From: Basidiobolus meristosporus CBS 931.73
Taxonomy: Eukaryota; Basidiobolomycota; Basidiobolomycetes; Basidiobolales; Basidiobolaceae
Reading direction: 5' to 3'
DNA: 64,000 nucleotides
Assembly (NCBI GenBank): GCA_002104905.1
Contig: MCFE01000038.1
Location: forward strand, 140,215 to 204,214
Below are positions 1 to 64,000 of the stretch, piece after piece. Position 1 is the first letter of the stretch; the number at the start of each line of letters is the position of its first letter. The notes below the pieces were generated by a model that had not been told where the DNA came from, made no database searches, and worked only from the letters and a program-made list of their open reading frames with translations. The translations under genes were made by a program, and so were the position numbers.

Positions 1-26
1 GACAGCAATCACAAGAGAACAAAGCA

Positions 27-728
27 ATGAAATCCCAACTCTACCAAATTACTAGGGTTCTAGAAAGAATCGTCTCCAAGACAGATCTGATTTCCCCGGA
101 TAATACAGGAGATATTACGGATGTAAGACGCCGTCTAGACTATCTCAATCAAGTTCTGACCAGACTCACGGAAATTCACAACGACCGAAAACACCTGGCA
201 TTAACCGAAGATCAATACCAGAAGGTGAGCTACTTGATGAATATGATCCCTGCCTTAAATGAATCTATCAAACGATTTGACTTGTCTGGATCCATCCATT
301 CGCCGGAAAGCTTGAAACAACTATCAATAATCAGGGAATCTATTGAGGAGTGTAATAGAGCTATCATTGGTCTTCAAAAGGTTTTGAATTTGAGTGGTCC
401 TGCAGTAGCATCATTTGTATCGCCTGAAATCAGTACACCCGATGCTGCCGTAAGAGCAGCCAATTCTAGAAGCGATGATCCACAACCACCAGTACTAATA
501 AGTCGAGTCGAACTCGCGAACCCTGGACTGGCACCTTACAGGATATTGTCTAACAATGACGACTCTAACGGAGATAAGAGCACCACAAATAATGTCTCTG
601 ACGGAGAAGTTGTTGAGGAAGACCCTGCCAAGAGTCTTTATGACAATCACTATTTCAACAATGGATACTGGTACCCTAGAAATGAAGTCTTCAACGAGGT
701 AATTGGCGGTGGTGAACGTTTACTCTAA
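27..728 (+). CDS. Hypothetical helical protein (233 aa)
   Basis: A single open frame starts at the first in-frame ATG and ends in TAA. I do not recognise a family. Residues 1-120 are rich in Leu, Arg, Glu and Gln with heptad-like spacing, suggesting a helical or coiled-coil domain. The rest is acidic and Ser/Asn-rich, probably disordered, with an aromatic Tyr/Trp/Asn patch near the C terminus. The frame stays open upstream to the window edge, so the true N terminus may lie outside and 233 aa is a minimum. It converges with the arrestin gene on the opposite strand. Coding character is supported by length and composition only. Confidence 0.6.
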   Translation: MKSQLYQITRVLERIVSKTDLISPDNTGDITDVRRRLDYLNQVLTRLTEIHNDRKHLALTEDQYQKVSYLMNMIPALNESIKRFDLSGSIHSPESLKQLSIIRESIEECNRAIIGLQKVLNLSGPAVASFVSPEISTPDAAVRAANSRSDDPQPPVLISRVELANPGLAPYRILSNNDDSNGDKSTTNNVSDGEVVEEDPAKSLYDNHYFNNGYWYPRNEVFNEVIGGGERLL

Positions 729-1160
729 TGTATGAAACCTAGATCATTTGGTACCTCATTTATAATGCAACGCGAAGTAAACAATTCAGAATGAATAAAA
801 GAGTTGTTCTGCAAAGAAAAAGAACTTTAAGGAGCAACTCAAGCTATTGGCTATTGAATATCGGCAAGATAATGCGATCTTCAGCATACCATCACAAATG
901 TGATTCAAATCAAATCATCATGACTTTGCCCCTGATGTTCCAGATGAATTTCACATAAGCTTCGATTTGACTCACAATCGATCACCACGCAGAGGTACAA
1001 ACAAATATAGAACTGCATGCATTGTAAGTGATAATCCAGCAACCGTAGGCTTAAATATATGAGATGGATTTATTGTATATTGTCTAATGCTAACTAGTAT
1101 GTTACATGGAGTGGCTATTTATACATTAATTGTTGACGTGATGCTGTCTATGATTATGGA
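729..1160. other. Convergent 3' spacer
   Basis: This gap lies between two convergent genes and is AT-rich. I see no ORF, RNA gene or repeat in it; it should hold both 3' UTRs. Confidence 0.5.
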
Positions 1161-2324
1161 TTAACGAGAACATTGAACATCGTACTTGACCGGGTACGTT
1201 ATCATCTCCTGGGCTGGATAGGGTGGGGGATTGTTGTTATTAGTCACCACTGCGTACTCGTAGCATGGCGGATAGTACGAGGGCAAGTCTTGGAAAAACT
1301 CGTCATGTGCAGCTGGGAGGATGCATATGGGCAAGTCGAAAATGAGAAAGTCTGTGATGCTAGTTCTCTCAATCTCAACTTTAACCTGAAGAGTATGGCG
1401 AATGCGAATCAGCTCCGAATGATAGTCTATGTGTACAGACTTCGAATTTGTGGGAATCTGAACATTAATTGTGGTGTCCAGTCTGGTAGTAGGGGTGAAC
1501 TTCTCGGAGCAAAGGCGCAGCCAATTGTGGTCCACATTAAATTTGTTGATTTCCGGGATTCGGTTTGTAACGGACTCCTTAAGGAAACATACCACCCTTT
1601 TGATATGGGCTTGCTCCATCAGCGAAGTTACCTTGATGTTCAGAGGAATCGATTCACCAAAGCCAAAGCACTTCATAGGAACATGTACGTCATAGCGGAC
1701 TTTGTCCTCCCACACATCAGATAAATCAGTGGATTCGTTGATTTCATTACTAGTAGTATATCTCTTGACGACAACCTCCTTCTCACAAGTGAGGTTTCTT
1801 TGAAGAAAACTCCTCTCCGCAAATGCTTGAAGACAGTACTCGACTTTGCCGCTGTCGATATGAATTGTCTCAGGTAGAGATCCAGGGAAGGCATATTCAA
1901 ATATGTAAGCGTATTCACCGGCCGGGAAGAGATGGCCCTCCTTCTTTGGCTCAAGTAGAACCCACTCATGGTCGATCAGCTTTCTTTTGGCATAGTTGGC
2001 AAAAGCCTTGGTCCCATATGCTAAGAACAATCGCGGTTATTATCTATGCATAGTAAGATCCATTTACAAAAACTTACATTCTGTCCATGTGGTTTTCGCT
2101 CTTCCCTTAAGACACAGTGTCAGGGATCGTAATTTGGTAGGCTCCTTCAAACGCAGTACGACTTTGCCTCTTAGCAAGGCACCAGCAGATTCGGAAGGAG
2201 AACCATTGAAAATCAGTGTATCAGACTCTAATTGAATATCTAGTATGGTAGTTGCATGCATCGTGGGAGAGTGGAGTGTGTTTTCGCTGTGCGGAAGCAA
2301 TCTGTATTTATATCCGCTCGACAT
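1161..2324 (-). CDS. Alpha-arrestin (ART-type ubiquitin-ligase adaptor)
   Basis: Two exons (2324-2078 and 2020-1161) are joined by a 57-bp GT-AG intron, giving 368 aa. The N-terminal half has the arrestin-N beta-sandwich pattern (LESDTLIFNGSPSESAGALL, then LRGKVVLRLKEP). The second half is an arrestin-C domain (DVHVPMKCFGFGESIPLNIK). The tail carries two PPxY motifs, PPCY at 333-336 and PPPY at 347-350, which in this family bind the WW domains of Rsp5/Nedd4 ligases. The likely role, by family, is to recruit the ligase to plasma-membrane permeases for endocytosis. An internal Met at residue 22 sits just before the domain and is an alternative start. Which cargo it recognises cannot be read from sequence. 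Confidence 0.85.
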
Positions 2325-5300
2325 GTCGACTTCCCGGCGAAAATTCTCGATACTATATTTGGAAAAATGATATTTATAAAGTCTCTATTATGTTGATTAG
2401 CCGAGCTAGACACTTTTTTGTCACCATTGCTCAATGAATTCCACCAAACCAAAAAGCTGGGAGTTTTCATGATGAACTTAAATTAAATCTTATTATTTGG
2501 AGGGCAAACTCCAAAAGGGTCGATTCCAAATATGTAACATACACTCTAGTAACGAAACTCGCCCCAAAGTTTGATACATCTAATTATGTAATGCCAGTCC
2601 TGACCATGTGTGAACTGTATTCGCTATCAGGGTAGCCAAATAATACAGCTTCCTCGAATCAAAGATGTCATGCAAATACAAAAGTAGGGATTGGCTGGTG
2701 AGAAAAAAGGCTTTGATGAGCCAATAATCAATGCATACTAGGCTCCGGCCCAATCGCTCTAAGCCCTAGCATCAGGCATTATGATTTATCCGAAGGACGC
2801 TCAGATTCGATAATTGGTGCTAGTATGATACTGTCAGAAAACCAAGTTACAGGCCACGTTGATTCCATGCCGTAGAAGTATCACTCGGTATATGCAACTA
2901 ACTGCAATGCGTATTTTCATAGAAGCCATGCGTGCCTTGGGACAGCTTAGAAGATACGGAGGTGTACCAAGCAATCGAAAACGCCACTTTCATCCCCGCA
3001 TACAACTGTGCAAAAGTAGGGTATGCACCCTAGGCTTGCGGTTCTCGACTGCTTACTGAACCACGATTCTAGACGTGATTTTTCCAAGCGGCTAAATTCA
3101 TGATGAATGGACTAACATCTATATATGGTGTAGACCATGAACGACATCCGAAAATCACAATCGAGCACTTTGCAATTGTGTCGAACAAATTGAACACCAT
3201 CCATTGACGAGACACAGAATTTCAATATTAATAAGATACATGAGTTGGCTCTATCCAGTGCTCTGTTTACATTCTAGGTGATAGGGATAGCGTCATCTAG
3301 AGGATTTTTCCCACGTATGATAAATTCATCATTGTCAACGGCTGCCGAAAACGTATCTAGATTTCCCCTCAGCGGCTTTGGGCGATGTGCCCCAAATATG
3401 GATATAATGGAGAGAGTCAAATAAGGTTATAGCAAATTCGACCGGAAGCGTTTCCGACTATTCCTTCTCTACATAGGTGCTCTAATGGAATAGTGGCGAA
3501 GCAGCTCATGTGAAACATCCAGGCAGTGGTGCCACTTGGGCCATACCCGCAAACATCTTGACGCCCTAAAACAATCGCGGCACTAGCATACTTTAAGAAC
3601 GACCGATTTGGTGCTTGGGGTGCACCCTATTTCTGCGAGATTTTCGTGGGAAATTGAAGGACGTGGGTGTCATTCTTCGATCCAGTGACACATTCCGAAT
3701 TTGGAGAAGTGATGCGTTCGCCACCCCACACTTTGGACTCCGTATTGACGAGTCCTTCGAATAAGCAACAAATATTGCCGAGCAACCATCAGCAAATCCG
3801 TGAAAAAATGTTGACATCTATCTGCGCGATGATTGAAAGCTTAGAAAATGAAATCCCATACCCTGTTACTTTCTCAGATCATCGCATGGACAACCTCTTC
3901 AATATGGATCATCTAGATTGCGATGGTGCAAACCTGTATTCTTGGGTATGGTGAGGAGCTATTACTCTGAATGAGTTACCAAGCCTCACCCTGCCCCATC
4001 TATAGATCGATATTAATCTAAGCAACCTGTATTTTGTTAATGGTTGATGTAATTAGTCATAGATTTGGCTCACCTTCAGAATATCCAAGTTATCATTTGT
4101 TGGACTTGAAGCCACACACCCTGATAGTGGTATGCTACCTCTGCATCACCATGACAGAAGGAAAATGGAAGGCAAACCAAAATAGCTGGCAATGACCCTC
4201 ACTTGGGAGATTGATGGTCAGCTCATCATTTTTGTATCTTCTACAAATGTATTTCCCCTTAACCAATATCAGAGAATAGACTGCCAACATTTGAATAGCC
4301 CCATTGGCACCTGTGGATACCAATTGTGTATCTGTATTGTAAAATGCATCCTGGGCAATGCACTAAGTCAGTTGGATATTGACACTAACATCTTTAGAAA
4401 TTGTGTATACAGACCAAACTCTGAATTTTAAGGCACATCATCACAAGTTATCAGCTACTTGCGTGATTGCTATACAATAACCATCTTGTAAAGTATATTG
4501 ATTTCAAGCCAATTTTTACTAGCAAACGTCCTTTTTATCCATAGTATGTCTTTATAATATGTATCTAAGCATGAAATCAAAGTAGATGTATTTCTTGAAA
4601 TAATCCTCAGGCTTGGCTCGTAGACAGTATTTGACATATCTTGGTGCTAAGTATGTGATTAGTACCAGTATTATATTTCATATAAGCTAATACGATCAAA
4701 TATCCAACTGTGTGCTCAGAAAATTCTCTACTTATCACCAGTTGCCCAGTTAGTACTTGGTACTCGCCAGATAAGAACATATTAATTTACTCATCCAAGG
4801 AGTTGCTTTTATTGGTTTTTAGTCATATACCAGTAACAGATTGTCAGACATAGATTTTTTTTCCAAGATTTTCATTGGTGCATCATCGGGCTTCTTCGAG
4901 CATCATGGTAGATAGAGGTACGTTTTTGGGGCTTGAATGATTGGACAGGATTTGGTCAGGAAACATGCGTACCACTTCAGCAAGGCAAAATTAAGGGATC
5001 CATTCAAAAGGCGCGAATGTTGGGATATTCAAGCATGAAACAACATCACCAATGATCCAATGATAAGAAACGAAAATCTATTGAACCACCATAGTATCGG
5101 TACATAGGCACAAAGTGTATGAATAAATGCGTTGCATAGGTAGCGTGTTTCATCCCAGAAACATCGTGAGATTTTTGGACTCCACAACTTTTCTAATCAA
5201 CAATCATATAATTTTCTATTCATAGCATGTTTCTTAACTAACTTAAGGTATGAGGCACTGGTGTATTAAAAGGATTTGTGTATCATTGCTTTCATAGCTT

Positions 5301-5367
5301 TTATCATTATAATCATAATTTCCTTGCTCTCTTCCCTCTCTCGAGATATTCCTCTATTACTGTCAAA
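2325..5367. other. 3-kb spacer with no supported gene
   Basis: Short ORFs occur on both strands but none shows a recognisable domain or splice pattern. The best is an 80-codon frame from ATG 3712 to 3954, preceded by an in-frame stop; I treat it as chance. The last 80 bp before 5368 are pyrimidine-rich, as expected of the squalene synthase 5' UTR. Confidence 0.5.
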
Positions 5368-7212
5368 ATGGGTATACTTGAATCTGTCTTCCACCCTTCC
5401 GAGTTGGTCTCTATTGTGAGGTTCTTTTCTCATGCAACCCGTAAGCCACAGCAATTCCCTCGGCCTACGTTGTTTACCTGCTACGATTTCTTGGACCAAA
5501 CCTCCAGATCGTTTGCCAGCGTTATTAAGGAGCTGGATGACGAGCTTCGTGACGCTGTAAGTATTAGTTTCAAACCTGGCTGAGTGCCTCTTGTTAATCT
5601 TGTATTATGTTTCTTATAGGTTTGCATCTTCTATTTGGTACTTCGTGGTCTTGATACTGTTGGTATGCAGCCTTTTTAAACACCAGTAGCTATTTAACGA
5701 ATGCTAACCCTGTGCTTATAGAGGATGATATGTCCATTCCCAACGAGAAGAAGCTTCCATTATTGAGAGCTTTTCATGATATGATCTACGTGCGTGGTTG
5801 GAATTTCACCGAAAGTACGGATATTTTGCAATTTAGCATCCGGGCATTTTAGTAACATTCTGCATCACTTATAGATGGAGAGGACGAGAAAGACCGCCTG
5901 TTGTTGGTCCAGTTTGACACAGTTATCGAAGAATTCTTGTTACTAAAAGAAGAGTAAGTCAGCCATATATTACAGTGACCTAGATATACGGCATGCTAAT
6001 GATATTTGTGTTTCTGAAGGTACCAGCTTGTCATTGCAGATATCACCCGGAGAATGGGTGCTGGCATGGCTGATTTCTGTGACAAGCGTGTCTCAACAAA
6101 GGACGACTATAACCTTTATTGTCATTATGTTGCTGGGTTGGTAGGCGTAGGCTTAAGCAAGCTATTCGCTGCTTCCGGTCTCGAAGGTAAGTTTGATCCC
6201 TGAAGTGGCAAACTTATTAGAAGCTGATGTGAATTGCAATCATTTAGATGAAAGCTTTGCCAACATGGACGAATTGTAAGTAAATGTGTGTAGTTGCTAT
6301 GGAGTTCCGAGCTAACCGTATTCCACATTGTTAGGTCGAACTCAATGGGTCTATTCCTTCAGAAAACCAACATCATCCGTGATTTCTACGAGGATTTGCT
6401 AGACGGAAGAACTTTCTGGCCACGCGATATCTATGGTCATTACGTCAAGGACCTTGGCGACCTCATTAAGCCCGAGAACAAAGAGAAGGTAGAGTTGCAT
6501 TTTGTGGAATATGACAAATACAACAATGCTAATCTAATCCTCATAGGCATTGGCTTGCCTGAACCATATGTGCTTGGATGCCCTTTCTCATGTTAATGAT
6601 TCTTTGGATTACATGTCCCGGATTCGTAATCAAACCATCTTCAATTTCTGTGCTATCCCTCAGGTAGGTTGATTATCACTGTATTTTTTAGCTTAGACAT
6701 AGCTGATTAATTGTGATTTTAGGTGATGGCTGTTGCTACGATTGCTGAAGTCTTCAATAACTACAACGTCTTCAGCACGAATGTCAAGATCAGAAAGGGC
6801 TTGGCTATCAGAGTAAGCTTGGCGCATATTCAAATGATAGGTGTCTCCAATATACTAAACATTACATATTCACAGTTAATATACGAAGCCACCAGTGTTG
6901 AAAGCATTCGCAGTATTTTCCTTGAATTTATGTACAAGTTTGTTCTAAAGAACAACCCTAACGACCCCAACTATATCAAGATCAGCCAAACTTATGGAAA
7001 GGTAGTGCCCAAGAGTAATAGCTTCATAACAATCTTTTGTAGACTAATGGTTGACTTATAACCAGGTGTTGCAATACTGTGAAACCAACCCCAAGTTGAA
7101 GGCAGCTGCCAAGAAGACCGACTCTTCCGGGCTTTATCTTCAATATGCACTAGTTATCATTCTTCTTGCCATCATTTATCAATACCGTCAAACTCAAGAG
7201 GAGAGTTCCTAA
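5368..7212 (+). CDS. ERG9: Squalene synthase (farnesyl-diphosphate farnesyltransferase)
   Basis: The enzyme condenses two farnesyl diphosphates to presqualene diphosphate and reduces it with NADPH to squalene, the first step committed to sterols, at the ER membrane. Eleven exons with in-frame junctions (5368-5556, 5620-5662, 5722-5814, 5875-5953, 6020-6186, 6248-6275, 6335-6488, 6547-6663, 6723-6812, 6876-7001, 7066-7212) give 410 aa, the usual length. The first Asp-rich motif DTVEDD is at 75-80, [11 protein letters not shown] at about 164-174, and the second Asp-rich motif DFYED at 216-220. A C-terminal membrane anchor spans about 382-402. All substrate and metal motifs look intact. Introns are 45-66 bp. 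Start: first ATG after a CT-rich leader. Confidence 0.97.
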
Positions 7213-8195
7213 TAACGAGTACTGGCGAGCAACTTCCAAATATCCGCCTGATCTACTCGACCATCTTGAATACTTCTACACACAATCTACTTTTAGATTT
7301 AGATCACGTTTGGTATAGATAACACTAGGTTTAATAGTTTTAAAAGCCGAAAACCAACGGTTTATCTTGGAACTATCCTTCATATCTCTTTTCCTTGAAG
7401 CCTATGGCATTCATTATATCGCTAATTATAAATATCGCCTAGTTTTCAAGGCAACTTCGAGTTATGATACTTAAAAGCTGGGGAGAGCCAACTTAGTGTT
7501 AGCCGCAATATAACTGGCCTGTTTGTCGACACGAGATCAAACGCATAAGTATTAGGTATTAGATTACCTTTTAATAGTCAGCCATGGTGAAATTTGGTAC
7601 TGATTGCACCTATTTAGTTGGCGGAAGTGGGAAAATTTCAAACCAGATTTGTAATATAGTATTTATCTAATTTTGTACTGATTTCCGGACCTCTTGGAAC
7701 AACAAATTGCCAATGATATACATATCCCATTATCAGTAATTCCAGATAAGCACAATGTGATTTCAGCAACTAATGGTATAGGCTCCTCGATGAGGACTGT
7801 ATTACTTGCCAAGGTTTCCGGTTCAGAGGTGAAGAAACGAGGTAAATTAAGGTTGTACTTTCCAGTTTCAGACAGGGTATTCTGCAATGGCCGGTCTAGA
7901 AGAGCCAGATGAGCGATTTTAATACCTCACAATGGCTGATACTATTGCCGAAGATCACAAATGAATCACTGAGATTTATGTGCACTGCATCGTCGGGGCC
8001 AAATGCATGGATGCTGGAATAGTACAGAGCCCTTGGTCCTTCATTTTTTAAAAAATACTCTAATTTCTCAGCAAATCATGAATTTCCAGCTGTAAAGCAT
8101 CTAATGTATTGTTTTATAGCTTATTAATGTGGAACCTAAGTATTCGCAACTTGGTTTATCCTAGAATCCTGCTATTCATATGTGAATGTTGAAAC
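7213..8195. other. AT-rich spacer
   Basis: Downstream of squalene synthase. No ORF, RNA or repeat that I can support. Confidence 0.4.
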
Positions 8196-8957
8196 TGTTG
8201 TAAATTTCGTAATTACACCTAAATACTCACCTAACTTAGTCACTTAGATCAAATCTTAGAGAATTCTGAGCAAATTCCTTGTTGAGATTTACTTGGAATA
8301 TTTTCACCAAAACATCAGGTACCCAGAACATGAAATTTTGATAAGTTGTCCAAAAAGCCCCAAACGTTGCACACATGCTCTTGGAGCCTTCCTAAACATA
8401 TTCTACAAGATTGTCTTGCCAAGAACATGTAAAAATAAAAATACTACTTTTACATTCAATAAATCATTAAGTGAAAAACACATAATCTACTTGCTCTCCC
8501 AATCACTTCCAATATCTCCAGAACTCTTATAACAGAAGCTTGACATCCTTTGGGAAGAAAAAAAGCATTTATATATTGTACACCATGCCTGTATTAAATG
8601 CCAAACTTGTTGTAAGAGTCTTGGAGATATTGGAAGTGATTGGGAGAGCAAGTAGATTATGTGTTTTTCACTTAATGATTTATTGAATGTAAAAGTAGTA
8701 TTTTTATTTTTACATGTTCTTGGCAAGACAATCTTGTAGAATATGTTTAGGAAGGCTCCAAGAGCATGTGTGCAACGTTTGGGGCTTTTTGGACAACTTA
8801 TCAAAATTTCATGTTCTGGGTACCTGATGTTTTGGTGAAAATACTCAATGAATACTGACCAAATTCCTTGGCGGGATTTACTTGAAGATATGTAGATAAT
8901 GATCTAAGTGACTAAGTTAGGTGAATATTTAGATAGAATTACGAATTTTTACTACAA
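8196..8957. mobile_element. Long inverted-repeat element (MITE- or foldback-like)
   Basis: Two near-identical arms of roughly 330-340 bp (about 8196-8540 and 8605-8957) face each other across a spacer of about 65 bp. Outer termini pair as a terminal inverted repeat containing CACCTAACTTAGTCACTTAG on the left and its reverse complement on the right. Open frames on opposite strands (8293-8532 plus, 8804-8487 minus) encode the same peptide because the arms mirror each other, so they are not genes. Each arm also holds a segment reading CAAATTCCTTG...GATTTACTTG on the plus strand, in direct instead of inverted orientation. No transposase is present, so the element would be non-autonomous. A relative lies at 61870-62070. 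Confidence 0.8.
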
Positions 8958-11869
8958 AACTCAGAGATGCAGAAAGCCACATAACTTGTAGACTGCTCTG
9001 ATTATGAAAGTATAGCTGAGGAGAACATAGCTCAAGTATACAGCAGTATATATTTTAGTTTCATAGCAAATCCATATAACCTGGGAGTGGAGTTGGAGGT
9101 TGCAAAAAATATGATGATAACTAGAGGAAAATGTAAGCTGCTGGATTCAAGTAACTAGCATATCCCCTAGTTACTGATGCATTTTAGCTATAGAGCTTTT
9201 CTGTCATATTATTAATGCTTGTTTGCTGAGGATTAGCATCAACTGATGATCATCAATTCTCAGAGTTAAAATACTAGAAGTCGCCAAATTCTGTAAACAC
9301 ATCAGATAGCCCCAAAGCTGCTCACTCCACGCCCTAGAGCCTCCTTTAAGAAATTGGTATGATTATATTTACGAAGATTACAAAAAATTCACTTCCATAT
9401 TCCCATTGTCGCTTCCAACACATTCACAAAGTATAAGGTGTAGTGGTTGCACTGCTCGTTGTAACTATTTAGTATACACCTTAATCACTCATATACCTTA
9501 AAGTTTTGTTTAGCTTACTGCGACTTTTTGAACTACTTCGGATTTAGTTTGCAAGATATTATCAAATCATTGGAATTGTTGAGGTCCAGAAAGTGATTCA
9601 ATTTTTCAAGCTCGTCCAAAAAACTTTAAACTTTGCACACCGCTTACTGAGACCTTCCTTGAAGTACATCCTCATAAAGCTCCCCTGAAAGTACATACTA
9701 TTTACTTGGGCTCAATAACTCAAATAGTGAGTGTCATGCAATTCTTCCAACACTGAATCATTACCAATACTCCCTAGAATCTTGCAAACTTTGTAAGACT
9801 TCACTACTGTTGAGGTTAATTAAATATTCTGAAATAGATTACATATCCAGCTTTTTAGTAGTTCAATAATTCTAAACTATCAATCAATAGGATGCCAAGG
9901 TGTTGAAAAGCAATGTTAACCTCTAGCCACATGTATCACCAATCGTCAGAAATTCATAATAAATAAGATATGTGATTTCTACACAATGTGAAAATGCTCA
10001 GAAGATTGGAAATATCGATGGTAGTCTAGAGACCACAGACATAATGCGTGTATTTCTATGATCTTTTACATAATGTATTTGTTTAGCAAATTTATAAAGG
10101 ATGCGCCTTTTCTCAACTCACTAAACCATTCAATGAAAACCAACCATTGCATACACCAAACCGCTTTGAAACCACAATTTTCTTCCAAAAGACCACAAGT
10201 TCGAATCAAACTCCATGATCTTTTGCTGTATTGAACGTAGCTGAGATGTCGAAGATATTGTATGTAAATATGACATTGATTTTCTGTAGCCCAAATGTGT
10301 CAGAAGCCGCCTGTTAGCAATTTTGTATTTTCCAATCCATCCACAAACCATATATACATCAGGCCATCATATTGGCCAAATGGCGATGCTCGAATAGAGT
10401 GCCTCCCATTGAACCTCATACAATAACAGTTAGACTTGGCTGGGTAGAGTTTAAATATAAAATCCGATATTCATCGGCTACAATGCATGAATATATTTGT
10501 ATTGGTAGACGTAACTAACATCATCCCCATACATATGTGAATCGATTAGTAATGTCTCATAGTTAAATGTAAGCAAAGGTTCTGTCATTCAGCACCTGCG
10601 AACATATGATAATCAGCCACTTTCAACCAGTGCAGTTCATTGGAATCATTGCCAAACACGGTGTTTGGCGATAAACAATGTGGTCATTTTTAGCCAGGTA
10701 GATGCTCAAATAACCTAACCACTTGAAATGCAGTCTTCCGCGAATCATTTGGAAAACCACCACTACCATCTCTATGGCTTCATCAAATCAGAATAGGCAT
10801 TGGGGATTGAGGCATACTTTTGTTCCCTCTTTAGCCATTTGAAGTCAATCATGATATGACATGTTCAACTGATCTTAATGGGAGGAGTGAAGTGGCTATG
10901 GGGTTTTCTCAGTTTTCCCCCGAAATCAGCAACCCCCGCCACACTTTCCTAGGAAAACCATATTTCGGGCTGTATTCAACGATGGATTTGTTCCGATTGG
11001 TGGAATGTACACCAACACTCGAATTGGCCATTCTTCGATGGAATTCCAAAACTCCCGCTCTATCGAGCTTGGGCATCTCCGAATTGCCAATTTGGTTGGG
11101 CCAAATATGCACTTATTCTCCAACATGGCCGAAAAATCACAATCTTCCTTCCATGATCTTAATCCATGGTACCCGCAATTACCATCCATCTCATTGGTGG
11201 CGCGGTCAAGGCAGTCCAGCAGATCCCCGAAATCATACGTGATTGCCAATCCGGTACTAGAGCCTTATTCCGGACCCTGTCAGGTAACCAAATAATCATC
11301 CATAATTACTGGTTATGGATCTTGAATGGCCCACGTTTTAAACTAATTAGTGATCTAGATTCATTTGGTTATAGTTGATCCGTCGGGTGTTCGTGGGCGA
11401 GCCAAAGCAAAGCATTCATCGCCATTCGCTGTGGGTGAGTGATTTGCACCGATGGGTTGGTGCGAAGGGATTTATTTTTAACTCAAAAGATGCAAAAGTA
11501 GTTGATGTCTGGTGGAATATGGACTATGTGGTCGCCACCGCCTATATACATTATACGGATAGTACATTGAGAAGTGATTAGATGGACAAGAGAATATGGA
11601 TATGAATTAAGGCAGCAGTCAGAGTTGAACCTAGCAAGACCCAATTCCCGTGCTGTATATCATAAGGGTGTCAAATGATCAATGGTGCCACCAATATCAA
11701 TTAAAAATTGGTCGAAATGTGGGTATTCAGACCAGCTCGACTCGCCCATATGGTCTATTAGCCAACACAACGCTCAATTAGTAGGGTGCTGAGCGTGCGC
11801 GTGCATTTACAAAATGTGACCATGGGTGGTGTACCGACTGTCACTTGATAGCTGTCAATATGGATGAGC
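8958..11869. other. Spacer with decayed inverted-repeat fragments
   Basis: At about 9295-9385 and 9590-9700 there are degraded sequences resembling one arm of the 8.2-kb element (the AGCCCCAAA...TTTGCACAC...GAGCCTTCCT theme). From 10.85 to 11.6 kb several frames are open on both strands at once (for example 10856-11242 plus and 11249-10926 minus), with no domain on either; I consider these chance. Confidence 0.45.
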
Positions 11870-12598
11870 TTAACACAGAAGGTCATATACGCTCATTCCA
11901 GAAGTACGGGACGAATGATCCTTATTTGTATCCGGGTAACAATACTTGTCGGCGTCTGTCTTAGTGGCATTACCGGTCAGCATTAGGAGGTTGTTTGCAT
12001 CCTCAAATATTGGCGATGATGTACCCATGTCTTCTTTCGATTCGAGTTGGCTGCTCAGCACTGGGGTCTCTTTTTTGATATCATTCGAGGATTCGTCAAC
12101 CTGGGAGAGTCGGCTTTGAAGTTCGTGGATGTATTCGATCGTGGATTCTAATATGGACAGTTTGTGAAGATTGACCTGGTTTGCACAACTTGGTACCAGT
12201 GTTTTCAGCTGGAAAATCTTATCATTGATACGTTCACGGCGACGACGCTCTATAGCGGAGTGAGATACTTTGCGGAGGATCTCTTTTTCTTGACGTTCGT
12301 CCGAGATACGCGAGTATGCGCCAGACATCGGGGTTGGCAAAGGGTATGGATATGAAAAAGCCGGGTGTGCAGGTACCATAGGGACCGCATACTGAGGAAC
12401 CATTGGTATGTGATGATATTTAGGTAAGATCCGTTCGAAACGACCTGGGACAGTCCCCGGATGATTGGGGACAATTGTTGGTGAAGTGGAATTGGAGTTG
12501 TTGACCGAATGGGACAGTGGTGGTGATGAGGAAGACTTCACATTGGTTGGAGAGTAAGCGTCTTGCGACGAAGGTCTAAGAGAACGCTGCTTGCCCAT
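11870..12598 (-). CDS. bHLH transcription factor (242 aa)
   Basis: A single-exon gene encoding a nuclear DNA-binding protein. The basic region SHSAIERRRRERINDKI spans about 112-128. H113, E117 and R121 are the H-E-R triad that contacts the E-box CACGTG in class B bHLH factors. The helix-loop-helix follows to about residue 165 (LKTLVPSCANQ loop, then LSILESTIEYIHELQSRL). The N terminus is Ser/Pro/Asn-rich with a Tyr-Pro-rich patch (65-95); the C terminus is acidic and probably activating. There is no clear leucine zipper or PAS domain. It resembles small fungal Esc1-type bHLH proteins; the regulatory target is unknown. Confidence 0.9.
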   Translation of the reverse strand: MGKQRSLRPSSQDAYSPTNVKSSSSPPLSHSVNNSNSTSPTIVPNHPGTVPGRFERILPKYHHIPMVPQYAVPMVPAHPAFSYPYPLPTPMSGAYSRISDERQEKEILRKVSHSAIERRRRERINDKIFQLKTLVPSCANQVNLHKLSILESTIEYIHELQSRLSQVDESSNDIKKETPVLSSQLESKEDMGTSSPIFEDANNLLMLTGNATKTDADKYCYPDTNKDHSSRTSGMSVYDLLC

Positions 12599-15500
12599 TG
12601 CGCTAAATACTATTTTGTACAGTGAAGGGGTGGATTGTATCTGAAGAATGGAGTGGAAAGTGATTGAATAGAAGGACGAAACGGAGCATATTATAGCAAA
12701 AATCCAACTAGGAAAAAGGGGCTAAATTGTCGATCGCTATCATAAGCATATGAAAGTACTTTTTGAAATAACCGAATTCGCATCCACTAGCTTTATTAGA
12801 TGACATATTTAGAACACGCCTTTCTAAAGGAAAAGTTTGGAGTCAACACTTTCACATGATTGTGAAGAGTTCTATGCATCAGATCTTAATTTGGGCATCT
12901 ATAACTACCAGTGCCACAAACCGTGGGGACTTGCTATTATAAAGAGATCCAATTAATTGACTACGATCCTTAGCCTTAGGCTTAGCCAATCATCATGTGC
13001 GCTTGCACCAGTGGGCATTGCTACCATCAATCCCCTTCCATTCCATAAGAATCGGTAATGTGGGTGAACGTAGACCACATCAAGCAGTAAGCTGCTTTAG
13101 GCTTCAAAACAACCTGATGGTTGATCGGTTGCATCATTTTGTATGGGCAAGCCATTGGAAAGATTACGGATGTCTTCTGGCATTGCCCATGTTAGCATGT
13201 GGCAGCAGAGCTTAGCTCATTGAATGTAGAGGCTGTAATGATGTCCATGTGAAAGTGGCTTTGGGTGAAATTCCAATTTGACCACAGCGCATCAATCTGA
13301 CTTAATCCAGAACCCGTTTCATCAGTGAAATTGTACCAAAATAGAGTATGGAGATCAGCTAGCGTGATCTGACCTCCATTGATACATTTCCTCCATTAAA
13401 ATAACAATGCATCCGAACATACAAGGGTCGTGTTCGCTCTAAGGTTTTGCCACAACAATATTGGGCATTATCACCTTGGACTCTACTAGGCTTATCATTG
13501 GAAAGGAGGCTGTACCACGATGTCAATTCATCGATTGCACTCATATGACAATTAGGGCGCTGCGATCTCATTGGATATGGGGCAGACATGTGAGAGCACA
13601 CTACCTAATCGAATTCCTTGAATAACGATTGAACAATAACAATATTGGTCCCATGGAATCACATGAAAACCAGCTCCATGAGCCTACGTGACGGTCCAAA
13701 CCGGTTTTTCCGCGGATTCCTCTCTCACATGTCGATGCAGCAAGTAGCAGCTGTACTCAAAGCTAGATTGATCCGGCATATCGAATTCAGGGTCCAGAAC
13801 ACATTGTATGAAAATATTCTCTCGATCAAGCAGTCCTTTTTTTCATGGTACTCTTGTCATCAGTGATAGGAGGCTGGCGACGGTGCGGAGCATCGGAATC
13901 ACATGCCAGCAGACAATCTCAATACCCGACTACTTCGTATCTGCTAGTCGATTTAGGAAAGATTGTGTCAGGGGGATTAGTCTAACTTACCCAGACAAAC
14001 GAGCTTTACTGAACAGATAATTTGCTCCACGGAGTAAGCGAAAAAATGAAACCCTAACCTGCTCGATGTTCAGTTTCAAGGTATGAATTTTCATATGATT
14101 TCATTTGTCACGTACAGTCGTTGGCCCACCTGTTTAATAAATGAAGATACCGTGAGGAGGTTTCGAAGAGTCTCCTTTGGTGCCTGGTAAAAGCTGGGGT
14201 GTTTCAACCAACCCAGCTATTCCCAAAAAATCCGCCAACTTCAGGGACACATCCCATCCACACCAAGCGCTAGAAATCCACTTACTACTCACTGCTGATA
14301 AGGCATGCCGACGCCAATCAAGTTTCTGAAGCATCTTTCAATCTCCTATTCCAAATAACCTTTACATCGTGTTTTTCATCTTCACATGCAACAACCTGGA
14401 GCTTGCATTGGGATACAAAATCGATTCGAATTATACCAGCACAGGTTTCAAACGTGACAGTCCAGTGAGCATGATTGGTGGATCTGATTTTGAAGGGAGA
14501 TCTCAGTTGTCTATCTTTGTATCATCCCAATATATAGAGTGATAGGAGATATACGGGATTCATTCATTTGACAATGCGTATTGTCTACATGAATGGAAGT
14601 ACAACTATAGTCAGTAAATACATTTAAGGATATGTCTTCAAGCCAGAGGATAAGTTAGTATTGTTTACATGTGATAGAACGTGGTAGAGGGCATTTGACA
14701 AACAACCTGGTTAGTTGGCAGCTCGTGATGTTTCCAAATCGATCCTTATTAGAACTGTTTACGGAATATTCACCGCAACTGTTATGTCTAAATACTGATC
14801 CATACGACCTAGATCCAAGGATTAGTGAGGACAGAGACTAGAATGGAAACTGATATATATTACCCAACTCCAAGGCTTCATGGTGACATGACATTGGTGT
14901 CGCCTCGGTAAGAGTGTACTGTCACAACATATAGGTGATCGTGGACGTAAGTGTGCCAAGGGTAAGAAAAGGGGTGGTGGACCTCTCCTACATGGCCACT
15001 GACACATGATAATAAGCAATTTTAAAAATACAATTAGGTGAGAGATTTGTAAAGATATTACAAACTAGTATTACTAGACGGATCAGAGTGCCTAGAGGTG
15101 ATGTCCCAAATGCATCTACAGTTGTATACGTTTGGAGCAATATAGTTGGCATCGAAAGCATGTAGCACCTGTACAATGGATGACAGCCTTTTTGGTATTG
15201 TAGCAAAGACCAATTTGTATGATTTTTCAACTCATCAATAATTGCAAGTAGCGAGGAGGTAGCTGTTCATTGCGTAGGTCTGAAAGACAACAAATACTAC
15301 CAATTCTGTTTGAAAAGCGGCAAACAGAATTTCTTGGATTCCCAAAAGCAAACTCACTCATGTTGTGCATTACTAGGTGGGCATCCTATAGCTTAAATTT
15401 TTTATATGCTCTCACAGCAGTTGGTTGATGAGCTTATCTCAATGCCATAAGATCCACGATGCTCACTGGCAACTAAATACAAAGCACCAAATAAATTCAT

Positions 15501-15952
15501 TATATCTACTAGAGATGATTGCTAGATACAAAGACACCAAGTATTCAATGAGCAATGGAATATTCATTTCTAAAGGTTTACTAGATTACTCTGATCATTT
15601 GACACATGAATAAAATTATGTGGGTTCAAATATCTCTAAATAGGTATGAAAATGTGGCTATTGTGACCTGGATCTCCTGATGGTGAGGAGGTATGAGCAT
15701 ACAGGGGGGAGTAGCAATGTAACAAATGTTGATTTACAGGAAGCACACATCACTAGTCCAGTACATCGACTCTGATTCCAGCACAGTTGGTGCTACTGCT
15801 GTAAGCGCAATACACTCACTCGAATAACTATGATGAAATTGCAACATCTATAATATTAATTTAACCTCGGGTCCAATGATGCCGAGGGAGTGTAGAAAGA
15901 CCTCGTAAACGAATGTGTGCGACGGTTCCATTTTCACTGAATGGTGGTATTA
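12599..15952. other. 3.3-kb spacer
   Basis: Only short, non-homologous frames on both strands. I see no gene, tRNA or repeat. The first 250 bp upstream of 12598 should contain the bHLH promoter. Confidence 0.45.
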
Positions 15953-17279
15953 TCACAGACGATGTCCCGGCACTGCATAGAATACTACCACAATTGCTGC
16001 GCTGATAAATAGCGTGTAACCGGTGATTTGGAGCGCTTGAATCATATGCAAATGCCGGATATGCGAGTCTTTGACACGGTTGAAATGGAGTAAGCTTTTT
16101 TCACTGTATACTATAGTTAGCCAGGTCCGTTTTATCAAGATATGTGCTTTCGCAGAACTGAATCTCCTACCTTATTCCCAGGATTGTCAAAAGAGGAGAG
16201 AATCGTTTTTGGTGTACAATGATGTTCAGTACGCCGATCCAGATTGGTATAAACCCCTAAATAAAAGGTAAGTTCCACACGTTTGCCCCTAGATTTAAAT
16301 AATGCTTGGATAGACCTACCCATAAGCGAGTCAGTTTTGGTTGGTGGTCTAGAAAGATGAGAGCAAACTCAATAGAAAAGCCTAGTATCAATATAAAAAG
16401 ACCCAAGACTAGACGACTCATTGCATGCAAGGTAACAATATTGGAATAAGCTCTAGCCCAAATAAACCTAGGGAAAGAGTTATGCGCCATGTAGTCAAAC
16501 ACAAAGAGCTTGGCTTCGAGAAACACTTCAGGATCGTCACGGTGTTCGCTTTCGATCATTTGGCTTATACGTTGACGTATCATTTGTGGAAGCACGAGTT
16601 CCTTTTCAGCCCCCGACACGATGTATTTGTAGTATATTTTTTCGGCGGACAGTCTTAAATCATCTCGTTGAACCTTCTTATTACCCACACTCAATCCCCG
16701 GAATTCTGAGTCGATATGCCGTTTTGTATCATACCCATTGGAGTCAGCTAGAGGCTCCAAAGGTTCTGTGCGTGCAATGGGCGTGGTTTGATCCATGGGA
16801 TTTAAATTTTGTGTATCCCTGGCTTGACTGGCTCTCTTTTCGGCGCCAGAGCCGCTTATGGTACTGAATCTGAGTTCATCGGATACCTCCTTAAGGCTAA
16901 GCTTATTGTACGTCCCAGTACCATCCATAGAAGAAAATGAGCGGGAACCATTTTGAGAATTATGTAGGCTGGCAAGCAACTGTTTGCAATAAAGCTTACA
17001 CAAATTCTCGTGAGCAACGACGTCCAGCCAGAAATCGAGATTCTCTACTGAAAGAAAAGAATCGCGTAGGAATAGATAGTAGTTGTACAAACATACTGGT
17101 GGCAAGGTCTTTCTTGAAAGAATTTGCTCAAGGGTTGGAAGCTTAGGGTCGTTCACAACGAATCGAGAGTCTAAGAAATTCCACAAGATATACTGGTTAC
17201 CCTCCGATTTGACATGCTCTTGTCCTGTTTTCGCGGAATACTCTCCATATTGTGCTGCTCCTGGAAACTTTTCCGACAT
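15953..17279 (-). CDS. RGS-domain membrane protein, Rax1-like
   Basis: Three exons (17279-16320, 16256-16171, 16103-15953) separated by 63- and 67-bp introns give 398 aa. The N-terminal part is an RGS fold split by a long Ser/Thr-rich insert: PTLEQILSRKTLPPVCLYNY and YLFLRDSFLSVENLDFWLDV near 45-90, then DPEVFLEAKLFVFDYMAHNS near 250-275. Three hydrophobic segments follow (about 287-313, 321-337 and 375-393), ending with the tail PGHRL. RGS plus a three-helix tail is the layout of fungal Rax1, a plasma-membrane landmark for bud-site or polarity selection. Splicing exon 1 to exon 2 converts an apparently soluble stop-terminated tail into a membrane segment, which supports the intron. The polarity role is inferred from family. 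Confidence 0.8.
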
Positions 17280-19303
17280 CTTGGAATATGAAACTGTTGA
17301 TCACGAATGAGTATCACCCTTTGAATTATATTGTCTATAGGTATGTTGCTGTTCCCCTGTCCTTGTGCGGAGGATGTGGTGTTGATATATGATATTGAAG
17401 TCTATAAATCGAATAAATTTGGGAACGTGTAGAAGTAATGACTTTGTTGGAGGCTACCCACGTCAATTGGTGAGCGTATTCTAGACAAGTTTAGAAAGTC
17501 TATTGTAGTAGTACAAGCCAGAATATAGAACGAGGCAATAAAAGATATAAAATGGAGACAGACACGGCTTATGATTAAGAATGAAGCAGGAATAAAATGA
17601 TACTAACTGCACGAATAAAATATGCGATCAATGAATGCTATATTGACCTGGTAGCCAGTAAAAGCTCCTGTTTATTATTTACTGCCTAATTCGAAAGTAT
17701 GCAAACATCATCCAAGTTGAATAAATGATGAATGTTGTACAGGTCTCCAGCAGCCAAAATCTACATGGTATATCATTGATTCTTTATTGACCGATCGATG
17801 GACTGATTGGTGAACTATACTTCGTGGTACAATAGAATATCTGGTCGGAAACTTTGCTATTCCAAAACGACCTCAACCAGCGATATCACATGGAACCTCG
17901 GTCACGTATGTAAATTAAGCAAGATGCGAATTTGGTTCTAGGGTGAATGGATCCAAGCTGCATGATTCTGAATACCGAAGCTCCGATCTACATTGTTTGA
18001 ATATATCCCAGCCCCTCCCAGCACCTTGAGCCAATGAACTCTCATTGACACACACTAATGAGCCATGCCAGGCACTGCAACACATACCGAAAATGAAGTG
18101 AGGAGCTCAGACAACTGAGGCGAATACAACTAAGGATCAAGATTCAATATGCGTCCCAGATAGAAGATCTATGCAACCTTTACTTAATGACCGACGTCGG
18201 GTGCATGGGCACTTCTATACGCAATCCTTGAAGTATCTTTGCTTGCAAGCTCTACGTAATAGAAAGGCTTAGATTTCCCCCTCCAGCGATGCTCTATCAT
18301 TGCCAATCATTGCCAGGTATGATCCAGACTGGATCCACCAGATATCTTCCAATCTATATGGATGGTCTACCAAATCACCCCAACCAATGGAAGAATAGGG
18401 ATTGTTTACATTATCATTCTGGACAAAGCCCTTACCTCCCATTGAGATTCAAGAAAAATTCTTCCCGACGTTTCTATCGCCTGTACGGCCCTTTCAAAAC
18501 GTAAATTCTGTCATACGCTCTGCTTACGTATTAACCATTCGAATCTGGATTTAGAAACCAAATCCAATCGACTAATATAATCTCCATATAGTAAAGATAA
18601 CGGTATATCCTCTACCAATGGCGTGTCGAGGGAATCTCAGCGACAGATCAAAGATGAGGAATGTGATCGCTTACGCACAAACACTAGGACACCGACTTGG
18701 TCTACTGGATAGCCGGTGTTCTCGTCACTGTGATTGCTCCAAACCGACGGTCCGATGTGGCCGTCCTAAACCAAAACCAGCTGTAGAGAAGTGAGCCAAA
18801 TGAAGATAACAATGAATCACAGCCAGCTGGCCGTAACCGGGCATGCGATGCTGGTGGAGAATACAACAATATCGTAAAAAAATTTTAATGCTATGATGAC
18901 AACTTGCTCAGGTACTGCACATGTGCCCAGAGGTTGAAATCTAGGCGATTGATTGGTCTACAATGGAAAAATGTCAAGTGATAATTGGTATCCACTACAG
19001 TGATATCACATTGGAATAACGCGTACAAGGATTTCGAATGGATTTTATGATTCACAAAATATGTTGATGGCTGGATATTTATTGATTTCGTCATATACGA
19101 TTAAGCGCATCGGGTTACTTGCGTTGCTGGATTTTGGGGTTCTACCCATAGAAAATGATTATTGGAGTAGTTTTATACCCCATGCATTATTGATATTTTT
19201 TTGTGGTTCGACCAGGGATACGCTGGATTTCGTCATGGCGCTTATAACGATCGAGTTGACTTTGGATCTCCTCTAAGTCTTTTCCTACTCATTGAACATC
19301 ACT
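17280..19303. other. Divergent intergenic region (Rax1-like / actin)
   Basis: No coding feature seen. It must contain the promoters of the two divergent genes; a pyrimidine-rich stretch occurs just before the actin ATG. No canonical TATA box is obvious at actin. Confidence 0.4.
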
Positions 19304-20611
<1,308 letters not shown>

Positions 20612-21082
20612 GCGTTTTTTTCTACTTTATAATTTTGTTATGCATGCAAACTTCTTCCAGCACTTGATTTTAATAAGAAATGATTAAAATCCGATAAAAG
20701 GTGGTTTTTAAGTTGATAATTCTCTACCAGACCAAGAGTCGTTTTCCAATAGAATGTATCGAGCGTGCTCATGTGACTGGGGTGACCGCAGGTGTCCAGG
20801 TGGGGTTTTGGACGAATTCGTAATATAGTGGGAAGAATTAATTTGATTGTATGGTTTGAGAGGTTGCCCAACTAGCATAACCATCAGCTTTCTTTACTAT
20901 CGATCCCGATCTCAATGCTGGCTTGAATATTGTGAGACTCTTCGTATCATCATAGTCCTGCATAGGGCAAAGTAATCGAGGGAATGGTGGTATTTCAACG
21001 ATGCCTCTGCAAAAACGATGCACCTAAATGGAGGAATGCCATTTACCTCGTGAATATATAGGGACGATTCGTTCCTGGGCCT
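20612..21082. other. Actin 3' region and lipase upstream region
   Basis: Holds the actin 3' UTR and the lipase promoter. No ORF supported. A TATATA stretch lies at 21055-21060. Confidence 0.45.
21055..21060 (+). promoter_or_regulatory. Possible TATA box of the lipase gene
   Basis: TATATA lies 23 bp before ATG 21083 and 47 bp before ATG 21107. If it is a working TATA box, transcription would start near 21083, favouring ATG 21107 as the translation start. Confidence 0.3.
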
Positions 21083-22547
21083 ATGCTTCATCTCGTAATA
21101 TTTGCCATGTATGACTACGACGACACTATTCCTGTTGTGCTAGTGGAGGGATTTCTTGGCTTTGCAAGTTCGAAGTATTGGGGTAGCGGGCTACAAAACT
21201 ATGGTGCCCGAAGAAGGCGTTTAATATATCTGGATCTGGGTTGCGTATCCTCTCTTCATGACCGTGCCTGCGAGCTGTTTTATCAACTTAAAGGTGGAAC
21301 CGTTGATTATGGCCAAGAACACTCTAGACAATTTGGCCATCAACGGTATGGGAAAACCTACCAAGGTATGGTGCTGGTACGGTGAGCTGGGTTTAGTCAT
21401 ACCTAACCAATTAATTAGGACTGTATCCGGAATGGAGCTCAGCAAAGCCACTGCATTTCATAGGCCATTCATACGTAAGTGCTGGGAAATTGCCGGAATA
21501 TAGTCCAAGCTCACCAACATTGCTTACTCTTTTCCAGGGTGGAAATACCGCATGGTATCTCCAACAATTCCTACATCAAAAGGAATTTGAGGGTCATCAA
21601 AACACTTGTGCCGATTGGGTTCAAAGTCTGACCACGATTTCCTCGCCTTTACGTGGTACCACCATCACGCATACCATTGGAAGATATGAGGATGAGATAG
21701 GCGGTGTGCGGGCGTTATCACTAGGCTCGCTTATGTACAGAGCTATCCTGCTTTATGAATGGCTGGATATAACATGGCTTAAAGAGCATGTCTTTAATTT
21801 TAACCTTGATCATTGGCCCTTCACTCCCAACAAGGGCATGTCATGGATGGAGCTAGTAAGACATCTACTGGTTGGTTGTGATTGGGCAGAGGGAGTAGAT
21901 AATGCCCCCTATGATCTCACCATCCAACGTATGGAGTCCATCAATAAGACGGCAAAAACCTTTGAATCCACGTATTACCGCTCGTTCGCCGCATCAATGG
22001 TACGGTCAAAAAGCCACTGCACACCAGCACATAACTCACGAATTATTGGTAGACATTCAGGCCGAGCTGGTGCTCCTATCACATTCCCAAACTGTGCGCA
22101 AATGCAGCCCTGATGGTTTCCTCAGCCGTTATTGGAAGATTCAGTTTCAACCACTCGGACATGAATATGATGGGCTGGCGAGAGAATGATGGTGTTTGTC
22201 CGTTGATTTCACAAGTGCATCCTGGCGAATGTAGGTATGTGATACAAACATCATTTCCTGGAGACAATCGTTTTGCTGAAGTGTTGTATAGGGTGGGCCA
22301 TTGCGAACACTCTTCTGGTTTAAACAGGTCCCCCGAATTGCCAATGCCAGGCATATGGAAGGTGAACGAACTCCATGGGTGTAACCATTTTAGTATTATC
22401 CCAAGTATATACCCCAGTCTGTTGTATATTGAGCTGTTTAAAGAGTATTTTGGATACTTGGATCAGATTGACTACCTCAAGCAAAGCCTGGGCTTTAGTT
22501 CGGCCTCCCAGCACAGCCCTACCACCAAATGTCGTGGTTTCAATTGA
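21083..22547 (+). CDS. Bacterial-type triacylglycerol lipase (family I.5/I.6-like)
   Basis: An alpha/beta hydrolase that should cleave triacylglycerol ester bonds. Four exons (21083-21365, 21419-21474, 21538-21999, 22053-22547) give 431 aa, or 423 aa from ATG 21107. The oxyanion strand IPVVLVEGFLGF is near residue 16. Next comes RACELFYQLKGGTVDYGQEH and FGHQRYGKTY, whose Asp and His residues match the zinc site of Geobacillus/Staphylococcus lipases. Splicing exon 2 to exon 3 creates GHSYGG, the nucleophile-serine motif. The catalytic Asp is in REND and the His in GCNHFSII, so the triad is complete. No signal peptide is visible, odd for this secreted family. A possible extra intron at about 22232-22290 was left unspliced because removal breaks the frame. 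Confidence 0.8.
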
Positions 22548-23356
22548 GGTTTTCACTTTTGTAGCAAATACACTTGTAGCTATTTTCAAGAACTGATGCA
22601 TAGATCCAAATTTTCCTTGATGCACATTGTTGTAGATATTTGGTCTATTGAAATATCAAATCATCAACAGAATGGGGGTTGTGAATTAAGTGAAAATGAT
22701 ATGTGCATGTCTGCTCTGTATTTTCGTGGGCTAAAGTCGGTGCAAGTTGGTAAGCTCAAATTATACCTAATATGCAATGTAGGTACACCACCGTCCTTGA
22801 TTAAATAACCTGTCGTAAGAGAGATCACTTGACATGTTCCTCAAAGGTATCGTGATTTGAAGTTGAGCCTACCCGAAGACCCAAAGATCAATAGATCGTA
22901 CTCCAGAGGAGGGCTCCTTCAAATACATCAAGTTATGTATAAATATCATGTTTATGCACTATCCACTCTTGAATGTACATTTTCCTGACATGGCCATAAT
23001 ATAAGGCTGACTTGATGCATTACCTGCTCATATGACCATGGTGACACCAATGTTACCCTTGTGATTTAACTATTTTTTTGATTCAAACCGTCGCACAGGA
23101 CGGTGTCAGTGGGATCTAGGTTTAGAATCCACACGATTGGTTATGCAAATAGGCACTCACGTTATGAAATTGTAGTGACTTTGATGATCTTTAATGGTAG
23201 GTGTTCAACTATTTGAGCCAAATGGTCTATTTAACTATATATATATGTAGGTTGGAGGTGGGGGAAGCAAAATCTATTTTCCTTAGTACACTCTGCCTGC
23301 CGATAGTGTGAACCTCATATTGCACAATATATTGCTTGTACAAAGTACCACAGCTT
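22548..23356. other. Spacer before F-box gene
   Basis: No gene seen. It contains an alternating TA run at 23236-23246 about 110 bp before the F-box ATG. Confidence 0.4.
23236..23246 (+). promoter_or_regulatory. Possible TATA element of the F-box gene
   Basis: An alternating TA tract 110 bp upstream of ATG 23357, within the usual range for a fungal TATA box. Nothing else supports it. Confidence 0.3.
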
Positions 23357-24886
23357 ATGCCCGTTCAAATACCTACACCTTGTTTAAGGCAAATCTTGAG
23401 ATGGTTGAAGTATGACAAAAACACATGTTCTAGACTTTGCATAGTCAGTAGAGCGTGGTCAGAGGTAGCTACTTTCTATCTTTACCGCGATCCCTGGGCT
23501 TTAATCTTGAGTAGTAGCATGTCGCAAAGCCAGCGCAAAATGAGCATTACAAAGTTGCTTAGAACCTATCTTAGTTGCTTGGACCTCGATACCTTTGACC
23601 CCGAAGAGCTAGACGCTGTTGCTACCATCGATGCGTTGTGTTCACATGTGGGCTATCTAAGTCGTTTCTACCTCTTAGTTCAAGGTTTTTTCAATCAAAT
23701 GAATCCGATTTTGGATGATAGAGAGCTTCAACATGCCGTAGAAACCTTTCAATCTGTATATTTCTCAGCATTCAAGCAGCCTATCTATAATTATATTGCG
23801 TTGGCTCGCAGTTTTGATTTGATCGGCATCCAAGAGTTTCTACGCCTAGCAAAGGCTGACCCATTCCCATTTCTTAGCTTCGAGTATACTCTTGAAGAAG
23901 TCATGGTTGATCAAAGGCTGACACTGAAGTTATGGAGCGTAGCCAAGAGCGTTTGTGCACAACGTATCACACGCTTGGCTTGGGATGCCACAATTCCTGT
24001 GAACGACCTATTTGCCGGAGCCCAGAGTTTTCATTCGTTGACACATCTAGAAATACAATGGAAATACGATTCTTCAAATTGTTTCCTCGACGATCACCTT
24101 GATTTCGTGGCTAAGGCGTGCAACAACCTTGCGATACTTCACATTGTTATTGAAAGCAAGCGTAGCATAATCCTTGACAGCGATCTGGCCAGAGTGATCT
24201 GCAGCCAGCGTTCCAGCTCTTTGAGAGAAGTCAAGATCTGCGGACAATGTGATCCTTTGCATGAAACGATAGAATCATTAATTAGGAAGCACCGTGACAG
24301 TCTCTCAACATTCAGGATCCTAAAGAACGATTCGGGTCGGATACCAATTGCTAGAATCTCTTCTTTTCTAAACCTAAGTGTCTTGGAACTCGTGGATTGT
24401 TTCATCAGAGAGCGAGATCTGGAATATATTGCTCAACATGGTGCACCTTTAAGAACAATAATATTGCGTCACTTACGACATATCACTTGGTCAAGTATTC
24501 GGAAATTAGCCCAGAAAGCTGGCTTAGCCTTGCACGAATTAATCGTCGAGGAAATTGAAGAACACACCATAGACTCGAACACAGTCCAGGTGATAGCACA
24601 TCACTGTCAAGATGTTGAACATTTCCAGATCGAGATGATTTGTGTTGATAACAACGATTTAGCTCAGCTTTTACGCAACTGCCATAAACTGAGGTTTTTG
24701 TCATTTGGAGAGTTGTCGAGAAATACGCCAACTGATGGAGATCAACTAGTCCAATTGATTATTGACAACTGTCCTCTACTTAGGTATCTCTATGCACCGG
24801 AAATGGTTACTACTGAGTCAGCTTTGCAAACTCTGCTGCAGCACCGACAATTAGAGAAGATATCTCTCCCAACTGTTCTTATCTAG
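23357..24886 (+). CDS. F-box / leucine-rich-repeat protein (509 aa)
   Basis: A single-exon gene. A degenerate F-box occupies the first 45 residues (IPTPCLRQILRWL, then CSRLCIVSRAWSEVATFYLY), where SCF substrate receptors contact Skp1. From about residue 190 there are irregular leucine-rich repeats with the pattern LxxLxLxx(C/N)xxL, for example SLTHLEIQW, NLAILHIVIE, NLSVLELVDC and KLRFLSFGEL. The role is probably substrate recognition for an SCF ubiquitin ligase; the substrate is unknown. I start at ATG 23357, the first ATG in the frame, which places the F-box at the extreme N terminus. Such single-exon F-box/LRR genes form large families in zygomycete-grade fungi. Confidence 0.85.
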   Translation: MPVQIPTPCLRQILRWLKYDKNTCSRLCIVSRAWSEVATFYLYRDPWALILSSSMSQSQRKMSITKLLRTYLSCLDLDTFDPEELDAVATIDALCSHVGYLSRFYLLVQGFFNQMNPILDDRELQHAVETFQSVYFSAFKQPIYNYIALARSFDLIGIQEFLRLAKADPFPFLSFEYTLEEVMVDQRLTLKLWSVAKSVCAQRITRLAWDATIPVNDLFAGAQSFHSLTHLEIQWKYDSSNCFLDDHLDFVAKACNNLAILHIVIESKRSIILDSDLARVICSQRSSSLREVKICGQCDPLHETIESLIRKHRDSLSTFRILKNDSGRIPIARISSFLNLSVLELVDCFIRERDLEYIAQHGAPLRTIILRHLRHITWSSIRKLAQKAGLALHELIVEEIEEHTIDSNTVQVIAHHCQDVEHFQIEMICVDNNDLAQLLRNCHKLRFLSFGELSRNTPTDGDQLVQLIIDNCPLLRYLYAPEMVTTESALQTLLQHRQLEKISLPTVLI

Positions 24887-25096
24887 CAATTTATTATGTA
24901 TATTGAGAGTTGTGTGATAGTAATTTAAAAACATGTACGATTAAACATTGTTAGCATCCCAGCTGCACCTGTAAGTGATGGTTCCGATTGAAAAGCTTGT
25001 CCAGGATCACTGACAAGTAAACACTGTGTCAGTATACCCATTATGAGGGGGCTGCATAGAATTTTCCTAATGTCTTGTCGATACTCATCGTAAATC

Positions 25097-28000
25097 CTAT
25101 TTCTTCTGAATAATTGCTATCGGGGCAGTTGTTGGTCTGAAAGTATCATGTTACTAAATTGTAAATCCACAAGTAACTGAATCTAAGACCTTCCATGGGC
25201 GCACTGGAATGGGTTGGCACAATAACCTAACGACCTTATCAATCGTTGACACTCCAATTCATTTAGAGCATCGTTGAACATGATGGCGCCTAAAGAAAAA
25301 GGTTGAGCTGAGTAAATCATATGAATTGTCAGTGCAATAATACACTACTGCGACAAGCTTGTGAATTCAAAATTTCAATAAACCCTTGAGGACAGCCGGT
25401 CAAATTCTGCGCCCATGCTTTGCTCAATGAAAATGGTTGTAATCGGACCGCCCAACGATTTTCCTCTAGCCAGTGGATATGCTGTTTGATCATATTCCGA
25501 GTGGTGGTAAAATCGTTGAGACATCTATTAGCAATACATTTGGGTAGTTCTGATACAAAGATTGCACGTGTATTTTCCGTTTGAGGTTGAATCTTATCGT
25601 GTTCATCGACAGGCTTCCATTTAATTCCCCAACGGTGAAAATTCTCTTGAGCTTCTTGCAGGCCGTCGTACTCTTTGGGAGTAAGGCCAATTTCGATATG
25701 AAATGGTAATATTTCCGTCTCAACGATTAACTCGGTCTGACTTATTTTCGTAAATACTTTCTGAAAGAGGCGTTCAAGCTTTATACGCTCATCAGCAGCG
25801 TGCTGATCAACCAGAAGCAGAAGTTCAGATTGATCAAAACGAATAATTTTACAGAATACGAATTTTCTATAAACTTGAAACATCGCTTTCATCTTTTGAA
25901 AATCTTCGATTTTTAGCTCTATATCACTCTGAGTATTCACTGCTGATGGAATCGGTAATGGAGAATGATGGTGATCTTTAGTCCGGTACGAGGTCAACGC
26001 AGTCTGGTCTGCTGATTGCCCTTGATATTGTGAAACTGAATCTCAACACCGTTATTACTATGCTACTTCTGTAATAGAGACATATTGCACCTACCACATA
26101 ATAATTTGTCAAAATAGATTGAAAATATCCCATTTAGTACTTTCAGAAATGGCTTCATAAAACGATATTTTCTATGTAGCATACCTACACTTGTGGGATT
26201 CATCCGTATTAGCAATCAGTGTCATATAGAGTACTACGAGACAAAAATAAATACGAAATGTCATGCTTTAAATCCGATGGTTTGGTTGGATATGGCATTT
26301 GGTAAATCTCTTGCGGCGCCTGAGTACTACAGCATAAATACTCATGAACATATTTTTGACAGTTGAGGCTTACATATTGCACATCTTGTCGAGGTATAAG
26401 CTTGTATTCAGCCTTCTGAAAAAAACGTGACTGGAATATAGCATTCTACAAATACGTCGTCTAGTATTAGAACGCCTAGTATCAGAACAGATCTAACAAA
26501 TACTTGTCCATCTACATCAGATTCCTTTGTCGATTTGCTTCTAGAGAGACCGTACTCCTTCAAGAAATTGGTAACGAGTTCTGTGAACAGCGATCGGATC
26601 TCATCCCAATCCTTGTTTGTCATGAATATCATTATCTGCAGCTTTTGTAGATATTAAATATGTGCCTACCTCAAACTCAACTATAGACTTCGTGGGGTCA
26701 AGGCAGATATCGTATTCACTTGGTGAACAATGTAATTGAAGGGCATACACTGGATACTTTGGAATACATCAGCATCTATTGATTGTCCTTTTGTTGGGAA
26801 CATCACGTCTTGCGAAAATATTACCTGACTTCCAAAGTTGCTTGATGCAAAAAGTGAATTAATTGTAGAATGGAGTGAGTTGGCCAGAATTACTCTTTTG
26901 TTCAAGACTTCAAAGGGGCTTTCAGTGGAGATTCTCAATGATATTAGAAAAACCTCTAATCCTACATATATGTTGATGTTTCTGATAGTAGTAACATTAA
27001 TAATAGTCACGATTCTAGTTGCAAGTATTATTACCTGATTTGGATGTCCACAAAGAGATATGAAGCCTTTGATTGCCTTCTCATTTTTACTCCATTCGAC
27101 GCGTTGCAACTTTTTGACAAAACGTAACCATCAATCACTACAAGAGAGGCTAAAGTATGCATAGCTTACCTTTGTTCTAATGTTGCCATAGAATCGTCGT
27201 AAACCGACGGCCATTGATCGCTAGGGTAGTTAGCACTAATTACGCCAAAGTTTGTTGAAATACAGACCTTTTCAAGGGTGAGTATCCTCTGCTGCATACT
27301 GTCTCTTACGATAACACTGATCTGTGGGAAAGGAAGAAACAATATTTCTATTGCTCTCTTGATATCATGGATTTTGTGCCTCTTTGCTTGATAGAATTTC
27401 CGACGGACAGGATACTATATGTAAGATTTGTAAGACATCAAGGGCTCAATAGTGATGTGCGTATATGCACAACATTTTGGAATATGTCACAGAGTGCTGT
27501 TGTGGTTCCTACACCGTGTCTTCCAGAGCTTTTGCTAATTCCGGTATATTTAATCGTACCATTCTATCAACGAAGTCGTTAAATACACTGCCGAATCTAT
27601 AAAATAGAACATACCTTGATTATGCAAGAATATGAATCAAAATAATCCTTATGTAAACTAGATATCTCTATTGTTGCAAATTCGCTTATACTTGCTAATG
27701 CTAATCTGGATATTACTTCGTTATACCAGACATAAAAATGCACTGATGATTTACCTTCGCCCCGAAACCCGAAGGTAGTAATTGCCTTCAAGTCCTCCAA
27801 CGATTTACATTTCGATGTAGCTGTTGAGGATTTGTAAATACTCAATTCATCATTTTTCTCTAGATAGCCCTACCATATCTTTGCCCTAATTTCTTCATAT
27901 CATCCGGCTGTATGCCAGCCCCGTTATCCTCTACTCGAATATAAAACCTCTCTAAGTCAAGAGTGATTTGTATCTGGTTGGCGTTGGCATCTAAACCTTG

Positions 28001-28146
28001 TAAATTTGTATTAGTGTATGCGTAAAACGAAACTTCGTGATAGTGGTACTGTTTTGTAATAGCTCAAGAAGGCATTGCTCAACTGAGTTAATGTTGAGGT
28101 TTGCACGAAGTTGATGGACCACTTGTTGATCTAATTTACTTATCAT
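25097..28146 (-). CDS. MLH3: MutL-family mismatch-repair endonuclease subunit MLH3
   Basis: Sixteen exons with consistent phases give about 708 aa: 28146-28050, 27996-27874, 27820-27755, 27700-27615, 27563-27474, 27414-27268, 27220-27170, 27109-27035, 26953-26825 (5' edge uncertain), 26756-26670, 26635-26504, 26415-26374, 26319-26235, 26184-26095, 26035-25349, 25289-25190 and 25136-25097. That list has 17 entries if the uncertain exon 9 is separate from exon 8; the two are also open through the intron. The N-terminal GHKL ATPase shows NSLDANAN, VEDNGAGI and FGFRGEALASI. The C terminus has the metal endonuclease motif DQHAADERIKLE, then ACRSAIMFND and CAHGRP. With MLH1 it forms MutL-gamma, which acts in meiotic crossover resolution. 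The linker between the domains is short. No disabling change seen. Confidence 0.9.
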
Positions 28147-28887
28147 AATGGTAAGAGTAAAAACGTGTTGAAAAAGGCTTATATATACCTTTTTTCTTTC
28201 ATTATATGCTAATAATTGTGATAAAACCTATATCAGAACATGGCACTTCCTTTTTAACTCGCCTAATCACTGATATGTCGCAAAACAGCAAGACCAGTAA
28301 AGCTGAAGATTCCTTTGGCATAAAGGGATGTTGGATTTAATCTATTAAATAACCTCCAATTAGCTAGTGAGAGTATGATAACCTTCATGAAATCAACATA
28401 CAGATTCTCGGGCGTATCCTAAATTCCCATCACAATGCTATGGTACACTATGATTTAAGCTATAATTGCCTAATAATCTTTGCTTTGTTGCTAATCAACA
28501 TGTGTACATACACGAAAGTATTTTTGAAAACCTATAATCGCAAGTCGAGGTATTTTTAAAGGAGGAATTGAATCCGAAGAAAGTTTAATTAATTACAGGA
28601 CATGGTGTCAATATTTAATCAAGGTCAAAACTGGATTCATCAGCGGAAGGGCAGTGTAGAGTCAACTAGTTACAAAATATGGTCGCAATCCAAGTGAATT
28701 AAATAACAGTTAGGGGTGGGTCGCTGAACCACTTTAATACTGCAATAACATGAGATACGCTTGTATATCCACAGCAAATCAGGTCTGATTATGGGGAGAT
28801 GCTAGGATGATATGTAGACTAAAAAATTACAAATTTTAGAAGTAAAAACTCAATGCGATGATGGCAACTGCAAAAAATAGCTGGTAC
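28147..28887. other. Spacer between MLH3 and FHA-RING gene
   Basis: AT-rich. A TATATATA run near 28181-28188 lies about 35 bp upstream of the MLH3 ATG on the minus strand. No other feature seen. Confidence 0.4.
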
Positions 28888-30089
28888 TTAATTTTGGCTG
28901 ACTGATGGCTTTCGACTTCTGAATAGAGAAGTTAGAGCACTTTTAACAGTCTCGCTTTTGCTGCTGGCTGACATGCGCCGGACCAAACCACTCCCGCGTG
29001 GTGATAATTGACTGGGTGACGTGGGTGTAGATGACAGTGGCATTACTTGATCATCTTCCTCAGGTGAATCCAGAGGATAAGTCTCATTGGCGTGATCTAC
29101 TCTGGTCGTATTGATGACTAGTGGTTGTGTTGAGCTCCCAATTCCAATATCACACAAATCCACATCCGATGAATGTGAGCTATTTCCATTGCTCTCGTTG
29201 GAAGGCAGGTGTTCAGCAGAAGCCATATGAATGAATTCATCGGCCTTAAAAGTCTTGGACAGTGCCATCTCTTGTTCGCATGATGTGGGAAGTGGGAACG
29301 GATCGTCAACGGTAACATCCGCATCTAGGTCGGCGAAGTGGCGGCACAATGGACATAAAAAGCCAGGTTTGGTAGCAACCATGAAGCGGACACATTTAAA
29401 ATGGAAAGCGTGGGAACATGGAGCGACAAATAACGCTTGAAGTTGTGAAAGCGGATATAGACAAATACAGCATTCTTCTTTTCTGCAATTATCGCCTGAT
29501 TCGCAGTCTACTGTTAGTGACTTTAGGGTTTTTAAGGCGTTCTCCCTATGATCAACGTAATTAATTCGCGTGAAGGTATTTCGTGATATTCGACAACGCC
29601 TACCTGTATTGCTCGGACATTTTCATTTTTCCATGGTGGTTAAACTCAAACTTCATTCGAACACACCGATACACTTCCTCATATCCACCTTGGTAGTCAA
29701 CACCCAACTGAACGATATCACCATCCTTCAGAAGATAAGGCTTACTCTCGCAACCAGGCGGGCTAAGACGGAGGTTGTTTAAAAATGTTCCGGAGGAGGA
29801 CTTGATATCTCGAATAAAATACTGGGATTTGAAGAATTAATATTGCTGTTTGGGAAAGCGAAGCTTAACTTCATACCTGCCCATTCGTAGACCACAGCTC
29901 TGCATGACATCTGCTTACTACCTTACTCTTAAACGCGATTCTTAGCGGAGAATGCGCTTTCTCGGTAAAACGGCCAATCTTCAGTATAGTTCCTTCGGGC
30001 ACATCGGTCTCAATGATCGGGAAATATAGTGATTTGTTTAGATCCACTATATGTGGGACTATACGGATGTGCGGAATTTGACCTGACAT
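28888..30089 (-). CDS. FHA-RING E3 ubiquitin ligase (Dma1/CHFR type)
   Basis: Three exons (30089-29877, 29821-29604, 29545-28888) give 362 aa. An FHA phosphothreonine-binding domain occupies about 25-130: ILKIGRFTEK, SKVVSRCHAELW and KSSSGTFLNN carry the GR, SxxH and N motifs. A RING-H2 finger follows, with Cys169, Cys172, Cys187, His189, His192, Cys195, Cys208 and Cys211. The acidic, Ser-rich C-terminal tail has Thr/Ser-Pro sites. FHA followed by RING is the architecture of S. pombe Dma1, yeast Dma1/2 and animal CHFR. Those ligases delay mitotic exit and septation when the spindle is damaged. The role here is inferred from architecture; all zinc ligands are present. Confidence 0.9.
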
Positions 30090-32547
30090 AGCTAGGAAAG
30101 CAGATTTACGTTCTTGTGTTTTGTTTTATATTCAGCACACGGGGGTGTAGGTGTAGGTGTAGAGTTGATATAAAAGGAATTTATTGTTAGATACGAGCTT
30201 AAAAGGACAGAGTGCTTGCGGTAAATAGGAAATAGGTGATTGGAGAAATCAGCTGAAAAGGACAAAATTTTGGACCAAGTGAAACTTGTCGTGACCCATG
30301 TATTTATATCGGATGCAACACTGGTTTGAAATCTTTTACGTGAGTGTTCCCGAAACGGGTTTTATATGCCACTTCAATACTCTTTTGGTAGAATACACGA
30401 AGTGTCACATGAATTCCAAATAAGATACAATCCTAGCATATAAATGATATCAATTTTTGAAGTTCAGTTATATTTGCGCGGTACAAATCTCTTTATTTAT
30501 ATAGGGAATGAATAAGAAGGATCTATATAGTTGGTACAGGTTCGAGATGGATCCAACAAGTTGAGTGTAGAACCTTCGAATAGGTACCTTGATTTAACTA
30601 ACAATGCTATCAATAGACGGCGGTGGCTTGGAAGTTGCTTGTGTGCAATTCAAGACGCTGGCAAGGCTGTTGATCCTGTCGGTTGTAGCTTAATGTAATC
30701 GTTGAAGGCTTGTATTGATCTGTATTTAGATTTAATACTAGCGCAGCAGTGCATCTGTCATCACAAACATAGGAATAAAATAAGGGGCATTTGTACTATT
30801 TATATTCGATATTAATCTAGTAAATTTTCGCAAGTTCGTTTTATTTTCATTTCCCAGGTTACAAAATCGCCGGTTTACGCGGAATTTGGAACCAGGGTGA
30901 GGCAAATTCCTATGCTGGAGCTATACACCATATGTGCTAGAAGAAAGGTGCAACTGTTAATCTGCTCCATCAATATCTGACTAGTTTGAATTTGGGAAAT
31001 TACGGAAGTACACAGGTACTTGGATTGCCACAGAGTTGCGCATGGTTGCATCCGTTTTGGCCCTTGATGACTTCCGAAAATACACTATCAAATAACCATG
31101 AGGCTACCTAAAACCAGACCAATGGGCAATTTACGTTATTTTTTGCCATGTAGAATAAAGCGATATCGAAATTTCTGACTTTTGCCAATCGAGAACACAC
31201 TGAGTAGGCCGCTACGGCCACGAAAACATTGACAACTCTTTGGAAGCACTCAGCCCACACCATCAGTAGACCTGCAACGCTATTCTCCAGGTATTGCTTT
31301 ATCCCGTAGGATATATAGGCCAAAATGGCAATCAGGCTAAACGTGATACGAAATTTCCGTCTCTAGCTATCCATTCCATGTAGACTTCTAACACTGAATC
31401 AGACTTCTGTTTTCCCATTCCATTGAATGAATAATTTCATTTTGTTTTCCATTTGGTATCAGAGGTTGAGGATCGTTTCTAATTGGGCCATTGGTCTGAA
31501 TACTCTAGAATATCGATTCGCCTTGCAAACTCAGCCTCATTTCGTCCTGTAACGTATCAGGGGCCATCACATGACGCAGAGCTGCTTATCATGAGTATGA
31601 GGAGTGCTACACTGGTGGGTGGTAACGGAAATTGTGCAACATATGCATCAACCTAAATAAATGTGATTATTCCCGGCGCAACCAGCTCGTTAATCGATGT
31701 TGCATATCTTTACATCAAATATTTAGCCATCATCCAAATCCGCTTAAATACAAGTATCTTTTGTGCAAGAAGCGAAGATACCGGGCTCCAACTCCGCCCA
31801 CTATCACTTGAAAAAGCGCATACATATAGCGCAAAGAGTTCCGTGTATGGTAGCAATACATAAAAGTAGATGTATCTAGGTGCTTTAGCATTATATCATG
31901 CTCAAAGCACTCGATGCATGAATGTTGATTATCTTAATTAGAATTGATAACTCCAATTCTGGAGGCTTTAATTTGACATCACTATTAGAAATTCGGGGAA
32001 GCCTAGGTACATGACATAATGTCCTATTTGCATCTATTATTCCAAATCAGATGTGTAATAGTGAGCGATGATTCTTGCATCAATATCCTTCACACAACTA
32101 TTGATAAAATCCATTAGCGTAGAGCCATGGATGATCAACAATGTCAGAAAATTTACTTGTTGATAAAAACATACATTGCGGCTAGGTACCATTCACAAAC
32201 CGGTGTAAGTGACGAGCTGGCTAATCCTTCATACATCCCATACCTCTGCCATCGTTATCCATTGGTTATGCTCATTTAAACCCATCTTGCCAAATCAAGG
32301 TATCGGCATATGCGCTTCCTGATCCCTTTGTAGTAGTAATGGCCATACAAAAATGACAGTAACACATGTACCCGGGTAGTTAATATGAATGCTTGTTTCC
32401 ATAGAACAGTGGACGATCCTATATTACTAATGTTAGGACTCAATTTATGCTACATACGTAAGCAAACGTGTAATGTGATAAATATTTTATTCTGACTGGC
32501 TGGGCTGTAGATTTTTAAAAAACATCTTTACAGAAGCCTACCCACAA
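30090..32547. other. 2.4-kb spacer
   Basis: Short frames only. A candidate Pol III B-box-like string near 30540 does not fit the consensus and no tRNA fold is seen around it. No repeat recognised. Confidence 0.4.
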
Positions 32548-33513
32548 ATGGCCTCCAGAAGTGACAACCCTTACGAAACCGACGTCCAAGTCAGTCAATA
32601 TTGTGACTTTCACTATGGTCCTCCAACCCCTATACGAGAGGTTGAACCCTTTCCTGTTGTAATTGCTCGTATCTGTGAGGCAGTCATTCGACGCAGCGAT
32701 TTTTGGGATAAACAAAGCAATACTTCCAAGGTTGGTCCTTTACGCGCTTTTGACTTGGGATGTGCTGTTGGTCGCTCAACCTTAGAGCTTGCCAAGACAT
32801 TTGATCAAGTTGTGGGTGCTGACTACTCGTATAGATTTGTTGAGACTGGGTCAGAGATTGCCAAGAGTGGCAAGGTGAACTTTTCTGCTCTTGTTGAAGG
32901 CTCTATTTTTACCCAACATGAGGTAACCCTCGGTGATAAGCAAGTTCCTCTGACAGGTGAGGATGGCCAAACCCTCACTAAAAGTATATTTGGCAGCATA
33001 CCGTCTACAGAACCAATGGGCCCGGAGGACATTAAAAAGCTGACTGACCGAGTGTCTTTCATGCAACAAGACGCTTGCAAGTTGACCACTGAAAAGGAGC
33101 TCTATGGTTTTCACTGTGTATTGGCAGCTAACCTTATCGACCGACTGTATGAACCTCAGTTATTTTTGAATTCCATTCAGGAGCGGATAGTGCCAGGTGG
33201 CTATTTGGTATTGCTTTCTCCTTACACATGGCTTCCTGAATACACACCTGTTGAACATTGGGTTGGCGGGAAAACCGTAAATGGACAAGCTGTTATGACC
33301 AAGAACGGCTTGAAAGATATCCTTTCACAGTATTTTGAGCTTGTGGAGCTAAGCCCAGTGGACTCTTCGTTTGAAGACTTGAATACCTCTACATGCCTTG
33401 AGTCGAGGGAAACGAACACGATCACTTCTTTCCATGTTCCGTTTGTTATCCGTGAAACTCATCGTAAATATCAGCATAGTTTCTCAGAATGCACCATTTG
33501 GCGTAAGAAATAA
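32548..33513 (+). CDS. SAM methyltransferase of the OvoA C-terminal type (putative 4-mercaptohistidine N1-methyltransferase)
   Basis: A single-exon gene of 321 aa. It starts with NPYETDVQVSQYCDFHYG, a signature of the methyltransferase domain at the C terminus of OvoA. The SAM-binding motif I is DLGCAVGRSTLELAK (about 73-87), with GADYS as the acidic loop. Later come CVLAANLIDRLYEP and GGYLVLLSPYTWLPEYTP, also family-typical. In OvoA this domain N-methylates 5-thiohistidine to ovothiol A, using S-adenosylmethionine. Here it stands alone: no sulfoxide-synthase (DinB-FGE) domain lies beside it within 2.4 kb upstream or 2.9 kb downstream. The domain assignment is confident; the exact substrate in a free-standing protein is inference. 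Confidence 0.82.
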   Translation: MASRSDNPYETDVQVSQYCDFHYGPPTPIREVEPFPVVIARICEAVIRRSDFWDKQSNTSKVGPLRAFDLGCAVGRSTLELAKTFDQVVGADYSYRFVETGSEIAKSGKVNFSALVEGSIFTQHEVTLGDKQVPLTGEDGQTLTKSIFGSIPSTEPMGPEDIKKLTDRVSFMQQDACKLTTEKELYGFHCVLAANLIDRLYEPQLFLNSIQERIVPGGYLVLLSPYTWLPEYTPVEHWVGGKTVNGQAVMTKNGLKDILSQYFELVELSPVDSSFEDLNTSTCLESRETNTITSFHVPFVIRETHRKYQHSFSECTIWRKK

Positions 33514-36406
33514 TACTCCCTTGCGGTATTCATTTGATCGTTTCACGCTCAACCTTAGAGGATAATAAGTATTCAATTTACCTCTCAAATTAAAACTATC
33601 AAATAGGCACTTGGCCATTCATTATTTTCATTTTGAAATTTTAATGCCTGAAGGAAATCACGAATACCCTAATCAAATGAGAATAACACTTCTATCATGC
33701 ATTCTACCTATTGGATATCTATACTCCACAAAGAAATTGAATCCTGCTCTTCAAGCATTGAAGTTGTGTAGTTGCCCTGGGAGAGCGCCTTCGATAAAAC
33801 TGAGAATTGGCTGAGGGTGACGCAACAATTCACTGATATGCTGCCCAATCGGAGGCACTAGATTACTTCTGGGGTCGATTAATTGGTAGCAAGATTCATT
33901 TCATAACGATCATCGGACTGAGATTAGTCTATGCTCACAATGGCAGTCAGCAAATGACAGGAGGGAAAGGTTCCAGCTGATTTGGAATAGGGCAACAATT
34001 TAAAGGGCCTTATTTTCCCGCGAATCTCATGAGCTACTGGTGATGTGGGAATTGTTTGTTGCACTGGACTTGTGATGCATCGAAGTGCTGATGGTGCATT
34101 CTCCATACGATGTAGATACTGCCGCTTTCAAGATCCATGACCTGTGCTACTTGCCACAATATTCATGTTGCTGTGAGTAAACACAGATATAGTAGATATT
34201 TCCCTCTCATTTGAGGTAGATTGTTGGTTCAGAAGTAGTACTACGGAGAAAAGCCTAGAAGGCACATCCGTACCGGTATGCACTGAAATCCAGCTAATGA
34301 CATGTTGATTCTGAGTCCTGCTAATGAGGTACTAGACGATACCTTGATCATCAGCGAAGCACTGAAGTGGCGACCTTCGACGACAGGGATTTCGGGTAGC
34401 CTCTACCTCGGGGGTTCAATTCGAAAATCATTAAGGGGTTTGATGCAACTTCCTAGTCCTCCAGAATCAGCTAGAGAAGGTCAATTCCCACTGTGTGGTA
34501 CATCGATCATGGCACATCCGCTTTGTATTTGCTCCAACCTACTTTATGAATATATTGATCGATCCAATAGTATGTCAATCAGACCAATTCCATGCCAATT
34601 TTGTGAGCATTTTTGATTTGTTGGGAGTTGTTTCCAATTCAAACATCCTACTGGAATTGTTGTCGAGGCTACTCAAACCATCAGATAATAAGTCCGTGTC
34701 ATACAACTCGAATAAAATCGCAGCTCAGCAATTCATTCTGAAAAATCGTACTATTCTTGGCTGACAGTATGCACCAAAGGTGTTTGTCCAAGTCATTGCC
34801 GCCATAAAAGGTGTTGAGGTGAGTTGAACGTTGGATCATAGTAATTAACATCCCAATGCTACCTCTAATACAGGTCAGCCAGTGGTATGTCATCCTCAAG
34901 CTAATCTACACTCCAGGTGTCTCCAGTGATTCGAGTAAATATGGTGACTGACCATGTGGTCAAGTCAAACCCTGGCTTGGATATTCAGGCTACATCGGAT
35001 GCCTCATAACACTGCGGTGTCACTAGCATGTTGCTGTGAAGAATACCGGAGTATACGGTGGCGAGCAGAAGATCCAGAGAGGAGCCTGCCTGGTTAGAAA
35101 ATGGAGTGGTTGTTGACTGTTCAACAATGTCTGATATGCCTCAAAGCACCATGCCATAATGAGCTCATGGTCAGTTAATCGTATCCGGTATGGGTGACGG
35201 CTGGATGGATCCCTCTGATCCATATAGCGGTCGTTCTGGCCAGCTTGGATCCTGGTGCTTTTCCCATCAAGAGTGGCGGGCAAACCAAGATTCATGTATG
35301 GCTTGGAAACTATCGGATTCTGTGAACGCATAATTTACTACAGCCACATAGACCAGATCCAAGTTGCGATGTAGATACCATAACAAATGATCCGAAGTGC
35401 ATGTCTACACTTCACTTACAAGGTGACCATAGAGACTTTAGATCAGAAGCTATGATTTGATCAGGCATCAATTCTGATTTATCATTTCATATATGCGCCA
35501 ATTTCTATTTGGCCGGTATCAGCTGTAGTGCAATCCTACTTGAGGAGGATATGGGAATAGGATCCCCCAAATAATTCATAAAGCGCTTTACCAAGGATTT
35601 ATACATTACTGGCCTTTGGGCGTAAATTCTCCAATCACAAGCAATCAAATTTGGCTAAACATCCATCCAGGCTTTGATAGGTTGGGGCTCCCAATCGGAC
35701 GGTAATGGTAGAGAGGACTGGTGATTTGTTTATTTTACTGATAGTAAGTGTGTCATGTTAGTGCTCAAAGATCTATGGTGACTAAAACCAAGCTGGTCGA
35801 TGACTCCCAGCTATATTGCCTTTTTTGTACCTGTTCCTTTTAGGTTCATCAAGTAGATGGTCACAAAGCGTTTACGTATATCTCCTCGATCCCAACCTAT
35901 GCTCTTCGTCCTGTTTGCCGCCTGGCTATGGCCCGGAATGCAACAGCAGGCAGTAATAGCTTCCTACCGAGGAGTCCGGGCGTTGGCGACTTGCGCTTTG
36001 GTGCCGACCTCAGTAAGCGAAGAACAGCAACATCTCATTTGATGTGGAGCGTTCAGACTCGACCTTCCCATTCAATAGTCACTGCCTTTGCCATTCCACC
36101 CGTACTACTGGCCTAATGATTTGCTGAGAAAAGCAATTCAATTTTTTAATTTTTAATATGTATCAATGGGGTTTCATACCATGATTGGTTTAGCAGTACG
36201 AAGAAAAACAGTAATGGGTGATGTATCCAAAGGTTCAACTGACAAATCGTGTCCATCTACTCTGTTTAGACACCGATCATTGGCCTGGTAATCAAAGGAA
36301 CGAAGATCTGCTTGACAAACATTTCTTAGTTTAAATACGAGGGCAGATTATGTACAATCCCTTTGAATAATTCCTTGCCTTCTTATCTTTCATTTACTTC
36401 GCCACC
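33514..36406. other. 2.9-kb spacer
   Basis: I examined frames on both strands (for example 34302-34616 and 35331-35023); none has a domain, codon bias or splice structure. No sulfoxide synthase partner for the methyltransferase is present. Confidence 0.45.
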
Positions 36407-38410
36407 ATGTCTGTGAATGTAGAGGCTGTAGGCTCTTTAGTACGTCCGATCTCCCTAGTAGTCGGCTGGCTTGTTTCTAACACTTTCATTCCCTTGGATA
36501 TAGGAAGCGTCTATGGCAGAAACGCTGCTGTCAATGGGGAAAGCACAGCCTCTGGAAGCCGACAAACAGAGCTCACCAACAATCGGCCAAAATCCCTTGG
36601 CCCAGTTGATCGGGTCAGGTGTGGTATACGACTTGATTAAGCCAGAAGTGATAATTGGTCGCCAGAGCATGGATCTTGAAGACAATGCAAGCCAAGATTG
36701 TATATTGATTGGGGATAAGAGAGTATCACGGAAACATGCCCGGATCACTTACGACTCTAAAACGAAAGACTGGTACCTTTGGGTTCATGGTAGAAAAGGG
36801 GTTAGTGTGAATGGAAAGCTCTATTTACCTGACAACCAGCAGCCTATACTTCTCAAGTCTGGGTAACTGTATTCATCAGTATAGATCAGCTAATAATTTA
36901 CTAATGCCCATTCCAAAGCTCCAGCGTATCCATTATCTGTTACAACTTTCAGTTTCAAACATCCGTCGACGAAGCGAATCCTAGAGCTATGAAAGTGCCT
37001 ACTACGCCACCGAGACGGCTCGAAATAAGTACCGATTTCTACCACAAACCAGTTACACCTGTATCTCCTACTACTCCCAACATGCAGAAGAACAGCCAAG
37101 AAAAGATGCAATATCGTCCTATCGCAATTCGAGATATCCTGTCACCAGATGCATCCCAACGTGGAGGGCCTCTAAAAAATCAGCCTACCTTGTACTCCCC
37201 CATCACACCATATTCCCCTTTCAGCCCACAGTTGTATAATATACAACCGAACAACATGTACACTACTGAGAATAGAAGGATATCTTGGAGCCCCATTACA
37301 AACACAAGAAGCGCCTTCAATGGATCCACTCCGAATATCACACCCACCAGGAATACCTCAATCCTACCTAAACCCAAAGATTCCGGCCTCGAAAAAGACA
37401 CAGAAACAGGATTTGAGTCGAACGGAAAACCACCTGCTTCTCAGGAAGATGGAAAGCCCCCGTACTCCTATGCTCATTTGATTGCCGAGGCGATCACCTC
37501 ATCGCTCAACAAGAAAATGACCTTGGCGGGAATATACGACTACATCTCCACCCATTATGACTACTTCAGGAACAGCACTATAGGATGGCAGGTTGGTTAC
37601 AAACATAAAATTGGTTTGCTGGTAACTTTGAAAAACTGACATGCCTATGCCGATGATCCCTAGAATTCGATTCGTCATAATTTGTCTTTGAATAAGGCTT
37701 TTATGAAGGTTCCCAAAGGACCTAACGAGACTGGAAAGGGTATGTTTTGGCAGATAGCACCTGGGTACGAGGAGGCAGTAGATAGCTCCCTAAAGTCAAA
37801 TTATCGTGGGTTGAAGTCGCCGAAGGCCAAGATTAAACATTGTGGAGGGCAGTCGCGGAAGGTGAAGACGGACCTTGCACATTCTCCCACAAAGGTAACT
37901 CCTCTGAAGCCAATTGCGCCAACGTTACAAGCCTATTCGAGTCAGAGCCTCGGCAGGTTCGACAAGAAGATAGCTCCTCTGAACTACAATGGGTCTAGAC
38001 GAGTTTCCATTGGGTTTCCAGTAGAATCCCAGTTTTATCTACAAGAGAATGACCCATTCTGCTCAAGACCAAGAAGTAATAGTACCCCGGATCGCATGAA
38101 GCGTCTTATTCCCAAGTACACTGCCGCCCACCCGCTGGGATTGCTCGATCCCCAGAAAATCATGCAAACCATGCCAGTTCAGTACTATGGCCTGAAAATG
38201 ATGTTTTCCCCACCCAATATCCCTTATGAACACCTTTCTCAAGCAGAATCGCACAATCACGAATACGAAGGTAGTGTACATAAGTGGCCCCAGCTTGTGC
38301 CTGCCAAGAAGAATAGAAATTCAAGCAACATGGATCCAATAAGGGCAGTCACAGGCTATGCATCGTCCAACCACAGGGACTCTAGTAAAGAACAAAATCA
38401 ACGTTCCTAA
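36407..38410 (+). CDS. FHA-forkhead transcription factor (Fkh1/Fkh2-like)
   Basis: Four exons (36407-36439, 36504-36862, 36919-37591, 37664-38410) give 603 aa. An FHA domain lies at about 60-150 ([29 protein letters not shown]). A forkhead winged helix starts at about 309 ([15 protein letters not shown]) and contains the recognition helix [13 protein letters not shown], restored exactly by the last splice, followed by KGMFWQI. FHA plus forkhead is the layout of yeast Fkh1/Fkh2 and S. pombe Fkh2/Sep1, which drive G2/M transcription. The linker and C terminus are rich in (S/T)P sites, as in CDK-regulated members. A 33-bp first exon encodes only 11 residues. Confidence 0.92.
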
Positions 38411-39100
38411 TGCTTAGGGTTAGGAAGAGTCCTGACATAATGCATCTATGTTTAGGAATCCGGGCAATGCCCGTAAATACCAAGGCGTTAGCCACTTGTA
38501 CAGGAAACAACTTGTAGAAAATGAAGTCAACTTTACATTCATACCTTTAATTTATGACTTACCATGGCTATTTCAGACCTCTCAGCATCAATTCACTTGC
38601 CAGACAGATACAAGGCAGCACTATGCAACAATCCACTCAATAATCAGTCGAGCAGGAAAAATTATACTGATATGAACGCCACTGTGCGCTAGCGGCCCCT
38701 CGTTTGATAAATCGCCGTTGGCATATGGGACGGCGAAGGCAAAGATTAATGGATATTGGTGTCCTCAGAGGACAGATATGTGGTCCATGAAAGGGGTCGT
38801 GCCAGTTTTTGCTATCTGTTGTGATGCTCCTGGACCATCAATTGCGATTTCGCTGCAGAATAAACTGATATCAATACGAAACAAACCAAGTGGCCCCATT
38901 CCATGTATGGACACATAGACGATTGTGTAGAGTTATATTATCAAGTTGATAGCTATACATATATATGTCATTGGATAGAAACGATAGGCAAATATCTGGT
39001 ATTATGGTACATAAGTTCAGACGTCAAAAAAGCAGGCTATATAGGCTTGAATCAAAAAGTAGGTAAACTAGTGTGCTATGAGGGATATGTAGGTTAAGGT
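38411..39100. other. Spacer
   Basis: 3' flank of the forkhead gene and of the convergent small gene. Nothing recognised. Confidence 0.4.
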
Positions 39101-39358
39101 TCAGAGAACAATCTCACTTCTCTCATCATCTTCATAATGATGCGGAAAAGAGATATAATCTGAAGCGAAAGGATCACAAGATTTACGACGGAGTGGAGGG
39201 CTTCGTAATATATCGGCCACAGAAAACGGATTCCAAGACTCTTTAGGCACTAGAGTTGCTTGAACATTGACCGTGGTGGTGTGGTTGGTGGACTGGTGAG
39301 ATTTTAATGGAACTTTCTTTTGGGGTTTTTGTTGTGGTTCAATTTGAAAACAAGCCAT
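39101..39358 (-). CDS. Small hypothetical protein (85 aa)
   Basis: A short frame from the first ATG. The product is Gln/Lys/Pro-rich at the N terminus, then contains ESWNPFSVADILRSPPLRRK and an acidic C terminus. The ordered-looking middle segment with basic and Ser-Pro residues suggests a real regulatory peptide or phosphorylation target. I do not recognise a family. A TATA-like TATAAATA occurs on the minus strand near 39458-39465, 100 bp upstream. Confidence 0.4.
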   Translation of the reverse strand: MACFQIEPQQKPQKKVPLKSHQSTNHTTTVNVQATLVPKESWNPFSVADILRSPPLRRKSCDPFASDYISFPHHYEDDERSEIVL

Positions 39359-40032
39359 CAACAAGGTTAGACTTTATTGGGTTTATGAAGAGTTGGGTTA
39401 GAGTTAGGCTTTAGGGTGATACGCAATTTAGTGAGATAGCTTCACAGGCCACAGCCCCTATTTATACCCGGAATTTACAAGCACGTAGGACCTCTCCAGG
39501 AATGCCACATTCTTTGGTAAATGTTGACACAGCTACATCTCGTCATTCACGTGGTTACCCACCCATTATTAGCAGGTATTCGAATGCTCCTGGATAATAC
39601 GTTTAGATGGATATATGTAGTTCTAGTGATTATATAATGTGTGCCATTGCGGGTCCGCTAAAAACAGTGCTCTGTAGTACGCTACACCATTTCCTGCACT
39701 TCATTCAACGATTATAGAATGTTGCAGGGCCTCTCCAATTCGATTGGTGGCTAGTTCCTTATTGAAGCTGACCATTGATCAATCAATCTGATCGATCTAG
39801 TCATGGGTGTCGCAGTTCGACATCAGATTTAGAAGTCTCTAGGATGTGACAACATGCCCCACATCACCACCACATTGGACTAGTGCTTGACACCCGCCAT
39901 GCTATTTAGATATACATTGGCTGTAGTTTATAAACATTTATTACGGACATATATTACAAACTGATCGATCGCAGTTGTATTCTATCTGAAATGTAAAGCC
40001 GAAACCTCACATACGCGCCATGTAGTGGCTCT
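39359..40032. other. Spacer
   Basis: Promoter side of the small gene and 3' flank of the UBZ4 gene. No feature seen beyond the possible TATA element near 39460. Confidence 0.4.
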
Positions 40033-42132
40033 CTAAATGGGGGTTTCCCGGTCAAGTACCTTTTGAAAGAAATCGGTAGTAAATGTAGCATCTGATGGCA
40101 TATCAGGGCCGCATGCCTGCAGGTTCCACCATTTCAAGTCCCTGTCCTTCTTACGGCCCGAAGGCTTGTGCGTGCTGTTGGATTTTACAAGCCATGACTC
40201 AGCCTTCAACTGCAGGTACGCGATTGCTTCGACGGGAGGTAAAATTCGAGTAGGGATTCTATCAGCATGCAGGCGTTTTCGCTTTTGCTTAGGAACGTAT
40301 ACATCCTGATGATCCTGATATAGTGAGGTGGACATGGCAAGAGCATACTGAAGATCTTCATCCGACTCTGGTTTGATTCGGCGGGGCTTGTGAAGAACAA
40401 CATTCGGTAAGGGTTGAATCACGACATCCTCCGTAAAGTCTTCATCCGCTTCTAGAAAAGCTACCTGGAATTCGCGAAGTTTTTGCGCCCTAGATGCTTC
40501 TGATACCTGTTCAATGGCTGGAGTAGGACTTTGATTGACCCAGTTCTGCTCCACACCAAGTTGATTCATTTGAATGATTAGCTGACTGTAGGTCAACTTT
40601 CGCAATTTGGCGCAGCATTTCAAATGAAGCATTCGAGCGTCTAATGTTGTCCATTTGAGAAGCCACGGATTTTGACAGCTTGGACAATTCGGGATGCTCA
40701 TGAGACAATGGATTCCTGTGTTGTACACTTCACTCGTTTTTACTGAGGTGGCATCCGTATTTGTTTCGGTGGATTTTGGCTTGGCAGGAATAATGTGATG
40801 CTTGCTATCTAAGCAGGCATTGATATGTAAGCTTTTGCGATCCTCATTCATAAAGGAAATATTCTCCTGACATATTAAACATCTCTCTACAGCGTTTGTA
40901 TCCAACAATACGGTCGAGTCGATGTCGGCCATCTTGGGTTGGACGAGTGCGTGCTGTGTGGATATATCAAGACAGTTATTTACATGATCTTCTTTGGCTT
41001 GGATGCTTTGAAAGGCAACTAAAGGGCATTGGCAGATAGGGCAGATCTCAATTGCTTGCTCTTGAATACTATGATCATTGGTAGGGCATGACGGGGCAAG
41101 AGCTTTTGCTGACTGAGCTTCTAGAGCAATTGTCGCGGGAATATCATCCATTGCATCTTGGGAAGCGATGTCCTCAGTAGCTCGAATGTCATATAATCTC
41201 TTGGAGTTTTGGCTGCACAGTTGAGGAGAGCAATGACTGTTCATCGATTCCGAGTCTATTAATGAGCTTGTATCTTCATGAAGTTCGAGCGTTGTGAGGC
41301 TCGCTGTCACTTTTCCTTCTTGGGATGTATCCTTTAACACTTCTAGATCTTGGTTGGTTTGATCGGTCCCTTTCTCGTCGCAACACCTTGCAGGCTCACC
41401 TAACTCTAAATGGAGCGGTGGTGATGTTTCTTGGCTATTCCGATCCTCCCTCAGAATTTTGATACTTGATGGCGTTACTTCCAATCGACATTTTGCTTCT
41501 TCACCGATGAAAGGCTCTTCCAAAGGAAACGCTTGAGTTGGTGGAATATCCTCCTTTTCTTCAGCTAAGAGTCGAGAAGCCAAAATGAATTGGTGCTTTG
41601 CAGGGGTTTCGTTTTGACTTAAAAATTGCTCCCATTTAGAACCTCGCTCAATTTTTTCCCGGTCATCTTTGATGGTTTCTATTTCCTCGGAGATGGGTGG
41701 AGTATTTTGGGGTTTCTGTGTCGTTTGGCTTAGCTTGATCTTATTTGTCGACCTGAGTGCCAATCTTCGGGGTTTGAAGGTTGAAATTGCCGCAGAGCCA
41801 AAGTACTTGGACACTAGTGAAGAGTTTAAACCAGAGTCAGTCTTCGACTCTACAACAGGATCACTGATTATTGGCCTTGCAGTCTGTTTCGTGCTCGAGG
41901 AGGCTGAACACCTATCGGCAGAACCAATTATAGAAAACAAAGAACTTTTTCCCCCAGACTTTCCGTTGGAATTCACTTTGATTGTCCTTCTTCGACTAGT
42001 TCCTAAATACTTTTTGTTTGAGGTGCCCCGTTCAGTCGTTCCATTTGTATTTGGAGAAGCCTTTATGGTACTCTTCTCCTTTGAGGCAGTCTTTATATTA
42101 AGATCACGGAAATCGTCGTCGTCGTCATCCAT
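40033..42132 (-). CDS. UBZ4 zinc-finger protein, possibly SLX4-like nuclease scaffold
   Basis: A single-exon gene of 699 aa beginning MDDDDDDFRDLNI. Most of it is low-complexity and charged. Three C-x2-C...H-x3-C fingers lie at about 364-387 (CPIC...HVNNC), 417-440 (CLIC...HINAC) and 483-506 (CPSC...HLKC). This is the UBZ4 type that binds ubiquitin in Rad18, SLX4 and related repair proteins. The sequence after the third finger (SDEDLQYALAMSTSL) looks like the acidic-helical stretch in SLX4 homologues. SLX4 assembles SLX1 and other structure-specific endonucleases at branched DNA. Zinc fingers are clear; the SLX4 identity is tentative because I cannot see an unambiguous SLX1-binding domain. 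Confidence 0.6.
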   Translation of the reverse strand: MDDDDDDFRDLNIKTASKEKSTIKASPNTNGTTERGTSNKKYLGTSRRRTIKVNSNGKSGGKSSLFSIIGSADRCSASSSTKQTARPIISDPVVESKTDSGLNSSLVSKYFGSAAISTFKPRRLALRSTNKIKLSQTTQKPQNTPPISEEIETIKDDREKIERGSKWEQFLSQNETPAKHQFILASRLLAEEKEDIPPTQAFPLEEPFIGEEAKCRLEVTPSSIKILREDRNSQETSPPLHLELGEPARCCDEKGTDQTNQDLEVLKDTSQEGKVTASLTTLELHEDTSSLIDSESMNSHCSPQLCSQNSKRLYDIRATEDIASQDAMDDIPATIALEAQSAKALAPSCPTNDHSIQEQAIEICPICQCPLVAFQSIQAKEDHVNNCLDISTQHALVQPKMADIDSTVLLDTNAVERCLICQENISFMNEDRKSLHINACLDSKHHIIPAKPKSTETNTDATSVKTSEVYNTGIHCLMSIPNCPSCQNPWLLKWTTLDARMLHLKCCAKLRKLTYSQLIIQMNQLGVEQNWVNQSPTPAIEQVSEASRAQKLREFQVAFLEADEDFTEDVVIQPLPNVVLHKPRRIKPESDEDLQYALAMSTSLYQDHQDVYVPKQKRKRLHADRIPTRILPPVEAIAYLQLKAESWLVKSNSTHKPSGRKKDRDLKWWNLQACGPDMPSDATFTTDFFQKVLDRETPI

Positions 42133-42460
42133 AACAAGACATTTCCGGAACACCAGGTATATTGAATAAGCCGTAGTAGGCTGACTGCAAAAGAGTGTGA
42201 AGGGGGAATATCATGTGACTTGATTCGGAACCTGGACTTGATTGGATGCCCATTATTTTGAAAATACTGATTGATTCTCTGGGACTCAATCTCTAGCAAT
42301 ATTTATTGAGGAGCCACTACGCTCTAGCCGCTCCCTTGGTGCGCGAGGAGAACATCCGATGCAATTATTATTTATTCATAGTCATTTGGCCCAAGATTAG
42401 GAAAACGATACACCAATTAATCCAACACTAGGTGATTCCAGAGCACCAAGAGAATTCACA
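42133..42460. other. Short spacer
   Basis: Promoter of the UBZ4 gene and 3' flank of the first CHAP gene, same strand. Nothing else seen. Confidence 0.4.
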
Positions 42461-42913
42461 TTAATCGTGATAAATAAATTGGGCTCCATTGATGTTGAAA
42501 TCGGCGTAGGTCTTAACATGAGGGCCTTTGTTGAAGTTGAAATTACTAGTGCTCACTGTTCCGTCATCGTTGATTTTTTCTACTACAGCGACATGTCCTT
42601 GTGATCCGGTGCCTTGGGTAAAGCTTGGTAACACGATGATCGAGGGAACTCTAGGCTCTCTAGAGACCTCCCAACCAGAATGCCTACGTGCGTTATTTGC
42701 CCACGATTCGGCATTGCCAGCCCATTCGGTGTGATATCCAGTTAGCTGGTAATATCTAGCGTCAGCCCAATCAGTGCATTGCCCATTTCCAAAGCGGAAC
42801 TCCAATGAGTATTCCCGCGCTTTTAGATTCGCGTTATCACGAATTGGTAAAGGATTAACAAAACCAACAAGAAGGACCAGAACAAATAGTGTAGTATTCC
42901 TAAGGAAAGGCAT
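42461..42913 (-). CDS. Secreted CHAP-domain protein 1 (150 aa)
   Basis: The protein starts at the Met before a hydrophobic signal peptide (FLRNTTLFVLVLLVGFV), so it should be secreted. After a short propeptide-like segment comes a CHAP (NlpC/P60-type) fold. The presumed nucleophile Cys is in NGQCTDWADARYYQL and the His in GHVAVVEK; a polar residue follows in STSNFNF. CHAP enzymes are usually amidases or endopeptidases that cut bacterial peptidoglycan. Unlike its two paralogues it lacks a long linker. A longer upstream frame is open, but a TATA box at 43010-43017 and the signal peptide fix this start. The substrate is unknown; roles against bacteria or in the fungal wall are both possible. Confidence 0.88.
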   Translation of the reverse strand: MPFLRNTTLFVLVLLVGFVNPLPIRDNANLKAREYSLEFRFGNGQCTDWADARYYQLTGYHTEWAGNAESWANNARRHSGWEVSREPRVPSIIVLPSFTQGTGSQGHVAVVEKINDDGTVSTSNFNFNKGPHVKTYADFNINGAQFIYHD

Positions 42914-44464
42914 TGTGTTGGTGGAAAGCGGGAAATTTGGAGAGATCGAATTGACTTGTACACGATGCCACAGAATTGAATGATTGAGAAACCTCGGCGT
43001 TTCCTCATGTTTATATAGAGGCCATGCACTTCCCTGTTTGTTAGAATGGAGATTACCAGGGGGCATCCAGTATGGATTGCAGATGCAAAGCGGAGGCTGC
43101 TCATGCCAACTGAAAACCCTCGTCTATGGTGAGAACACAAGCCCAAGATGCTAATATTTTATGTGCTGTAATAGAGGAATAGGGATTTAACGCAGAGTTA
43201 AGTTTCCACTGCGTCCTCCTCTTCCCCTTATTTTGCATTCATCCTGACTCGGTGAAAGTCAATACTCTTGCTGAAGTGCAGAGTTTATGCATGGGAGCAA
43301 TTGGTACCTTAAGCCATATGCAAATTTGAGATTTTTCGGTCGTTTAATTAACATGGAAGCTTTCCGGATTATCACATGCGACATATTACTCAATCCGGGC
43401 CTAGTAAGGTGTTTGACTGGAGGAGGCGCTGTTAATATCTAGCGTTGCTAAAGCCATATTCAATGTAGTCTCAACCTGGATACCACCACAGGAAAAGAAA
43501 TCAATATATAAAGGGATAGATGATACCCATATGCTTGGTATTCCGGTATAATTTCATTTGAGTACCTGGGGCTGGTAAGAAATGAAAACTCAAGACGCAA
43601 TCCTCTACATTTGTAAACATGGCGTTTAGATAGATCCTGAGGGCTCCTTACTTTGAGGATGTATAGACAACCTCCTTACAAGTAATACATCAATTTACAT
43701 GGTGCCACTATGCAGCGAGATAAATATTTCCTTTACCATTCAGTTGATAGCCTATTCCCAACCAACATGTAACACTTCCGAACTCATCTAGCTACAAGTG
43801 GTGTATCGGCTTTGTTTTATCCAAGAATATAGGGAAACACTGTTACACTCCACCTTCGGCCAATGTAAAAGGAGTAAGTGTTGCGGCAATAAACAATTCG
43901 GCTTACCCAATATGCTGTACGCCCATAACTAGCCTCGGTCCAACTACAAGGTTTACTATGAAGTTGCTAATCACTGCATATCTCTAATGATTCCTCTTGT
44001 CTATGGTGTTCGCCTCACTTCTGTTACTTTCCCATCCATTGAAGGGCCAGCGGTATGCAGACTTGTGATGGCTCTGCTTGAATACTATCTTCGGATTGCA
44101 TCTCGTCAATGATGCGATACACTCAACTGCTGTGCGCACTACAAGAATTAATACTTCAATGGGTTTATTTAATGTAGCGAGATGATTCGGAGACATCCCC
44201 AGGAGTACATAGCCTATTCAAAGTATTCTATTGACCTAGATTAATATATATACGTTATATATGTAAGCAAGCCAAGAACAGAACCCACTGTGTTTATCTT
44301 CTCACAGTTTGCCGAAGTTGCTGATGGATACATACCAGATCGCCACAGCTTTAACTATGCAAGCATCAAAATTTAACAACAAGGGTAGGGGAGGTAAGCA
44401 GCGTTCTTCAGCTCCGGAGGATTGATGCCCGAATTTTCAAGAGGTGGGAATGGGTTCTAAGTAA
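42914..44464. other. Spacer between CHAP 1 and Myb gene
   Basis: Apart from the CHAP 1 promoter nothing is recognised. Frames such as 44196-43984 are short and without domains. Confidence 0.4.
43010..43017 (-). promoter_or_regulatory. TATA box of CHAP gene 1
   Basis: TATATAAA on the minus strand, 97 bp upstream of the ATG at 42913. The other two CHAP genes have similar elements. Confidence 0.5.
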
Positions 44465-45118
44465 TTACAATGAATTGCCCTGCTGGGCCTTTTGTTTCTG
44501 TCCATTCTTCCACTCGGCTGCCTCGGTCTTTAAAGCTAGCCACCTGTTTTGACAACACTCGGGGGTTTTGCCTTTTACCAATTTAGAAACCTCCTCCCAA
44601 TTATCAAACCCGATGCTTTGTATCGCGTTGAGAAGAGTGTCATCTAATTTATGTGTCCACACATTCCAACGAGGGTCTGTTCGCAATCCTTGCAAGTACT
44701 TGGACTTCAGCTGTGCGCAAGAGCGGGTTTGGAAACCTTCTTTTTGGATGACGGTCCACACGAAACCGTGTTTTAGAACCAGTTTGTGAAGTAGTTTTTC
44801 GTCATCTTCAGTCCATACTTGTGAAGCAGCATATCCCTTGGATTTCATTAACCGTTGTAAGTTTATCTCCGGTTTCAATTTGACCAGGTAGTGGTAGCGT
44901 AGAGTTTGAAGCTGGCGACCAGGAAAACTTCTGGCGATGTAGGACCACTTCTCGCCATATTCATCAACAAGCCGAATCAACCGCTCGTTCTCCTCTGGTG
45001 TCCAATTTAAGATTCGTAGCGTCGAAGTAGTGGAGAATTGGTTTGACCTAGATCTCGTTAAAGCATAGCGAGCAAGTGGGTTGAGTTTACAAGTCAGGCG
45101 GGATTTTAACCAAGACAT
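44465..45118 (-). CDS. Three-repeat Myb/SANT protein with mitochondrial-like presequence
   Basis: A single exon of 217 aa. Three Myb/SANT repeats follow one another: about 38-85 (NWTPEENERLIRLVDEYGEK, then WSYIARSFPGR), 96-145 (VWTEDDEKLLHKLVLKHG) and 150-200 (WTHKLDDTLLNAIQSIGFDN, then WEEVSKLV). Each keeps the spaced Trp or aromatic core. The first 36 residues contain Arg and Lys but no acidic residue and end in RSNQFSTTST, which looks like a mitochondrial presequence with cleavage near Phe-Ser. It could therefore bind mitochondrial DNA instead of acting in the nucleus; this is inference. The start is the first ATG, needed to include the presequence. Confidence 0.85.
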   Translation of the reverse strand: MSWLKSRLTCKLNPLARYALTRSRSNQFSTTSTLRILNWTPEENERLIRLVDEYGEKWSYIARSFPGRQLQTLRYHYLVKLKPEINLQRLMKSKGYAASQVWTEDDEKLLHKLVLKHGFVWTVIQKEGFQTRSCAQLKSKYLQGLRTDPRWNVWTHKLDDTLLNAIQSIGFDNWEEVSKLVKGKTPECCQNRWLALKTEAAEWKNGQKQKAQQGNSL

Positions 45119-46521
45119 GCTCAGTTAGATTTTATGGCTCCCTGCGAAGGATATTTGAGAAGGACGCAGAAGAAACTCCAATAAAGGTATCGGAAATCGA
45201 AGATCACAGATCAATTTGCTACATCATCATTTGTATGAGTGATATTTCGTAACTAAGCCTAATCCCCATCCTAACCAACATGATTAGCGTTTCAATAGGT
45301 CTATTTAACGAAGGATCATGGATTGGACTGCGTTATTTTGGCTATACAACTTGCTCTCCTGCGACCATCTTGAGACAACCATATTGGCGGACAACTAAAT
45401 ATTTGCTCAGTATCGGTACCTGAGAATTGGGGAAATTTGCCAACACATTTGAGATATGAATGGCCGAATCAGAGGTTTGAGGGTGCAACACTTAGCTTTG
45501 GCCAGCGTATCACTCAGCCGACGGTGTAGGCCATTCTTGGCATGCTGGTACCATGACTTTTCCTGTCCGAGTTAGATAACACCGCGAAGGACTACATATG
45601 GCCCAGGTGAAGATAAAGGTACAGGTACAGGTGGGAGTACTCTGCCAATGGCTGGACGCGAATGACATCTGAATAACATCAACTCCAATCCAGTGATTCA
45701 TTCGGATATGACCAGTAATTGATTAGATGAACAGGTCTTGGTTCGTAAGGTGATACTGAAACTCCTTGATCTCTGTTTGTAACTCAATGGTTCGCCCTCC
45801 TGATTTAGGACATCAACCGCGAGGGGTTTATGCTCGTTGACGGATTGAATTCAAAGGGTGGAAGGAGCCAGGATTGGATTTAATTTCAAGACTGGCTCTC
45901 AATCGCGGCACCAGTTGAACTTGCAGCACACCCGTGGTACGGATATTCAATACTTCATTGAATTGATTTGATTGTAGTAATTAAGGTTCCTGCGCACGGG
46001 TAATATTAGCCCAACGGGATTCTAATCATATGCCCCATACTCCGATTGAGATGATCGGGATCTCCGTGGAAATGATTCAATCAATTTGAGCGCAATATGG
46101 AGGTCAGGCCCCAAAGGGCAGTTGAGAGATTCTGATTGATTGCAATGATGCTCTGGTCCAGTCAAGGATGCCATGATGTATTACCAGTTTAGTGGTTTCG
46201 AAAGATTCCTTTGAAATTTGGGAAATGCAAATGATTGTTCGAAACGAGGGTCTTCAGCTGCAAGCTAATATCGAAATCCCAGGCCGTGATTTGACAATCG
46301 CGGAATCTTCGTACGAGAAAAAGATCCCACACCAAGAGAATGAAGGGCTCAACAATACGGGTAACGCTCCTGAAAAGGAAGCTTCCGATGTCGCTCAGTG
46401 GCACTATGTTCTTCATTGAACTGCTATAAAATCCCCAGGTCGATGAATCACTACTGTATATTCCGATCTCCCTTGATCATCCCGCTCGTTAAGAAACTTT
46501 CAGGAAAAGTTGTCCCTTAAA
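45119..46521. other. Divergent spacer (Myb / CHAP 2)
   Basis: No gene seen. A TATAAAA element lies at 46425-46431 before CHAP gene 2. Confidence 0.4.
46425..46431 (+). promoter_or_regulatory. TATA box of CHAP gene 2
   Basis: TATAAAA, 97 bp before ATG 46522, the same distance as in CHAP gene 1. Confidence 0.5.
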
Positions 46522-47493
46522 ATGCATTATTTCTCTCGGTATCTCGTAGTGGCTCTTTGCCTTGGCCTTGCTGTGCAAGCCACCCCAGTAATGGTAAGCG
46601 CCAGCGTCGACGCTAGGTCTTTCCATCCTGAGGCCGCAGGTAGCCCAGGTATTTTTCGCCGCGATAGGCATTCTAGTGGTCATGGAAGAGGTGGTCGAGG
46701 AGACTCTGGTCACAGCATGAAGTCGAGTGATGGTCAGAGCTATGGCGATACGCCTGGCCATAGAATGAAATCAAGTGATGGCCAGAGTTATGGCAATACA
46801 TCTGGTTATGGCCATCGTTCTAGGCCCAGCAAGTATGGCGGTGACATGGGCCGTTCTCATGACGTTGGTAAACACAGAAAGCATAAGGGGAAAAAAGGTC
46901 ACTCGGACGATGGTGGATACGATGGTGGATACGATGGTGGATACGATGGCGGATACGATAGTGGCAATAGCGATTCAAGTGATGATGGCCAGGATGATAA
47001 TGGTGATTCGTATGGTAACTCTGATTCGGGAGACGACACTGACTCCGGTAACACCAGCACACCCACAGATAGCACCGGCGATCAAACCACAAGTGGTAGC
47101 ACCCAGAATAGCACCGATACTAGCACGAGTGCAGGCACAGGAAAGCTTGAATTCCGCTTCCATAATGGTCAATGTACTGATTGGGCAGATGCTCGCTATG
47201 CTCAACTCACTGGACACCATATCAGCTGGTCTGGAGACGCCCGGACTTGGGCAAGTAAGGCACGAAGTGCCAAAGGATGGACGGTCTCAGCTACCCCTAA
47301 GCAGCCTAGTATCATCGTCTTACAGCCAGGGGTTCAAGGTGCTGGCGGTCCAGGTCACGTTGCGGTGGTAGAGAAAATACTTTCCTCAACCACGGTCTCG
47401 ACCAGCAACTACAATTTCAACGGCGGACCATATATCAAGAAAACCGCCACCTTCAAGACAGGAAATGGAGTTGACTTCCTCTGGTATGGCTAG
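46522..47493 (+). CDS. Secreted CHAP-domain protein 2 with low-complexity linker (323 aa)
   Basis: A signal peptide (YLVVALCLGLAVQA, about 8-21) is followed by about 190 residues rich in Gly, Ser, Asp, His and Tyr, then a C-terminal CHAP domain from about 210. The linker contains two copies of MKSSDGQSYG(D/N)T and a GYDG repeat, and ends in an Asp/Ser/Thr-rich stretch likely to be O-glycosylated. The CHAP core carries NGQCTDWADARYAQLTGHH with the presumed catalytic Cys, and GHVAVVEK with the His. It is more similar to CHAP 3 than to CHAP 1 in this core. By family it is a cysteine amidase/peptidase; a wall-bound or secreted role is inferred. Confidence 0.9.
   Translation: MHYFSRYLVVALCLGLAVQATPVMVSASVDARSFHPEAAGSPGIFRRDRHSSGHGRGGRGDSGHSMKSSDGQSYGDTPGHRMKSSDGQSYGNTSGYGHRSRPSKYGGDMGRSHDVGKHRKHKGKKGHSDDGGYDGGYDGGYDGGYDSGNSDSSDDGQDDNGDSYGNSDSGDDTDSGNTSTPTDSTGDQTTSGSTQNSTDTSTSAGTGKLEFRFHNGQCTDWADARYAQLTGHHISWSGDARTWASKARSAKGWTVSATPKQPSIIVLQPGVQGAGGPGHVAVVEKILSSTTVSTSNYNFNGGPYIKKTATFKTGNGVDFLWYG
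46909..46956 (+). repeat. Four 12-bp tandem repeats inside CHAP gene 2
   Basis: Four consecutive units of GATGGTGGATAC (the last with one change) encode DGGY repeats. In-frame length changes here would alter linker length without disrupting the gene. Confidence 0.85.
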
Positions 47494-48135
47494 GATGCTT
47501 AGAACCCCTCGGTTTCCGCCCTGGATATATATGAAATTTGCTGATATGAATTGATCAAACATTCCAAATCAACTCGGACACTGGCAGTCTAATTTTGCCT
47601 TGGTTAATGGAATTGGTGCAGAAATAATAAAACTCCATCACTGAAACTAATACTTCAGTTGCCAGGCCCGTTGAATATAACAGACCAAAAGAAATGCATA
47701 CCGGATCCATAGTACCGTACAAAAGATTACAAGATGTTGATGGTAACCAGACGGCTGTGGGACTGAGTTATTGTCAATGAGGCAATTAGCATTAATATTA
47801 ATGAGTAGGATTCATTACCCTGTCATACGTACAAATTCACTAGCAGATGATGTGCAGAGCGATATTCATCCAAAACTAGAAATAATTCAACTCAAAGAAG
47901 AATATCCAGGGAAGTCCACCCGACCCTTATGCAAGCACTAACCTTTCAGAATCTTGGAAATCACTCAGGTTGTGATTCAGCCCAATCTCGAGGGTAATGA
48001 ACTCCCTAGACTACGACCGGGCGGTGAGGTACAAATTAAATACAGATGGGCTTCATTCGAGAGGTAACACGAAGATCTATATAAACACCGCATTCACCAT
48101 CACCAAGCACAAACTAACTTTCTGGCAAAGTGGCG
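47494..48135. other. Spacer between CHAP 2 and CHAP 3
   Basis: No ORF. The TATA box of CHAP 3 lies at 48078-48085. Confidence 0.45.
48078..48085 (+). promoter_or_regulatory. TATA box of CHAP gene 3
   Basis: TATATAAA, 51 bp before ATG 48136. Confidence 0.5.
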
Positions 48136-48759
48136 ATGAATCCAACCTTCTTTTTGTGCACTCTAGCAGTCATCATATCCAGTTGTCTGATCCAGGCAAC
48201 ACTCTCAACCAATCCTCATCCTAACGATTTGCAGCCACGATACTACTATTCCTACAAGTATTCTTGGAGCTCTAATGGAGGAGACAGCGGTGGAAATGAT
48301 GACTCAAAGAGCAGGTCAAGGAGCACTCAGTATAAAAACAACAATAATAGGCATGGCAAACCAGGATCCTCCAAAAACAATGGTTATTCAGGGACCCAAG
48401 ACAAGGGAAGGCTCGTCTTTCAATTTGACAATGGGCAGTGTACCGATTGGGCCGATGCGCGTTACGCTCAACTTACTGGACATCATGTCAGCTGGTCCGG
48501 AGACGCCCGAACTTGGGCAAACAAGGCGCGAAATACTCCAGGGTGGTCAGTGTCTACCAGACCTATCAAGCCAAGCATCATCGTTTTGCAACCCGGTGTT
48601 CAGGGTGCTGGTGGTGCTGGCCATGTCGCAGTAGTTGAAAGCATCAAATCAAACGGAGAGGTGTACACAAGCAATTACAATTATAATGGTGGCCCGTATG
48701 TCAAAACATACACAACTTTTGAATCAGGATATGGCATTAGCTACATTTGGTATAAGTGA
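48136..48759 (+). CDS. Secreted CHAP-domain protein 3 (207 aa)
   Basis: It has an N-terminal signal peptide (FFLCTLAVIISSCLIQA), then about 65 residues rich in Tyr, Ser, Gly and Asn, and a CHAP domain from about residue 92. The core keeps NGQCTDWADARYAQLTGHH (Cys) and GHVAVVES (His), and ends SYIWYK. It is in tandem with CHAP 2, 640 bp downstream on the same strand, and the two domains are nearly identical over long runs. This indicates recent duplication; the linkers have diverged or been exchanged. The start is the first ATG after a GTG in the same frame. Confidence 0.9.
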   Translation: MNPTFFLCTLAVIISSCLIQATLSTNPHPNDLQPRYYYSYKYSWSSNGGDSGGNDDSKSRSRSTQYKNNNNRHGKPGSSKNNGYSGTQDKGRLVFQFDNGQCTDWADARYAQLTGHHVSWSGDARTWANKARNTPGWSVSTRPIKPSIIVLQPGVQGAGGAGHVAVVESIKSNGEVYTSNYNYNGGPYVKTYTTFESGYGISYIWYK

Positions 48760-49368
48760 TCTGGACTTATGATTTTCCACCTATTTATCCCATGCTTCAT
48801 TCGCGAGGAGTTTGAAAATAATCATACCTATTTATTTTTCTCACCCGAAATGATTGGAACTTTTGAACAATTATTAAACTGATATTTCATTCAAAAACAC
48901 CCATCGTTGAGTTGATGCGGGCTTCTACGAAAATAGTGTGCACACATGTCCTGGAGGTACCTGGGACAACAAACCGGGACTTATGGGTTGTTTGAAGTGA
49001 CAGGCTTCACGACATCTCTCGACAACTCTGTAGTATCTAGCTGGGTATCACTGGATACAAATTCGTGTACGGCAGTAGGGATCATAGTAGAGGTTTTGAT
49101 GCTAACGCGTGCCTGTCAAAACTAACAATCAATCGCATCTTTTTCCCGCCACCCTGTGTCAAGTGTACCCCGCAGCAGCTCAGACAAACGAAATCCAACT
49201 GGTAGAGTAATAAAGTATCTTTTATTTATACAAAGATGTTGAGTATGTGGGAGAGAGCTAAACTGTATCGGTAGAAGTGTGGTAGTTTTATTATTGCGAC
49301 CAAAAAATGAAATTAACTCCCGCGAATGCATCCTTTCTAATTCCAATTCAATAAAGTTTGCCCGAAAC
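48760..49368. other. Convergent 3' spacer (CHAP 3 / SURF6)
   Basis: No coding feature recognised. Confidence 0.45.
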
Positions 49369-51076
49369 TTAGTGCTTCTTCTTCTTTCCCTCAAAGCCCG
49401 GTCTAGATTTCTAATGTGGAAAAGACGGTTAGTTATACGCAATCGCCCGTTGCGAAGGGTGTGCAACTAACCTTGGCACTCTTGCCCTTTCCTTTGTTCT
49501 TCTTGGCATCAATTCTAGCTTTGATGTTCTCGTTTCTCTTCTTTTGCTTGTTAGCAATAGACTCAGTAACCTGTGTCTTGCGCTCATTCCTTTTTCATTG
49601 AAGTGGCATGTCAGCATACACATCACGTGAACATTGCTACCAACTACGTACCATTCTTTACTGCTCTTCTTCTTCTTGACCTCATCACGTTTGATGGTCT
49701 TTTTGAGGAGTTTAGGATCATCCTTGAGCTTGGCACCTGCAGACATTTGGAGGGCCTTTTTCCACTGTTCGTTTTCAATGATCTTCTCAGCCTAGATGGA
49801 TAATTTATGGTTGTCAATAGACATTCCAGTGCATGATGGATATCGAATTAATTACCTTCTCCTTGTCTGTTGCCTTCAATTTCTCTAATTTCTCCTGCTT
49901 AGCTTCAACCTGATCAAACACGCTTAGATCCAGACTAGAGTGAGGTTTTGAAGTGCTACACGTACCTTCTTCAATGCAACAGCGGCTGGAAGAGAACCCT
50001 TCTTTTTCTTAGGGCCATCGAATTCAAACTTGCTGAAGGATATGTCACCGTCCATGTTGACTGTACTAGCCGAAGCATTCTTGGGAGCATTCTAAACTTG
50101 TGATTTAGCGAGAATTCAGAACTTTCGAATGTAACTGCGCACCCACCTTATTACTGTCTGTTTCTACAATGACCTCCTCAGCAGAGAGCTTCATCTTCTT
50201 TTGCTCTTGCTTACGCTTCTCCTTCTTCTCGCTCTTTCTCTTCTTTCTGCTCTCTAAGATACCGTCGCGGGTTTCGCTATTGCTTGATGGGACCTTTCTA
50301 TTAGCGCGGAGCTCAGCAATACGGCTTTGTAAGCGAGCTTTGAGATCTTCAATAGAAGAGCTGGGCAAAGGCTTGACGATTTCTTTTGAGCCTAAAAGTG
50401 AGTAAGCATGCCAGGCTGCTAGGTAAAAAGAATCAACAAACCTTCGGTCTCCTCGCCACTTGATTCTACCTTGGGAGAAACTACTTCAATTTTAGAGTCC
50501 TCATCTACAGACATAGCGTCTTCATCAAGGTCCGCCTCCGAATCGGAATCTTCCTCCTCCTTATCGGCATCCTGTGCCTTCTCGGCTTGAATCTCTACAA
50601 CGGACTTGTGGTTCTCGGGGTCAAGCTATGTAGCAAATGATTAAGTTACTAAACAAGGGTTGTCGGAATGTCTTGTCTTCGGTAAAATACCTTGGCTTTC
50701 TTGGCCTTCTTGGTTCTTTCTTTAATCTCCTGTCTAGGGGCACGTTTGTTTTTGTTGTGCTGATATTTGGTGTTCTAAATGTCGAAAGGGAGTACAAACC
50801 GGTTGGCCTTCACGCTACAAGTTAAATGAATATATCTCGGTAGAAAAACGTACCTCTTGAGAATCCTCTGAAATATAATACTTGGAGGGTATCAGGCTCA
50901 AGAGCGAGTCAAAAGCTTGGCTGTACTCTTGAAGACGATCCTGCGTTGAAAGTAAAAAGTAAATCAACTGCTTCCGATAAAGAGTCACCCCGGTATACGG
51001 GTGTATGTTGATATCGAAATGTGCCTGCCCACTGGGAAATTACCTCAAGTCCGGAGAGCGTGTATTCAGTCGCCAT
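49369..51076 (-). CDS. SURF6/Rrp14-family ribosome-biogenesis protein
   Basis: About eleven short exons on the minus strand encode a highly basic nucleolar protein of roughly 375 aa. The N-terminal exons give MATEYTLSGLE, then SLLSLIPSKYY. Next come RAPRQEIKERTKKAKKAK, an acidic Asp/Glu/Ser stretch, and the core (SSSIEDLKARLQSRIAELRA, FSKFEF, QWKKALQMSAGAKLKDDPKL). It ends in SRPGFEGKKKKH. Order and motifs match SURF6 of animals and Rrp14 of yeast, which act in early 60S and 40S pre-rRNA processing. One exon, 50814-50800, is only 15 bp (REGQP). The gene is divergent from CDK7, with 630 bp between the starts. Boundaries of some small exons are approximate. Confidence 0.85.
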
Positions 51077-51706
51077 AGTAAACGATATAGAAGAACCCAA
51101 GTAAAACAAGAGCACCTCAAGATTTACACACTAAGAACTCCGTAAAATCTGCCTGTTCGAGAAAAAAAAACGATTGATTCATAAATTTCTATTACTGGAA
51201 TATTTTAATCGACTACTACGAATTATCGATATTCTATTCACAATTCCAAGAAAAAAATTTGCTCAACACTTTTTTTTTCAACAGTATGTTGATATGGGAC
51301 GGGTTTTCAGAAAAAAAATCGTCTGAAAGGAATGATAAATATTCTGGAATAGTTGGTGGAGCTATTCTGAAGGGCCGTGCTCATCTTATGTGCTAGCAGT
51401 AACATTCTTCGTCTGAATGCCAACGTCCAGATGCGGCCAATCTACCGATCTCAATGTTGATATAATTCCAGAGCAATGCACAGGTCACAAAACGCTGCTG
51501 TGCTGCCTAGTTATTGTTTATTATTGTGATTACGAATCTGTTGGGTGGATTCACTAGTCCACTTGAATAAATTCGATCAAATGCCTGACGCAGTCATCCC
51601 CACCGTATTCGTAGCTTTTCAATCTGCCTTAAAAAGCTTCCTGTAGTGCATCGGCAACCTTTTGGATTCAGTTAGACCTCCTCAGTAGTGGTAATTTCAC
51701 GCCATC
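51077..51706. other. Divergent promoter region (SURF6 / CDK7)
   Basis: Two A-rich/T-rich runs (about 51165-51175 and 51250-51325), as often found in nucleosome-free fungal promoters. No ORF. Confidence 0.5.
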
Positions 51707-53239
51707 ATGGGAGCACACGTAGAAGTAGACGGTACCTCCGAGGAGCATAATAAAACCACTCAAAAAAAGTATCTAAAGGACAAAAAAGTTGGTGAGGGTA
51801 CTTATGCCGTGGTTTACCAGGGTACTTGAAAACACATTTCCTTGCCTTTCTCGGCGCACCCGTTGGTTCCAATCTTACGCTCAGCTGTCTATTCGTAACT
51901 TTGTAGGAACGCAAACAGATACAGGTAGAAAAATCGCTATCAAAAAAATCAAAGTGAGGGAGTTCAAAGATGGCCTTGATATGTCGGCCATCAGAGAGGT
52001 TAAGGCTTTGCAAGAGATGAGGCATCCTAATGTTATCGAGGTAATACTAGATTATCCGCCTTGCAAGCTCCCGAAAGTCTAAATTTCTCTATACCTTCAA
52101 GTTGATCGATGTGTTCTCACATAAGGGAAATCTCAACCTTGTTTTGGAGTTCCTTGACTCAGACCTTGAAATGATCATCAAGGATAAGAGTTTGGTGTTT
52201 ATGCCCGCGGATATTAAGAGCTGGATGATGATGATGCTTCGCGGATTGGATCACTGTCACCGAAATTGGGTCCTGCACAGGGTAACGTGGTTTAACGACC
52301 TTTTTGCTATTGTGAGCCACTGAACTGAAGATTTATTCATTGGAATGAAGGATTTGAAGCCAAATAACTTGTTAGTTAGCGGCGATGGACAACTGAAGCT
52401 TGCTGATTTTGGTCTTGCAAGGGAGTTTGGTGATGCAAATTCATTGCTAACTTCACAGGTGGTTACTAGGCAAGTAGTCTTCATTGACGGAATCTATTTG
52501 AGACAAATCCATCTTAATAGCATTGTCACATCATGAACAGATGGTACCGTGCACCAGAGTTGCTTTTTGGAGCCAAACAATACGGTCACGGAGTCGACAT
52601 ATGGGCAGTGGGTTGTATCTTTGCTGAACTCATGCTTCGTACTCCATATCTCCCTGGGGAGTCGGACGTTGACCAGCTCAACACCATTTTTAGAGCGTTG
52701 GGTACGCCAACTGAGGATGAATGGCCGGTAATTATTCCATAGTATGGAGTCTTAGCGCGACATCTAAGCCATTGCAAACATAGGGCATGACCGAGCTTCC
52801 AGACTATATCCCATTCAAACAATATCCAAAAACTCCTCTGAAGAGTCTTTTCACTGCCGCTGGTGCTGATGCCCTTGATCTTATGGAGAAGATGCTTGTT
52901 TATGATCCCTCAAAAAGAATCACTGCTCGACAAGTAAGCCACTTCTTCAATTCATTTGAATGAACAGTCTAACCATGCGCAACTTTAATCTAGGCGCTCC
53001 TGCATCCATATTTCCAAAGTAAACCTCGCCCAACAGCTCCACAAAAGTTGCCGAAGCCACCGGTTAAGGATGTGGTGGAAGAAGACGCGAAGAGAAAGCT
53101 GGATACTGGTAAAAGTTTGGCTCTGTGGGTGTACTCGTAATATACAACTTGACCCAACATTTTGTAATATATAGACTTGATCGACGATGGTGCGCGTAAA
53201 ATCGCAAAGAAGTTGAATTTCGAAGCAATTGCGGATTAG
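51707..53239 (+). CDS. Cyclin-dependent kinase 7 (CAK / TFIIH kinase)
   Basis: The kinase phosphorylates the RNA polymerase II C-terminal domain within TFIIH and can activate other CDKs. Eight exons (51707-51821, 51907-52040, 52102-52281, 52351-52469, 52541-52727, 52784-52933, 52994-53108, 53175-53239) give 354 aa. Motifs in order: [11 protein letters not shown] (ATP loop), AIKKIK (Lys), [13 protein letters not shown] (C-helix), HRDLKPNN (catalytic), DFGLARE (metal) and [19 protein letters not shown]. The last is the CDK7/Kin28 T-loop with its activating Thr. Intron 4 (52470-52540) starts with GC, not GT. The Ser-Pro site found in the vertebrate CDK7 T-loop is replaced by GDAN. The acidic-basic C-terminal tail is family-like. 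Confidence 0.96.
52470..52540 (+). other. GC-AG intron in CDK7
   Basis: The donor is GCAAGT after ...ACTAG. Joining at 52469/52541 is required to restore VVTRWYRAPE, an invariant kinase stretch. A nearby GT at 52460 would delete VVTR. Confidence 0.85.
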
Positions 53240-53746
53240 AGCATATTGACTAGCAACGCCATGCCAAGTGCCCATTTGAAGTAGATAGAATGTGAAGAGG
53301 TTTTAATATTGTACTTTTATGACGTTCCCAACTTATTTTTTATTCTCACCAATAAACAAGTTTGCTTCGATGGGAATATCTTTTCTCATACGAACACCCT
53401 GGACACCATCTAATCAGGTAATGAGCAATGCTGCAAAGTGTGGCATGGGTGTCTGTAATGTTAATATGGATCCATTACTTGAGCTACATTAGGCTAGAGT
53501 CTCGTTGCTGTGCTGGTGCCAACAGAATACGGATAACCCTAGATAGATTCCAAGCTTGTATCGGGTAAATCGGGATTTTTATTCTTGCCAAAGGAATGGA
53601 GACTCAGCGGGCGAAGGTGATGTACCGTTGGGGGTGCTGTAAGACTGATGGCACCAAAGCCCACTATGATGGTGCATCAAGTTTGGCATTGCCAAGGGTT
53701 TGGTGAGGAATACATACATGTATATATACATAATTGCGCACAGAAG
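53240..53746. other. Convergent 3' spacer
   Basis: 3' flanks of CDK7 and the DnaJ-like gene. A short alternating TA/CA run near 53713-53730. Nothing else. Confidence 0.45.
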
Positions 53747-54595
53747 TTAGACACCGCTTAAGGAGGCCCATAGTTCATTTAAAGCTTGTGAGATGGATTG
53801 AACTACTCTATGTGCCATATTCCGCTCTTTGTCGTTTGTAATTCGCTCGTCAAATATTTGCGAAAACTTATCCGGATGCCAGCGAAGTTGTTCTTGCCGG
53901 ATGCTTTTTCGCTGTTCTGATATGGTAGCCTGAGGCAAAATGAGGAATTCACGTAGTGAGCTAGCAGTGAAAGCTTCGGGGCCCAAAGCTTTTTCGGAAG
54001 CTTCAACAGTAGGCCACGGGATGGATAAGAAGTTTAGCTCATCTCGGTTGGATCTGATCTGTTCCCAGCGAGAGTAATATGCTTTACGAGCCTGCTCCAT
54101 ATGGATGCCACGTTTTAGCTCCTGTTTTTTCTTGCGGTCTGCGCGTAATTTGGCTTCTTCCCTTTCCCATTCTCTTCTAACTTCCTCACGCTCACGTTTA
54201 CGAGCTTTACGGGCCTCTTCCCGTCGCTTTTTATCTTCTATCTCAGCAGCATGTTTCCGCTCATACATTCCGGACACCATGTACTGCCGGTATTCCTCAT
54301 CGTTCAACGCATCTATTCTGCTACCGTTTCCACGCCAGTTCCTGTGTTCAAAGTAATTGTCCCAGCGATCCTGACCTTCATCTTCAGCCATCATATCAAA
54401 GAAATGCTGCTGCCAATCTAGATCGGGCTTGTGAGAGCTTGACGGAGGCTGGTGACCCTCGTATAACTCATCGAATAGATTGGCTTGGCTTGGGCCATGA
54501 TGTTTTCTTTTACTTGAGTGCTCTTTACTATGTTTATCATGCTTTCTCTTTTTCTTTTTTTCTTTGAACCTCAGTGGTTTAACCGACTCAGACAT
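53747..54595 (-). CDS. NFKBIL1-like protein with C-terminal J-like domain (282 aa)
   Basis: A single exon. The N terminus is Lys/Arg/His-rich (nuclear). The middle is a long charged helix of Arg/Glu/Lys repeats (about 125-200), probably coiled coil. The C terminus has IRQEQLRWHPDKFSQIF and then VVQSISQALNELWASL. The HPDK-type J signature in RWHPDKF and the SQxLN helix match the C-terminal region shared by animal NFKBIL1 and its fungal relatives. The animal protein is linked to RNA processing; ankyrin repeats found there are absent here. It is divergent from the histidine kinase gene. Confidence 0.82.
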   Translation of the reverse strand: MSESVKPLRFKEKKKKRKHDKHSKEHSSKRKHHGPSQANLFDELYEGHQPPSSSHKPDLDWQQHFFDMMAEDEGQDRWDNYFEHRNWRGNGSRIDALNDEEYRQYMVSGMYERKHAAEIEDKKRREEARKARKREREEVRREWEREEAKLRADRKKKQELKRGIHMEQARKAYYSRWEQIRSNRDELNFLSIPWPTVEASEKALGPEAFTASSLREFLILPQATISEQRKSIRQEQLRWHPDKFSQIFDERITNDKERNMAHRVVQSISQALNELWASLSGV

Positions 54596-55814
54596 GGAAG
54601 ATGAAGGAATGTTGAATTAGGGAGTTATGATTCCTTGAATTCCATGAATCTGGTGGAATGCCTCGTGACCAATCAATGGGCTGAGGCGGCCTCAATAGCT
54701 AGAGCACTCAGACTACCAGCCTGTGGAGTAACACATCTGAAAATTAGCCGCAAAACACCCCGGCTAATGTCATCATCATCATTGGTTCGTTTGTTGTAGA
54801 GCTTCCCTTTGAGCTTAGATAACACTATGGATTCTGGAAATCATCCGTTGTTTCATTCCACTCAAATTGCACCCATGTCTGCTCAAAACCCACTGCTTAT
54901 TTAATCATGTCAATCGGTCCAACAGAGAAAGCACTTGACTCGAGACATCTGCAGACGATTAGCAGACACTGCTCCCACCAAACACCATTGGCAAGAGAGT
55001 GCTCCTGATGCGGGCACTGTAGAGCATTGTTTCAGGTGCAGTTAGTAAGCATCTCGGATATGTGCTGGTACGATCCCATTTACATTACCATTTGCCAGTC
55101 TGGCTCTACAAAGAATGCTGTTCGTGAATCCGGGTTGAATAGATTTGATAAGCAGCAGCTCCCTACAATCTCTAGATTCGTTGATTGTTATCAAGTTTGA
55201 TGTATCGTCACATCAGGGTGTGACAGCTGTGGAGTCGCTCCCACATTACTTTTCCATGACGCATTCTGGAGTTGATTTGTAGAGGCAATCCTACAATCAT
55301 TACTAGTGCTGATATAGTATTGAGGGATTGATTTTGAAATCAATATAGCCCGGCTTCTCATGTGCACAATGCCATCCAAGCTCAAAAAAAATAAGCCATC
55401 TAAGCTCATGTGCACAATGAAGTCATTGCCCGATGATGTCACTGATTTTTGGATTATGTCATCGTCACTCTGGCTAGTCTAAATTCGTTCGAATCACTCC
55501 ATCCTCCACAACTACTTGAGATCCCAGGGTTTAGTACTCCATATTGTACGATCAATTTAGTCCAGATGACTGGCATTAAATGATAAAGCTTTTCCAAAAG
55601 TACGCAATGCTCCTGAGCTATTGGATTCCCAACTCGCACAGTGTGAATAAATCTTGTTAGTCTGCATTTAGCTCACTCCACCGCCAATCACATCCCTGCA
55701 GTAGCTCACTCATGAGTTTATTTTGAGGGGTACTGGCACCATTCCAACTTTGAGTCTATCTAAACTAGTGGAAACCTTACCCTCTTCACTCAGTATAGCC
55801 CAAGTTTGGCGATA
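54596..55814. other. Divergent spacer (DnaJ-like / histidine kinase)
   Basis: No gene seen. A short direct duplication (AAGCCATCTAAGCTC-like) near 55372-55412. Confidence 0.4.
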
Positions 55815-58800
55815 ATGCTGACCATGGGGCATTCGGAACTAACAAGTATTGAAACAAACGCTAAATTATTACCTGTGTCCCTGGAAGAGTATCTGGAATG
55901 CGCAGCCGAGCCCACATTTGTTGTGAAATTTCCTCAAAGCTCACCAACCAACTTTTCACCAACCATTCTATACGCCAACGGCGCACTCTTGAACTTATGT
56001 GGCCCACACTATATGCGACAAGTAAAAAACCTGGACCTACAATGTCTCTTCGATCAGCAGGACCTGTTCGCCTTGAGTAAATGGCTTTACAGAGTCGCCT
56101 ACAATTCAGACAAAACCCCGGTCATAACAGAGCAACGAAATTTAGAATACAGCTTAGACGACGAGCCTAGCACTGCTCAAGGCGAGTCGTCGGGCTCTAC
56201 CATATATATCAAGTGGACTGCGACATGTGTAAAGCAACTTCTCATAGTCGTTAAAGGGAATATACTCGAATCGGACGATGTCGCAAGATATAACACCGCT
56301 TTAGCGATCGCTAGGAGTACCTCAACTGAATATCCAGACGACCAAGTAGGGTATGGCGAAAGCTGGAGAAATATACCCAAAGTAATATTTACAGTTTCTC
56401 ACAATGCTTCACGAAACTCAGTATCTAACTACAATTCCACCAACAGTTTATCGACACCCTTTCTGGTGGAGGTTTTATGGGGGAGTATCTAAGAGGCTAC
56501 GACTGGGACAATAGTTCACTGGGCCCAATTTCACAGTGGCCCCAATCATTACTCACAGCCGTGTCTCTTTGCATGGCATCGTCGTTCCCAATGGCGGTGT
56601 GGTGGGGCCCCAAATTTGTCTTAATCTAGTAAGTATTTGGCTATTCAAGTGACTTCCTTTGGCCGGTTTATTAATGTATTACAGTAATGATGGGTATAGC
56701 GTAGTTGCTGCTGGGAAACATCCTTGGCTCTTCGGAAAGGAGGGTTCAACTGGGTGGAGCGAGATATGGCCAACTTTGGAACCAATGGCGGAAAGTGTTA
56801 TGAACGGGCAAAACTGTTACTCTGAAGATCACTTATTATTCATGACGAGGAATGGATTTATGGAGGAAACATATCACACGGTATTGCTTCTTTTATTATT
56901 TTGGCAAAAGAAAAGTACACGGGCGCCAACCTTTTTCATGTAGTGGTCTTATATACCTATCAGAAGGGAGGATGGATCGGTAGGAGGGTTGTTGAATCCT
57001 TCCATCGAAAGTACAGAAAAAGTGATCTCAGAGCGCCGGCTCAAGACACTACGGAATTTGGGAACGCTGACTGCTGGTGCCAAGCGTTTCGATGAAACAT
57101 TCAGTCTTATATGCCAGGCATTTGAGAGTAATACATACGATATTCCTTTCGCTTTGATTTATTCTTGTGTTTCTCCACTGGGTTCAATGGACGACTCCAT
57201 TGCAGAAAAAATATCTCAATTGGATGCCAAATTTAAGCTGGCTGCTACAGTCGGAATTTCTGACAATCATGCAGCGGCCCCGCACTGCGTAGATATATCC
57301 GACCACAATAACCACCACCCCTGGAAAGATGTTTTCTGCCAGGCTCTAAAAAACAACGCAAAGATCCAAATTAGTAATATTGGTGACTTGTTCTTCGATT
57401 TACCAACCCGAGGCTGGGGAGATTCACCAAGGGAAGCAGTGGCTTGCCCAATTGTGGGTAGCGACCAAGAAAATGTACTGGGTATGCTGCTAATTGGTCT
57501 AAATCCAAGAAGAAGCTACGATGAGGATTACAAGTAGGCTGATTTGAATGCTACTTATTCTATTTCTAATCACAAGTTACTAACATCGCTCAAAGAACAT
57601 TTATAGAGCTGTTATCACGACAAGCTGGAACCTCTCTGGCCACTGTTCGCGCATATGAGGACCAAGTCCGGCGAGCGGAGACTCTGGCGGCTGTCGATCG
57701 TGCTAAAACGGCGTTCTTTAGCTCGGTATCTCACGAGTTACGTACACCGTTAACATTGATACTGGGCCCAATCAAAGAAACCTTGGCGGACCAAAATCTA
57801 GCTCCCGAACAAAAATCCAAGCTAAATATGGTGCTTCGAAATTCCAAGAGATTACTGCGACTGGTAAATTCACTGCTCGACTTCAGCCGAATCGAAGCAG
57901 GAAAGCTACAGGTGACCATCGATTTAACTGCTCTTGAATTCGTGCCCGAGTTAATGTTCTGGCGATTTAGGCAACCTACCGAGAAACCAATCTCGGAATG
58001 TTCACAGCCGATTTGGCCAGCCTTTTCCGCTCAGCGATAGAGAAGAGTGGGCTCATATATAAGGTGGAGTGTGATGAGAGTGGTCGATCTGTGTGGGTGG
58101 ACCCCGAAATGTGGGAAAAGATAGTGTTCAACCTGATAGGGTTTGTCATTTGCAACCACAGTTTGACATTTGCCCCCTGCTTATTGAGTCTGTTCTATAG
58201 AAATGCGTTCAAATTTACACTTAAAGGGAGCATAAAAGTCACTTTACAGCCGGCTCCAGACCGCTCATGCGTTGTATTTTCTGTCGCTGATACAGGCAGT
58301 GGAGTCCCATCACACGAAATCAATAAGATCTTTGAGAGATTTCATCGTATAGAAGGTCAAAAAGGCCGAAGCCATGAGGGAACTGGGATTGGTTTGTCAC
58401 TGACTCAGGAGCTCGTAAAGCTACATGGTGGCCAAGTTGAGGTCAAGAGTGAGTATGGCAAAGGAAGGTTGGTGTTATTAAGTTCGAATTGTGGTCAGTG
58501 TTTTTTTTTAATTTCTCGCAATATTTTCAGTACTTTTTCAGTTACCATTCCATACGGGAGCGCCCATGTACCTCACAGTCAACTTTTAGACAGTGCTATG
58601 CAGTCCGCTGATAACCAACAATTGGCAGGGTCCTGGTCATATGGTTTATCTGTAGTGGAAGAGGCCCGTCTTTGGCTTCCAACTGACGACGAAGATCTCG
58701 AGTATCTTTCGGCTACCTCCAGCACGGATTCTAACAATGGTGCTACTAATACTTTCCCCATATCTAGTTCTGGGTCCAAAATACTACTCGTGGATGACAA

Positions 58801-61561
58801 CTCGGATATGCGCCGGTATGTGAAGGGACTGTTGAATAGGTGGTGGAAAATCACTGAAGCATCAGACGGCGAAGAGGCCTTCAACCTGGCGGTGCAAAAT
58901 CCTCCTGATCTCATCGTTAGCGATGTGATGATGCCCATTTTGGATGGCATTGGGCTGCTCAAGCTTCTAAGGACACATCAAAAAACTCAATTTATTCCAG
59001 TAATACTGCTTAGCGCTCGGGCCGGAGAAGATGCGCGGGTAGAGGGGCTAAAGGCTGGTGCCGATGACTTCCTTGTGAAGCCGTTCAGTGCAAAAGAGCT
59101 TATTGCTCGTGTACACACACATCTAGAACTGGGCAAGTTAAGATCGGAGTTGGAGCGGCTAGTTATCGAAAGAACCAAGGAGCTAGCAGAAAGTGAACTA
59201 CGTTATAGGGTTTTAACAAAGCTCAGCCCGGTTGGAATATTCCGGCTAGATTTGAATGTAAGGGATAATCATCCAATGGCCAATGGTCAATATCACGAGT
59301 CCTTATACCAACACTAATATCAATTACAGGGAATCATCACATATACAAATGACAAATGGTGGCAGATATCAGGACACGACCGTAAGCAAGATCCGGGTGC
59401 GCTGAATTTCATGTCAAGGTATAGTGGCAGAGTGTGACCGAAAAGGCTTAAGAATCGTAAATAATACCATTTTCACAAGTATCTATCATGAGGATCGTGA
59501 ACGCACAACGAGCATCTTCAAAGAGTGTATCCAAAAGGCAAAAGGCTTCATTATTGAGTTTCGTTGGAATTCAATCAATGGTGGAGTGAAATGGAGTTTG
59601 GGTAAGACGAAGCGTGCGTAAATCTTGTGTGGTGTCCGGTTCATTCAATGTGATCTATGACCTATCAATATAGGGGAAGTAATCGTAGAGTACGATGATC
59701 AACTGAAACCACGCGGCTTTGTTGGGACACTGACTGACATAACCGAAAGAAAGATGCTGGAGAAGGAACGCCTGAGAGCATTGCAGCTCGCCGAGCAGCA
59801 ACAGCGACGTCGTGCCGAGGATGCGGAGGAAATTAAGAGACAACAAGAACTGTTCATTGATATGACTTGCCATGAATTCCGAAACCCGTTAAATGGCATT
59901 TACCACAACGCAGATTTCCTGTACGAGAGTCTGGAAAAGCTTCAGAACGATGTAAGAAACGAGAGTATTTTGAAGGTGATGAATTGGCTGAATAGCGAAA
60001 TTGAAGAAGATTTGGAGGCTGTTGCAACCATCACACTGTGTGCACAACACCAGAAGGTATTGCATGTCATTCATATCTGACGTTCCATTCTAACCATTGA
60101 TATTGCAGAAAATTGCTGATGATGTCCTCAATATGTCCAAAATTAGCATGAATTTGCTGGTTCTGGCTAAAACGGAATTTCAGCCACATGCCGTGGTTAC
60201 AAATGTACTGCGTATGTTTGAGACTGAAGTAAAGCTCAAGAACATCGCTTTGGAGTTTAAAGTGGGCGAAGAATTTTCTCGAAGGCATATCAGTTGGGTC
60301 AAAGGAGATCCAACACGACTTTCACAGGTTTTGTAAGTAAGCTCGGTTCGACATTAACACCCTATCTTTCACTCACCAAGTTGATAGGATCAATTTTTTG
60401 ACCAATGCCATCCGGTTCACTGAAAAGGTGGCAATACGCCATATCACAGTGACGATGGAGGCATTCGATATGGCCCCTTATTCTTCTACACGCATTGAAA
60501 ACTGCTTGAGCTCAGCAGAGGACTCGGATCAAGACCAGGACAACATTTCCATTTCCAGTTCTACTTGGTCAACCAGCACTGATCGTCATCTTCCAGAATG
60601 CATATCCAATCCAGGCAATATGGATGATATTGATCCGGCAGACGCCGTATATGTGGAGATCTCCATCAGAGACAGCGGGGTGGGTATGACAACTGAGGAA
60701 CAGGCTTCCCTTTTCCGTCGATTTACACAAGCCAGTCCGAAAACCTATGCAGAGTTTGGAGGAAGTGGTCTTGGGCTGTTTATCAGCAAGCGTCTGGTAG
60801 AGCTGCATGGCGGAAGTATCAAAGTCCATTCTGTTAAAGGCAGTGGGACGACATTCTCGTTCTTTATCAAATGCGAGAGGTCGGAAGAAAAAGGGGCGCC
60901 GCAGACGGAGCAACATGAAGTCGAGGCCCGAAATGCAAACACAAGGTCACTAGCAAAATTGAAACCCCTTAGCACGAGAAAAGTGAAAAGCCCTGGTAGA
61001 GCAAACGAAAGCAGGGGCTTAGATCGAGATGACGAAACAAGCAATAGAAAGGTGAAGGTTAAAAATACCCAATCTCCAACCAAGTCCGAAGATTCGACGA
61101 CCTCTCCCATCTCGTCAAAAAGAATTTTGGTGGTGGAAGATAACATTATAAACCAACGAGTACTCAAACGGCAATTGGAGCTGGCCAGATATTCTGTGCA
61201 TGTTGCTAAGCATGGACTAGAGGCACTGGAGATATTAAAAGCAGTCGTAGTGGACTTGATTTTGATGGTAAGTTATAGTAACCGAATCTACATATGCTGA
61301 GTGTTGACAGGATTCACACCTATCCAGGATTTGGAAATGCCGGTCATGGGAGGGCTCGAGTGTACAAAGCACATACGCCAAGATGGATCCAACGCAAATC
61401 TATGCTATGTACCAATCATTGGAGTGTCTGGGAACACACGGACGGAGTACAAGCATCTTGCCATGGAAGCAGGAATGTCCGCATACATTACAAAACCTTA
61501 CAACAAGGGCGAATTAATACAACTGATTGATGATCTGATAGATCACACAACTACAAAGTGA
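55815..61561 (+). CDS. Double hybrid histidine kinase (two HK and two receiver modules)
   Basis: Fourteen exons give 1648 aa (55815-56381, 56447-56628, 56685-56880, 56944-57533, 57596-57911, 57971-58140, 58201-58467, 58531-59257, 59330-59418, 59480-59601, 59674-60056, 60109-60332, 60388-61267, 61328-61561). The sensor region carries PAS- and GAF-like sequences. Kinase core 1 has SHELRTPL (His558), NAFKFT, DTGSGVP and GTGIGLSL. Receiver 1 has SDVMMP (Asp894), LSA and VKPF. A PAS segment follows (SPVGIFRLDLNG). Kinase core 2 has CHEFRNPL (His1142), NAIRFT, DSGVGMT and GSGLGLFI. Receiver 2 has ILMDLEMP (Asp1572) and TKPY. All phosphorelay residues are intact. No transmembrane helix, so cytosolic. 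It should feed a phosphotransfer protein and response regulators. Resembles dual kinases such as Cryptococcus Tco2. Confidence 0.93.
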
Positions 61562-61860
61562 TACAAGGTGGCCGAATCAACAAAAGTGACAAAGATAAGT
61601 ACATTGTAAGTAGCTGATAATTTGTGAGTACTGAATCTGTATGTACTTGATACAAACTGTAATAATCAACCTACAGTACCACCACCTTTAATTAGCTGGT
61701 ACCAATATCATTGGCATAATAAACTCATCCCATCATTGAGATGTGCATCTATAGTGGTAGAGAAGATCTTTTGTTTGACACAAACACTATGCTGGCTGAT
61801 GCTCAACAGATCTAAAAGTGCTTTCTTATGAAGGTTGTAAAAGTATTGCAGATATCTAAA
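61562..61860. other. Spacer distal to the last gene
   Basis: AT-rich 3' flank of the histidine kinase. No ORF; it marks the transition to subtelomeric repeats. Confidence 0.45.
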
Positions 61861-61869
61861 ATCATTGGG

Positions 61870-62070
61870 ATAACTAGTTGATTAAGTGGTTTTCACTTAA
61901 TGATTTATTAAATATAAGGTTATATCTGTGGTTTTACATGGTCTTAGCAAACAAACACATATAATATGCTTGGGAAGGTCCCAAAAACATGTGCGCAAAG
62001 TTTGGCCAACTTACCAAAATTTCATGTTCTGGGTAACTAATGTTGTGGTGAAAATATTGTAAGTAAAGGT
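61870..62070 (+). mobile_element. Relic arm of the inverted-repeat element
   Basis: The stretch follows, with many changes, the same order of words as the right arm at 8.65-8.85 kb: TTCACTTAATGATTTATT, TACATG(G/T)TCTT, GGGAAGG, TTTCATGTTCTGGGTA and GGTGAAAATA. Only one arm is present. It stops at about 62068, exactly where the first TTAGGG-like tract and retroelement junction begin. Confidence 0.7.
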
Positions 62071-62110
62071 TTAGGGGAGGGAAAGTCACCAATATGGGTG
62101 AAATCTTTAA
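62071..62110 (-). mobile_element. Retroelement 3' end, copy 1 (severely 5'-truncated)
   Basis: TTTAGGGGAGGGAAAG is joined to a hairpin with stem TCACC 62086-62090 and GGTGA 62097-62101, then AAATCTTT. Only about 40 bp of the element remain before another G-rich tract. Read on the minus strand this is the 3' terminus of the element. Confidence 0.6.
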
Positions 62111-62135
62111 AGGGAGGGAAATTTTAGGGGGGGGG

Positions 62136-62165
62136 GAGACAGTCACCAACAGATGAAATTGTTGT
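62136..62165 (-). mobile_element. Retroelement 3' end, copy 2 (diverged)
   Basis: A G-run (TTTTAGGGGGGGGGG, 62122-62136) precedes a hairpin with arms TCACC 62143-62147 and GATGA 62152-62156. On the minus strand the arms are UCAUC and GGUGA, which still pair with one U-G wobble. On the plus strand the same change would be a mismatch. Confidence 0.5.
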
Positions 62166-62170
62166 GTCAG

Positions 62171-62517
62171 TTAGGGGGGCTAGGGGAGGGAAAGTCACCA
62201 AGTTGGTGAAATCATTATATAAGTCAAGAACTAATCAAAGCACAAATAAAGAAGCCAATTAAGAAGTCTAGAACCTCTCTAATAAGTAATCTAACTTATG
62301 ATTTGTTTCATCTCTTATGTTTGTTTCAATCAAGTAAAGCTCATCAGGGGTATATATAAAATTCAAGGGCTTTGGGGGAAGTACAAATTGTAGATGTTTC
62401 TGATCAATATAATCCAAGACTGGAACCCAGCCTGGGATTAGGTGTGGTAGGAAAGGTGTGTGGACTTGTAAGTAGCTCTGCCACATAGATCTAAGATGGT
62501 CCTGAGCCAGTAGTCTT
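62171..62517 (-). mobile_element. 5'-truncated telomeric retroelement, copy 3
   Basis: The 3' junction TTAGGGGGGCTAGGGGAGGG (62171-62190) is followed by a hairpin (TCACC 62195-62199, GGTGA 62205-62209). A 3' UTR shared with copy 4 follows (CACAAATAAAGAAGCCA at 62241-62257, colinear with 62588-62604), then the end of a coding frame. The element breaks off at 62517 against GGGTTAGGGTTAGGGG. The order telomere tract, element 3' end, truncated body, telomere tract is that expected if each copy was added to a chromosome end. Confidence 0.7.
62268..62515 (-). pseudogene. C-terminal fragment of a retroelement ORF
   Basis: An open frame runs from the telomeric junction to a stop at 62268, about 80 aa, with no start of its own. 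It has a coding-like composition (QSYLQVHTPFLPHLIPGW, PPKPLNFIYTPDELYLIE, DYLLERF). It differs from the Gag-like ORF of copy 4, so it may be the tail of a second protein encoded by a longer, autonomous family member. No domain recognised. Confidence 0.45.
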
Positions 62518-62533
62518 GGGTTAGGGTTAGGGG
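62518..62533 (+). repeat. Internal telomeric repeat remnant
   Basis: GGGTTAGGGTTAGGGG lies 1.2 kb inside the current telomere, in the same orientation, exactly between retroelement copies 3 and 4. Confidence 0.85.
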
Positions 62534-62540
62534 AGGGAAA

Positions 62541-62558
62541 GTCACCAAGGTAGGTGAA
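62541..62558 (-). promoter_or_regulatory. 3'-terminal RNA hairpin of copy 4
   Basis: Minus strand UCACC, six-base loop, GGUGA, followed by CUUUCCCUCCCCUAACCC. Four copies of the stem are present in the window with different loops (see findings). Proposed recognition site for reverse transcription. Confidence 0.55.
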
Positions 62559-62655
62559 ATCTTTATTTGAATGCAGACAAGTCTAACTACAAATAAAGAA
62601 GCCAGCTGGGAATAGAAGATTCCCAAAGTAAACACTAAGTTGAATATGAATAAAT

Positions 62656-63384
62656 CTAAGCTAAAGTTAAGGCAGTATCCCAGAGTACACTGGAGTTCAG
62701 GTTCATGGGGGAGTGAAGTAGATAAGCTTGAGAGATATAATAATCTTTGAGATAGTGGGTAACAGCAGGTAAAGGGAAGTTTTTGATAAGTGAAGTGAAT
62801 CTTGAGAGCAGAGATTCCTCTAATGAGAAGGTCTTGTAAACTGGAGAATCAGGAAACTCTTTAAAGGCATGTTCAGTAGGTTCCCAGTAAAACTGGTCAG
62901 AGACATTTTGAGAGAACTCTTTAGCAATACTTTTATCAAGTACTACCTCCAGAGTGTGATTGTTGATAAATCTCATGTTGACAATCTTGGATAAATTGTA
63001 ACCTTGTTGCTTGAGATACATCCTATGCTCAGATATAGGAATGAACTCCACATTGGCAAAGTAGCAGACAGCCCAGTCAGTAGCAGGAGGCAAATCAGAA
63101 GTAGCAGGAAACTTTCTTTTAGTCTTGGGAGGAGCAACAGGATGTCTTGAGGAAGCAGGAACAGGCTTTTTGACAGCTTCAGAGTAGGAAGAGTGAGCAG
63201 GAGCAGATGATTCTTGGGGAGTCTTGTTGACAGGAACAGCTGGCAGAGAGACAATAGATTCTTGCAGATCAGAGAAGGCAGAAAACAGCTTTTGAACTTG
63301 TTTCTTGAGTAAAGCATTTTCAGCTTCAACAAGTGCAAGCCTTTCCTCAAGGAAGGAAATCTGAAGGGAATGGAGTGAAGGCAT
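62656..63384 (-). CDS. Gag/ORF1-like protein of telomeric retroelement (242 aa)
   Basis: I start at the first ATG (63384). Residues about 8-45 form a coiled coil (FLEERLALVEAENALLKKQ, then VQKLFSAFSDLQESI). A Pro/Ser/Ala/Lys-rich hinge follows (PVAPPKTKRKFP). From about 100 a folded region (WAVCYFANVEFIPISEHRM, LSKIVNMRFINNHTLEVVLD) has the spacing of the RRM-like core in LINE ORF1 or Gag-like proteins. No zinc knuckle is seen. Coiled coil, basic hinge, then RRM-like core is the ORF1 plan and suggests RNA binding and multimerisation of the element transcript. The frame is intact, which implies recent activity. The family call is inference from architecture; a host subtelomeric protein is the alternative. 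Confidence 0.55.
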   Translation of the reverse strand: MPSLHSLQISFLEERLALVEAENALLKKQVQKLFSAFSDLQESIVSLPAVPVNKTPQESSAPAHSSYSEAVKKPVPASSRHPVAPPKTKRKFPATSDLPPATDWAVCYFANVEFIPISEHRMYLKQQGYNLSKIVNMRFINNHTLEVVLDKSIAKEFSQNVSDQFYWEPTEHAFKEFPDSPVYKTFSLEESLLSRFTSLIKNFPLPAVTHYLKDYYISQAYLLHSPMNLNSSVLWDTALTLA

Positions 63385-63426
63385 AAGAAATAAGAAGAAG
63401 AGGGTAGGATGGGGTGGGAGGGTGGG

Positions 63427-63751
63427 AAAATTAGCAGGGAGAAGAGAAGGAAGGAGCAAAAATTCCAGAAGTCAGAATTTATAGATGGATGGACAAGGGT
63501 AGATGGATGGATTATTCCTGGGTTAGGAAAATTAGCAGGGAGAAGAGAAGGAAGGAGCAAAAATTCCAGAAGTCAGAATTTATAGATGGATGGACAAGGG
63601 TAGATGGATGGATTATTCCTGGGTTAGGAAAATTAGCAGGGAGAAGAGAAGGAAGGAGCAAAAATTCCAGAAGTCAGAATTTATAGATGGATGGACAAGG
63701 GTAGATGGATGGATTATTCCTGGGTTAGGAAAATTAGCAGGGAGAAGAGAA
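63427..63751. repeat. 101-bp tandem repeat (three full copies plus 22 bp)
   Basis: Near-identical units start at 63427, 63528 and 63629, with a partial one at 63730 that is cut by the telomere. From the second unit on, each is preceded by CCTGGGTTAGG, a telomere-like word. The frames translated across them (starting at 63489, 63590 and 63691) are repeats of one another and not genes. They lie where the 5' UTR or promoter of the retroelement should be. Confidence 0.9.
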
Positions 63752-64000
63752 GGGTTAGGGTTAGGGTTAGGGTTAGGGTTAGGGTTAGGTTAGGGTTAGG
63801 GTTAGGGTTAGGGTTAGGGTTAGGGTTAGGGTTAGGGTTAGGGTTAGGGTTAGGGTTAGGGTTAGGGTTAGGGTTAGGGTTAGGGTTAGGGTTAGGGTTA
63901 GGGTTAGGGTTAGGGTTAGGGTTAGGGTTAGGGTTAGGGTTAGGGTTAGGGTTAGGGTTAGGGTTAGGGTTAGGGTTAGGGTTAGGGTTAGGTTAGGGTT
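63752..64000 (+). repeat. Telomere (TTAGGG)n
   Basis: About 40 TTAGGG units run to the window end, G-rich strand 5' to 3' toward the end. Two units are shortened to TTAGG (near 63785 and 63990). This is the chromosome end; the array starts abruptly inside the fourth 101-bp unit. Confidence 0.98.

What the first reader, a model, noticed from the sequence alone, without database searches (positions are those of the whole stretch)
62071..63751. Head-to-tail array of retroelements built onto successive chromosome ends
Seen: four element 3' ends (about 62071, 62136, 62181, 62530) all point to the centromere, and each is joined to a TTAGGG-like tract on its centromeric side. The spacing between junctions grows toward the telomere, and the outermost copy is followed by the live telomere. 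Known: HeT-A/TART of Drosophila, TRAS/SART of Bombyx, Athena of rotifers and MoTeR of Magnaporthe live at telomeres in comparable arrays. Inference: the element RNA ends in CCCUAACCC, which could pair with the TTAGGG 3' overhang and be reverse-transcribed from it, with telomerase then recapping the end. This would be a telomere-primed retroelement family in an early-diverging fungus.
Basis: partly seen in the sequence, partly recalled or inferred. Interest (0 to 1): 0.88.

Follow-up and report, generated by a model that had tools for sequence, protein, structure and literature searches.

The report
Telomere-dwelling retroelement guild in Basidiobolus
The chromosome ends of the fungus Basidiobolus meristosporus carry stacks of several kinds of selfish elements, including reverse-transcriptase elements, protein-only hitch-hikers and a tiny tRNA-like one, which seem to be copied one after another onto worn-down chromosome tips.

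Summary
The window ends a contig of Basidiobolus meristosporus CBS 931.73. The shared 3' tail has 1,613 exact matches genome-wide. Of 116 listed copies on contigs of 40 kb or more, 115 point their 5' end at the nearest contig end.

Longer members with a reverse transcriptase exist: two LINE families with ORF1 and ORF2; 46 of 49 scored ORF2 copies of one are open. The window copies are not one element. They are truncated LINE remnants and tail stubs, plus a gag-only element (242 aa, pN/pS 0.33, no homologue found). A second gag-only family and a 530-bp SINE share the tail.

Tracts between copies hold 0-2 TTAGGG units in 119 of 133 junctions, against about 200 bp at live ends. Truncated 5' ends overlap the repeat register by 1.9 nt on average, 0.4 expected. 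I favour priming on nearly repeat-less chromosome ends, later capped by telomerase, over nicking inside telomeres. The enzymology is inferred. Unlike MoTeR/FoTeR, no REL-type CCHC motif was found; the APE-like endonuclease region has Asp for the catalytic Glu.

The parts
62070..62109 (-). Copy 1: 3' tail stub of about 36 bp (62074-62109) with TTTAGGGG at 62070-62077 on its centromeric side
62122..62169 (-). Copy 2: degenerate stub with a family-B-type tail, with TTTTAGGG at 62122-62129 on its centromeric side
   Evidence: 3 mismatches
62170..62186 (+). Interstitial tract GTTAGGGGGGCTAGGGG between copies 2 and 3
62183..62519 (-). Copy 3: 5'-truncated copy with a family-D-type tail; ORF at 62268-62486 (72 aa) matches the C-terminus of the 949-aa ORF2 in L039
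62520..62533 (+). Interstitial tract GTTAGGGTTAGGGG between copies 3 and 4
62530..63753 (-). Copy 4: gag-only element (family A) whose 5' end is the recurrent end CCTTCTCTTCTCCC (sense)
62656..63384 (-). gag-like ORF, 242 aa from the first in-frame Met (267 aa from an upstream TTG): predicted coiled coil, RRM-like part, C-terminal helices
63425..63753 (-). 3.3 tandem 101-bp monomers, each with a TATA-like box 33 nt upstream of the recurrent 5' end; read as promoter units (inferred)
63754..64000 (+). Terminal TTAGGG telomere at the contig end

Best explanation
This is a guild of telomere-dwelling non-LTR retroelements. Two LINE families (B and D; ORF1 plus ORF2 with an APE-like endonuclease region and a reverse transcriptase) and three families without RT (gag-only A and E; tRNA-like SINE C) share one RNA 3' tail: AATAAA, hairpins, a C-rich run and 1-2 units of UAACCC. 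Shown: sequences, positions, orientation, open ORFs under purifying selection (A gag and B ORF2), the shared tail, very short tracts, microhomology at truncated ends. Inferred: the ORF2 RT binds the tail, in cis or in trans. The C-rich 3' end of the RNA anneals by a few bases to the G-rich 3' end of a chromosome that has lost nearly all its repeats. The RT copies the RNA from that primer, so the element lies with its 3' end inward. Synthesis stops at the RNA start or earlier, and telomerase caps the new end. Erosion and repetition build head-to-tail arrays.
For: 115 of 116 listed copies on contigs of 40 kb or more are oriented outward, 106 of 116 within 10 kb of an end even at the upper length bound. 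119 of 133 junctions have 0-2 repeat units, while 16 terminal tracts measure 120-249 bp; under uniform insertion along such a telomere at most 4 units would be met in about 13% of cases, 131 of 133 were seen. Truncated 5' ends overlap the telomere register by 1.88 nt on average against 0.38 at random (52 clean junctions). Some junctions join an element to non-telomeric sequence with no repeat unit (for example L040 position 965). SINE-SINE junctions within one array differ from each other (C96). Telomerase RNA-binding domain found. Shared tail in all five families. ORF2 copies are 98-100% identical and 46 of 49 open.
Against: No assay, no RNA data, no population data. The APE-like region keeps N, Y, GDxN and SDH although its Glu is Asp, so nicking cannot be excluded; for B its Pfam match is below the curated cut-off and for D there is none. 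Tracts could have shrunk after insertion. The microhomology would also arise if telomerase healed the ends and the tracts then eroded. AATAAA suggests polyadenylation, yet no poly(A) is copied at the junctions seen. One inverted internal pair on C726. 2 of 9 telomeric contigs checked have no exact tail. The SINE tail is not more stable than shuffles (z -1.17).
Confidence: 0.68

Rival explanations
1. TRAS/SART-like insertion: the ORF2 endonuclease nicks the G strand inside telomeric repeats, target-primed reverse transcription follows, and the distal telomere stays outside the new copy. The short inner tracts arise by later contraction.
For: APE-like region with most catalytic residues kept; the element is bordered by telomeric sequence on both sides.
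Against: Inner tracts are 0-4 units in 131 of 133 junctions; some junctions lack a repeat unit; copies 98-100% identical show equally short tracts; Glu to Asp at the catalytic position.
Confidence: 0.17
2. Arrays grow mainly by recombination: break-induced replication copies element blocks from one chromosome end to another, and little retrotransposition occurs now.
For: Known for MoTeR arrays (passages of PMC7367193); high similarity among copies.
Against: 133 junctions with distinct sequence; different neighbours and truncation points; SINE-SINE junctions in one array differ; purifying selection on gag and ORF2. It may still act alongside.
Confidence: 0.11
3. Assembly artefact: collapsed or chimaeric telomeric reads produce the arrays.
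For: 1,311 contigs, several short contigs that look like arrays only, and a strong excess of right-end telomeres (8,002 forward to 103 reverse matches).
Against: Many independent contigs end in different flanks, elements and telomere; the proteins are conserved and have metagenome relatives.
Confidence: 0.02

Closest known systems
MoTeR1/MoTeR2 of Magnaporthe oryzae (passages of PMC7367193)
   Same: 5' end outward, head-to-tail arrays, TTAGGG tracts between copies, RT-bearing element plus an RT-less partner sharing the terminal 77 bp.
   Different: MoTeR1 has a REL endonuclease; no CCHC/REL motif here and an APE-like N-terminus. MoTeR tracts range from half a unit to more than 20; here 0-7. 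Five families here, two of them gag-only and one a SINE.
FoTeR of Fusarium oxysporum (abstract and Results parts 1-3 of 4 of PMC12857005)
   Same: Telomere-only location, 5' end outward, tandem repeats near the 5' end, purifying selection on the RT of intact copies.
   Different: CRE-like RT with REL domain; 3' ends next to 3-7 repeats; no SINE or gag-only partner described in the parts read.
HeT-A/TART/TAHRE of Drosophila (recalled; listings only)
   Same: 3' end inward, head-to-tail arrays on chromosome ends, gag-only elements next to RT-bearing ones.
   Different: Drosophila lacks telomerase; here a telomerase domain and TTAGGG caps exist. No poly(A) at junctions.
TRAS/SART of Bombyx (recalled)
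   Same: APE-type LINEs in telomeres of a host with telomeric repeats.
   Different: They insert within repeat arrays; here the inner tracts are nearly absent.
LINE-tailed tRNA SINEs (general kind, recalled; PMC4176376 seen as listing)
   Same: A tRNA-like head with a 3' tail shared with a partner LINE.
   Different: Full copies scored here lie in chromosome-end arrays (43 of 43 on contigs of 40 kb or more point outward); none of four searches listed a telomere-specific SINE.

Membership tests
Non-LTR retrotransposon (LINE) | ORF2 with a LINE-type reverse transcriptase | tested here: met
   RVT_1 E 2.6e-25 (B) and 3.5e-20 (D); best solved relatives are LINE-1 ORF2 proteins
Non-LTR retrotransposon (LINE) | constant 3' end with variable 5' truncation | tested here: met
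CRE-type telomeric elements (MoTeR, FoTeR) | C-terminal REL endonuclease with CCHC motif | tested here: not met
   no CCHC match in B or D ORF2 (motif search only)
CRE-type telomeric elements (MoTeR, FoTeR) | telomeric location, 5' end outward | tested here: met
   115 of 116
HeT-A/TART | gag-only element accompanied by RT-bearing elements at chromosome ends | tested here: met
   families A and E with B and D
HeT-A/TART | replaces telomerase (host lacks it) | tested here: not met
   telomerase RNA-binding domain at C880, TTAGGG ends
HeT-A/TART | 3' poly(A) at the junction | tested here: not met
   junctions carry TTAGGG, no long T run seen by eye in the 96
HeT-A/TART | RT in the jockey clade | not tested
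   no tree with named clades was built
TRAS/SART | insertion inside long telomeric repeat tracts | tested here: not met
   131 of 133 inner tracts have at most 4 units
TRAS/SART | active APE-type endonuclease | tested here: inconclusive
   Asp for Glu, other residues kept; weak Pfam match in B, none in D
tRNA-derived SINE (family C) | pol III A and B boxes at tRNA spacing | tested here: met
   1 match in L043, 0 in 200 shuffles (the pattern was written after seeing the sequence)
tRNA-derived SINE (family C) | recognisable tRNA fold | tested here: not met
   no tRNA by Rfam or ARAGORN
tRNA-derived SINE (family C) | 3' tail shared with a LINE | tested here: met
   alignment of five families
Penelope-like Athena elements | Penelope-type RT | not tested
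   no Penelope model was compared; best solved relatives by sequence are LINE ORF2 proteins

The most novel reading that the evidence does not exclude
Chromosome ends here are kept by two systems at once. A guild of retroelements (two LINEs, two gag-only elements and a telomere-dwelling SINE) carries a telomerase-like template (CCCUAACCC) at the end of its RNAs. The LINE RT, helped by gag proteins, extends ends that have run out of repeats, and telomerase only adds the cap. This would be a living intermediate between telomerase-only telomeres and the retroelement telomeres of Drosophila, with a SINE that lives on telomeres.
Probability: 0.35. Interest if true: 0.87.

Novelty: new variant of a known kind. 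Interest (0 to 1): 0.73.

Why it matters
The fungal telomeric elements MoTeR1, FoTeR and Cnl1 group with CRE-type elements in PMC12857005 (Results read in part). What is seen here is a different LINE architecture in an early-diverging fungus, so telomere life may have arisen again. Gag-only elements under selection next to RT-bearing ones repeat the HeT-A/TART division of labour in a host that still has telomerase. A SINE in the same niche would let one ask how little an RNA needs in order to be copied onto a chromosome end. The short tracts make the question of nicking versus end priming directly testable.

Tried and rejected
Considered and rejected: that all four window copies are one element (tails of different families); CRE/REL type (no motif); assembly error as a full explanation; random insertion along long telomeres.

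Led nowhere: ORF2 structure model (mean pLDDT 52.6, not used further); PDB fold search of the gag model (no match at E <= 0.001; several RRM-like hits among the top rows); Rfam and ARAGORN on the SINE; homologues of the gag protein (none at E <= 0.001 among 716 candidates). The search with the family D ORF2 did not complete, so its copy number is unknown. No tree of RT clades was built. In one search the 0-unit class (14) is an upper limit: by eye about half hold a unit that the script's expression missed. In one search the distances printed for C2 are too large, because its length was only bounded (one search shows its telomere reaching 264158), and C80 is a left-end array, which is why that output says 'all + False'. 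One search stopped with an error and was redone. One search left out 33 junctions with extra bases and 15 that reached the end of a reference. Copies are the best-scored candidates, not all copies.

Full report
WHAT IS THERE. The window is G000:C624:140215-204214 and ends in a TTAGGG telomere at the contig end. A window protein matches Basidiobolus meristosporus CBS 931.73 on a contig of the same length, 204,214 bp. The outermost copy holds an ORF of 242 aa on the minus strand (267 aa from an upstream TTG) and 3.3 tandem 101-bp monomers at its telomeric end. The third copy encodes at least the last 72 residues of a LINE ORF2. The first two are stubs of about 40 bp.

THE GENOME. The exact tail GTCACCAAN{2,4}GGTGAAATC occurs 1,477 times forward and 136 times reverse in 89 Mb; the control pattern occurs 0 times. 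The outermost copy has 44 near-full matches, itself included, at 95-100% identity among the 65 matches reported (only the best candidates are scored). Contig numbers follow size rank in text order, which let me bound contig lengths from those known; the summed estimate is 89.28 Mb against 89.01 Mb. Of the listed copies on contigs of 40 kb or more, ORF2 of family B is oriented outward in 41 of 42, gag A in 31 of 31 and the SINE in 43 of 43; 106 of 116 lie within 10 kb of an end even at the upper length bound. On shorter contigs 31 of 34 point to the nearest end; the three misses lie on contigs under 25 kb, where the nearest end means little. The first 100 tails listed cover contigs C1-C91: the 39 on the 11 contigs above 100 kb all point outward, within about 22 kb of an end (the end of C2; C80 is a left-end array). 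The other 61, on 17 shorter contigs, have one orientation per contig. The exception, C726, has a telomere and outward-oriented tails at its right end and an inverted LINE-SINE pair about 10 kb inside. Of 9 telomere-bearing contigs that I could name among C1-C91 (C1, C2, C21, C22, C35, C47, C58, C62, C81), 7 have an exact tail and 2 have none; telomeres whose first repeat follows a G are missed by the pattern.

THE FAMILIES. B: ORF1 about 500 aa (zinc-ribbon-like cysteines) and ORF2 922 aa with RVT_1; 49 ORF2 copies at 98-100% identity were scored, 46 without stops. D: ORF1 frame of 497 aa and ORF2 frame of 949 aa in L039. A and E: gag-only; 45% identical to each other. For E, 46 matches over all or nearly all of the 264-residue query at 88% or more identity, 40 without stops, among 146 matches that also include family A. 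C: a SINE of about 530 bp with A and B boxes at tRNA-like spacing, sharing the tail; 57 of 65 matches reported are full or nearly full, at 96-100% identity, some in tandem at a period near 528 bp. No tRNA was recognised in it by Rfam or ARAGORN. The gag A ORF is under purifying selection (26 distinct full-length copies, pN/pS 0.33; two further copies were truncated; ORF2 of 12 copies 0.21). It has no homologue at E <= 0.001 among 5.8 billion proteins. Its model has a coiled coil, a beta-alpha-beta-beta-alpha part and C-terminal helices (mean pLDDT 69); PDB matches are weak. Close ORF2 relatives (48-80%) are five unnamed proteins on metagenome-type contigs.

THE SHARED TAIL. On the sense strand all five families have GGCTTCTTT, then AAATAAAGATTTCACC, a short loop and GGTGA, a pyrimidine run and CCCC(TAACCC). 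Single-sequence folds show two hairpins in A, B, C and D, and are more stable than shuffles for A, B, D and E (z -2.7 to -3.1) but not clearly for C (z -1.2); the best fold of E keeps the first hairpin only. Loops differ while the first stem stays. The MAFFT alignment misplaces part of that stem in B, so I did not count pairs on it.

JUNCTIONS. In 133 distinct 3' junctions the tract on the centromeric side has 1 unit in 72, 2 in 33, 0 in at most 14, 3 in 6, 4 in 6, 6 in 1 and 7 in 1. Sixteen terminal tracts measure 120-249 bp, median 202.5. Uniform insertion along such a telomere would give at most 4 units in about 13% of cases; 131 of 133 were seen. Where a truncated copy could be compared with a reference (52 clean junctions of 100 mapped, out of 121; 33 had extra bases, 15 were set aside), the last bases overlap the telomere register by 1.88 nt on average against 0.38 at random. 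SINE-SINE junctions in C96 differ from each other, which speaks for separate additions; PMC7367193 (passages) argues in the same way about MoTeR arrays.

FIVE-PRIME ENDS. Recurrent 5' ends lie 33 nt downstream of a TATA-like box within the monomers: A 87 of 91 pattern matches, E 4 of 4, B 2 of 3 (overlapping loci not removed). Monomers are 101 bp (A), 100 bp (B) and 103 bp (E). I read these as promoter units whose start site sets the full-length 5' end; a promoter function is inferred.

MECHANISM. Shown: position, orientation, shared tail, open frames, short tracts, microhomology, a telomerase domain. Inferred: the LINE RT uses the 3' end of a nearly repeat-less chromosome as primer, guided by the CCCUAACCC end of the RNA, and telomerase caps the product. 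Against: the APE-like region keeps N, Y, GDxN and SDH although its Glu is Asp in the four sequences that cover it (B, D, P0001, P0003), so nicking cannot be excluded; contraction of tracts after insertion, and healing by telomerase followed by erosion, cannot be excluded either.

COMPARISON. It works like HeT-A/TART and MoTeR arrays but fails one defining feature of each (membership test). My literature searches listed no report of telomeric retroelements in Basidiobolus and none of a telomere-specific SINE. I saw listings only, apart from parts of PMC12857005 and passages of PMC4700185 and PMC7367193, and the library lacks most subscription papers.

Noticed in passing
C726:56456-59800 of 69561 (L067, L074): A family-B LINE and a SINE in inverted orientation about 10 kb inside a normal telomeric end, with Copia-like coding sequence on one side (by eye); perhaps an old end fusion or fold-back.
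   Followed up: partly
L043:1369-1422 and the SINE body (L043:918-1430): The SINE body holds several short hairpin-like repeats of the form CCTRG-NNNN-CYAGG (read by eye), which may be an RNA structure of its own.
   Followed up: no
whole assembly G000: Telomeric repeats lie almost only on the forward strand, at right contig ends (8,002 to 103 matches), an odd orientation bias of the assembly.
   Followed up: no
P0001-P0005: Five unnamed proteins 48-80% identical to the family B ORF2, so the family exists beyond this strain; their surroundings could not be read.
   Followed up: no
window:46477-47493 (+): Secreted-looking protein with a CHAP domain (E 5.4e-14), a domain best known from bacterial wall enzymes (recalled).
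   Followed up: no
window:57971-61561 (+): Two neighbouring stretches with histidine-kinase ATPase and response-regulator domains, the last host genes before the telomeric array.
   Followed up: no
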